A DNA stretch of 38,774 nt, from positions 1-38,774 of the forward strand of contig CADAER010000008.1 in NCBI GenBank assembly GCA_902787025.1, read 5' to 3'. The notes under the pieces were generated by a model that worked only from the letters and a program-made list of their open reading frames with translations, was not told the origin of the DNA and did not search any database. Below, in pieces: positions 1-38,774 of this stretch. Position 1 is the first letter of the stretch; each line of letters starts with the position of its first letter. Made by a program: the position numbers and the translations under genes. Origin of the DNA: Oscillospiraceae bacterium. GTDB taxonomy: Bacteria; Bacillota; Clostridia; Oscillospirales; Acutalibacteraceae.

Positions 1-151
1 AGCTGACAGCTCTGTCATGGAGAACATCGAGAATCCTGTCACCAATCCTAACAACCTGCCTGGATTTGGTGCCAGCCAGCAGAAGGATGCTGCTGCTCCT
101 GCACAGGATGCCGCTGCTGCTCCCGCTGCAACAGACTCTACCAAGAAGTAA
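1..151 (+). CDS. secG: C-terminal end of a probable SecG preprotein translocase subunit (Bacteroidota type), 5' partial
   Basis: The frame is open from the window edge (first full codon at 2) and stops with TAA at 149-151, leaving 49 residues. It contains NPNNLPGFGASQ followed by an Ala/Pro/Asp-rich tail ending DSTKK. From memory, SecG proteins of Bacteroides and Prevotella end in a similar NPxNLPGFG segment with a low-complexity tail; the two membrane helices that would prove the family lie outside the window. The base and codon style differs from the Clostridia-type genes that start at about 510. It converges on an outer-membrane protein fragment, with a shared hairpin between them. The SecG name is a moderate-confidence recognition. 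Confidence 0.5.
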   Translation, partial: ADSSVMENIENPVTNPNNLPGFGASQQKDAAAPAQDAAAAPAATDSTKK

Positions 152-182
152 GCGAGTCCATTATCGCAGAACGAAAAGAAAT

Positions 183-213
183 GGAGGGTATGACCACTAC
201 GGACATACCCTCC
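183..213. terminator. Bidirectional hairpin terminator between convergent genes
   Basis: A perfect 10-bp stem, GGAGGGTATG (183-192) and CATACCCTCC (204-213), encloses an 11-base loop and is followed by a T-rich stretch on the plus strand. It sits between the convergent secG-like gene and the outer-membrane protein fragment, so it can serve both. Confidence 0.75.
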
Positions 214-251
214 ATTCTTATTATTTACCTATCGGTTTTAGATAATAAGAA

Positions 252-509
252 TCAGAACTTATAGCGCAGACCGCCGAGGATGATACCCTGCTCACCCATA
301 CCAAGTTCGACGAAACCGCGGAATGCACCACCGAACTCCATACCGATGAGCGAAGCCTGCCAGTTAAACACCATCTTCGAGTCAGAATCCTTCGTACCGC
401 TATCCGACATAAACGTAACACCGACAGCAGCTTTCGAGTACATGCTGAACGACTTCTTGTTCAGCCAGTTATACTTCACTGCAGGCATCAGCGTGAAATA
501 CACCGACTT
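252..509 (-). other. C-terminal fragment of a Bacteroidota outer-membrane beta-barrel protein, fused in frame to gyrB
   Basis: The last ~85 codons before the TGA at 252-254 are not gyrase sequence. They read as alternating polar and hydrophobic strands, for example [36 protein letters not shown] and [21 protein letters not shown] split by turns, and end in a C-terminal phenylalanine. That is typical of an outer-membrane barrel recognised by the BAM complex. A Gram-positive has no outer membrane, so the piece is foreign to the genes from 510 onward. With the SecG-like end at 1-151, it suggests a Prevotella/Bacteroides source. The exact joint cannot be set by eye; it lies around 505-530. Confidence 0.75.
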
Positions 510-2252
510 GGCATCGCGATCGTCATCCGAATAAGCGACTCTTGTTGTTTTGCCTTTTGTGAGCTTGTAAAGCGGAGGAACGGCGGAATAAACATAACCG
601 TTCTCAATAAGAGGACGCATATAGCGGAAGAAGAAAGTGAGAAGAAGCGTGCGGATGTGGGCGCCGTCAACATCGGCATCCGACATAATGATTATTTTGT
701 GATAACGCAGTTTTTCAATATCAAACTCATCGCCTATGCCCGCTCCGAGAGCGACAATCAGAGGATTGAGCTTGTCGTTGTCATATACCTTGTCAACTCT
801 CGCCTTCTCAACATTGAGCATTTTGCCCCACATGGCGAGAATCGCCTGGAAACGGGAGTCTCTGCCCTGAATGGCGGAACCTGCAGCCGAGTCGCCCTCG
901 ACGATGTAGATTTCGCAAAGGCTCGGATCTCTCTCGTTGCAGTCCTGCAGCTTGTCGGGCATCTGGCCGGATTCAAGACCGTTCTTGCGGCGGACGGTTT
1001 CACGCGCTTTTCTCGCCGCCTCGCGGGCTCTGTTTGCAGTGAGCGCCTTTTCGAGTATCGCCTTGCCCGCGGCGGGGTTTTCCTCAAGATAGTTTTCAAG
1101 GAATTCGCTCACCATCGCGTTCACAAGGGTGCGCACTTCGCTGTTGCCGAGTTTCGCCTTTGTCTGACCCTCAAACTGAGCGTCGGTAAGTTTAACGGAA
1201 ATAACGCAGGTTACGCCCTCGCGGCAGTCTTCGCCGGAGACCTTGTCATCGCCCTTGAGGATATTCATCTTCTTGCCGTATTTGTTGAGCGCGTTTGTAA
1301 GCGCTCTCTTGAAGCCGTCCTCGTGCATACCGCCTTCGGGAGTGTGAACATTGTTCGCGAACGAAACAATGACCTCGCTGTATGTGTCGGTGTATTGCAT
1401 TGCGAGTTCCGCCATAATATCGCCCGATTTGCCGGACATATAAATGACATCTTCGTGAACGGGATTCTTGTTGTTGTTGAGGAAGGTTACGAATTCGCGG
1501 ATGCCGCCCTCATAGCAGAGAACATCCTTGCGCTCGCTCTCGTCAAGGTGCTCGTTTTCGGGGCGTTTGTCTTCTATAGTTATTGTAAGACCCGCGTTGA
1601 GGAACGCCTCCTCCTGCATACGCTTGTGAAGGGTTTCATAGTTGTAGGTCGTTGTATCGGTGAACATTTCGGGATCGGGCTTGAAACGGACATAAGTGCC
1701 TGTTTCCTCCGTGTCGCCCGTAATTGTGAGTTCCTTTGTAATATAGCCGCGTGAGAACTCCATACGGTGGATTTTGCCGTTCTTGTAAACCTCAACCTCA
1801 AGCCACTCCGAAAGGGCGTTTACGACCGACGCGCCGACGCCGTGAAGACCGCCGGAGACCTTGTATCCGCCGCCGCCGAATTTACCGCCCGCGTGAAGCA
1901 CGGTGAAAACAACCTCAAGCGCGCTCTTGCCCGTCTGTTCCTGAATATCAACGGGAATGCCTCTGCCGTTGTCGCGCACTGAAATGATATTTCCGGGTTC
2001 TATGGCTACTTCAATATGCGTGCAGTAGCCCGCGAGAGCCTCGTCTATCGAGTTATCGACTATTTCATAGACAAGATGGTGAAGACCGGAAGCGCTCGTC
2101 GAACCGATATACATACCGGGTCTTTTCCTTACCGCTTCAAGTCCTTCGAGAACCTGAATCTGGGAAGCATCGTATTCTTCGCTCACGGCGGTGCTCATAT
2201 CGTCGCCGATTTCTTCAACCTTTATTAATTCTTCGTTTTCAAAATTATCCAT
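252..2252 (-). CDS. gyrB: DNA gyrase subunit B, C-terminus missing and replaced in frame by a foreign beta-barrel end
   Basis: About 581 codons encode GyrB, the ATPase/TOPRIM subunit of DNA gyrase. Visible are the GHKL ATPase motifs ([29 protein letters not shown]), the transducer domain, and the TOPRIM motifs EGDSAAGSA and [18 protein letters not shown]. After VPPLYK and YSDDDRDA the sequence changes abruptly into an outer-membrane barrel end. The conserved GyrB tail that should follow, with its KGLGEM motif and roughly 60 residues, is absent. The ATG at 2252 is supported by AAGGAG overlapping the stop of the preceding gene, 15 bp away, so the two genes form one operon. The real chromosome presumably carries an intact gyrB. 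Treat the 666-residue product as an artefact unless reads span the joint. Confidence 0.9.
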
Positions 2253-2267
2253 TTTTGTTACCTCTCC

Positions 2268-3131
2268 TTAACCTATGCGGCTGCCGGGCATTTTTTTGTT
2301 CTTCTTGGGCTTGTATGCGGGGGGATTCTCAAGTCTCATCTGTGCGCTTTTGCTCTTTGAAAGATATTTGTTGACCTGAACGACGGGAGTCAGCAGTTCG
2401 GGTGTCATATAATCGGTGCAGTTGGCGAGAAGCTCGTCGCCGAGATTGCCCAGAACCGTTACCGTGATAATGCTCTGCGTGTTGTTTGTGCCGTCAAGAT
2501 ACAGATCATTGAGAATGTTGAAAAGCTTTTTCATTTCGGCGGGTCTGTTCGCCTTTATCGTTTCGAGAATAACAGGGTTTGCGCTCTCACGGAAGAATTT
2601 GTCTGCAAGGAGTTCGCCGTAGCCTTCGTAATTCTCTTTGTAAGCGGGTTTGAGCTGGGGATAAATACCTACTATTCTGCTGACAAGAGTAACCTCGTCA
2701 TATGACATTCCGCCGTTTTCAACCTTGTCTTTCGAAACGGTCTGCGGCGCTCTCTGCTTTTTGATTTTCTTTTCCGCCGCGGGGCTGAAACGCTCGGTTA
2801 CGGATTCTGAAATCTCATTTACAAAGTATTTTATCTGTTTGTCGTTTATATCCTCGGGGTCGAGTATGGAGTTTGAAATAACCGCGTAATCGCCCTCGGA
2901 AATCTCGCCTTCTTTAAGCACTCCCGAAACGGTGAGGCGTTTGTCGAAATGCTCTATTTTGAGCGCCTTGTTTTCGCCTTTGAAAGCTATGGTTATTTTA
3001 TCGCCTTCCGTCTTCGCGGGGAGCGCCCCTTTCTCGGTTCCTTCGGGAATTACGGGAACAAATCCGCATCCCGCGAGGACAAGAGTAAGGTCCTTGTAAA
3101 TACGTCCCAGAATGTCGTAAATATTTTCCAT
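2268..3131 (-). CDS. Hypothetical protein co-transcribed ahead of gyrB (287 aa)
   Basis: I do not recognise this family. The frame could begin at a TTG at 3149, but GGAG stands 8 bases before the ATG at 3131, so I choose the ATG. The protein is soluble-looking, with no signal peptide or membrane helix. A first domain of about 110 residues has a beta-rich pattern (DKITIAFKGENKALKIEHF, VSGVLKEGEISEGDYAVIS). A lysine-rich linker (AAEKKIKKQR) follows, then a mostly helical domain, then a basic tail (KPKKNKKMPGSRIG). Fifteen bases separate it from gyrB, so it shares the promoter at 3170-3198. In many Firmicutes recF and remB occupy this place; this protein is neither. Function unknown. Confidence 0.8.
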   Translation of the reverse strand: MENIYDILGRIYKDLTLVLAGCGFVPVIPEGTEKGALPAKTEGDKITIAFKGENKALKIEHFDKRLTVSGVLKEGEISEGDYAVISNSILDPEDINDKQIKYFVNEISESVTERFSPAAEKKIKKQRAPQTVSKDKVENGGMSYDEVTLVSRIVGIYPQLKPAYKENYEGYGELLADKFFRESANPVILETIKANRPAEMKKLFNILNDLYLDGTNNTQSIITVTVLGNLGDELLANCTDYMTPELLTPVVQVNKYLSKSKSAQMRLENPPAYKPKKNKKMPGSRIG

Positions 3132-3169
3132 TTTTTTGACTCCTTGCAAAAATAAAATTTATCTTTGCT

Positions 3170-3198
3170 ATTATACTACCATTATATATAGTTGTAAA
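3170..3198 (-). promoter_or_regulatory. SigA-type promoter for the unknown gene and gyrB
   Basis: On the minus strand TTTACA (3198-3193), a 17-base spacer and TATAAT (3175-3170) lie about 40 bases before the ATG at 3131, in a very AT-rich stretch. Near-consensus spacing makes this a good candidate. Confidence 0.7.
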
Positions 3199-3276
3199 GT
3201 ATAATATTATATAATATTTTATAAAATTAAGATATATTTAATAAATATATAGTGCAAAACAGATAATAACAACTAT

Positions 3277-3305
3277 TTGACTAAATAACAACTGTGTGAT
3301 ATCAT
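3277..3305 (+). promoter_or_regulatory. SigA-type promoter for ddl-DUF1934-argS
   Basis: TTGACT (3277-3282), 17 bases and TATCAT (3300-3305) precede the ddl ribosome site at 3334-3338. It diverges from the gyrB-side promoter. Confidence 0.65.
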
Positions 3306-3346
3306 ATAAAAACTTATTGTTTAATTCCTTTCCGGAGGTGTCATAT

Positions 3347-4399
3347 ATGAAAAAAGTTCTTGTTTTGTTCGGCGGTGTTTCAAGCGAGCACGATGTGTCT
3401 CTCATCTCCGCGAAATCGGTAATTGAAAATATTCCCGCCGACAAATACGAGGTTACGAAACTCGGCATAACGAAAGACGGCAGATGGTTTATATACAAAG
3501 GCGACACGGCGAATCTGCCCGGCGACAGATGGCTTGAGGACAAGTCTCTGCTCGTGCGCGCGGTGCTCTCACCCGACCGCAGCCATCACGGCGTTATCAC
3601 GGAACGCGGCTCCGTCATTTCATTTGATATCTGCTTCCCCGTGCTTCACGGCAGAAACGGCGAAGACGGCACTGTTCAGGGTCTTCTTGCTCTCGCGGGA
3701 ATTCCGTTTGTAGGCTGCGATATGCTCGCTTCCGCCGTCTGTATGGATAAAGCGATGACAAACGCCGTAGCCGACTACGCGGGAATAAACCAGGCGAAAT
3801 GGCTGGCGTTTGACAGCTACGCGTATTCAAAAGACGGCGACGAAATCATTAAAAAATCCGAGAATTATCTCGGCTATCCAGTCTTTGTAAAGCCCGCGAA
3901 CTCGGGCTCCTCCGTAGGAATCACCAAGGCGTTTGACACGGAAGGTCTCAAAGCGGCCATCAAAACGGCGTTTGAGTATGACAAAAAAGTCGTTCTCGAG
4001 GAAGGCATCGACGGCCACGAGGTTGAGTGCGCCGTTATGGGCAACGACGAGCCCGTCGCCTCCACCGTCGGCGAGATAGTTCCCTGCAACGAGTTTTACG
4101 ATTACGACGCGAAATATTACGCCAACAAATCCGAACTCAACATACCAGCGAACCTGCCCGAGGAGACAATTCAGGCTGTGCGCGACGCCGCGTGCAGAGC
4201 GTATAAAGCCTTCGGCTGCACCGGTCTTACGAGAATAGACTTCTTCGTGAGAAAGAGCGACGGCGAGGTTATGCTCAATGAGCCGAACACCATCCCCGGC
4301 TTCACCTCAATCAGTATGTATCCCAAGCTTTTCGAGGCTTCGGGAGTTCCCTACTCCGAACTGCTTGACAGGCTCCTGCAGCTCGCGGAAGAAAGATGA
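3347..4399 (+). CDS. ddl: D-alanine--D-alanine ligase
   Basis: This ATP-grasp enzyme joins two D-alanines for the peptidoglycan stem peptide. The 350-residue product starts MKKVLVLFGGVSSEHDVSL, the typical Ddl opening. It carries the LHGRNGEDGTVQGLL segment, the ATP-grasp lysine and glycine loop (VFVKPANSGSSVGITKA), the catalytic LTRIDFF region and the magnesium-binding MLNEPNTIPGFT near the end. The frame extends upstream to 3296, but GGAGG at 3334-3338, 8 bases before the ATG at 3347, fixes the start. Length is normal for Ddl. The next gene begins one base after the stop, so the two are translationally linked. Which Ddl specificity class it belongs to, D-Ala or D-Lac, was not resolved. Confidence 0.95.
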   Translation: MKKVLVLFGGVSSEHDVSLISAKSVIENIPADKYEVTKLGITKDGRWFIYKGDTANLPGDRWLEDKSLLVRAVLSPDRSHHGVITERGSVISFDICFPVLHGRNGEDGTVQGLLALAGIPFVGCDMLASAVCMDKAMTNAVADYAGINQAKWLAFDSYAYSKDGDEIIKKSENYLGYPVFVKPANSGSSVGITKAFDTEGLKAAIKTAFEYDKKVVLEEGIDGHEVECAVMGNDEPVASTVGEIVPCNEFYDYDAKYYANKSELNIPANLPEETIQAVRDAACRAYKAFGCTGLTRIDFFVRKSDGEVMLNEPNTIPGFTSISMYPKLFEASGVPYSELLDRLLQLAEER

Positions 4400-4400
4400 T

Positions 4401-4838
4401 ATGAGCAATTACACCGTTACGATAAAAGACAATCACGAACAGGACGGCGAAAGTTTTACCGCCGAATTCACCTGCGCCTGCGAATACGCGAGAGACGGTG
4501 AGAACTACACCGTTTCCTACGCCGAAAAAGGCGGCGAGTTTGACGGAAGCGTTGTCACGATAAAATACATCGGCGAAAAAACCGTCGAGGTTACGCGGAT
4601 GGGCGAATACAACACCCGTCTTACAATCGAAAAAGGGCGTAGACACACCTGTATTTATGACACGCCGCTGGGCGAACTCTCAATGGGTGTTTACGCCGAA
4701 GAGGTTCTTTCCGAAGACTGTGAAAACGGAGTCAGGCTCAGGCTTAAATACACTCTTGATTTCAACTCGGGACTGATCTCAACAAACACTATGATAATTA
4801 CGGTCAAGGAGGCGGTTGACAATGTCACTGCTTGTTAA
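4401..4838 (+). CDS. DUF1934 (YwiB-like) beta-barrel protein
   Basis: The 145-residue product begins MSNYTVTIKDNHEQDGES and is almost all beta-strand, with motifs such as YTVSYAEKGG, VTIKYIGEKTVEVTRMGE and TPLGELSMGVYAE. This matches the calycin-like DUF1934 family, to which B. subtilis YwiB belongs. In Bacilli and Clostridia the gene commonly stands directly before argS, as here. The ATG at 4401 is one base after the ddl stop, and the 3' end overlaps the argS start by 17 bases, so the three genes form one operon with coupled translation. The molecular function of the family is not established. The longer frame from 4278 runs inside ddl and has no ribosome site. Confidence 0.8.
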   Translation: MSNYTVTIKDNHEQDGESFTAEFTCACEYARDGENYTVSYAEKGGEFDGSVVTIKYIGEKTVEVTRMGEYNTRLTIEKGRRHTCIYDTPLGELSMGVYAEEVLSEDCENGVRLRLKYTLDFNSGLISTNTMIITVKEAVDNVTAC

Positions 4839-6585
4839 GAAAACACATACCGACGCGCGCACGGCAATAATGGAAGCGGCGGGTGCGGCCGTGGCTCAGG
4901 GAGCGTTCCCCGAAGAGCCCCTGCCCGGCTTCAACACAGAGGTTCCGGCGGACAGAAAAAACGGCGACATTTCGTCAAACGCCGCAATGGTATGGGCAAG
5001 AGCCCTGCATATGCCTCCGCGCAAAATAGCCGAAACGATAGTTGAAAACATACAGCTGGGCGGCACATTTTTCGACAGAGCGGAAGTAGCAGGTCCCGGA
5101 TTCATAAACTTCTATTACGGGGCTTCCTTCTATTGCGCTATAGTTGAGGATATACTTGAAAAAGGCAATGACTACGGCCGTTCCGACTACGGAAAAGGTC
5201 AGAAAATTAATGTTGAATTTGTCAGCGCCAACCCGACCGGACCCATGCATATGGGTAACGCGAGAGGCGGCGCTCTCGGCGACTGTCTTGCCGCCGTTCT
5301 CGATTTCGCAGGCTATGAAGTCAGCCGCGAGTTCTATATAAACGACGCGGGCAACCAGATTGACAAATTCGCTCTTTCGCTTGACATCCGCTACCGTCAG
5401 ATATTTGAAGGCGCGGACGCTCCCGAACTGCCCGAGGATTCATATCACGGCGCGGATATAGTTGAACGCGCGCAGGAGTTTGCCGCGATTTACGGCGATT
5501 CATACATTTCAAAACCCGAAAGCGAGCGCAGAAAGGCTCTTGTCGATTTCGCCCTGCCGAAAAACATTCAGGCGATGAAAGACAATCTCACGAAATACCG
5601 CATTGAATACGACACCTGGTTCCACGAAAGCGTTCTGCACGAAGACGGGGAAATCAATGAGATTATCGATATTCTGAAAAGCAGGAATCTCGCTTATGAA
5701 AAGGACGGCGCGCTCTGGTATAAGAACGCCGAAGTTCTCAACGAAAGACTTCTGAAAGAAGGCAAATCGCCCGCGGATATCGAAAAACTCGGCTTGAAAG
5801 ATGAGGTGCTTATCCGTCAGAACGGCAATCCCACATATTTCGCCGCCGATATCGCCTACCACCGCAACAAATTCGCGAGAGGCTTCGACAGAGCGATAGA
5901 TATATGGGGCGCCGACCACCACGGCCATGTCGCCCGTATGAAAGGCGCTCTTGACGCCATCGGTCTTGACGGAGACAAGCTCGACATCGTCCTTATGCAG
6001 CTCGTCAATCTCATCAAAGACGGCGGAGTTGTCAAAATGAGCAAGAGAACAGGCAAAGCCATCACTCTGACCGACCTGCTTGAAGAAATTCCGATTGATG
6101 CCGTCCGCTTCCTTTTCAACATGAGAGAGCCCGGCTCGCAAATGGATTTCGACCTCGACCTCGCCGTTGAGCAGAGTTCCGAAAACCCCGTTTATTACTG
6201 CCAGTATGCTCACGCGAGAATATGCAGCATCCTCAAAAAACTTGAGGGCGAAGGCATCGTTTTCAAGCCCTGCTCCCCAGATGTTCTCGCGCTTCTTACC
6301 GCTCCCGAAGAGAGCGAGCTTATTCTTCATCTCTCATCACTGACGGATGAAATCGTCACAGCCGCGAAGAACTACGACCCCGCGAAAATCACCCGTTACG
6401 CCATTACGCTCGCGGCGCTTTTCCACAAATTCTACAACGCGTGCAGAGTAAACTGCGGCGAGGAGAATCTCACTCAGGCAAGGCTCGCCCTTTGTGTCTG
6501 CGTAAAAACCGTTCTCGCGAACGTGCTTACAATGTTCAAAATCACCGTTCCCGAATATATGGAAAAAGAATCCGAATCCGAATAA
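4822..6585 (+). CDS. argS: Arginyl-tRNA synthetase
   Basis: This class I synthetase charges tRNA-Arg. The 587-residue product has the HIGH-type motif HMGN at 143-146, the VNVEFVSANPTGPMHMG-type active-site lead-in (here INVEFVSANPTGPMHMG), the KMSKR motif at 405-409 and a C-terminal all-helical anticodon-binding (DALR) domain ending VLANVLTMFKITVPEYM. AAGGAGG at 4806-4812, 9 bases ahead, supports the ATG at 4822 rather than the TTG at 4816. It is the last gene of the ddl operon and is followed directly by a strong terminator. Length and motifs are normal. Confidence 0.96.
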   Translation: MSLLVKKTHTDARTAIMEAAGAAVAQGAFPEEPLPGFNTEVPADRKNGDISSNAAMVWARALHMPPRKIAETIVENIQLGGTFFDRAEVAGPGFINFYYGASFYCAIVEDILEKGNDYGRSDYGKGQKINVEFVSANPTGPMHMGNARGGALGDCLAAVLDFAGYEVSREFYINDAGNQIDKFALSLDIRYRQIFEGADAPELPEDSYHGADIVERAQEFAAIYGDSYISKPESERRKALVDFALPKNIQAMKDNLTKYRIEYDTWFHESVLHEDGEINEIIDILKSRNLAYEKDGALWYKNAEVLNERLLKEGKSPADIEKLGLKDEVLIRQNGNPTYFAADIAYHRNKFARGFDRAIDIWGADHHGHVARMKGALDAIGLDGDKLDIVLMQLVNLIKDGGVVKMSKRTGKAITLTDLLEEIPIDAVRFLFNMREPGSQMDFDLDLAVEQSSENPVYYCQYAHARICSILKKLEGEGIVFKPCSPDVLALLTAPEESELILHLSSLTDEIVTAAKNYDPAKITRYAITLAALFHKFYNACRVNCGEENLTQARLALCVCVKTVLANVLTMFKITVPEYMEKESESE

Positions 6586-6590
6586 AAAAT

Positions 6591-6618
6591 TATCCTCCGG
6601 TTCTGCCGGAGGATTTTT
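6591..6618 (+). terminator. Rho-independent terminator of the ddl-DUF1934-argS operon
   Basis: TCCTCCGG (6593-6600) pairs with CCGGAGGA (6606-6613) around a 5-base loop, followed by TTTTTATT. It lies 8 bases after the argS stop. Confidence 0.9.
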
Positions 6619-6619
6619 A

Positions 6620-6649
6620 TTGACCTTGACGGGTGTTTGATTATATAAT
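6620..6649 (+). promoter_or_regulatory. Candidate promoter P1 for the amidase gene
   Basis: TTGACC (6620-6625), 18 bases and TATAAT (6644-6649) begin directly after the argS terminator. Confidence 0.55.
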
Positions 6650-6665
6650 TACATCAGATAAAGCA

Positions 6666-6694
6666 TTTAAAGCCTTTTATATTTTTGATATAAT
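6666..6694 (+). promoter_or_regulatory. Candidate promoter P2 for the amidase gene (extended -10)
   Basis: TTTAAA (6666-6671), 17 bases and TATAAT (6689-6694), the latter preceded by TGA to give an extended -10. Two promoters in tandem would lead into one gene. Confidence 0.5.
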
Positions 6695-6770
6695 TTGACT
6701 TGAAAAAGGATTTTTCGCCGTATTCGCGCCTCTCAGAGCGAAATACGGACGTTTATGAGGTGGCTGAAAA

Positions 6771-8174
6771 GTGAAAGCAGGGTTTTCAAACTTCATACAC
6801 AACAAAAAACTGCTGCTCGCGGCAATAAGCGCTCTTGTGCTTATTGTTACCGCCGCCGCGGTTCTGCTTGTCGTTTATATCAACAAAAACAAACTTGAGG
6901 TAACCGCTCCGTCGGCCGACCTCTCCGTTCAGCTTTCGCTCCTCAACGATGTTTCGTCCTCAGATGTTATGATTACGAAATACTATATTTACGGCAACCA
7001 CCTCCACCTTGAAGGCGAGGTTGACGGCGCGAAATATCCTGATTTTTCAAGGATGGGGCTTATCCTGCGCAAAGATGACGGAAGCGAAAAGGAGATAATC
7101 CTTGACTGCAGGCAAAACGATTCCGGCACGGTCTTTTTCACATCGTCCGAATACATAAACGGCGGAATCTGCCTCGACGAGCTTGCCGAAGGCGACTTCT
7201 GCGTGCTTTTTAAAATAACAGACGGAGACAGGAAGATTTACACTTCAACAGCCGCTCTTTATGATTTTGACGCCGTCAACTACTATACAGTAACCAAAAA
7301 CGGCGAAAACAGGCTCGTAAACCTCGGTTTTACGGCATACAGCACAGGAAGCGGCATTCTTCCCTGCCTTGCGATAAAAATCGAAAAAACGGCGCTTCCC
7401 GGCGATATTTATGATATTGTTCTCGACGCGGGTCACGGCGGCGGAGACTCCGGAGCGGTCTACAAAGGTTATGAAGAGGCAGACCTGACTCTCGATTACA
7501 CAAAAGCGCTCAAAAAAGAACTTGAAGCGCTCGGACTAAAAGTGAAAATGACCCGCGAGGGCAACGAGAAAAGCGGAACAATGACAGGCTCCGCGGCATA
7601 TAACAAAGACGGAAGGCTTGAAAGAGCCTGCCTTTCGGGAGCGAAATACTGCTTCGCGATTCATTTCAACAGCGTCAGCGGCAACCAGAAAACAAAAGCG
7701 CACGGTTTCCAGATTTACTGCGCTTACGGCGCGGATATCTCATTTGCGCAGTCAATCGCCGACAATGTGGTGAAATCGGCGGGCGCCCGGTATTCCCCGC
7801 AGGAGTTTTCAAGAGTGGCTCCCGGTGTTTACATCCGCACCTTCGGTAAAAAAGGAGTCGAGGACTCGAAAAAGATCGCGAAACAATACGGTTACAAACC
7901 ATATACCGAAATAAAGGAAAACACCACTTTCTATTATATGATACGCGAAACCGGAGGCGTTGCGACAGGAGCCTATGTTGACGGACGCAGCAAAGAATTC
8001 GATTACAACGGAAACGAAAGCCGCAACTCCGTAACAGGTCTTGAAGGCTACCTGCTTGAAATAGGTTATATATGCAACGAAGACGACCTCGCGAACATTC
8101 TCGCGAACCGCGACGCCTATGTCAAAGCCATCGCCGCCGCGATAGCGAAGGAACTCGGAATAACAAACGGATAA
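6771..8174 (+). CDS. Membrane-anchored N-acetylmuramoyl-L-alanine amidase (Amidase_3, CwlD-like)
   Basis: This zinc enzyme cuts the bond between MurNAc and L-Ala in peptidoglycan. A short basic N-terminus and one membrane segment (about residues 13-36) anchor it with the rest outside. Residues ~45-210 form a beta-rich domain I cannot name. The catalytic domain starts at about 213 with DAGHGGGDSGA (His222 as first zinc ligand), then the zinc-ligand Glu region YEEADLTLDY, FAIHFNS (second His), and LLEIGYICNEDD with the catalytic Glu near the end. The start is GTG at 6771 with GAGGTGG at 6757-6763; no better ATG exists. It is monocistronic between two terminators. CwlD acts in spore cortex formation in Bacillus, but sporulation here is not shown. 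Confidence 0.9.
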   Translation: MKAGFSNFIHNKKLLLAAISALVLIVTAAAVLLVVYINKNKLEVTAPSADLSVQLSLLNDVSSSDVMITKYYIYGNHLHLEGEVDGAKYPDFSRMGLILRKDDGSEKEIILDCRQNDSGTVFFTSSEYINGGICLDELAEGDFCVLFKITDGDRKIYTSTAALYDFDAVNYYTVTKNGENRLVNLGFTAYSTGSGILPCLAIKIEKTALPGDIYDIVLDAGHGGGDSGAVYKGYEEADLTLDYTKALKKELEALGLKVKMTREGNEKSGTMTGSAAYNKDGRLERACLSGAKYCFAIHFNSVSGNQKTKAHGFQIYCAYGADISFAQSIADNVVKSAGARYSPQEFSRVAPGVYIRTFGKKGVEDSKKIAKQYGYKPYTEIKENTTFYYMIRETGGVATGAYVDGRSKEFDYNGNESRNSVTGLEGYLLEIGYICNEDDLANILANRDAYVKAIAAAIAKELGITNG

Positions 8175-8186
8175 AGACAGCAAAAA

Positions 8187-8220
8187 CCGCCCGCGATTGT
8201 TCCGGGCGGGTAATTTTTTA
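8187..8220 (+). terminator. Rho-independent terminator of the amidase gene
   Basis: CCGCCCG (8187-8193) pairs with CGGGCGG (8203-8209) and is followed by an AATTTTTTATT tract. Confidence 0.85.
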
Positions 8221-8258
8221 TTATAATTCATAAAATTGTTTAATTTTTGTTTTACTTG

Positions 8259-8267
8259 TGATATACT
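8259..8267 (+). promoter_or_regulatory. Candidate extended -10 for the sodium symporter gene
   Basis: TGATATACT (TG at 8259-8260, TATACT at 8262-8267) lies about 45 bases before the start codon. The only -35 match, TTGTTT at 8236-8241, has a long 20-base spacer, so recognition would rely on the extended -10. Confidence 0.4.
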
Positions 8268-8310
8268 GTTAAATGCTTTTGGCGTAAACTATCAAAAAAG
8301 GATTATTTAT

Positions 8311-9660
8311 ATGGAAAAAAGAAACACTTTCTCGGGTAAAATCGGCTTTGTGCTGGCTGCCGCGGGATCCGCTGTGGGCTTAGGCAATCTGTGGAGGTTC
8401 CCCTACCTCGCGGCAAAATACGGCGGAGGAATCTTCCTGCTGGTTTACCTTATTTTAGCGATAACCTTCGGCTTCATTCTTATGATAACCGAAATCGCGA
8501 TAGGCAGAAAAACTCAGCTGAGCCCTCTTGCCGCTTTCGGAGCGCTCAGTCCGAAATGGAACTGGCTCGGCAAACTCGCTACCTTCGTGCCGGTGCTTAT
8601 CTTCCCGTATTACTGCCTCATAGGCGGATGGGTTACAAAATACACATACGCCATGCTTGCCGACGGGCAGTCCGCGGCGTCGGATTCATATTTCGGCAGT
8701 TATGTTTCGTCCTCAACAGAGCCTATAATATGGCTTCTTGTGTTCCTTGGCATTACAATGCTGGTTGTCATTTTCGGCGTAAACAAGGGAATTGAAAAAC
8801 TCAGCAAAGTTCTTATGCCGCTTCTGCTGATAATCACCGTTGCGCTTTCGGTCTATATAGTCTCACGCCCCGGCTCAAAGGCAGGCATCCGCTACTATCT
8901 TATGCCCGATTTCGGCAACCTCAGTTTCAAAACCGTGCTCGCGGCTCTCGGTCAGCTTTTCTATTCTATGTCTCTCGCCATGGGAATTATGATAACCTAC
9001 GGCTCGTATCTCTCCAAAGAGGAAAAGATTGAAAAATCCACCCGTCAGATTGAAGTTTTCGACACTGCCATCGCTTTTCTCGCGGGACTTATGATAATCC
9101 CCGCCGTTTTTGAATTTTCGGGCGGCGACAAAGAGGCGCTGAGTTCCGGACCTTCACTTATGTTCGTGACTCTCCCCAAGGTATTCAACGCTATGCCCGC
9201 GGGCAGAGTAATCGGCGCTCTGTTCTTTTTCCTGGTGCTGTTCGCGGCGCTTACAAGCTCGGTTTCAATTCTCGAAGCAATTGTTTCGGGTCTGATTGAC
9301 GCCTTTAAAATGAAACGTATTACCGCAACGCTGCTTGTTTCGGCATACGGAATTGCTCTGGGCGTGATTTGTTCACTCGGCTTCGGTATCTGGAGCGATT
9401 TCACGATTATAGGTATGTCAATACTCGATTTTATGGACTTTGTTTCAAACAGCATTTTCCTTCCTCTTGTTGGAATGCTGACATGCGTTGTTGTCGGCTT
9501 TGTCATAAAGCCGGACGCGATTATAAGCGAAGTCGAGCTCAACGGTCCTTTTAAAATGAAGCATTTTTATATTGCTATGGTAAAATGGATTGCCCCTGTT
9601 CTGATTTTTGCGATTCTTGTTTCGGGCATTCTTCAGAGTTTCGGCATTCTGAAAATATAA
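8311..9660 (+). CDS. Sodium-dependent transporter, neurotransmitter:sodium symporter (NSS) family
   Basis: This inner-membrane symporter is predicted to import an amino acid or amine with sodium. The 449-residue product opens with the NSS signature GSAVGLGNLWRFPYLAAKYGG-type region (residues about 17-38), whose unwound TM1 binds substrate and sodium. About eleven to twelve further hydrophobic segments follow, including GITMLVVIFGVNKGIEKLSK and LFFFLVLFAALTSSVSILE, the latter supplying the TM8 sodium-site serines. Bacterial members such as MhsT and TnaT transport hydrophobic amino acids; the substrate here cannot be read. The frame starts upstream at 8236, but AAAGGA 8 bases before the ATG at 8311 gives the natural start. 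It stands alone and converges with the ribosomal cluster. Confidence 0.93.
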   Translation: MEKRNTFSGKIGFVLAAAGSAVGLGNLWRFPYLAAKYGGGIFLLVYLILAITFGFILMITEIAIGRKTQLSPLAAFGALSPKWNWLGKLATFVPVLIFPYYCLIGGWVTKYTYAMLADGQSAASDSYFGSYVSSSTEPIIWLLVFLGITMLVVIFGVNKGIEKLSKVLMPLLLIITVALSVYIVSRPGSKAGIRYYLMPDFGNLSFKTVLAALGQLFYSMSLAMGIMITYGSYLSKEEKIEKSTRQIEVFDTAIAFLAGLMIIPAVFEFSGGDKEALSSGPSLMFVTLPKVFNAMPAGRVIGALFFFLVLFAALTSSVSILEAIVSGLIDAFKMKRITATLLVSAYGIALGVICSLGFGIWSDFTIIGMSILDFMDFVSNSIFLPLVGMLTCVVVGFVIKPDAIISEVELNGPFKMKHFYIAMVKWIAPVLIFAILVSGILQSFGILKI

Positions 9661-9673
9661 AACAAAAAGAAGC

Positions 9674-9702
9674 AAGCGCTTCCCTCCGGGGAAGCGCTTT
9701 TC
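9674..9702 (+). terminator. Rho-independent terminator of the NSS transporter gene
   Basis: A perfect 11-bp stem, AAGCGCTTCCC (9674-9684) and GGGAAGCGCTT (9689-9699), has a 4-base loop and a T-rich exit. Confidence 0.92.
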
Positions 9703-9707
9703 TGATA

Positions 9708-9738
9708 AAAAATGCCCCGCCGTTTGGCAGGACATTTT
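9708..9738 (-). terminator. Terminator of the rplJ-rplL transcript
   Basis: On the minus strand AATGTCCTGCC pairs with GGCGGGGCATT (two G-U pairs) around AAAC and is followed by a T-run. It lies 17 bases after the rplL stop, so transcription does not continue into rpoB. Confidence 0.85.
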
Positions 9739-9755
9739 GAAAAGTCAAGATTAAA

Positions 9756-10136
9756 TTATTTAAGTTCAACCTTTGCGCCGACTTCTTCAAGTTTTGCTTT
9801 CGCAGCTTCAGCGTCTTCTTTGGAAGCGCCTTCTTTGACAGCCTTGGGAGCGCCGTCAACAAGTGCTTTTGCTTCTGCAAGACCGAGACCGGTGATTTCA
9901 CGGACAGCCTTGATAACCTTGATTTTCTCTGCGCCGACATCCGCAAGGATAACGTCGAACTCTGTTTTCTCTTCTTCAGCTGCTGCTGCGCCGCCTGCTA
10001 CGGGGCCTGCTACTGCAACTGCTGCTGCGGCTGAAACGCCGAACTCTTCTTCTACTGCGTGAACGAGCTCTGAAAGCTCAAGAACTGAAAGCGCTTTGAT
10101 TTCTTCGATCATAGCAGCGATTTTCTCTGATGCCAT
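9756..10136 (-). CDS. rplL: 50S ribosomal protein L7/L12
   Basis: This is the stalk protein that recruits translation factors to the ribosome. The 126-residue product shows the N-terminal dimerisation helix ([25 protein letters not shown]), an Ala/Gly/Val hinge, and the C-terminal factor-binding domain ([34 protein letters not shown], ending [12 protein letters not shown]). AGGAGG lies 8 bases before the ATG. It follows rplJ by 32 bases, so both come from the same message. Length and motifs are normal. Confidence 0.97.
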
Positions 10137-10168
10137 TTTAATTTCCTCCTAAATAGATAATAGATAAA

Positions 10169-10876
10169 TTATTCTGCGGGTGTTTCTTCTGCGGGAGCTT
10201 CCTCAACGGGAGCTGCTGCTTCTTCTGCAGGAGCTGCTTCCTCAGCGGGAGCCGCTTCTTCTGCGGGTGCTGCTTCCTCAGCGGGAGCCGCCTCTTCTGC
10301 GGGTGCTGCCGCTTCCTCTACGGGAGCCGCTTCTTCCGCGGGCGCTGCTTCCTCTGCGGGTGCCGCTTCCTCAACGGGAGCGCCGCCCTTATCAACAACA
10401 GCCTGGATAACGCGTGCGAATGCTGCGATGGGAGCATTGAATGCGTTGCATACTGTTGCAAGAAGGATGTCTCTTGAAGGAAGCTTTGCAAGGGATTCTA
10501 TCATCGCGGTGTCGATAACCTTGCCTTCAAGGTAACCGCTCTTGATTGTGAACTTACCCTTGGATGCGTCTGCAAACTTCTGAAGTATTCTTGCCGCTGC
10601 GGTCTGGTCTGCGGGGCTGATGGCAATAGCCGTTGTGCCCTCGAGGACGTTTGTGATATCGTCAAGACCTGCGCCTTTAGCCGCAAGACCGAGAAGTGTA
10701 TTCTTAACTACCGAGTATTTGACGCCTGCTTCGCGAAGCTCTTTACGGAGCTTGGTGTCATCAGCGACGGTAATACCTTTGTAGTCAACAACAACACCTG
10801 CTACGGAGTTGTTCAGAGAATCAACAAGATCAGCAACCATTTGCTTCTTCTGTTCCAATACCTTTTCGCTTGGCAA
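10169..10876 (-). CDS. rplJ: 50S ribosomal protein L10 with a long Ala/Pro/Glu tail
   Basis: L10 anchors the L7/L12 stalk to 23S rRNA. Residues 1-166 are a normal L10 (SEKVLEQKKQMVADLVDSL, VVDYKGITVADDTKLRKELR, YSVVKNTLLGLAAKGAG). Residues 167-235 are a tail built only from PAEEAAP-type units, making the protein 235 residues instead of the usual ~165-175. The start is TTG at 10876, because GGAGGTGA lies 7 bases upstream; the longer frame from 10942 would translate through the attenuator hairpin. The tail is acidic and disordered and follows the helices that bind L7/L12. A leader with an attenuator precedes it. Confidence 0.95.
   Translation of the reverse strand: MPSEKVLEQKKQMVADLVDSLNNSVAGVVVDYKGITVADDTKLRKELREAGVKYSVVKNTLLGLAAKGAGLDDITNVLEGTTAIAISPADQTAAARILQKFADASKGKFTIKSGYLEGKVIDTAMIESLAKLPSRDILLATVCNAFNAPIAAFARVIQAVVDKGGAPVEEAAPAEEAAPAEEAAPVEEAAAPAEEAAPAEEAAPAEEAAPAEEAAPAEEAAAPVEEAPAEETPAE
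10172..10378 (-). repeat. Imperfect tandem repeat coding for the L10 tail
   Basis: About 207 bases consist of degenerate 15-18-base units of the type GCAGAAGAAGCGGCTCCC, encoding about ten PAEEA(A) units. Synonymous third positions vary between units, so the amino-acid pattern is kept while the DNA repeat has decayed. Confidence 0.85.
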
Positions 10877-10879
10877 TTT

Positions 10880-11032
10880 GATTTCACCTCCGGTTTGACA
10901 ATTAAAAAGCCCTTCCCGACTGCGCGGAAAGGGCAATAACACACTGCATTTTTGCTTTGTGTATTCCTCTCTCGGCAGGCGGTAGAAACCTTATGCATAA
11001 ACTGCACCTGCTGTCTTTGAAAAGAACAGCTT
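10880..11032 (-). ncRNA. L10 (rplJ) leader RNA
   Basis: The leader between the promoter at 11037-11065 and rplJ contains AAGACAGCAGGTGCAG, then GGTTTCTACCGCCTGCCGAG, then AATACACA, before the attenuator. The order AGGUGC ... ACCGCCUGCC-GAG matches the known L10 leader of Firmicutes, in which L10(L12)4 binds its own mRNA and lowers rplJL expression. Recognition is from motif order; no covariance model was run. Confidence 0.75.
10904..10934 (-). terminator. Attenuator hairpin in the rplJ leader
   Basis: On the minus strand GCCCTTTCC (10934-10926) pairs with GGGAAGGGC (10917-10909), followed by TTTTTAA. It lies inside the transcribed leader, just before the rplJ ribosome site, so it looks like a conditional terminator. 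Confidence 0.75.
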
Positions 11033-11036
11033 GTGT

Positions 11037-11065
11037 ATAATAACACACATTTTTGCCTGTGTCAA
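11037..11065 (-). promoter_or_regulatory. Consensus promoter for rplJ-rplL
   Basis: TTGACA (11065-11060), exactly 17 bases, then TATTAT (11042-11037), starting 16 bases after the rplA stop. It gives rplJL its own transcript and places the whole L10 leader after the start site. Confidence 0.85.
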
Positions 11066-11080
11066 GCAGATTGTCGAAAA

Positions 11081-11779
11081 TTATTCGGCAACGAGCTTTA
11101 ACGGGTTGACTTTGATGCCGGGGCCCATTGTTGTCGCAACAACGCATGAGCGGATATACTGACCCTTGCTGGCTGCGGGCTTCGCCTTGATGATGGCGTC
11201 GAGAAGAGTGTTGAAGTTTTCGCTCAACTTCTCGGGACCGAATGAAGCCTTGCCGATGGGGCAGTGAATAATGTTTGTTTTATCAAGACGGTATTCGATT
11301 TTACCTGCTTTTGCTTCGGTAACTGCTTTTGCAACATCAGGTGTAACCGTGCCGGCCTTGGGGCTGGGCATAAGACCGCGGGGGCCGAGAACCTTACCGA
11401 GACGGCCGACGAGACCCATCATATTGGGAGCCGCGATGGCAACGTCAAAATCAAGGAAGCCTTCGCCCTGAATCTTTGCAACGAGGTCTTCAGCGCCTAC
11501 GATTTCCGCGCCTGCCGCTGTTGCCGCGTCGGCATCGGGGCCTTTCGCGAAGACGGCTACTCTGACCTGTTTGCCTGTGCCGTTGGGAAGAACTACGGCG
11601 CCGCGGACCTGCTGGTCTGCGTGACGGGAGTCAACGCCCAGACGGACATGAACTTCTACTGTTTCGTCGAACTTTGCCGTTGCGGTTTTGATCGCAAGGT
11701 CAAGTGCTTCCGAAGGGTCATAAAGATTCGCTTTGTCGACAAGCTTTACGCTGTCTGTGTATTTTTTACCGTGTTTCAT
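11081..11779 (-). CDS. rplA: 50S ribosomal protein L1
   Basis: L1 forms the mobile L1 stalk at the E site and can repress its own operon by binding mRNA. The 232-residue product shows [30 protein letters not shown] at the start, [14 protein letters not shown], the [17 protein letters not shown] signature, and [23 protein letters not shown] precedes the ATG. It lies 17 bases after rplK, so both are on one message. Length is normal. Confidence 0.97.
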
Positions 11780-11796
11780 CTTGTTTTAACCTCCCC

Positions 11797-12222
11797 TCAG
11801 TCTGCCACTGTGACGCCCATGCTGCGCGCCGTGCCTGCTATCATGCTCATTGCGGTCTCGATTGTCGCCGCGTTGAGGTCGGGCATTTTCTGCTCTGCGA
11901 TTTTACGGATCTGTTCCTGTGTGATTGTAGCAACCTTGGTCTTGTTGGGAACGCCCGAACCGCTTTCAATACCGCAAGCCTTCTTGATAAGAACAGCTGC
12001 GGGGGGAGTCTTTGTGATGAACGAGAATGTATGGTCAGCAAATACCGTGATAACTACGGGGATGATGAGACCCATATCGTTCTTTGTGCGCTCGTTGAAT
12101 TCTTTTGTGAACGCCATAATGTTTACGCCGTGCTGGCCGAGTGCGGGGCCGACGGGGGGTGCAGGAGTTGCTTTGCCTGCGGGAATCTGAAGTTTGATTA
12201 AACCGACAACTTTCTGTGCCAT
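11797..12222 (-). CDS. rplK: 50S ribosomal protein L11
   Basis: L11 forms the GTPase-associated centre with 23S rRNA. The 141-residue product opens [30 protein letters not shown]-type sequence and carries [28 protein letters not shown] and the C-terminal [19 protein letters not shown]. The ATG at 12222 has GGAGG 8 bases upstream; the longer frame from 12294 runs through the structured leader and is rejected. It is the first gene after the structured nusG-rplK spacer. Confidence 0.97.
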
Positions 12223-12352
12223 TTTTTTAACCTCCAATAAAATGTGGTGAATTGCGGAGTCTCTGAAACTCCTCCCACGAAACCGTGCATACACACGGCC
12301 GCGCCGAAGGCGCTTAATTTGAAAAGACAGTCAAGTCTTCAAATTACCGTGA
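12223..12352 (-). promoter_or_regulatory. Structured nusG-rplK spacer with four successive hairpins (candidate L1 leader)
   Basis: Inverted repeats occur at 12256-12272 (GGAGT/ACTCC), 12283-12298 (CCGTG/CACGG), 12301-12313 (GCGCC/GGCGC) and about 12316-12343 (an AATTTG...GTCTTCAAATT arm with a small bulge). None is followed by a clear T-run, so this is not an obvious terminator. L1 is known to bind the rplK-rplA mRNA leader in bacteria, and a hairpin run just before rplK fits that role. Assignment is by position only. Confidence 0.5.
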
Positions 12353-12898
12353 TTAATCCTCGGCGAGTTCAACCTGGTCGAGCTTGAGTTCAACCGATGT
12401 TTCTCTTCCGAAGAACGAAATTGTGACGCGGACGAGATCGTTGTCAACGTCAATTTCCTGAACAACGCCCTGAGTGCCTTCGAACATTTCGTCAATGATA
12501 TCGACTGTGTCGCCGACCTTGTAGGAAACTTCGATGACCCTTGTTTCGATTCCGAGATTGTAAACCTCGTCTTCTGTCAGGGGCATTGCTTTGCTTTCCG
12601 GGCCTACGAAGCCCGTAACGCCTCTTGTGTTACGGATAACAACCCATGTGTCGTCACTCATGACGGGTCTGTTGTTTTTGTCCGCCTGAACGGCAACCTT
12701 GACAAAAACATAGCCGGGAAACAGCTTGCGTTCCGTCTGCTTGCCCTTTTCATCCTCGACGATTTCCACGGGGACTTTCACGTCAAGAATCGCGTCCTGC
12801 ATCTTACGGTTTTCAACAACCTTTTCGATGTTGCCCGCAACCTTGTTTTCGTAACCTGAGTAGGTATGAACAACATACCATCTTGCGTCTGTAGCCAT
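12353..12898 (-). CDS. nusG: Transcription termination/antitermination factor NusG
   Basis: NusG binds the RNA polymerase clamp and links it to pausing, Rho and the ribosome. The 181-residue product has an NGN domain (RWYVVHTYSGYENKVA, KLFPGYVFVKV, WVVIRNTRGVTGFVG) and a C-terminal KOW domain (YKVGDTVDIIDEMFEGTQGVVQEID). It starts at the ATG at 12898 and lies 18 bases after secE. Order and length are typical. Confidence 0.97.
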   Translation of the reverse strand: MATDARWYVVHTYSGYENKVAGNIEKVVENRKMQDAILDVKVPVEIVEDEKGKQTERKLFPGYVFVKVAVQADKNNRPVMSDDTWVVIRNTRGVTGFVGPESKAMPLTEDEVYNLGIETRVIEVSYKVGDTVDIIDEMFEGTQGVVQEIDVDNDLVRVTISFFGRETSVELKLDQVELAED

Positions 12899-12916
12899 TG
12901 AAAATCCTCCCTATTT

Positions 12917-13294
12917 TCAGATAGTGAAGAATTTGCTCACGGCAGACATCATTGCCTGTGTCGTCTCTTCGGCAGCGCCTGAATTGCTTATGTGTTCCGC
13001 CGCTCTCTTGAGAAGTGAGAGAAGGAATGAAAGCAACTGGTCAATACCGAAAATAACAACACCGCAGATAACAACCACGACAAGAACTACGCCACTGGAT
13101 TTGAGAACTGTCATTTTGTCAGGCCAAACAATCTTTTTGATTTCGCCTTTGAGATCTTTGACGAACTTCTTTATGGCCTTGCCTGCGCGCTGGAAGATGT
13201 TGCCGTTAGGGTTAGACTGCTTATTCGCCTTTTTTGCCTCTTTTTCGGCTCTTGCGACTTTTTCGGCAGCCTCGGAAACTTCCTTTTTAGCCAT
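12917..13294 (-). CDS. secE: Preprotein translocase subunit SecE with an extended N-terminus
   Basis: SecE clamps SecY in the translocon. The core is canonical: the amphipathic KAIKKFVKDLKGEIKKIVWP segment, then a single membrane helix (VVLVVVVICGVVIFGIDQLLSFLL). At 125 residues it is longer than the ~60-70 usual in Firmicutes, with a charged, lysine/alanine-rich N-terminus of about 35 residues and a short tail after the helix. AGGAGG precedes the ATG. It lies between rpmG and nusG, the usual order. Confidence 0.93.
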   Translation of the reverse strand: MAKKEVSEAAEKVARAEKEAKKANKQSNPNGNIFQRAGKAIKKFVKDLKGEIKKIVWPDKMTVLKSSGVVLVVVVICGVVIFGIDQLLSFLLSLLKRAAEHISNSGAAEETTQAMMSAVSKFFTI

Positions 13295-13310
13295 TTGTTC
13301 TCCTCCTGTG

Positions 13311-13475
13311 TTATTTTGTTTCTTTGTGGAGAGTATGCTTCCTGCAGAAACGGCAGTACTTGTTCATCTCCAACCTGTCGGGTGAGTTCTGCTTGTTTTT
13401 CATTGTGTTGTAGTTGCGCTGTTTGCATTCGGTGCATGAAAGTGTGATTTTCACTCTTTTACCGTTAGCAGCCAT
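13311..13475 (-). CDS. rpmG: 50S ribosomal protein L33 (zinc-ribbon type)
   Basis: A 54-residue gene read directly from the minus strand: ATG at 13475 with GAGGTG 6 bases upstream and TAA at 13311-13313. The product begins [17 protein letters not shown] and has two CxxC pairs (Cys14/Cys17 and Cys42/Cys45), so it is the zinc-binding C+ form. It lies 16 bases before secE, as in many Firmicutes, and is the first gene of the cluster after a consensus promoter. Confidence 0.95.
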
Positions 13476-13569
13476 TTGCGGCACCTCCATCTTTTAGGAA
13501 TTTTTAGCCTCCCTCTGTGACTACCGGAAAAAGGGCACAAAAATAAAGCCCTCCCGCAGAGGTGTAGAT

Positions 13570-13598
13570 ATAATATCACAAGTCACCTGCTTCGTCAA
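13570..13598 (-). promoter_or_regulatory. Main promoter of the rpmG-secE-nusG-rplK-rplA operon
   Basis: TTGACG (13598-13593), exactly 17 bases, then TATTAT (13575-13570). The leader from here to rpmG is about 90 bases and includes a CCTCTG/CAGAGG long-range pairing that could hold the ribosome site in a stem. Confidence 0.8.
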
Positions 13599-13723
13599 GC
13601 ATTTTTTTATTATAAGAAAAGCTTGATTTTTCAGCCCGGTCAAATATCACAACATATTGTTTTTACGCCTGTTTCAATGTGTATATCTTGCGACATATAT
13701 TAATGTATTATAATATAATAATA

Positions 13724-13993
13724 TCAGACTGTTTCTTCTTTCCCGGCGGCTTCTCCGGATTTACGGACGGGCAGCCACCAGGTAAAGCCGAAAGCGAGGC
13801 AGTTCAAAAGCCCCTTGCCCGCGCTTATGCCGAACTGTTTCGCGGTCTTTCTGCCGATAATGAAATATTCCGAAAGATGCATGGCGAAAAGAGCGGCGAC
13901 GGGAATAAACATCTTCTTCACGGCAAGCACAATTCCCGCGATATAAAGAATGACGCACACGGGTTTGCCTATGAGAGAGACAAGCTTCATCAT
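13724..13993 (-). CDS. Small hypothetical membrane protein (89 aa)
   Basis: The product MMKLVSLIGKPVCVILYIAG... has two hydrophobic stretches (about residues 4-24 and 27-48), an amphipathic KTAKQFGISAGKGLL segment and a C-terminal polar tail after WWLP. AGGAG lies 8 bases upstream of the ATG pair at 13993, supporting a real gene. I do not recognise the family. It follows the DUF4474 gene on the same strand after a hairpin. Confidence 0.6.
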   Translation of the reverse strand: MMKLVSLIGKPVCVILYIAGIVLAVKKMFIPVAALFAMHLSEYFIIGRKTAKQFGISAGKGLLNCLAFGFTWWLPVRKSGEAAGKEETV

Positions 13994-14017
13994 AATATAA
14001 TCTCCTTTTATCCGATT

Positions 14018-14054
14018 AAATGCCGCATTGCCCGTTAAAGCAGTGCGGCATTTA
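14018..14054 (-). terminator. Hairpin terminator after the DUF4474 gene
   Basis: AAATGCCGCA and TGCGGCATTT, extended by a mismatch and TGC/GCA, form a stem of about 13 bp between the two minus-strand genes. The T-run is short, so termination may be partial. Confidence 0.6.
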
Positions 14055-14071
14055 TATAACAGTTTGTTTTA

Positions 14072-15235
14072 TCAGAAAAGCATAATGAGTAAAATTGCCG
14101 CCATTGAGATAAATGTCATAAAGAAGAAGCCGAGCGGCATGAATATCATGGCAATCGAGCCTGTTGTGATAAGAGCGTTCAATGTTGTTTTGACAACTAC
14201 GGTGTTCTGCGCTTCGGAAATGTTCTGCCAGCAGAAGCTTATGCGGTTGCCGTCCTGTGCGTATGTGTCAAGATCCAAAGACGCCGAGGAATCCGCTTTT
14301 TTGAAACCGCAGTCTTCAAGCGCTTTCGCAACCGAAGCCGCCTCTTCCTCGTCGTGGAAATCAACAAAGCCTTCCATCCTGAGTTCATCGCATGGCTCTG
14401 TATTGTAAAGATGGCCGCCTCTGAAGCCTGTGCACCACCAGTAATCGTCATAGGGAACGGTGAACTGATACTGATAATCGCCGTTTCTGTCCTTGTCCCA
14501 GTAAAGCGTTGTCTGCATTTTCAGCCTGTCGTTATCGGCGCACTGGTAAGGCATAAATGGGCTGACCTCTTCGCCCTCGGCAAGTTCCTTGTCGTGATAA
14601 TAATATCCGATTTCACTGCCGTAGAAGGCTATGCCGTATTGACCTTTCCACAGCTGAACCATACGGGCCTTGCCGCCGTAATTATAGTTCAGACGGACAT
14701 AGTCATAGTTTATTGTAAGATAGGGAGAGACATAGTCAAAGGCGTTCATAAAGCCTGTGGTCTTCTGCCACGCGACATCCTGGTCATAATAGTAAAACTT
14801 TTCCGTTCCGTTGAAACGGTAGCCCATAACGGTATTGTTGCGCAGATAGTCGTTTACCGCATCAACGGCGGTCGAGCAGCTGATTTTGATGCTGCCGCTG
14901 AATGTTTCGCCGCTTTCGGGCTCGGTAACGGTCGCCGTGATAATTGAATTGCCGGGATTCTCGCCGTAAACCAAACCGTTCTTGTCAACCGAGCAGTGTT
15001 CGCTGTCGGAAGACCACGCTATTGTGAAATCCTCCGGTTTTAGTTCACTGCCCTCGGGAACAATTATCTCAGCCGTCAGCTGAAGATAAGTGCCTACATG
15101 AACATATCTTCTCGGAGCGTCAAGTTTTACCGAATAGCCCTCAAGCGCCGCAACCGCGCCTACGGTCGCAACGGAGAACGCAATCAGGAACGCCATAACT
15201 GCTGCAAGAACAGCCGAAGCGGTTTTTCTGCTCAT
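14072..15235 (-). CDS. Exported Ig-like/DUF4474 protein with a C-terminal membrane anchor
   Basis: The 387-residue protein starts at the ATG at 15235 (AGGAGG 8 bases upstream). A signal-like or anchoring hydrophobic segment (SAVLAAVMAFLIAFSVATVGAVAA, split here only for description) is followed by an Ig-like BIG2-type domain (VHVGTYLQLTAEIIVPEG, KNGLVYGENPGNSIITATV). The next domain contains NTVMGYRFNGTEKFYYYD, NYDYVRLNYNYGGKARMVQ and LWKGQYGIAFYGSEIGYYY, which I recognise as DUF4474, common in Clostridia. The last 40 residues form one or two membrane helices. The role is unknown; topology suggests the Ig-like and DUF4474 parts face outside. It has its own promoter and terminator. Confidence 0.8.
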   Translation of the reverse strand: MSRKTASAVLAAVMAFLIAFSVATVGAVAALEGYSVKLDAPRRYVHVGTYLQLTAEIIVPEGSELKPEDFTIAWSSDSEHCSVDKNGLVYGENPGNSIITATVTEPESGETFSGSIKISCSTAVDAVNDYLRNNTVMGYRFNGTEKFYYYDQDVAWQKTTGFMNAFDYVSPYLTINYDYVRLNYNYGGKARMVQLWKGQYGIAFYGSEIGYYYHDKELAEGEEVSPFMPYQCADNDRLKMQTTLYWDKDRNGDYQYQFTVPYDDYWWCTGFRGGHLYNTEPCDELRMEGFVDFHDEEEAASVAKALEDCGFKKADSSASLDLDTYAQDGNRISFCWQNISEAQNTVVVKTTLNALITTGSIAMIFMPLGFFFMTFISMAAILLIMLF

Positions 15236-15299
15236 CTCTTTTTCCTCCTTGTTCCGCCGTGAAAACAAAACTCAACGGCAGGTATAGCATAACATAATT

Positions 15300-15329
15300 A
15301 TATTATCACAAATAAATATATAATGTCAA
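15300..15329 (-). promoter_or_regulatory. Promoter of the DUF4474 gene
   Basis: TTGACA (15329-15324), 18 bases, then TAATAT (15305-15300) preceded by TGA on the minus strand. Confidence 0.65.
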
Positions 15330-15363
15330 ATACAGTTGTTCAACACCTTCTCGCAAATAACAA

Positions 15364-15390
15364 AAAAGGCCTGCCGCAGCAAGCCTTTCT
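15364..15390 (-). terminator. Rho-independent terminator of htrA
   Basis: AAAGGCTTGC and GCAGGCCTTT (one G-U/mismatch step) around TGCG, followed by TTTTTTG on the minus strand, lie about 25 bases after the htrA stop. Confidence 0.85.
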
Positions 15391-15415
15391 GTCTTTACTT
15401 TATCTGACTTTTCTG

Positions 15416-17254
15416 TCAGTTTCCGAAATTGAAGCCGAAGCCGTCATTGCCGAAGGGATAGAGATTGGGGGACGTTGTCGTCTCTTCGGGAGTCGCGCTG
15501 CCCTTGTCTTCAACGAGGGTTGCCTCAACATCGAATTTCTGAACCGAGTAGTCGTTGTTTATTCTGCCGATTGTCAGCGTGAGCTTGTCGCCCGCCTTGC
15601 CGTTGTCAATCTTTTCAAGAAGAACATCCGCCTTGTCAAGGGGTTCGCCGTTTACCGCGATAATCATATCATACTGTTTTACCTGCGTGTCAGCGAGGCT
15701 CGAATCGGGTGAGATGGTCTGAATAATCAGCGCGCCCGAGGGCAGATTGTTGTAACGGGCTATCATACTGTATTGAGTGCTTGAACTCAGCGGATAATAT
15801 GTAACGCCTATCTTCGCTCTGTCTTTTACATAGCCGTAACTGATTAAGTCATCGGCGATTTTGACCGCCTGGTTAATGGGAATTGCGAAGCCCATACCCT
15901 CGTATGAAGCGGAGGCTATTTTTTGTGAGTTTATTCCCACAACCTGACCGTATGCGTTTACAAGAGCGCCGCCCGAGTTACCGGGATTTATCGCCGCCGT
16001 ATGCTGGATACAGTTCATAGTGTAGCCGATTTCACTTGAAATAGGTCTGTCTATGGCGGAGACAATACCGTCTGTGAACGAACCGAAGAACTCGATTCCG
16101 CCGGGGTTGCCTACCGCGTAAACGGATGAGCCGACTTTAAGCGCGGATGAATCGCCGATTTCGCAAACGCTGAGGCCTGTCGCCTGAATACGGAGCACGC
16201 CGACATCCGTCTTGACATCGTAGCCCACTATTTCCGCGTCATACGCGGTGCCGTCTTCAAGCTGAACCTTTACGCTTACATTTTTGTCATCTATAACATG
16301 GGCGCAGGTGAGAATATATGTATATTTTTTGCTGTCGTCGGCGGATGATTCAATGGGAACAAGTATGCCCGAGCCCTGACCTGCCGCCGAGGAAGAGTCC
16401 GCGTTTGTGTAAACAAGAACGCCCGTGCAGCTCGCTCTTGCCTTTTCGGCAATGGCGTCTGTTGTCAGCGCGTTTTTCTCGCTCGGAACACCGCTTACCG
16501 CTATTTTGACATCCGAGCCGCTGTCTGTTTCCGCCGCGCCGGAATTTTCCGACGGCGTCTGTGACGAAATTGAAGGCGAATCGCCGTTCAGCTTCTTTTT
16601 CAGGTCTGCGTTGTGTTTAAGCAGAACGCCCGTGCCTGCGAGAGCGATAACAAGGATAATCGCTATAAGCGCGGCAAAGATTTTTTTGCCTGCGCCCTTC
16701 TTTTCGCCTGCGGGAGCAGGTGTGTTCTGCACGGGTGCGGGAGCGGGCGCTCTGTAAGGCTGCTGATAATTCGGCGCCGCCGGACGCTGAGCCTGCCCGT
16801 TGTATCTCTGCTGATAGGGGTTATACTGCCCCTGGCTGTAAGGATTCGCGTTGCCGTTCTGCGGTCTTGCGTAAGGATTCTGCGGCTGACCGTATCCGGG
16901 AGCGCCGTAGCCCTGACGCGGATAACCCTGACCGGGCTGTGTATATTGACCGCTCTGCGCGCCGTAATTTCCCGCGGGAGGCGCAGTGTTCTGCGCAGGC
17001 GCGGACGGCTGCTGCTGCGCGGCTGTCTGCCTGCGGTATTCCTCCGCCTGCGAAGCGTATGGGTTTACGGGAGCTTCCGGCTTAGTCTCAATCTGCTCAT
17101 AAAACTCGCTTTGTGCGCTTTCCGCCGCGTCGAATATTGCTTCTTCGGGCGCCTTGGGCGCTTCGTTCATTTCCTGAGTTTCGGTGATTTCGGAATCCGG
17201 ATTTTCAATCTTTTCGGTCTGTTCGTTTAATTCTTCATTATCGAATTCGTTCAT
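15416..17254 (-). CDS. htrA: HtrA/DegP-family membrane serine protease with PDZ domain
   Basis: This is a cell-envelope quality-control protease. Residues 1-60 are acidic and 61-182 are rich in Pro, Gln, Gly and Tyr (NPYSQGQYNPYQQRYNGQ-type repeats), all on the cytoplasmic side. One membrane helix spans about 191-212. The trypsin-like domain carries the triad His319 (LTCAHVID), Asp350 (TDVGVLRI) and Ser427 (NPGNSGGAL). A PDZ domain follows at about 485-585 and a Gly/Phe/Asn-rich end. AAGGAGG precedes the ATG at 17254. The ~180-residue cytoplasmic tail is longer than in typical HtrA. It stands next to a two-component system on the same strand; in B. subtilis CssRS controls htrA, which suggests but does not prove regulation here. 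Confidence 0.93.
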   Translation of the reverse strand: MNEFDNEELNEQTEKIENPDSEITETQEMNEAPKAPEEAIFDAAESAQSEFYEQIETKPEAPVNPYASQAEEYRRQTAAQQQPSAPAQNTAPPAGNYGAQSGQYTQPGQGYPRQGYGAPGYGQPQNPYARPQNGNANPYSQGQYNPYQQRYNGQAQRPAAPNYQQPYRAPAPAPVQNTPAPAGEKKGAGKKIFAALIAIILVIALAGTGVLLKHNADLKKKLNGDSPSISSQTPSENSGAAETDSGSDVKIAVSGVPSEKNALTTDAIAEKARASCTGVLVYTNADSSSAAGQGSGILVPIESSADDSKKYTYILTCAHVIDDKNVSVKVQLEDGTAYDAEIVGYDVKTDVGVLRIQATGLSVCEIGDSSALKVGSSVYAVGNPGGIEFFGSFTDGIVSAIDRPISSEIGYTMNCIQHTAAINPGNSGGALVNAYGQVVGINSQKIASASYEGMGFAIPINQAVKIADDLISYGYVKDRAKIGVTYYPLSSSTQYSMIARYNNLPSGALIIQTISPDSSLADTQVKQYDMIIAVNGEPLDKADVLLEKIDNGKAGDKLTLTIGRINNDYSVQKFDVEATLVEDKGSATPEETTTSPNLYPFGNDGFGFNFGN

Positions 17255-17296
17255 GATTCGGTCCTCCTTTTTATTTTATCACCTGCATTATTGCAT

Positions 17297-17314
17297 AAAA
17301 TTGTTAACAATTTT
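17297..17314. promoter_or_regulatory. 18-bp perfect palindrome upstream of htrA
   Basis: AAAATTGTTAACAATTTT is fully self-complementary and lies 43 bases before the htrA start, where an operator would be expected. The binding protein is unknown. Confidence 0.45.
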
Positions 17315-17370
17315 TTACGCAGGGCAAAATAAAATGTTAACTATTTAACGATTTTTGCTTTATATTTAAA

Positions 17371-17406
17371 TTAATGCCGTCGGAGCATATCACCCCGCGG
17401 CATTAA
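17371..17406 (-). terminator. Hairpin after the two-component operon
   Basis: TTAATGCCG and CGGCATTAA form a 9-bp stem with an 18-base loop just after the kinase stop. The following T-run is weak, so some read-through into htrA is possible. Confidence 0.6.
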
Positions 17407-17428
17407 TAATATTACATTTAATAATTAT

Positions 17429-18952
17429 TTATTTCGGCAACCAGAAAATGAAATCGGTGTGGTCGTCGATTACGCTGTGCGCCTTGATTTTTCCGTTGTG
17501 AAGTTCAACGAGCATCTTAACAAGATATAGTCCCATACCCGCGCTTTTCGCGTCGTAGCTTCTCGACTTGTCAACCTTATAGAAACGCTCGAAAATCTTT
17601 TCGGTCTCCTCGGGCTCTATTCCGTGACCGCTGTTCGTGACTCTGACAACGGCTCTGTCGCCGCCGTCCGTCGCGCTTACTTCTATATACCCGCCGTCGG
17701 GAGTATATTTCACTGCGTTGTCAACCAGGTTGTAAATAACCTGATAAATCATATCCCTGTCGGCGTTTATTTTGAGCTGCGTAAATGTTTCAAGACCGCG
17801 GACATCAATGGATTTGGCGTCAATCATCTGCTCGAAGCTCAGCAGCGTGGAGACTATCATTTCGGAAATGTCGAACTCGGACGGGTGTAGCTTCACCTCA
17901 CCCGATTCAATGCGGCTGAGGTTGAGCATCTGCTCAACAAGTCTTTTCAGGCGTTTAACCTCATCCGAAACTATTCCGAGATACTGCTCCTGCTTGTCCT
18001 CGCTTATCGTTCCGTCAAGTATTCCGTCAATGAACCCGCCTATTGTGGTCATCGGTGTTTTAAGCTCGTGCGAAACATTCGCGATAAAACTGCGTCTTGA
18101 ACTTTCAAGCATCGCGAGATCCTGTGCCATCGAGTTGAACGCCTCAATCAGCGTCGTGACTTCATCGGGATTTTTGGTCTTGCGGATGTCAGTCGGTATT
18201 CTGTATGAGAAATCGCCGTTCGCATAGCGCTTCGCCGCTTCCGACATAAGTCGCAAAGGTCTTGTGGTTCTCGCTGTTGATATGTAAGCGACAATAAGAG
18301 CAAACAGAATTCCTATCATCGACGCGTATGAAAACATACGGAAAATAGCGACAATATAAGGCGCGAGACCTCTCGTGAGCGACTGCGTGGCGAAAACCAC
18401 CGCGACCGTTTCCTCGCCGACCTTGACAGGTGAACTTACTATGAAGCTCAGGCTGTCGAGATTGCCGTCCAGGTCGCCCGTAAGCGAGCAAGACCTGTCA
18501 ACCGCCGTTCGCATAATCTTCTCGTCGATTTTATATGAGCCGTGAAGCATGCAGGAACCCGTATAGAGTGAGAAACCGGATTTGAGAATATCCTTGCAGT
18601 AGATAATCCCGCCCTCCGTGTCAACAACGAAAATATCCGCGTCAATCGCCGACGAAATCTGATTCAGGTTGTTGCATATCATCATTATGGAGGCCTTGCG
18701 GTTTTCATCCATATACTCGGAACTCAGCACATCCGCGGTGTTGCTCGCAACCGAGTAAACGTTCTTTTTGAGCAGCTCCGCCTTCTCGTTCATCCAGTAG
18801 CTCGAAACAAACACCATAAGCGTAAGTCCCGCTATGAGAAGCGTTCCGAGAAGCATAAGAGCGGAGGTCAGGAAGAACCTGCGGAACAGCGATGAACGCC
18901 GAATTTTTGTCCTCGGGCTTTTTTTATCGGATTTCTTGGACTGTTCTTTCAT
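17429..18952 (-). CDS. Sensor histidine kinase, two-transmembrane, HAMP type
   Basis: This membrane kinase should phosphorylate the adjacent response regulator. The 507-residue protein has a basic start, TM1 (about 25-51), an extracytoplasmic sensor region (about 52-198, containing IDADIFVVDTEGGIIYC, a PAS/Cache-like strand pattern), TM2 (about 204-225), a HAMP segment, the H-box SHELKTP with His295, then the N-box (NLVDNAVKYTPDG), G1 (GHGIEPEE), F (ERFYKVDKSRS) and G2 (GMGLYLVKML) motifs. It starts 12 bases after the regulator stop, in one operon. The signal is unknown. Its neighbour HtrA makes an envelope-stress role plausible. Confidence 0.94.
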   Translation of the reverse strand: MKEQSKKSDKKSPRTKIRRSSLFRRFFLTSALMLLGTLLIAGLTLMVFVSSYWMNEKAELLKKNVYSVASNTADVLSSEYMDENRKASIMMICNNLNQISSAIDADIFVVDTEGGIIYCKDILKSGFSLYTGSCMLHGSYKIDEKIMRTAVDRSCSLTGDLDGNLDSLSFIVSSPVKVGEETVAVVFATQSLTRGLAPYIVAIFRMFSYASMIGILFALIVAYISTARTTRPLRLMSEAAKRYANGDFSYRIPTDIRKTKNPDEVTTLIEAFNSMAQDLAMLESSRRSFIANVSHELKTPMTTIGGFIDGILDGTISEDKQEQYLGIVSDEVKRLKRLVEQMLNLSRIESGEVKLHPSEFDISEMIVSTLLSFEQMIDAKSIDVRGLETFTQLKINADRDMIYQVIYNLVDNAVKYTPDGGYIEVSATDGGDRAVVRVTNSGHGIEPEETEKIFERFYKVDKSRSYDAKSAGMGLYLVKMLVELHNGKIKAHSVIDDHTDFIFWLPK

Positions 18953-18964
18953 TTCGGCTCCGGC

Positions 18965-19654
18965 TTATTCCTTTGTGGCGAATTTATAGCCGACGCTCCA
19001 TACCGTCTTGAGTTCCCATTTATCCGATACGCCCTCAAGCTTTTCACGAAGGCGCTTTACATGAACGTCAACCGTTCTCGAATCGCCGTAATAGTCAAAT
19101 CCCCAGACCTCGTCAAGAAGCTGGTCGCGGGTGAAAACCCTGTTCGGGTTGCTCGCAAGGTGGTATATAAGCTCCATCTCTTTGGGCGGAGTGTCAACCT
19201 TTTTGCCGTCAACCATAAGCTCGTAGTTCGTCAGGTTGATGACGAGTTTGTCATACTTGACCTCTTTGATGTTCTCCTGCTTGTCGGAACCCGTTCTGCG
19301 AAGCACCGCGCGGATTCTCGCGACAACCTCTTTAGCGTCGAAGGGCTTTGTCACATAGTCGTCCGCTCCGAGTTCGAAGCCGAGGACCTTGTCAAACGTC
19401 TCGCCTTTCGCGGTGAGCATGATAATCGGCTTGTCGGAAAATTTGCGGACCTCTCTGCAAACCTGCCAGCCGTCAAGCTCGGGCAGCATAATGTCGAGAA
19501 TCATAAGGTCGGGATTTTCATCCTGAAACTTTTTGACCGCCGCCGCTCCGTCGTTGGCTATAATAACTTCATAGTTGTCTTTTTCGAGGTAAAGTCTGAG
19601 CAGTTCGCATATATTGGTGTCGTCATCAACAACAAGGATTTTTTCTGATGCCAT
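18965..19654 (-). CDS. OmpR/PhoB-family response regulator
   Basis: The 229-residue protein has a receiver domain with the acidic pair at Asp10-Asp12, phospho-acceptor Asp54 (LMILDIMLP), the conserved Thr in MLTAKGE and Lys in YVTKPF. It ends with a winged-helix DNA-binding domain (LTNYELMVDGKKVDTPPKEMELIYHLASN, RDQLLDEVWG, RTVDVHVKRLREKLE, TVWSVGYKF). A GAGGAGG site precedes the ATG. It is the first gene of a two-gene operon with the kinase, and an inverted repeat in its upstream region may be its own target. Confidence 0.95.
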   Translation of the reverse strand: MASEKILVVDDDTNICELLRLYLEKDNYEVIIANDGAAAVKKFQDENPDLMILDIMLPELDGWQVCREVRKFSDKPIIMLTAKGETFDKVLGFELGADDYVTKPFDAKEVVARIRAVLRRTGSDKQENIKEVKYDKLVINLTNYELMVDGKKVDTPPKEMELIYHLASNPNRVFTRDQLLDEVWGFDYYGDSRTVDVHVKRLREKLEGVSDKWELKTVWSVGYKFATKE

Positions 19655-19716
19655 AGTTATTCCTCCTCAATTTTCTTTGATGACATAATACTTTAATATT
19701 TTTAAGGGATTGTGAA

Positions 19717-19737
19717 TTACAATGTGATAAATTGTAA
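19717..19737. promoter_or_regulatory. Inverted repeat upstream of the response regulator
   Basis: TTACAAT-GTGATAA-ATTGTAA, a 7-bp inverted repeat, is adjacent to a further TTCACAAT-like half site at 19707-19716. It lies about 65-85 bases before the regulator start, between the DUF853 stop and the operon. OmpR-type regulators often bind repeated TTnACA-like half-sites, so autoregulation is possible. I found no convincing -35/-10 pair here. Confidence 0.4.
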
Positions 19738-19745
19738 ACTTTGCT

Positions 19746-21497
19746 TTATTTTTTTATGTCGAAAAGTCCGCGGATAATCGCCGAAGCGCCGGTTCTCATA
19801 ACAGAACTCAGAGCGTTTGTGGCGGCGCGCTTCGCCATGGTCTGCGCGGAGGTCTGCTTGCCGCCCAGCACGGAGTTCACCATATTTGTGCTGACAGATC
19901 TTGCGACAGACGAGGTAGCGCTTGTAACCGCTTTCTTTGCCGCCTTTGAAACCTCGTTCTTTTTCTTATCCTTTTCCTTCTGAGCCTTCTTGGCCTCTTT
20001 TTCCTCTTCGGCCTTTCTCTTCTTTTCTTCTCTCTCTTCAGCGGCGAGCTTCTTCTGTTCCTCAGCCTCCGCCTTTTTGCGCTCTCTTTCTTCGGCGGCG
20101 AGTCTCTTCTGCTCTTCCGCTTCCGCTTTCAGACGCTCCGCTTCGGCCTTCTTTTCGGCTTCTTCCGCCGCTTTGCGCTCCGCCTCGGCGGCTTTTTCTT
20201 CGTCGACTATTCTCTTTGCTTCCATAATCTTTTCGTAAGCCGACTCTCTGTCAACATCTTCGTTGTATTTGAGAGCGAACTCATCGCTCTGAATCACGGC
20301 GCTTACTTTCTCTTCGGATGCCGCTCCCATAAGGCTCTGCGGGGGCAGAATCTTCGCGTTCTCAACGATTGAGGGAATGCCCTTCGCGTCAAGGAAGCTT
20401 ACAAGCGCTTCACCGGTGCCGAGCGCCATAAGAGCCTCTTCGGTATCAAATTCGGGGTTTGCTCGGAAAGCGTTTGCCGCCGCGCGGACAGCCTTCTGTT
20501 CGGAGGGAGTATAAGCCCTCAGACCGTGCTGAACGCGGTTTGAAAGCTGTGCGAGAACCTCATCGGGAATATCCGACGGGGACTGCGTTACGAAATAAAC
20601 GCCGACGCCCTTTGAACGGATGAGTTTAACCAGCTGAACGATTTTCTGAAGAAGAGTCTTCGAGCAGTCGGTGAAAAGCATATGCGCTTCGTCAAAGAAG
20701 AACACAAGTCTCGGCTTTTCAACATCGCCGACCTCGGGAAGCTTCTCAAACAGTTCGCTGAGCATCCAGAGCAGGAAGGTCGCATACGCCGCGGGGCTCT
20801 GGATAATGCGGACGCTTGAAAGAATATTTATATAGCCTCTGCCGTTGAAATCGGTGCGGATGAAATCTCTTATGTCGAGCATCGGCTCGCCGAAAACATC
20901 GTTGCCGCCCTCATCCTCAAGCTTGAGAAGAGCGCGCTGAATAGCGCCCACGCTCGCGGTGGCGACACTGCCGTATTCAAGCGAGAACTCCTCTCTGTTT
21001 TCGCCCACATAACCGACCATCGCGCGAAGGTCTTTAAGGTCGATGAGTTCAAGTCCTCTGTCGTCGGCAACGCGGAAAACGATGTTGAGCACGCCCGCCT
21101 GAACATCGGTGAGCTCAAGCAGTTTCGCGAGCAGGGTCGGACCCATATCCGTAACCGTAACCCTGACATTGTTGCCGTTTTCGCCGAAAATGTCCCAGAA
21201 TCTCGTGGGATAGTTTTTATAACCGAAATCCTCAATGCCGAATCTCGCGATTCTCTTCTGCATGTCCTCGCTGTCAACGCCGGGAACGCACATACCCGAA
21301 AGGTCGCCCTTTACGTCGCTGAAAAATACGGGCACGCCCATGTCGCTGAAAGACTCAGCCATTACTTTCATCGTGATTGTTTTACCCGTGCCGGTAGCGC
21401 CGGCGATAATGCCGTGGCGGTTTGCCATTGAAGGCTCAAGATAAAGGCGTTCGCCCGAAGCCGAATTCGCAACCCAGATTTTGCTGTCACTGAACAT
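19746..21497 (-). CDS. HerA-like DUF853 family ATPase
   Basis: The 583-residue protein belongs to the YjgR/DUF853 branch of FtsK-HerA ATPases. Visible are Walker A GATGTGKT (33-40), FFSDVKGDLSGM, Walker B LVFFFDEAHMLF and a downstream YFVTQSPSDIPDEV sensor with an arginine-containing QLSNRVQHGLR motif. Residues about 420-525 form a long Lys/Glu/Ala coiled coil (AEERERKKAEAEEQKK-type heptads), and the end carries RAATNALSSVMRTGAS. Some relatives have a DNA role, but the function of DUF853 proteins is not settled. There is no adjacent NurA-type nuclease. It lies 18 bases from galM on the same strand. Confidence 0.88.
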   Translation of the reverse strand: MFSDSKIWVANSASGERLYLEPSMANRHGIIAGATGTGKTITMKVMAESFSDMGVPVFFSDVKGDLSGMCVPGVDSEDMQKRIARFGIEDFGYKNYPTRFWDIFGENGNNVRVTVTDMGPTLLAKLLELTDVQAGVLNIVFRVADDRGLELIDLKDLRAMVGYVGENREEFSLEYGSVATASVGAIQRALLKLEDEGGNDVFGEPMLDIRDFIRTDFNGRGYINILSSVRIIQSPAAYATFLLWMLSELFEKLPEVGDVEKPRLVFFFDEAHMLFTDCSKTLLQKIVQLVKLIRSKGVGVYFVTQSPSDIPDEVLAQLSNRVQHGLRAYTPSEQKAVRAAANAFRANPEFDTEEALMALGTGEALVSFLDAKGIPSIVENAKILPPQSLMGAASEEKVSAVIQSDEFALKYNEDVDRESAYEKIMEAKRIVDEEKAAEAERKAAEEAEKKAEAERLKAEAEEQKRLAAEERERKKAEAEEQKKLAAEEREEKKRKAEEEKEAKKAQKEKDKKKNEVSKAAKKAVTSATSSVARSVSTNMVNSVLGGKQTSAQTMAKRAATNALSSVMRTGASAIIRGLFDIKK

Positions 21498-21514
21498 ATA
21501 TTTCCTCCCGAAAA

Positions 21515-22555
21515 TTATTTTTTAATATAGAATTTGAACATTGTGGTCGATTCGAATTTTTCTCCCGCGTCAACCGTGCACTGCGGGAAAGACGGAGTGT
21601 TGGGGGTGTTGGGATAAAACTGCGTTTCAAGACAGAATCCCGCGTGCTGAATGATGGGCTTGCCTCCCTTGCCCGCCCTTGTGCCGTCAAGGAAGTTGCC
21701 CGTGTAAAGCTGAACGCCGACAAGGTCGGTATAAACATCCATCGCCCTTCCGCTCGAGAGGCTGTAAGCCGTGACTGCGGGGCCGTCGCTCTCGTTGAGG
21801 CAGAAATTGTGGTCGTAGCCCCTGCACATTTTAAGCTGTTCGTCATCCGCGCCGATATCTCTTCCGATGGGTTTCGGCTCTCTGAAATCAAACGCCGTTC
21901 CCGTAACATCGCGGAGTTCGCCCGTCGGTATGCTGTCCGCATCCGTGGGAGTGAATCGGTCCGCGTCGATTTTAAGCACTGTGCCGAGAATATCGCCGCT
22001 GCCCTCGCCGTCAAGATTGAAATACGCGTGGTTTGTAAGGTTTATAACTGTCTTTTTATCCGTTTTCGCGAAATAGTCAATTTTCAGTTCGTTCCTGTCG
22101 GAAAATGTGAAAACAACCTTGAAATCGACATTGCCCGGGAAGCCCTGCGCTCCGTCGGGACTGCTGTATGACATCTCAACCGCGTTGTCGTCAATGATAA
22201 TCGCGTTCCATACCGTGTGAGAAAGCTCGCCGCCGCCGTGAAGACAGGTTTTGCCCTTTTCGTTCTGCGTGAGCTTATACTCTGTCCCGTCTATCGAAAA
22301 AGCGCCGTTTTCAATACGGTTCGCGTATCTGCCGACAGTCTGTCCCTGATAGTTCGAGCGGGTTTCGTGACCTTCAATGTCATCAAAACCGATAAGAATA
22401 TCAGCAAGCCCGCCGTCTTTGTCGGGCACGCAGATGCGGTCAACCGTCGCGCCGTATGTCAGCAGATCAACATATGAGCCGGGATGGTTTGTTATTCTGT
22501 AAAGAAAAACCTCCTCGCCGCCCGCAGTTTTGCCGTAAAGACTTTTTTCAACCAT
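21515..22555 (-). CDS. galM: Aldose 1-epimerase (mutarotase)
   Basis: This enzyme interconverts alpha and beta anomers of aldoses such as galactose. The 346-residue product has GATVDRICVPDKDG, GQTVGRYANRIENG, HGGG (substrate loop), the catalytic-His region NLTNHAYFNLDGE and the catalytic-Glu region GFCLETQFYPN. Upstream in-frame GTG exists at 22564, but GGGAG spaced 8 bases from the ATG at 22555 favours the ATG. It is transcribed divergently from a GH28-like gene, with facing consensus promoters, which hints at shared control of a sugar pathway. Confidence 0.94.
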   Translation of the reverse strand: MVEKSLYGKTAGGEEVFLYRITNHPGSYVDLLTYGATVDRICVPDKDGGLADILIGFDDIEGHETRSNYQGQTVGRYANRIENGAFSIDGTEYKLTQNEKGKTCLHGGGELSHTVWNAIIIDDNAVEMSYSSPDGAQGFPGNVDFKVVFTFSDRNELKIDYFAKTDKKTVINLTNHAYFNLDGEGSGDILGTVLKIDADRFTPTDADSIPTGELRDVTGTAFDFREPKPIGRDIGADDEQLKMCRGYDHNFCLNESDGPAVTAYSLSSGRAMDVYTDLVGVQLYTGNFLDGTRAGKGGKPIIQHAGFCLETQFYPNTPNTPSFPQCTVDAGEKFESTTMFKFYIKK

Positions 22556-22598
22556 TTTCAACACTCCCTAAATATGTTGTAATAAATCTAACTGATTA

Positions 22599-22628
22599 AT
22601 TATATAATGGAGTGTATATTATTGTCAA
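22599..22628 (-). promoter_or_regulatory. Promoter of galM (and DUF853)
   Basis: TTGACA (22628-22623), 18 bases, then TATAAT (22604-22599) on the minus strand, about 45 bases before the galM start. Confidence 0.8.
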
Positions 22629-22655
22629 TAAAATGATTGAGAGAAATCTGCCGTC

Positions 22656-22684
22656 TTGACCGCGTGAAACGGCGGTATTATAAT
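22656..22684 (+). promoter_or_regulatory. Promoter of the GH28-like gene
   Basis: TTGACC (22656-22661), exactly 17 bases, then TATAAT (22679-22684), 30 bases before the GTG start. The -35 boxes of this and the galM promoter are only 27 bases apart. Confidence 0.85.
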
Positions 22685-22714
22685 GACAGCATCACAAAAA
22701 CGGGAGGCGAGGGC

Positions 22715-23860
22715 GTGAAGGAGTTCATCAATGTCCGCGAACACGGTGCATCCGGCGACGGTCAATATGACGATGCCGCCGTTCTCAACAGTCTGATAAA
22801 AGACGGAAAACGTCGGCTTTTCGTTCCCGCCGGGCGCTATCTTATGGGCAGCGCGCTTGTTATCGTAAGCGGCACGGAGATTGTCGCCGATGAAAACGCT
22901 TATTTCGTTCTCGCTCCCGGCGCGCAGAAAGGGCGCCGCGATTTTCTTGTCACAAACAGCGCGGATGACGGGGTTGCCTCGGATATAAGCATCCGCGGAG
23001 GCGTTTGGGACGGGAACAGTATGAACAACAGCAGAGGAGACGACCTCTTCGACCCCGCCGCCACAAGCGGAGCGCTCTTCAGTTTCAGAGGTGTCAGAAA
23101 CCTTTCTCTTACGGATATGAAGCTGAAAAACCCTCTTTGCTATTACCTGCGTTTCTGCGAGGCGGAGGATGTGAAAATCGAAAACATTGTTTTTGAGTCC
23201 GAGGATCTGCATATAAATCAGGACGGCGTGCATCTCGCGGGATTCTGCCGCCGTTTCACAATACGCAATCTCCGAGGGAAAAACGGCTCGCCGGGCGATG
23301 ATTTCATAGCGCTCAACGCCGATGACTGTCTGACGAGGCAGGAGAGCTTTGATATGGTGAACGGTCCGCAGAGCGACATTCTGATTGAGAATATAAGCGC
23401 CGACGAGTGCCACTGTTTCCTGCGTATTCTGAGCGTTGAATCACCCGTTGAAAATGTCACCGTCAGAAATGTTTCGGGTTTCTGCCGCGGCACCACGGTC
23501 AATATGGATGCCGCGAGATACTGCCGCGTGCCTCTTTTTAAACCGGATGACGAAATCTGCAAAAACGGCGTCGGAAACCTTGAAAATGTGCTCATAGAAA
23601 ATGTCAGGGCAGGCAGAAAACAGGTTACGGACGAGCCGTTCATCACCGCCGAAACGAACGCCTCCCGCCTTGAAATACGCGGATTTGAAGCGACCACGCC
23701 CTGCGGCGGCGATGTCGTTGAGATATCCAACCTCGCACAGCACCGAATAAAATACGCAAGCGGTAAAACGCAAGTAAACTCAGTTCTCCAACACAACGAA
23801 AAACGCTCGTTCAGCGATGCCGCTTTTGAATCACTGATTCTCGAAAGAACGGATAATTGA
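22715..23860 (+). CDS. Right-handed beta-helix protein, probable GH28-like (polygalacturonase-type) glycoside hydrolase
   Basis: The 381-residue product has the pectate-lyase/GH28 opening FINVREHGASGDGQYDDAA and coil after coil of beta-helix (ISIRGGVWDG, LSLTDMKLKNP, FTIRNLRGKNG, ILIENISADEC). HINQDGVHLAG and the acidic pair Asp195-Asp196 in SPGDDFIALN occupy the place of the GH28 catalytic aspartates (NTDG and DDCIA). No signal peptide is seen, so it may act on imported oligosaccharides in the cytoplasm. The start is GTG at 22715, with GGGAGG 7 bases upstream. An ATG frame from 22637 begins before the promoter and is rejected. It is divergent from galM. Confidence 0.75.
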   Translation: MKEFINVREHGASGDGQYDDAAVLNSLIKDGKRRLFVPAGRYLMGSALVIVSGTEIVADENAYFVLAPGAQKGRRDFLVTNSADDGVASDISIRGGVWDGNSMNNSRGDDLFDPAATSGALFSFRGVRNLSLTDMKLKNPLCYYLRFCEAEDVKIENIVFESEDLHINQDGVHLAGFCRRFTIRNLRGKNGSPGDDFIALNADDCLTRQESFDMVNGPQSDILIENISADECHCFLRILSVESPVENVTVRNVSGFCRGTTVNMDAARYCRVPLFKPDDEICKNGVGNLENVLIENVRAGRKQVTDEPFITAETNASRLEIRGFEATTPCGGDVVEISNLAQHRIKYASGKTQVNSVLQHNEKRSFSDAAFESLILERTDN

Positions 23861-23923
23861 CCCCCTCGCAGGTGTGCCATCCGCACAGCGCCGACGGCAG
23901 TTTCGCCGCCGCGTGAATTCCGG

Positions 23924-23952
23924 TTGACAAACCGGGACTTATTTGATAGAAT
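23924..23952 (+). promoter_or_regulatory. Promoter of the tRNA-Ser gene
   Basis: TTGACA (23924-23929), 17 bases, then TAGAAT (23947-23952). A strong hairpin, GCCGTCGG/CCGACGGC (about 23959-23985), lies between it and the tRNA and could be part of the 5' leader. Confidence 0.75.
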
Positions 23953-24002
23953 AATCAAGCCGTCGGGTAAGATACCGCCGACGGCACATAATTTGACTGT
24001 TT

Positions 24003-24090
24003 GGAGAGTTGTCCGAGTGGTCGAAGGTGCAGCACTCGAAATGCTGTGTGCAGAAATGCACCTAGGGTTCGAATCCCTAACTCTCCGCCA
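24003..24090 (+). tRNA. tRNA-Ser (anticodon CGA)
   Basis: The acceptor arms GGAGAGT and ACTCTCC pair. The D arm, a CAGCA/TGCTG anticodon stem with loop CTCGAAA (anticodon CGA at 24037-24039), a long variable arm (TGTGCAGAAATGCACC) and GGGTTCGAATCCC T arm are all present. The long variable arm and anticodon mark a class II serine tRNA reading UCG. The discriminator G and an encoded CCA (24088-24090) are present. A T-rich terminator follows. Confidence 0.97.
24069..24090. other. Probable attachment site at the tRNA-Ser 3' end (inferred)
   Basis: Many tyrosine integrases recombine at the T-arm/acceptor end of tRNA genes. Here the integrase gene is the first gene after the tRNA, and the base composition changes at the same place. 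No second copy of this sequence was seen in the window, so the other att site would lie beyond 38774. Confidence 0.4.
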
Positions 24091-24091
24091 G

Positions 24092-24130
24092 AAAAGCCTT
24101 GATACGTAAGCGTTTCGGGGCTTTTTTCTT
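24092..24130 (+). terminator. Terminator of the tRNA-Ser gene
   Basis: AAAAGCC (24092-24098) and GGCTTTTTTC (24119 on) flank an inner ACG/CGT stem, and a T-run follows. Confidence 0.75.
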
Positions 24131-24340
24131 TTTACCTCTCCGTTTCAGAAAAGCGTCATTAATGGAAAATTCAGTACGTTTTATTGGACTTATGCAAAAA
24201 ATCTTTATTTTTTTGCTCTGCGTTCTCAATTCGAATTTGCCCTTATAATTCAAGGGATTCAAAGACTGTTTGACTGAGATTTTGAGGAAAATGGCGAGAA
24301 AAATGAATGTTTTCTGTCATTTGTCCTCATTTTTTTGCAA

Positions 24341-25540
24341 CTATCCCTGCACTCCCCAGTCTTCTTTTATGACGGGTTCAGGCAAATTGAGAACACCATC
24401 CATCAGATAAGCTGACGAAATCTTTGACTTGAAATCAAGATGACTGTAGATATCTGCGGTAGTAGCTATATCCGAATGACCGAGCCATTCCTGTATCTCT
24501 TTTAGCGAAACACCATTGGCGAGAAGCAGAGACGCACAGCTGTGTCTCAGATCGTGAAAGCGGATTTTTCTGAAACCGTTTTCCTTGAGCAACTTTCCAA
24601 ACGCTTCAGTTACATTGTTAGGATTATAAATCTTTCCAATCCCATTTACGAATATATAATCAATATATTCCGTACAGTAGCTTTTACCGCATACTCTTCG
24701 GTTCTCTTCCTGCTGCTCTTTTAACTCTTTGAACGCTTTCTCAAATCTCGGAACAAGCGGCAAGGAACGCAGACTGGATTTTGTTTTAGCCCTATCCTCT
24801 TTTATAATTGTCTGCTTTCCGTCAATTTGCACCGTAGTCAGGATATGCTTGATTGTAATTGTTTTGTTTTCAAAATCAATTGCATCCCATCTAAGACCTA
24901 GCGTTTCACTGCGACGGAGACCATAAAAAGCTGTTACTTGAATAAGTAAACCGAGATAATGATTCTTGGTTGCATCAAATAATGCTTCAAGTTCCTCAAG
25001 GCTGTAGTGCTCTGCAATAAACTTTTGCTTTTTCGGCCTGTCAACTTTATCTGCCGGGTTGAAATCAATCAGATCCATTTTTAAAGCGTATTTCAGAGCT
25101 CTGTGGATATTTGCATGCTCATGGATTACGGTGTTAGGGCTGACAGTTTTCAGTTCATGAGCATAGAACATCTGAATATCCTTTGCGGCAATACTTGCCA
25201 CCGTGAAATCCTTCTTTTCAAAATACGGAACAATTTTATTTTTGACCATACTCGTGTAAGAAGCATAAGTTGTTTTCTCTACCGTAGGACGTATTATCTC
25301 GAGCCAAAGAAGCATATAATCAGAAAACTTCATATCGCTGTTTAAATCACCGGATAGTGATCTGGGCGGTTTAAAAGCTTTTCTTGTTTCAATAAGCATA
25401 TGCTCCGCTCTTGTTTTGTTGCCCTTTGCCGTCAGATACGTAGAAATCCATTTCTCTTTTCGTTTTCTTGTCTGCTCGTCGGTATAGCTGAGTACCATAT
25501 AATAGATATTGTTTTTAATTCTCAAGTGTCCTGCTACCAT
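24341..25540 (-). CDS. Tyrosine-type site-specific integrase
   Basis: This recombinase should integrate and excise the island at the tRNA. The 399-residue protein has an N-terminal arm-binding-type domain (HLRIKNNIYYMVLSYTD, with basic RKRKEKW), a SAM-like core-binding domain (about 70-165) and a catalytic domain with Arg209 (FYGLRRSE), His329 and Arg332 (FHDLRHS), His355 (LGHSDIATT) and nucleophile Tyr365 (ADIYSHL). All catalytic residues are present, so it looks active. GGAGG precedes the ATG at 25540. It points toward the tRNA, as is common for integrated elements. No separate excisionase gene was recognised. Confidence 0.95.
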   Translation of the reverse strand: MVAGHLRIKNNIYYMVLSYTDEQTRKRKEKWISTYLTAKGNKTRAEHMLIETRKAFKPPRSLSGDLNSDMKFSDYMLLWLEIIRPTVEKTTYASYTSMVKNKIVPYFEKKDFTVASIAAKDIQMFYAHELKTVSPNTVIHEHANIHRALKYALKMDLIDFNPADKVDRPKKQKFIAEHYSLEELEALFDATKNHYLGLLIQVTAFYGLRRSETLGLRWDAIDFENKTITIKHILTTVQIDGKQTIIKEDRAKTKSSLRSLPLVPRFEKAFKELKEQQEENRRVCGKSYCTEYIDYIFVNGIGKIYNPNNVTEAFGKLLKENGFRKIRFHDLRHSCASLLLANGVSLKEIQEWLGHSDIATTADIYSHLDFKSKISSAYLMDGVLNLPEPVIKEDWGVQG

Positions 25541-26038
25541 TCATAAACCTCCATTTCATTGATAGCGTAACTGATATTAGACACTCCGGTTGGTAAAAAC
25601 ATTTTACAGTTTAGCCGAAGTGTATGTCAAGGATATCGATATCATAAAGATTCTGTTTTCTCTCTATTTCTTTGTTATCACCAAAAATGTTTTTGCACAA
25701 AAAATCCGAAGCTATCTGTTAAGGGCATAGAAATACCCTATTAAGATAACTCCGGCGATTAGCTCCACGTTTAAAACGGGGCAACTTGCGGTAACTTCTG
25801 AATCTGATCAATTCTATGTAGGTTTTGACAAATTGTGAAGTTTTGAAAAGTAAAAGTAAATACTCTATGCTTTTTTGTCGCTTTTCGGGCGACCATATGA
25901 ATAAAAATATGCGGTATAATTCGCTCAAAGTTGCATTTAGTTTTGCAAAAATCAAATAAAATGAGAGAGTTTTTTTGGACACTAAATGTGTTAGACTGTA
26001 ATCAGCGAAAGAGTAATTTTAAAAAAGGAGATACAAAA
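25541..26038. other. Non-coding stretch between integrase and Sel1-repeat gene
   Basis: No supported gene. It holds an inverted repeat GTAAAA-ACA-TTTTAC (25593-25607) close to the integrase start, a perfect 12-bp palindrome GATATCGATATC (25632-25643), a GTCGC/GCGAC hairpin near 25877-25893, and a lone TATAAT at 25915-25920. The inverted repeat is placed where an integrase operator could sit. A weak TTGGAC-16-TGTAAT pair (25975-26002) could drive the next gene. An 87-codon minus-strand frame here lacks a ribosome site. Confidence 0.5.
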
Positions 26039-26863
26039 ATGACCAACAATGAACTGTATTCACTCATTCAGGAAACATTAACCATTCTTGATGCCGACGA
26101 GCTCCCGCAGGTACATAATTACCTCTTTGATTTAATTGATGAAGAATCAGATCTTGAAGCATCACCATTTGAAATCGCAAACATTCTAATTCACTCCTGC
26201 GATACAACCGAGCCGTTGTCGGAGATAGTCAAAGATTTGGTTATTGAACTTTTTGAAGATGCTTATGCCGAGGGCAATGCCGATGCAATGAACGATCTCG
26301 GCGCAGTGTATTATGACGGTTCAAGAGGATTTGAGCAGAGCTTTGAAAAGGCAGTCGAATACTACAAACTCGCCGCCGAAAAAGGCAGCAGACATGCTCA
26401 GGAAAACCTCGGTTACTGCTACTACTACGGCAGAAATATGCCCGTTGATTATGAGAAGGCGTTTCACTATTTCGCTCTGGGCGCGTTTGACGGTCACATC
26501 ATTTCCCTCTACAAAATCGGCGATATGTATATGAACGGCTACTATGTAGAGAAGAACCCGACCGAAGCGTTTCATATCTACAACAGATGCCTCGAAACAA
26601 TGACCGATGAAGCGGCAGAAATATGCGCCGGTCCCGTTTTCCTCAGAGTCGGCAACGCATTCCTCAAGGGCGAGGGAACAGAAGAAAACGCAAAAAACGC
26701 CCTCGTTTGCTTTCAAAAAGCCGAAGCCTTTCTTTATGATATGGTTGCCGGAGGAAATGTGATGTATAAAAAGAGCCTGCAAGGCGCGATTGACGGCCAG
26801 GCAAAGGCAAGAGCCAAACTCGCCGAGTCCCTGCCGCAGGATAATTGGACATTAGATGATTGA
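26039..26863 (+). CDS. Sel1-like repeat (tetratricopeptide-type) protein
   Basis: The 274-residue protein starts at the ATG at 26039 (AAAGGAG 8 bases before); the longer frame from 25931 has no ribosome site. Residues about 1-75 are an acidic helical N-terminus. Then come four to five Sel1-like units (NADAMNDLGAVYYDG, KAVEYYKLAAEKGSRHAQENLGYCYYYGR, KAFHYFALGAFDGHIISLYKIGDMYMNG). Such helical repeats bind proteins. No signal peptide, so it is cytoplasmic. Its codons are GC-richer than those of the defence genes downstream, so it may have a separate history. It is often seen in islands, but no function can be assigned. Confidence 0.85.
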   Translation: MTNNELYSLIQETLTILDADELPQVHNYLFDLIDEESDLEASPFEIANILIHSCDTTEPLSEIVKDLVIELFEDAYAEGNADAMNDLGAVYYDGSRGFEQSFEKAVEYYKLAAEKGSRHAQENLGYCYYYGRNMPVDYEKAFHYFALGAFDGHIISLYKIGDMYMNGYYVEKNPTEAFHIYNRCLETMTDEAAEICAGPVFLRVGNAFLKGEGTEENAKNALVCFQKAEAFLYDMVAGGNVMYKKSLQGAIDGQAKARAKLAESLPQDNWTLDD

Positions 26864-26870
26864 TAAATAA

Positions 26871-26898
26871 ACAGGCTTCCCTTAACCGGGAGGCCTGT
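26871..26898. terminator. Hairpin between Sel1-repeat gene and the restriction operon
   Basis: ACAGGCTTCCC (26871-26881) pairs with GGGAGGCCTGT (26888-26898), with one G-T step. The plus-strand exit has only a weak T-rich stretch (TTGCTTT). Confidence 0.6.
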
Positions 26899-26950
26899 GA
26901 AATTGCTTTAAATGTAAAAACAGAGGTCTGTTTTTCTGATATTTTGTTTA

Positions 26951-26978
26951 TTGAAATATTACATGCGTGTGCTATAAT
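26951..26978 (+). promoter_or_regulatory. Promoter of the restriction/defence operon
   Basis: TTGAAA (26951-26956), 16 bases, then TATAAT (26973-26978), about 50 bases before the restriction gene. No comparable promoter was seen between the later genes. Confidence 0.65.
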
Positions 26979-27028
26979 AATTATATTATGGGGTAATTTT
27001 ACCTTAATCGCAAATAAGGAGTAAACAC

Positions 27029-28522
27029 ATGCCTTCACTACCTTATGATAAAACAAATCCAATGAGCATAGAACAATATGCCAAGCTACTTATCGGACAC
27101 ACTTTTCAAGATGTGTTGGATGGTAACGTAGGCAAGTGCTCTCCCTCTCAGGAAAAAGCATCTGAATACAGTAATCCAAGCCGAAAAGGAGGACTTGGAA
27201 ATCTTCTTGAAGAAGTTTATTTTGAGTATAAAGCTAACAGCGAGTCAAAAGCGGATTTTGAAGAGGCGGGCGTTGAATTAAAAGCCACTCCGTATGAGTA
27301 TAACAGAAATGGTTCAGCAAAAGCCGGCGAAAGGCTCGTCCTTTCAATGATAAATTACAGCGGAGAAATAGAACCTACTCTTGAAGAATCCCATGTATGG
27401 CAAAAATGCAAATTGATTTTATTAATCTATTATTTGAGAGATAAATCTCTTAAAAGCAATTTGCAATACCCAATTGATTATGTAACTTTGTTTACTCCTT
27501 CAGAAACAGATAAAGCCATTATTGCTAATGACTACAAATACATTGCTGAAAAAGTCATGAGCGGACAGGCAGAAACACTCTCTGAAGCGGATACATTTTA
27601 TCTTGGCGCATGCACCAAGGGTTCAACGGCAGAAAAAAGTATTGTTAAACAGTTCTATCCTCCACACACTCCAGCAAAAAAACGAGCATTTTGTTATAAA
27701 AACTCATACATGACATATGTATTAAATGACTATGTTATGAAAGGAGTTATCACTTATCAGCAAGAAGAGCAATATGAATCTATATTAAAAGATGCATCCG
27801 AACTTGAAGGTAAAACATTTGCTGCTTTTATTGTTTCAAAGATTAACCATTATACTGGATTGACTGATAAAGAGTTATGTTCAAAATTTGATAGACAATA
27901 TAATAATAACAAAGCGCAATGGACTGATTTAGCATATAGAATGCTTGGAATAAAATCAAATAGAGCGGAAGAGTTTAGAAAAGCTAATTTAAAGGTTAAA
28001 GTAATACGCATTGAAGGAAACGGAAAAATGCGAGAAAGCATGTCATTCCCACCATTTAAGTATAAGGAATTAATTGAAGAAGAGTGGGAGGATTCAACCC
28101 TACACAATTACTTTGAAGAGACCCGGTTCTTATTTGTGGTTTTTAAGCGAAGTGGAGATAAATATATTCTCAAAGGTGCTCAGCTTTGGAATATGCCTCT
28201 TGAAGAATTAAATGACACAGTAAAAGCCGGATGGGATTCCATTGTTAATACAATAAAAGCTGGAATCAAATTTGAAATTGTTGAAACGGCAAATGGTGTT
28301 GTTGTTAAAAATAATCTGCCTAAAAAAGCAGATAATGAAATAATTCATGTAAGGTCGCACGCTCAAAAACGTTATTTTAAATTTACAGACGGGACTATTA
28401 TTGGCGAAGGAAACGAATCTGATGCCAATCAGCTCCCAGATGGCACATGGATGCCCCATTACAGCTTTTGGATTAACAACGATTATATTGAAAAACAGCT
28501 TGATAAAAATCTGTTGGATTAA
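27029..28522 (+). CDS. Sau3AI-like type II restriction endonuclease (MutH/Sau3AI fold), predicted GATC specificity
   Basis: The 497-residue length matches Sau3AI (about 490). The N-terminal catalytic domain carries KGGLGNLLEEVYF, then Asp76 and the ExK pair Glu83/Lys85 (GVELKATPYEY), the MutH/Sau3AI PD-(D/E)xK arrangement. The C-terminal half is probably the second, allosteric DNA-binding domain known in Sau3AI. AAGGAG precedes the ATG. A C5-methylase follows 21 bases later, the same order and type as the Sau3AI system, which cuts GATC unless the cytosine is methylated. GATC specificity is inferred from family resemblance. Confidence 0.88.
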   Translation: MPSLPYDKTNPMSIEQYAKLLIGHTFQDVLDGNVGKCSPSQEKASEYSNPSRKGGLGNLLEEVYFEYKANSESKADFEEAGVELKATPYEYNRNGSAKAGERLVLSMINYSGEIEPTLEESHVWQKCKLILLIYYLRDKSLKSNLQYPIDYVTLFTPSETDKAIIANDYKYIAEKVMSGQAETLSEADTFYLGACTKGSTAEKSIVKQFYPPHTPAKKRAFCYKNSYMTYVLNDYVMKGVITYQQEEQYESILKDASELEGKTFAAFIVSKINHYTGLTDKELCSKFDRQYNNNKAQWTDLAYRMLGIKSNRAEEFRKANLKVKVIRIEGNGKMRESMSFPPFKYKELIEEEWEDSTLHNYFEETRFLFVVFKRSGDKYILKGAQLWNMPLEELNDTVKAGWDSIVNTIKAGIKFEIVETANGVVVKNNLPKKADNEIIHVRSHAQKRYFKFTDGTIIGEGNESDANQLPDGTWMPHYSFWINNDYIEKQLDKNLLD

Positions 28523-28543
28523 TTTCCCAAGGGGATAAGTTAT

Positions 28544-29743
28544 ATGGAAAAAACAATTTGTGAACTCTTTGCCGGAGTCGGAGGCTTTCGACTTGGATTT
28601 GAAAGAGAAAACCCTGAATGGAAAACTGTTTGGTTTTCTCAATGGGAGCCAGGCAAAACGAAGCAATGGGCGCATGATTGTTATGTTTCTCATTGGGGAG
28701 ACATTGACGAAAGAACAGGTATTGATATAGGTGAAGTCGATAAGTCACTGATACCCGACCACAATCTTTTAGTAGGCGGATTTCCTTGTCAGGACTATTC
28801 AGTTGCAAGATCTTTGTCCGGCAGCCAGGGTATTGAAGGTAAAAAAGGTGTTCTTTGGTGGCAGATTAGAGATACAATTGAAACAAAGAAACCTCCGTTT
28901 TGCCTTTTTGAAAATGTTGATCGTCTTCTGAAATCGCCGGCATCACAAAGAGGAAGAGATTTTGGTGTAATTCTTGCGTGCCTTGCTCAGTTTAACTACT
29001 CTGTAGAGTGGAGGGTGGTTAATGCAGCTGATTATGGTGCTGGTCAAAGGCGAAGAAGAGTGTTCATATTTGCATACAAAAACAATACTAAGTACGGTGT
29101 TACTCAAAACGGTTTGTCAATTGATGAAATTTTAAAGTCATCCGGATTCTTTGCAAAAGTTTTTCCTATTGAACAAGAAATAAAAATAAGTTCTACTACA
29201 TTTGATTTTTCAGATATAGCATCCATATCGGAGAAATTTGCATTTCAATTTGAAAACTTAGGCTGCATGAGAAATGGAATAATCTATACTACCGATTCAA
29301 AGCCGATAATGGAAAAGCCCATTACGCTGAGAGAAATGGTTGAGTCTGATGTTGATGAAAAATATTACCTTGGAAAAAACCTTGAAAAATGGAAGTATCT
29401 AAAAGGAGCAAAAAAGATTTTAAGAACATCAAAAACAGGTCACCAGTATTATTTCAGTGAAGGTCCGATAGCATTTCCGGACAATCTTGATATGCCAGCA
29501 AGAACGATGCTTACATCAGAGTCTTCGGTTAATCGTAGTACACATGTTATTGAAGACCCGCAGACAAAGCAATATCGTCTTTTAACTCCAATAGAGACAG
29601 AAAGAATTCAAGGGTTTGATGATAACTGGACAAATACAGGAATGCCCGAAAAATTCAGATACTTCTGTATGGGGAATGCGCTAGTCGTTCCAATGATAAC
29701 AAGGATGGCAAAACAGTTAGATCTGATTTTTTCAGAAGAATAA
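28544..29743 (+). CDS. DNA (cytosine-5)-methyltransferase, partner of the Sau3AI-like enzyme
   Basis: The 399-residue protein has C5-methylase motifs in order: I (ELFAGVGGFRLGFE), IV (GGFPCQDYSVA, catalytic Cys82), VI (FENVDRLLKSPASQRGRDF), VIII (GAGQRRRRVFIFAY), a variable target-recognition region (about 195-310), IX (RLLTPIETERIQGF) and X (MGNALVVPMITRM). It should methylate the same site as its restriction partner and so protect the host DNA. The next gene, a sigma factor, starts 48 bases downstream in the same direction. Confidence 0.93.
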   Translation: MEKTICELFAGVGGFRLGFERENPEWKTVWFSQWEPGKTKQWAHDCYVSHWGDIDERTGIDIGEVDKSLIPDHNLLVGGFPCQDYSVARSLSGSQGIEGKKGVLWWQIRDTIETKKPPFCLFENVDRLLKSPASQRGRDFGVILACLAQFNYSVEWRVVNAADYGAGQRRRRVFIFAYKNNTKYGVTQNGLSIDEILKSSGFFAKVFPIEQEIKISSTTFDFSDIASISEKFAFQFENLGCMRNGIIYTTDSKPIMEKPITLREMVESDVDEKYYLGKNLEKWKYLKGAKKILRTSKTGHQYYFSEGPIAFPDNLDMPARTMLTSESSVNRSTHVIEDPQTKQYRLLTPIETERIQGFDDNWTNTGMPEKFRYFCMGNALVVPMITRMAKQLDLIFSEE

Positions 29744-29791
29744 TAGTCGATAAAGGTATGCCAATTTTCATGGTATATATGAGGAGCTTTA

Positions 29792-30883
29792 ATGAATATT
29801 GAGTTAATTTTAAAGCTAATTGAACCATATTCTCGCGGTGGAATGCTAACATATGATGACTTTGAAAAAGCATTTAGCATGTTGTCTCTTCGTGAAAAAT
29901 ATGCAGTTTGCGAAATATTAAATGAGAATGGGTTTGAATTATGTGATGAATATGATGACGATGAAGTTACTTCAAAAGAAGAAAACATGGAAGCGTTTGA
30001 AATATTCTCAGACAACTTTGACGATTTAGATAATGACGATGACGATGTAAAGATTGAACAAAAAGATGAAATTGTTATACAATATTCCAATATAAAGCAA
30101 TCAAATCGGAATCTTATAGCTCTGATTCAGCGAGGAAGCAAACAAGCAGAAAACGATTTATGTGTGAAAAATAAGAATCTTGTAGCAAAACGTGCCCAAA
30201 AATATTTTCAGGTTTTTGGCAACAATCTTGAATTTGAAGACTTAATGCAATCCGGTTTTATAGGGATGATTAAAGCGGCTCGTCGTTTCGATTTAAATCG
30301 AGATAATAGCTTTAGTACATATGCTGTGCATTGGATTGATCAAAGCATATCCAGAGCTGTAATTGATACTGGATTTACCACAAGAATTCCCGTTCACGAA
30401 TTTGATTTTATAAAGAAGGTAGTGCGCTATAACAATGACTTTGACTATATGGGATATGAATATAACGACAGGGTGAAATTGATTGCTGAAGCTTTATGTG
30501 TATCTGAAGAGAAAGTACTTGATACTATGCGTATTTATTCACAATTTTTGAAGCGAGCATCACTTGATGCTCCTGTTAATGAAGATGGAGACACCTGTCT
30601 TGGAGAATTAATTCCATATTATGATGAAATGAACATTGAAAAAACAACAGAATCAGGATCATTAACTGAAGAGCTTAATGATGTATTAAATACTTTACGA
30701 CCTAGGGAGGCACAAGTTTTAAGGCTTAGATTTGGACTTGAGGACGGAACACCGCACACACTGGAGGAAATCGGAGTAGTATTCAATGTTACTAGAGAGC
30801 GTATCAGACAAATAGAAGCAAAAGCTTTAAGGAAACTAAGACACCCTTCAAGAAGCAAAAAACTTAAAGATTTCCTGGAATGA
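29792..30883 (+). CDS. RpoD/SigA-family sigma factor encoded in a defence operon
   Basis: The 363-residue protein has the layout of a primary sigma factor. Residues 13-52 (SRGGMLTYDDFEKAFS... to GFELCDE) resemble region 1.1. Residues 53-93 are an Asp/Glu-rich linker. Region 2 spans about 105-205 (LVAKRAQKYF, EDLMQSGFIGMIKAARRFD, FSTYAVHWIDQSISRAV, TTRIPVHEF). Region 3 is divergent. Region 4 (294-363) is nearly identical to SigA (TLEEIGVVFNVTRERIRQIEAKALRKLRHPSRSKKLKDFLE, shown in parts). Region 1.2 is poorly conserved. In region 2.3/2.4 His180, Asp183 and Ser187 replace residues equivalent to E. coli Trp433, Arg436 and Thr440. GAGGAG precedes the ATG; the helicase starts 9 bases after its stop. 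It could direct polymerase to operon promoters or work with the nucleases. Confidence 0.92.
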   Translation: MNIELILKLIEPYSRGGMLTYDDFEKAFSMLSLREKYAVCEILNENGFELCDEYDDDEVTSKEENMEAFEIFSDNFDDLDNDDDDVKIEQKDEIVIQYSNIKQSNRNLIALIQRGSKQAENDLCVKNKNLVAKRAQKYFQVFGNNLEFEDLMQSGFIGMIKAARRFDLNRDNSFSTYAVHWIDQSISRAVIDTGFTTRIPVHEFDFIKKVVRYNNDFDYMGYEYNDRVKLIAEALCVSEEKVLDTMRIYSQFLKRASLDAPVNEDGDTCLGELIPYYDEMNIEKTTESGSLTEELNDVLNTLRPREAQVLRLRFGLEDGTPHTLEEIGVVFNVTRERIRQIEAKALRKLRHPSRSKKLKDFLE

Positions 30884-30892
30884 GGAGATAAT

Positions 30893-32860
30893 ATGAGCGT
30901 ATTAATAAATGTAATCGGTTCAAAGCCGAAATCTGATGAATATCAATGTGCAGTTAAGCTTAAAAGAATACTAGAAGATGGACTTCCGAAGAACGCTATG
31001 GGCGAAATAGTCCTTCATGCTAATGCAACATTAGTTGGTCAGACTGTTAAGGACATTGATCTTTTAGCAATGGGAACATTGCAGAATTGTTCAATGAATT
31101 TATCAATTACTGATAAGAACAGTGAAATATCAAACGAGAACATAATTATAGATAGTTTTTGCACTTGTATTGAGATAAAGAGCCACAGTATAAACGGAAT
31201 ATTTAGAGAAGGAACGGAAGTATATGTAAAATATGGTGCGGAACAACATTCTGTAACAACGCAATCAAATGAGCAAAAAATATCTGCTAAAAACTTTTTT
31301 TCAAGAATTCTTGGCGGTTTTTCTCCTTATGTTTCTAATCTAATTTGGTTAAATGGTATAACTAAAGATGAGCTCGACAGTCTTTTAAAAATCGAAGGTA
31401 AAATAATGCCCTCGAATATTCTGTCTTGTGAGTTTGAAGTAAAACACTTCATGCAACTATTAATGTGGCAGAAAAGCCCTTCTTTTTATCGGGGTAACTA
31501 CCATTTTGATTCTTGCTTCGCAGGAAAAACAGTTAAGGACTTTCAAAATGCACTTAGTGCACTCGGAAAAGCGAAAAGTTGTATGGGAGAACTTACTAGA
31601 AAACGTATTGAACAAATAACTCAAAAAGCAATATCTTCAAATCTAACAAAACTCGGTGAAGATAAGCTTGTTATATATAGAGGAAAAGCTGGAACAGGTA
31701 AGACGGTTGGGTTAATACAAACAGCAATTGATTTAGTGGATGAGTTTGATGCTCGGGTTGTTATTCTGACTTATAACAAAGCATTGGTTTCAGATATAAG
31801 AAGACTATTCACTTTAGCCGAGCTCCCGGATATGTTTCAAGATTCATGTGTTCATATTTGTACTATGCATTCATTTTTTTACAGAATCATAAACAGCACA
31901 CTATATGACGGAAACTTGAGTGGAGAAAAATTCATTAATAATTATCAAGCATTAATGGTAGAACTACTTGAACTTTTCTCTGATTCTGACGGTAAACAAT
32001 TAATAGATGAAATACTTAGCAAAGACACTCATTTAAATTGGGAATACTGTCTTGTTGACGAAGCACAAGATTGGTCACAAGTAGAGATGGATGTACTTTT
32101 GCAACTGTTTTCTATTGACAAAATCATTGTTGCGGATGGAGGACAGCAATTTGTTAGAAATGAAGAGGTTTGCGATTGGTCTACTGTTTCTTCCAGGAAA
32201 AACGTTAAACTTAAATATTGTTTAAGGCAAAAGAACAATATCGTTAATTTCATTAATCACTATCTGAATAGTATTGGCGAATCAAATCAGAAAATTCTAA
32301 CAAATGACAAGCTTGCTGGTGGAAGAATAGTTATTACGCAATCAGATAATAGTTTGATACCGATGATAAAAGACGAACTCTTATACCTAAAAAAATATGG
32401 TAACATACCATATGATATGATTGTGTTTGTTCCGTCATCATATGTGGAAAAAAGCCCTAGAAGGTTTTCACAAAAGTCATTATTTGAAAAGAATGATATT
32501 ACTATTTGGGATGGTACAAACGAAGAGGAAAGAGAGAACTATTCTTTGCTTGGTGATGATGTTCGAGTCCTTCAATATGAATCCGGTCGAGGATTAGAGG
32601 CATGGGTTGTTATTTGTGTTGACTTTGACGAATATATTCAAGAAAAAATCTCTCAGTTTGATAACAGCAAATCAACCAACAAACTATTATTAGAAAGCGA
32701 AGATGACTTGAAACTAAAGCATTTAGTTAACTGGTCTTTGATTCCATTGACCCGTGCCATAGATACTGTTGTAATTACAATAAAAAATCCTACTTCTAAA
32801 ACAGCAACGATTTTAAAAAGAATCGCAGAAGAAAATCCGGATTATATAACTATCAAATAG
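30893..32860 (+). CDS. NERD-type nuclease domain fused to a UvrD/Rep-like superfamily 1 helicase
   Basis: The 655-residue protein begins with a nuclease-like domain: a possible conserved Glu early on, then KDIDLLAMG (Asp56) and CIEIKSH (Glu94, Lys96), the PD-(D/E)xK pattern of NERD domains. The helicase part has Walker A GKAGTGKT (264-271), motif Ia VVILTYNKALVSDIRR, Walker B DEAQD (389-393), Gln-containing DGGQQF, and C-terminal VLQYESGRGLEAWVVI and PLTRAIDTVVIT. This is the layout of NERD-helicase proteins often found near defence genes. AGGAG overlaps the stop of the sigma factor gene. Another helicase follows 9 bases later. Confidence 0.88.
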   Translation: MSVLINVIGSKPKSDEYQCAVKLKRILEDGLPKNAMGEIVLHANATLVGQTVKDIDLLAMGTLQNCSMNLSITDKNSEISNENIIIDSFCTCIEIKSHSINGIFREGTEVYVKYGAEQHSVTTQSNEQKISAKNFFSRILGGFSPYVSNLIWLNGITKDELDSLLKIEGKIMPSNILSCEFEVKHFMQLLMWQKSPSFYRGNYHFDSCFAGKTVKDFQNALSALGKAKSCMGELTRKRIEQITQKAISSNLTKLGEDKLVIYRGKAGTGKTVGLIQTAIDLVDEFDARVVILTYNKALVSDIRRLFTLAELPDMFQDSCVHICTMHSFFYRIINSTLYDGNLSGEKFINNYQALMVELLELFSDSDGKQLIDEILSKDTHLNWEYCLVDEAQDWSQVEMDVLLQLFSIDKIIVADGGQQFVRNEEVCDWSTVSSRKNVKLKYCLRQKNNIVNFINHYLNSIGESNQKILTNDKLAGGRIVITQSDNSLIPMIKDELLYLKKYGNIPYDMIVFVPSSYVEKSPRRFSQKSLFEKNDITIWDGTNEEERENYSLLGDDVRVLQYESGRGLEAWVVICVDFDEYIQEKISQFDNSKSTNKLLLESEDDLKLKHLVNWSLIPLTRAIDTVVITIKNPTSKTATILKRIAEENPDYITIK

Positions 32861-32869
32861 GAGAAAAAC

Positions 32870-35800
32870 ATGTCAAACACTATATTAAAAAACCGAATTG
32901 AAAAATGCGTTAATAATTTAGTTGTAGATGATAATATAATCATTGTAATAAAAGGTATGCCTTTTGATTTAATTGATACTGAAGCAGCTCAATCTATTAA
33001 TTATGATGAGATTATAAAAAATAAATTTAGCTATATGATGAGTATTGTTGGGAAACGCAAGTTTATTACATATGAAGAATTCCTTTTATTGAGTGATTTT
33101 ATAGTCTCCCAGTATTCTACTGTTTACATTTTGACAAACAATATATACTTGGAACAGTATCCTTTAAACCTATACTGTTCTTCAAAAACCATACAGGGAA
33201 TCATTACTCATTTTGAAGAATCTGATTCTGAAGAAGATGATGATAGAGAAGTTGGAAATATAGAGGAGATAATATCTCTTTTTGTCGGTGTCAAGGACTT
33301 TAACGGCTATCTAATCGGTGCTTACTGCGATGATAAAGCTTTAAGCAACCCAAAAATTGAAGCAATTAATATTTTTGAAGAATGTGAAGAGAACATTCAA
33401 AAAGTCGCTGATTCAGATGATTTTGTTGATTTAATAGAAGAATCGGACTATGTGTCGCTGATTAAAAAAGTGTTTGATGAGCCTGATGAAATATATATTA
33501 GGATTTCGAATTACACAGGTGATTTTTATAAATTAAAGAGTCATCTAAGTATTCTTGCTAAAAACTGGTCTGATTGGACTGATTTTTACATTGTTCAGGC
33601 ACAAGAAGTTGAAGAGTCATTTGAGCATCGCAGTGAGTACACAGAAATTTTGAAAAAGTACTGGGGACACGGCTCGTTTAGAAATATCGAGGTTTATGAT
33701 GTCCCATCTCTTGAAGAAGGAAAGAAAAAAGTTGTTAAAATCTCACAAGAGAACATAATTTCAAACCTTGTTGACCAAGTTGAAAAGTGTTCTGACAACA
33801 ATAAAGCTTTTAGAGATATGTTTGTAACTGCTCCTACTGGAGCAGGTAAATCTGTTATGTTTCAAATACCGGCAATTTATTTAGCAGAGAAACACAATTT
33901 GCTTACAATTGTCATTTCTCCGCTTATAGGTTTAATGAATGACCAAGTAAAAAATCTTGAAGTTAAAAATTATAAAGCTGCTAAAACAATCAATTCCGAC
34001 ATATCTCCAATTATTAAACAAGATATAATGGAAAAGGTTGCCGACAGTCATTATCACATTTTGTATATTTCTCCAGAAACATTGTTGAGCCGCAGTGATG
34101 TCGAACAATTGATTGGCGATAGAACGATTGGTATGATTGTAATTGATGAAGCACACATTGTTACTACTTGGGGAAAACAATTTAGGCCAGATTATTGGTA
34201 TTTAGGAGATCATATCAGGAAGCTTAGAAAAAAACAACTTGAGAGAAAAGGTCGTTCATTTGTTGTTGCTACCTTCACGGCAACCGCAATCTATCATGGT
34301 TTTGAAGACATGTATACAGAAACTGTAAACAGCTTACATATGTTAAATCCCATAACCTACTTGGGATATGTAAAACGTGATGATATAGATATTACAATCA
34401 CTAGGAAAGTTAAAGAAAATGGTCAAAGATCAGAGTATGAGTTAGATAAGGATTTTCAAATAGCTCAATTGGTAGAACGAGCGATTATCATGAACAAAAA
34501 AACGCTAATCTATTTCCCAACGATTGCTTTAATCAACAGATGTTATGAGGCTTTGCGATGTTACAAATCCCGTATTAAGCTTTTGCCCCAAGTTTCTATT
34601 TATCATGGTTCCCTTGATAAAGATAAGAAAGCAGAAAGCTATGAAAAGTTTTACAATGGTGAAAAACTGGTGATGTTAGCAACTAAGGCGTTTGGTATGG
34701 GAATTGATATTGATAATATTGAAATTGTCGCTCATTTTGCACCAACAGGAAATGTATGTGATTATGTTCAGGAAGTAGGTAGAGCGGCAAGAAGACCCGG
34801 TTTGAACGGCGAGGCTGTTTATCACTATGATTCTAGAGATTTTAAGCATATTAATAGACTTCATGGCTTATCAACAATACAGAAGTATCAGCTCATTGAA
34901 GTGATAAAGAAAATCACAGAATTATACTCTAATAGTTTAAAAAATGGAGGAAGAAACAACTTTACTAGGCGAAGGAACTCAATGCTTTTGGATGCTGAGA
35001 ATTTTTCTTATATTTTTGGCACTCCAATCAGTGATGAGGATTCTGATATTAATAAAGTAAAAACCGCATTACTCATAATTCAAAAGGACTTTGAAAACCG
35101 CATAGGATTTTCCCCCATTAATGTAAGACCAATACCGTTATTCTCTTTTGGTTATTTTAAAATAAGAGAAAAAACTCAAGAAATGTTGAAGAGTCGATAT
35201 TACGAATGTTTAGAAGAAATTGAGCCGGATAAGAATATATGTAGAATTAACTTGCAGAAAATATGGGACAAAGATTATCGTGGAATGTCGTTTCCACAGT
35301 TTAAATACTTAGTATACAGTAATAACAGCAATGAAGAGCTTGATTGTAATTTTGTTGATGAGTATCCGATGACACCGGCTCTGTGTGTTAATATAGAATT
35401 TGGTTCTGATTATAAAAGTTTATTTGAAAAATCCTGGAATGTAATTCAGTCATTCATTAATCAGCAAGTTCTTTTAGGAAAACATACTTCAATTATGGAA
35501 ATAACCAATGCAATTTCTCAAGGCTGCAACATTTCAGAATACAAAGCCCGGGCCATAACAGAGGTAATCATAGCTTCTATGGATTCTTATAGAAAGAATT
35601 TTTCTAGAAGTTCAACACCTATAGCGATTGAAAAAGCCACAAAAGACGGCAATATAAAGTATCAGTTCAATGTTGCTGTTAATAGCTATTTCAAATGGGT
35701 TGAGAATAAGTTTAATAATATTATTCAAGAAACCGTTGAAGGTGAGCTTTATCTTGTAAATGATAATGGTATCAAAGCAAAAGAAATAAGTGTTGTGTTA

Positions 35801-36109
35801 GGTATATTGGAATCTCTTGACGTGCTTTCATTCAAAATGATTGGTGGAGAAAGCAGTCAATTATACATTTATATCAACCAAATTCAGAGTCTTATCAATA
35901 TTATCAATTCTCCTGGTCGCTATGATAATAGGTTGCTTGACACAGTTGGCGAACGTCATCTGGTTTCGGTAAAAATGCTAACCTACTTATACGAAGGTAA
36001 TTTTACCAGCGACGAAACATGGGATATTATCGAAAACTATTTTCTTGGTATTATCCCGGAAACTGTTAAGAAGAATTGCAGAATAGAAAACCCGGCAATA
36101 GATATTTAG
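32870..36109 (+). CDS. RecQ-like DEAH helicase with a large unassigned N-terminal region (1079 aa)
   Basis: Residues 1 to about 300 have no domain I recognise; the segment 118-130 is very acidic (ESDSEEDDDREVG). The helicase core carries Walker A APTGAGKS (321-328), VISPLIGLMNDQVKNL (Ia), YISPETLL (Ib), DEAH (426-429), FTATA (III), then the second lobe with IYHGSLDKDKK, ATKAFGMGIDIDNI (V) and QEVGRAARRPG (VI), all RecQ-like. The last ~430 residues are helical, with winged-helix-like stretches (SIMEITNAISQGCNISEYKAR, KAKEISVVLGILESLDVLSF) but no obvious RecQ zinc site or HRDC domain. AGGAG precedes the ATG. DpdF of the Dpd system is another large RecQ-like defence helicase; I do not claim orthology. 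Confidence 0.88.
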   Translation: MSNTILKNRIEKCVNNLVVDDNIIIVIKGMPFDLIDTEAAQSINYDEIIKNKFSYMMSIVGKRKFITYEEFLLLSDFIVSQYSTVYILTNNIYLEQYPLNLYCSSKTIQGIITHFEESDSEEDDDREVGNIEEIISLFVGVKDFNGYLIGAYCDDKALSNPKIEAINIFEECEENIQKVADSDDFVDLIEESDYVSLIKKVFDEPDEIYIRISNYTGDFYKLKSHLSILAKNWSDWTDFYIVQAQEVEESFEHRSEYTEILKKYWGHGSFRNIEVYDVPSLEEGKKKVVKISQENIISNLVDQVEKCSDNNKAFRDMFVTAPTGAGKSVMFQIPAIYLAEKHNLLTIVISPLIGLMNDQVKNLEVKNYKAAKTINSDISPIIKQDIMEKVADSHYHILYISPETLLSRSDVEQLIGDRTIGMIVIDEAHIVTTWGKQFRPDYWYLGDHIRKLRKKQLERKGRSFVVATFTATAIYHGFEDMYTETVNSLHMLNPITYLGYVKRDDIDITITRKVKENGQRSEYELDKDFQIAQLVERAIIMNKKTLIYFPTIALINRCYEALRCYKSRIKLLPQVSIYHGSLDKDKKAESYEKFYNGEKLVMLATKAFGMGIDIDNIEIVAHFAPTGNVCDYVQEVGRAARRPGLNGEAVYHYDSRDFKHINRLHGLSTIQKYQLIEVIKKITELYSNSLKNGGRNNFTRRRNSMLLDAENFSYIFGTPISDEDSDINKVKTALLIIQKDFENRIGFSPINVRPIPLFSFGYFKIREKTQEMLKSRYYECLEEIEPDKNICRINLQKIWDKDYRGMSFPQFKYLVYSNNSNEELDCNFVDEYPMTPALCVNIEFGSDYKSLFEKSWNVIQSFINQQVLLGKHTSIMEITNAISQGCNISEYKARAITEVIIASMDSYRKNFSRSSTPIAIEKATKDGNIKYQFNVAVNSYFKWVENKFNNIIQETVEGELYLVNDNGIKAKEISVVLGILESLDVLSFKMIGGESSQLYIYINQIQSLINIINSPGRYDNRLLDTVGERHLVSVKMLTYLYEGNFTSDETWDIIENYFLGIIPETVKKNCRIENPAIDI

Positions 36110-36134
36110 AATTCGAAGATTGGAAGGTATAAGC

Positions 36135-38429
36135 ATGGCGTTCATTTTGAATAAACCAGACGATATGAAATTAATCTATGAAACATCTAAGTTGGTGTTC
36201 AATGGAGAAACTAATTTGTCTGAAGAAAAAGAGCGTTTAGCTAGTATTACGGGAGCCTCTGAAACATCTATAGGAATGTATTTTGACATTTATTATATGA
36301 TGAGAAAGGGAAAGTGCTTCAAACGTGGGACAAGTGGTGCGTATGTAAAATACTTAGTAAAAAGCATCTATAAAGATAATGGTCTTGATGCTGCAATTAA
36401 AGCTTTATCGTCAGCTAAATCAAATTCGATATATCAAGGAGCAAAAAGCATTGAAAGAGTGTGTAAAGAAGTAATTACAGAACTCGGATTGAGTATTAGC
36501 TATGATGAATTGGAAACTGATAAAAGTAATGAAAATAACGTTGACAATAATTGGTACCCTTCGCCTAACGACTACAATTCCGGAATCGCGAAAGAAGATT
36601 GGCTTGAGATTCTAAATAATAAAAACATTATCGGTCCTGTGTGGGGAAATGTTCTTGCAATGTTCTATACGGAGCCTGATGGTGCTACCTGTAAATACAT
36701 CGGAAACAAATTTCACGATGATCCGTTTTCAATTTCTGGAAAATGTACAAATTTAGCTAAAGCCATTTACAGAGAAACAAATTGCCCCATAATGGAAAAA
36801 GAGGATGGTGGAAAAAAGTATTGGCCTATTCTTTTCTTGGGCAGAGATGCAGGCAAAGATATGCCTGGCCAATGGGTTTGGAAACTTCGTCCCGAACTTT
36901 ATGATGCTTTAACTGAATTTGAAATATGGAATTACCTTCATAAGACAGGAAAGTTTTATTCTTGGGAAATCGTTGATGAGACAACTGCAATTAAAACTTG
37001 CGACAAATCATTTTTTGAGTTTGCTGGGTCAGGTATACCGAAAGAAATTTGCTGGTTTTTCAGCTTTGAAAACGCACAACCCGGTGAAAGTAAAGATGTT
37101 GTATTAACTTTTGAGGGAAACGATTATAAGGCACGTATCAAAAATGATACAACAGATAGGTTTCGCACAACAATCAATTGGTACACTGATCTAAGCACTG
37201 AATTTGCCAAAAATAAAAAAGATGACTTATCAGTTGTTTTCCGCAAAGTTTCACTCGACAAATATGAATTAAGCATAAAAGGTGGTGAGGCCTCAATGAC
37301 AACAAAACAGATGCTTGACGAAATCAAGAAGTATATAGCTGCAAGGGGCTTCACATATGAAGGCTCTTTGATTGAGAATTTCTATCTCAGTCTTAAATCC
37401 AAGCCTTTTGTTATTCTAGCCGGCACATCGGGCACAGGCAAAACAAAACTTGCCGAATACTTTGCCGATGCTGTAGGCGGCAGAAAAGAACTCGTTCCAG
37501 TTCGCCCTGATTGGTCCGATTCATCCGATCTTTTCGGTCATATTAACCTTAAAGGCGAATTCACTGCGGGTGCAATTATTGATTTTATAAAAGAAGCAAA
37601 CGAAAACAAGGGTAAACCTTATTTCCTGATTTTTGATGAAATGAATCTCGCCAGAGTGGAATACTACATGAGCGACTTTCTCTCGGTTCTTGAAACAAGG
37701 AGAAAAAGTGAAACAAACAATGAAATAATCACCGCTCCTCTCTTTAAAGACAGCATTCTCGGTAATGACGAGTCCGCGCTCAAAAAGTATTCAGGTCTGA
37801 CCATACCGGATAATCTTTACATTATAGGCACGGTAAATATGGACGAGACTACATTTCCGTTCAGCAAGAAAGTTCTCGACCGTGCAAATACAATTGAATT
37901 CAGCTATGTTGATCTTTCGCCTGTATTTGAGGATTACGGCTCTGTTGAAAAACCTATTCCGGTTCAGAATGATTATTTGAAGCCTTCTTTCATAAGGCTA
38001 CAGGAATGCTCCGGTCATAAAGATACTGTTCAGAAAACATGTGATGAATTGGTGAGAATTAATGATAAACTGAAAGCCGCCGATTTGCATGTCGGATACA
38101 GAATCCGTGATGATTTCTGTTTCTATATGATTAACAGAGAAATGGCAGACGTTCTCAGTTTTGATGAAGCTTTTGACAATCAGATTATGCAAAAAATACT
38201 TCCGAGGATACAAGGCAGCAGTTCATCGGTAAAAGAAGTGATTCAGGAGTTATTCAAAATATGCGCCGGCGATTATACAGGAATGGCCGATAACGGAAGC
38301 ATTAATGAAAGCATGAAACATTTTATTGAAACAAAACAGGATCAATGTAAATACTATAAGTCAGCCGAAAAGCTTGTATATATGATGAGGAGATACGAAG
38401 AGGATGGGTTCACTTCCTACTGGCTCTAA
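36135..38429 (+). CDS. McrB-type AAA+ NTPase with multi-part N-terminal recognition region
   Basis: The 764-residue protein starts at the ATG at 36135 (GGAAGG upstream); the TTG at 36120 is less likely. Residues 1-115 are helical (KLVFNGETNLSEEKERLASITG). Residues about 140-260 form a wHTH-like segment (GPVWGNVLAMFY, YRETNCPIMEKEDGGKKYWPILFLGR, VWKLRPELYDAL). Residues about 265-385 are beta-rich (VVLTFEGNDYKARIKNDTTDRFR). The AAA+ module carries Walker A GTSGTGKT (430-437), Walker B FDEMN (500-504) in the McrB signature DEMNLARVEYYMSDFLSVLE, and the NMDE sensor-like motif. It is likely the motor of a McrBC-type restriction complex with the next gene, which overlaps its 3' end. Confidence 0.88.
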   Translation: MAFILNKPDDMKLIYETSKLVFNGETNLSEEKERLASITGASETSIGMYFDIYYMMRKGKCFKRGTSGAYVKYLVKSIYKDNGLDAAIKALSSAKSNSIYQGAKSIERVCKEVITELGLSISYDELETDKSNENNVDNNWYPSPNDYNSGIAKEDWLEILNNKNIIGPVWGNVLAMFYTEPDGATCKYIGNKFHDDPFSISGKCTNLAKAIYRETNCPIMEKEDGGKKYWPILFLGRDAGKDMPGQWVWKLRPELYDALTEFEIWNYLHKTGKFYSWEIVDETTAIKTCDKSFFEFAGSGIPKEICWFFSFENAQPGESKDVVLTFEGNDYKARIKNDTTDRFRTTINWYTDLSTEFAKNKKDDLSVVFRKVSLDKYELSIKGGEASMTTKQMLDEIKKYIAARGFTYEGSLIENFYLSLKSKPFVILAGTSGTGKTKLAEYFADAVGGRKELVPVRPDWSDSSDLFGHINLKGEFTAGAIIDFIKEANENKGKPYFLIFDEMNLARVEYYMSDFLSVLETRRKSETNNEIITAPLFKDSILGNDESALKKYSGLTIPDNLYIIGTVNMDETTFPFSKKVLDRANTIEFSYVDLSPVFEDYGSVEKPIPVQNDYLKPSFIRLQECSGHKDTVQKTCDELVRINDKLKAADLHVGYRIRDDFCFYMINREMADVLSFDEAFDNQIMQKILPRIQGSSSSVKEVIQELFKICAGDYTGMADNGSINESMKHFIETKQDQCKYYKSAEKLVYMMRRYEEDGFTSYWL

Positions 38430-38774
38430 TAAGCTTATTGCAATACGCACTGAGCAGCTTGAACTGACAATCAAATCAAAGGAAAAACAGACTGCCCTCT
38501 TTGTGAATGAAGAGGAACAGTCTTCTTCAGTGCTGGTTGCGGGTTATGGAATTGAGTCGGTAAGAATAGACAGTCAGAATATTGAAATAAACGGTGCAAC
38601 GGGTGAATCTTATTCTTCAAGAAACATTAAAGTTAATCCGATGTTTTTTGAGCAGACCGATTATGAAATTGTTGTCAGAAGCAGAAACGGTCAATCTGTA
38701 TCTGTATGGCATGAGACTCCTTTGATAAGAGACAGGATTTCATCGGTTATTGATGATAACAATTCACTTGTTAC
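38404..38774 (+). CDS. Probable DUF2357/McrC-like partner protein, 3' partial
   Basis: The frame begins with the ATG at 38404, overlapping the McrB gene by 26 bases, with GAGGAG about 10 bases upstream, and is open to the window end (123 codons). It reads MGSLPTGSNKLIAIRTEQLE at the start, then a beta-rich segment (SVLVAGYGIESVRIDSQN, DYEIVVRSRNGQSVSVWHET), then RDRISSVIDDNNSLVT. That tail resembles the N-terminal part of DUF2357 proteins, which often pair with McrB and end in a PD-(D/E)xK nuclease; the nuclease part is not in the window. The coupled start argues for a fixed-ratio complex with McrB. Confidence 0.65.
   Translation, partial: MGSLPTGSNKLIAIRTEQLELTIKSKEKQTALFVNEEEQSSSVLVAGYGIESVRIDSQNIEINGATGESYSSRNIKVNPMFFEQTDYEIVVRSRNGQSVSVWHETPLIRDRISSVIDDNNSLV

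What the first reader, a model, noticed from the sequence alone, without database searches (positions are those of the whole stretch)
29792..38774. Candidate new defence system: sigma factor, NERD-helicase, RecQ-like helicase, McrB, DUF2357
Five genes run in one direction with gaps of 9, 9 and 25 bases and then an overlap, with one promoter at 26951-26978 ahead of the R-M pair. The parts are two helicases, two probable nucleases, an AAA+ motor and a transcription factor. I cannot match this set to a named system. A working idea is that sigma-bound polymerase or R-loops on invading DNA recruit the helicase-nuclease complex, with R-M as a first barrier.
Basis: inference. Interest (0 to 1): 0.85.

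Follow-up and report, generated by a model that had tools for sequence, protein, structure and literature searches.

The report
Sigma factor and RecQ helicase pair
On a mobile island in a bacterial draft genome, a gene for a promoter-reading sigma factor is tied to a gene for a RecQ-type DNA helicase, and the same two genes recur side by side in many related loci, which suggests an undescribed, probably defensive module rather than the five-gene system first proposed.

Summary
Two corrections: the McrB and DUF2357 genes are an McrBC (type IV restriction) pair, and the conserved unit is not the five genes but the sigma factor plus the RecQ-like helicase. In 75 of the 80 best relatives of the helicase, a sigma-70 gene lies next to it on the 5' side, in five of these with a NERD-UvrD gene between; four of the other five start at a contig end. 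These helicases form one clade, sigma and helicase distances correlate (r = 0.89), promoter-reading residues are nearly invariant and helicase motifs are kept. A NERD-like UvrD helicase-nuclease is an optional third gene (12 of 80), in two gene orders; McrB was found in 1 of 80. The window genes sit on a tRNA-Ser island of about 24.6 kb with a 55-bp att repeat; none of 25 sampled congeners shows the helicase. PADLOC holds the helicase only as a placeholder ('poss. alt. Cas3'); ten literature searches found no description of the pair. A defence role is likely but untested. Best mechanism (inference): sigma targets or senses transcription-active DNA or RNA polymerase, and the helicase is the motor.

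The parts
29792..30883 (+). RpoD-like sigma-70 factor (363 aa); first gene of the conserved pair
   Evidence: Sigma70_r2, r4 (r3 below cut-off) in Pfam; about equally close to RpoD and MzaA models, far below the cut-off of both; next to the RecQ-like gene in 75 of 80 relatives; -10/-35 contact residues nearly invariant
32870..36109 (+). RecQ-like SF2 helicase (1079 aa) with family-specific N- and C-terminal parts; second gene of the conserved pair
   Evidence: DEAD, Helicase_C; match over residues 5-1061 to PADLOC C3a193 'poss. alt. Cas3' E=2.3e-139; TGAGKS 323, DEAH 426, GRAAR 637; AF2 model pLDDT 85.5, best PDB matches RecQ cores
30893..32860 (+). NERD-like PD-(D/E)xK domain (inferred) fused to a UvrD-type helicase (655 aa); optional third component
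   Evidence: UvrD-helicase; D54, D56, E94, K96, Walker A and DEAQDW invariant in 12 of 12; present in 12 of 80 loci in two orders
36120..38429 (+). McrB-like AAA+ motor; not conserved with the pair
   Evidence: AAA_5, PDC-M26A, McrB model PRK11331 below its cut-off, NMDE motif at 573; McrB hit in L098 only, of 80
38404..38774 (+). Start of McrC (DUF2357 + PD-(D/E)xK), cut by the contig end; the rest is on contig C11 (L155 9408-11513, - strand)
   Evidence: 9 shared bases and continuing frame; DUF2357 and PDDEXK_7
27029..28522 (+). Sau3AI-family type II restriction enzyme; neighbouring cargo
   Evidence: NF040973 E=2e-159, 531.5 bits over a cut-off of 300
28544..29743 (+). C5-cytosine methyltransferase of the R-M pair; neighbouring cargo
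   Evidence: PF00145 E=8.8e-64
26951..26978 (+). Promoter-like site ahead of the R-M pair, TTGAAA-16-TATAAT with TG
   Evidence: Best of 60 sites; score 11.5
24341..25540 (-). Tyrosine integrase of the island
   Evidence: Phage_integrase E=3.2e-28
24036..24090 (+). 3' end of tRNA-Ser(CGA); 55-bp exact repeat on contig C11, read as the att site and left end of the island
   Evidence: tRNA 24003-24090; repeat

Best explanation
The finding is a mobile two-gene module, probably anti-invader, made of an RpoD-like sigma factor and a RecQ-like helicase that work as one unit. An optional NERD-UvrD helicase-nuclease joins it, and in this genome it is packed on a tRNA island with a Sau3AI-type R-M pair and an McrBC pair. 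Shown: the pairing, its co-inheritance, the kept helicase and DNA-reading residues, and the mobile setting. Inferred mechanism: the sigma factor reads promoter DNA and/or binds RNA polymerase core and so directs the helicase to transcription-active DNA, where opened DNA gives the motor its entry. The helicase then unwinds or strips the invading DNA and exposes it to the NERD-like nuclease or to neighbouring restriction enzymes. How self DNA is spared is not known.
For: Sigma lies on the 5' side of the helicase in 75 of 80 kept loci: directly in 70, with only the NERD-UvrD gene between in 5. Four of the other 5 hold 0-270 bases upstream of the helicase; one (L073) truly lacks sigma. 72 of the 75 are on one strand, and in 68 of 72 the sigma gene ends at most 20 bases before the next gene or overlaps it. 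Wider sample: of 8 genomes other than this one with the family (398 searched), 5 have sigma adjacent, in tandem (3), divergent (1) or downstream (1); the 3 without are the lowest scorers. The sigma-linked group is one clade of 85 rows at 100. Sigma and helicase distances correlate, r=0.887, n=75, 0 of 2000 permutations as high. Sigma residues matching E. coli T429, Y430, W434, Q437 are kept in 79, 79, 78, 77 of 79, and those matching E585, R586, R588, Q589 in 76 of 76 covering rows: this looks like a working promoter reader. The NERD-UvrD gene occurs in two orders, and a second NERD-UvrD family lies near the same helicase in L012/L073, L064, L068, L099. Weak hints of a polymerase link: the NERD-UvrD protein has a weak HelD hit (17.3 bits, cut-off 419) and a polymerase-bound HelD is among its structural matches (rank 29). 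Mobility: 55-bp att repeat, plasmid copies, 1 of 26 genomes of the genus, this one. Defence neighbours: N6_Mtase 8 and Methylase_S 7 of 91 downstream proteins, at most 1 of 100 control proteins each; PADLOC models hit 329 and 160 against 31 in the control.
Against: No phage test and no evidence of physical contact. In 200 genomes of the own family, three others have a relative of the helicase (E up to 1e-60) and none of the three has this sigma beside it: G167 (= L012/L073) inside the clade, G101 and G103 outside. In 68 of 85 loci the R-M query set found nothing, and the locus count, 17 of 85 against 1 of 20, is not significant (p=0.18) and used queries drawn from the test loci. No sigma-docking domain is shown: of 10 sigma-less rows outside the clade, the C-terminal part is detected in 10 and the N-terminal part in 5. 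The loop matching E407/N409 of RpoD, which I recall as core-binding, is diverged, so core binding may be weak. The 80 loci are the best scorers of 251 and were found with an alignment in which 4 of 5 rows have sigma beside them, so 75 of 80 describes this subfamily.
Confidence: 0.35

Rival explanations
1. Sigma as a defence switch: the sigma factor is a dedicated transcription factor that turns on the island (R-M, McrBC) on infection, and the helicase regulates or works beside it. This resembles CASP-sigma and the Calp system.
For: Precedent in print: CASP-sigma is held by an inhibitor whose cleavage is proposed to release it to activate defence genes (PMC10028731, passages); Calp gives a transcriptional response (PMC12751052, start of abstract in a listing). 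Promoter-reading residues are kept. The sigma gene comes first, or second after NERD-UvrD, in 72 of 75 loci.
Against: No excess of promoter-like sites (10 of 73 upstream regions against 11% in shuffles) and no credible shared motif upstream of the module. Apart from the NERD-UvrD family, no neighbour family is in more than 10 of the loci clustered, so there is no fixed regulon in view. The constant partner is a helicase, not a known anti-sigma protein.
Confidence: 0.27
2. Guard or toxin-antitoxin type: the sigma factor is a bait that mimics RpoD region 4, the target of some phage anti-sigma proteins (recalled). When it is captured or lost, a toxic RecQ-like helicase is freed, as in PsyrTA.
For: Region 4.2 of the window sigma is identical to host RpoD over 24 residues. 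Sigma-first order and tight coupling resemble antitoxin-toxin pairs. The helicase core matches PsyrT at 159.6 bits.
Against: A bait would not need kept -10 contacts, yet they are nearly invariant. PsyrT similarity covers the helicase core only. In L073 the helicase is present without sigma.
Confidence: 0.15
3. Not defence: a mobile module that handles transcription-replication conflicts or R-loops for its element, as RECQL5 does with RNA polymerase II (recalled).
For: After bacterial RecQ the best solved relatives by profile and by fold include human RECQL5. In 68 of 85 loci no R-M query hit was found.
Against: Patchy spread (9 of 398 genomes), excess of R-M families among close downstream genes, and a PADLOC placeholder for the helicase.
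Confidence: 0.13
4. The five genes (or seven with the R-M pair) are one integrated system.
For: One direction, tiny gaps, 26-base overlap, no + strand terminator-like site. McrB and DUF2357-PDDEXK_7 also follow the helicase in L098.
Against: McrB was found in 1 of 80 loci, 61 of which have 2.5 kb or more downstream; Sau3AI hits occur in 4 of 80, one of them weak. McrBC is a complete known kind by itself (PMC11090510, passages).
Confidence: 0.07

Closest known systems
MZA system (MzaA sigma factor with MutL, Z1, DUF and AIPR proteins; the make-up is recalled)
   Same: A sigma-70 factor belongs to a defence operon; the sigma domains align (residues 94-363 to 405-669 of MzaA)
   Different: No other MZA protein in the PADLOC lists shown; the sigma scores 246.7 against a cut-off of 800 for MzaA and is half its length; the partner is a RecQ-like helicase
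PADLOC C3a193 ('poss. alt. Cas3') and C3a187 ('NERD+UvrD')
   Same: Near full-length match of the helicase (E=2.3e-139); weak match of the NERD-UvrD protein of L058 to C3a187 (E=1.3e-7)
   Different: Placeholders with no named system; no sigma factor in the label; CRISPR-like arrays in 2 of 80 loci, against 1 of 20 control regions
CASP-sigma of type III-E CRISPR (PMC10028731, passages)
   Same: A sigma factor in a defence locus
   Different: ECF-type sigma with an inhibitor, Csx30; here an RpoD-type sigma with a helicase, and no CRISPR-like array in the window
PsyrTA, Dpd (DpdF), Shango (SngC)
   Same: RecQ-like helicase core
   Different: Partners differ; matches cover the helicase core and little more
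McrBC type IV restriction / PADLOC PDC-M26
   Same: The last two window genes: McrB-type AAA+ and DUF2357-PD-(D/E)xK
   Different: Not part of the sigma-helicase unit; found there in 1 of 80 relatives

Membership tests
MZA | MzaA model above its NCBIfam cut-off | tested here: not met
   246.7 bits, cut-off 800
MZA | MutL, Z1 and AIPR partner genes | tested here: not met
   No such match listed for the nine window proteins scanned (in one search only the best 25 rows were shown for the methyltransferase and the helicase)
McrBC type IV restriction | McrB AAA+ motor with signature motif | tested here: met
   AAA_5, McrB model hit below its cut-off, NMDE at 573
McrBC type IV restriction | McrC: DUF2357 plus PD-(D/E)xK | tested here: met
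   E=1.2e-60 and 3.1e-47 on contig C11; adjacency to the window inferred from 9 bases and frame
PsyrTA | PsyrT over its whole length and a PsyrA partner | tested here: not met
   Core only, 38-335 of 689; no PsyrA match listed
Dpd (7-deazaguanine) | DpdF equivalog above cut-off and further Dpd genes | tested here: not met
   127.5 bits, cut-off 550; only the helicase itself hit Dpd models
Gabija | GajA nuclease with GajB | tested here: not met
   Only weak GajB hits of the UvrD-type helicase, no GajA listed
Type I CRISPR (Cas3 replacement) | CRISPR array or Cascade genes nearby | tested here: not met
   No array found in the window; 2 of 80 relatives have one; apart from helicase-core hits of the RecQ-like and UvrD-type proteins, no Cas model listed for the nine window proteins
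Sau3AI-type R-M | Sau3AI equivalog plus C5 methyltransferase | tested here: met
   531.5 bits over cut-off 300; PF00145; specificity not tested
Anti-phage defence system | Protection against phage or plasmid | not testable with these tools
   Needs an experiment

The most novel reading that the evidence does not exclude
Sigma-guided immunity: a cell uses the promoter-reading machinery itself, a dedicated RpoD-like sigma factor, to aim a RecQ-like helicase, and where present a NERD-UvrD nuclease, at transcription-active invading DNA. This is the role that Cascade plays for Cas3, with an open promoter complex in place of a guide-RNA R-loop.
Probability: 0.22. Interest if true: 0.9.

Novelty: new variant of a known kind. 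Interest (0 to 1): 0.66.

Why it matters
A sigma factor locked to a DNA helicase in many Bacillota and a few gut lineages filed under other phyla would be a direct link between transcription initiation and attack on foreign DNA. It would make testable whether bacteria use promoter recognition, or the takeover of RNA polymerase by phages, as a signal of infection. It also gives a function to look for in a helicase family that PADLOC holds only as a placeholder.

Tried and rejected
Single-sequence search of genome contigs with the helicase gave no relative; an alignment of five relatives did. Phage records gave six matches, all to the RecQ core, and viral contigs gave three relatives without sigma in the stretch held.

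A promoter or operator shared by the modules: rejected, no excess and no credible motif (the GC-rich words found occur in few loci and may be coding sequence, not checked). CRISPR association: rejected. Enrichment of tRNA genes beside the loci: not seen, 10 of 85 against 5 of 20. A sigma-specific domain in the helicase: not shown; the N-terminal part, found in 5 of 10 sigma-less rows outside the clade, stays a candidate. Sigma factors as repeated recruits of host rpoD: not supported; 76 module sigmas and 7 RpoDs separate on one branch, but with support of only 80. Two sigma genes near the helicase in L014 look like sporulation sigma factors (my reading of the sequences; 48 and 47 bits) and were not counted as partners.

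Structure of the NERD-UvrD protein: pTM 0.40; Foldseek finds UvrD/Rep, Upf1, Sen1, GajB, HelD, Dna2 and KaiC proteins at low TM-scores; the nuclease domain was not confirmed by fold, and no solved chain matched its profile.

Rows dropped: 18 of 109 downstream and 3 of 70 upstream neighbour proteins were left out by hand before the family tallies. The distance test used 75 of the pairs, with sigma over 300 aa and helicase over 900 aa. Control proteins (100) came from 20 round-number positions in 7 genomes. Of 52 plasmid records with a helicase match I opened six: sigma adjacent in four, two of them near-identical L. plantarum plasmids, not in H7 and H8.
Full report
OBSERVATION. The window is the whole of contig C8 of a 2.26-Mb draft genome that is 87.7% complete. 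Pfam, PADLOC and NCBIfam give sigma-70, UvrD-type helicase, RecQ-type helicase and an McrB-like AAA+ protein. The last gene runs off the contig. Contig C11 of the same genome, read from its end, shares nine bases with the end of the window and continues the frame into DUF2357 (E=1.2e-60) and a PD-(D/E)xK domain (E=3.1e-47). McrC is described as DUF2357 plus such a nuclease (PMC11090510, passages), so genes four and five are read as an McrBC pair.

ISLAND. A 55-bp stretch of the tRNA-Ser 3' end (24036-24090) is repeated exactly on contig C11, and a tyrosine integrase lies beside the tRNA gene. If the contigs abut, the island is about 24.6 kb: integrase, a Sel1-repeat protein, the Sau3AI-type R-M pair, sigma, NERD-UvrD, RecQ-like, McrBC, a protein with a CoiA N-terminal domain, several proteins without a clear family, and a GTPase. 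Of 26 genomes of the genus, this one included, only this one has the helicase at E up to 1e-100; 11 of the 26 are at least 90% complete with low contamination.

THE CONSERVED UNIT. An alignment of five relatives (A3) brought 251 relatives of the helicase from genome contigs, of which the best 80 were kept. ORF calling and phmmer with the window proteins show a sigma-70 gene on the 5' side of the helicase in 75 of 80: directly in 70, with only the NERD-UvrD gene between in 5. Of the other five, L041, L055, L095 and L098 hold 270, 0, 2 and 1 bases upstream, and L073 holds almost 10 kb and no sigma. In 72 of the 75 the sigma gene is on the same strand and in 3 on the other; the median gap to the next gene is 3.5 bases and 68 of 72 are 20 or less. 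By record titles most rows are Bacillota, with 8 Gastranaerophilales and one each filed as Mycoplasmatota and Deferribacterota; many are metagenome bins, so the outliers are provisional. Plasmids of Enterococcus faecium and Lactiplantibacillus plantarum carry the pair too, the first 36 bases after a type I R-M gene.

CHECK AGAINST SELECTION. Since the search favours near relatives, I took 398 genomes spread over the phylum. Nine have the family, this genome included. Of the other eight, sigma is in tandem in three, divergent in one, downstream in one (where the helicase frame has a stop), and not seen in three, which score lowest. In the own family the picture is poorer: of 200 genomes, three others have a relative at E up to 1e-60, and none of the three has this sigma beside it. 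In the helicase tree all 85 rows of the sigma-linked group form one side of a branch with support 100; L008, L009, L013, L014, L099, L100 and L101 lie outside (FastTree, with long outer branches). L073, the same sequence as L012 (G167), lies inside and lacks sigma, so it looks like a loss. Sigma and helicase distances correlate at r=0.887 over 75 pairs; the highest of 2000 permutations is 0.176. Linked genes are expected to share history, so this shows joint inheritance, not contact.

WHAT THE PROTEINS KEEP. In 79 sigma sequences the residues matching E. coli T429 and Y430 are kept in 79, W434 in 78, Q437 in 77; in region 4.2, residues matching E585, R586, R588 and Q589 are kept in all 76 that cover it (numbering; the roles of these residues are recalled). 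The window sigma is identical to the host RpoD over 24 residues of region 4.2, but differs in the loop matching Q406-N409 (QSGF against QEGN) and at W433 (H). The RecQ-like protein keeps its helicase motifs and gives a confident model (pLDDT 85.5, pTM 0.81) whose best solved matches are RecQ cores. Of 10 sigma-less rows outside the clade, its C-terminal part is detected in 10 and its N-terminal part in 5. The NERD-UvrD protein has invariant D54, D56, E94, K96, Walker A and DEAQDW in 12 of 12; the NERD name rests on this pattern, on a weak hit of one relative to PADLOC 'NERD+UvrD' and on the predicted alpha/beta order of the N-terminus, not on a Pfam hit.

OPTIONAL AND CHANGING PARTNERS. The NERD-UvrD gene is in 12 of 80 loci: between sigma and helicase in 5 (L020, L022, L023, L025, L032), as in the window, and before sigma in 7 (L019, L026, L028, L036 as a 108-aa piece, L042, L049, L058); L031 has a 93-aa end of it at the contig start. 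Of the 80, 62 hold at least 2 kb upstream, so 12 is a lower bound. A second NERD-UvrD family, tested in L068 (true NERD hit; match to the DRT-associated NERD helicase E=8e-72), lies by the helicase in L012/L073, L068 and L099, and as a cut piece two genes before sigma in L064. Recurrence in different orders and from two families argues for function rather than hitch-hiking. Sau3AI hits lie downstream in L019, L023, L026 and, weakly (22 bits), L058. Type I R-M genes adjoin or follow in several Paenibacillus loci and L051 (clusters c3, c5, c10, c23; named from the E. faecium annotation and the Pfam tally). A cluster whose member in L023 is an AspBHI/Mrr-type enzyme is in L023, L026, L049 and L058. 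McrB was hit in L098 only, with 61 of 80 loci holding 2.5 kb or more downstream.

DEFENCE SETTING. Of 91 downstream proteins (of 109 listed), 8 match N6_Mtase and 7 Methylase_S; in 100 control proteins neither is among the 25 families shown, so each has at most one, p about 0.015 and 0.029 if the control had one. The 67 upstream proteins (of 70) show less: ResIII in 3, Vsr in 2. PADLOC models hit number 329 for the downstream set, 160 for the upstream set and 31 for the control; many models are redundant. A locus count with R-M queries taken from these same loci, 17 of 85 against 1 of 20, is not significant. So the setting is defence-rich on average, but many loci show no R-M gene.

MECHANISM. 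I rank targeting or sensing by sigma with the helicase as motor first. The strict pairing across different neighbours, without a shared promoter motif, suits a joint machine better than a local gene switch, and nearly invariant DNA-reading residues suit a promoter-binding role better than a pure bait. The switch reading has direct precedent and stays close behind. No step of the mechanism is shown.

LITERATURE. Searches in the held library listed no paper that I could see to describe a sigma-RecQ pair; listings were capped, and subscription papers and supplements were not searched. Passages were read in PMC12839542, PMC10028731, PMC11090510 and PMC13373217; of PMC12751052 only the start of the abstract in a listing. 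The PADLOC label 'poss. alt. Cas3' shows that others had noticed the helicase family.

VERDICT. Observation confirmed; five-gene interpretation replaced by a conserved sigma/RecQ-like pair with optional NERD-UvrD, carried with separate R-M and McrBC cargo. I found no description of this architecture; its function is unproven.

Noticed in passing
window 24003-25540 and L155 (contig C11) 1560-1614: tRNA-Ser integration site with a 55-bp exact direct repeat. In nine congener stretches held, parts of the left flank or the tRNA match, but of the island's right flank only the tRNA part does; the site may be a hotspot.
   Followed up: partly
L155 1645-2808 (-): A GTPase with MMR_HSR1, Dynamin_N and DUF697 matches sits next to the right att copy; function on the island unknown.
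   Followed up: no
L155 2833-7268: Cluster of proteins between the CoiA-like gene and the GTPase; of the two scanned, one has no family and one DUF4230.
   Followed up: no
L063 3564-7774: Both the sigma and the helicase genes are split in the same Thermoanaerobacterium locus, as if the pair decays together or the contig has errors.
   Followed up: no
L038, L040, L043, L046, L050, L067: A small protein (about 142 aa, cluster c7) recurs upstream of sigma in selenomonads; 6 of 67 upstream proteins match low-molecular-weight phosphotyrosine phosphatase, probably these six.
   Followed up: no
L015 6560-16684: A distant relative of the NERD-UvrD protein lies between an 1805-aa DEAD/DEAH helicase and a C5 methyltransferase with an MvaI/BcnI-family enzyme on an Alisedimentitalea plasmid: another possible defence operon.
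   Followed up: no
L076 11014 on; L081 5132 on: CRISPR-like repeat arrays (at least 11 and 26 copies of one word) in the flanks of two sigma-helicase loci.
   Followed up: no
L137 4533-6578 (-): A 681-aa protein hits the window McrB by phmmer near a divergent sigma-helicase pair but has no Pfam match at 0.001.
   Followed up: partly
window about 29950-30060: The sigma factor has an acidic stretch between its N-terminal part and region 2; similar acidic stretches occur in the E. faecium and L. plantarum sigma factors.
   Followed up: no
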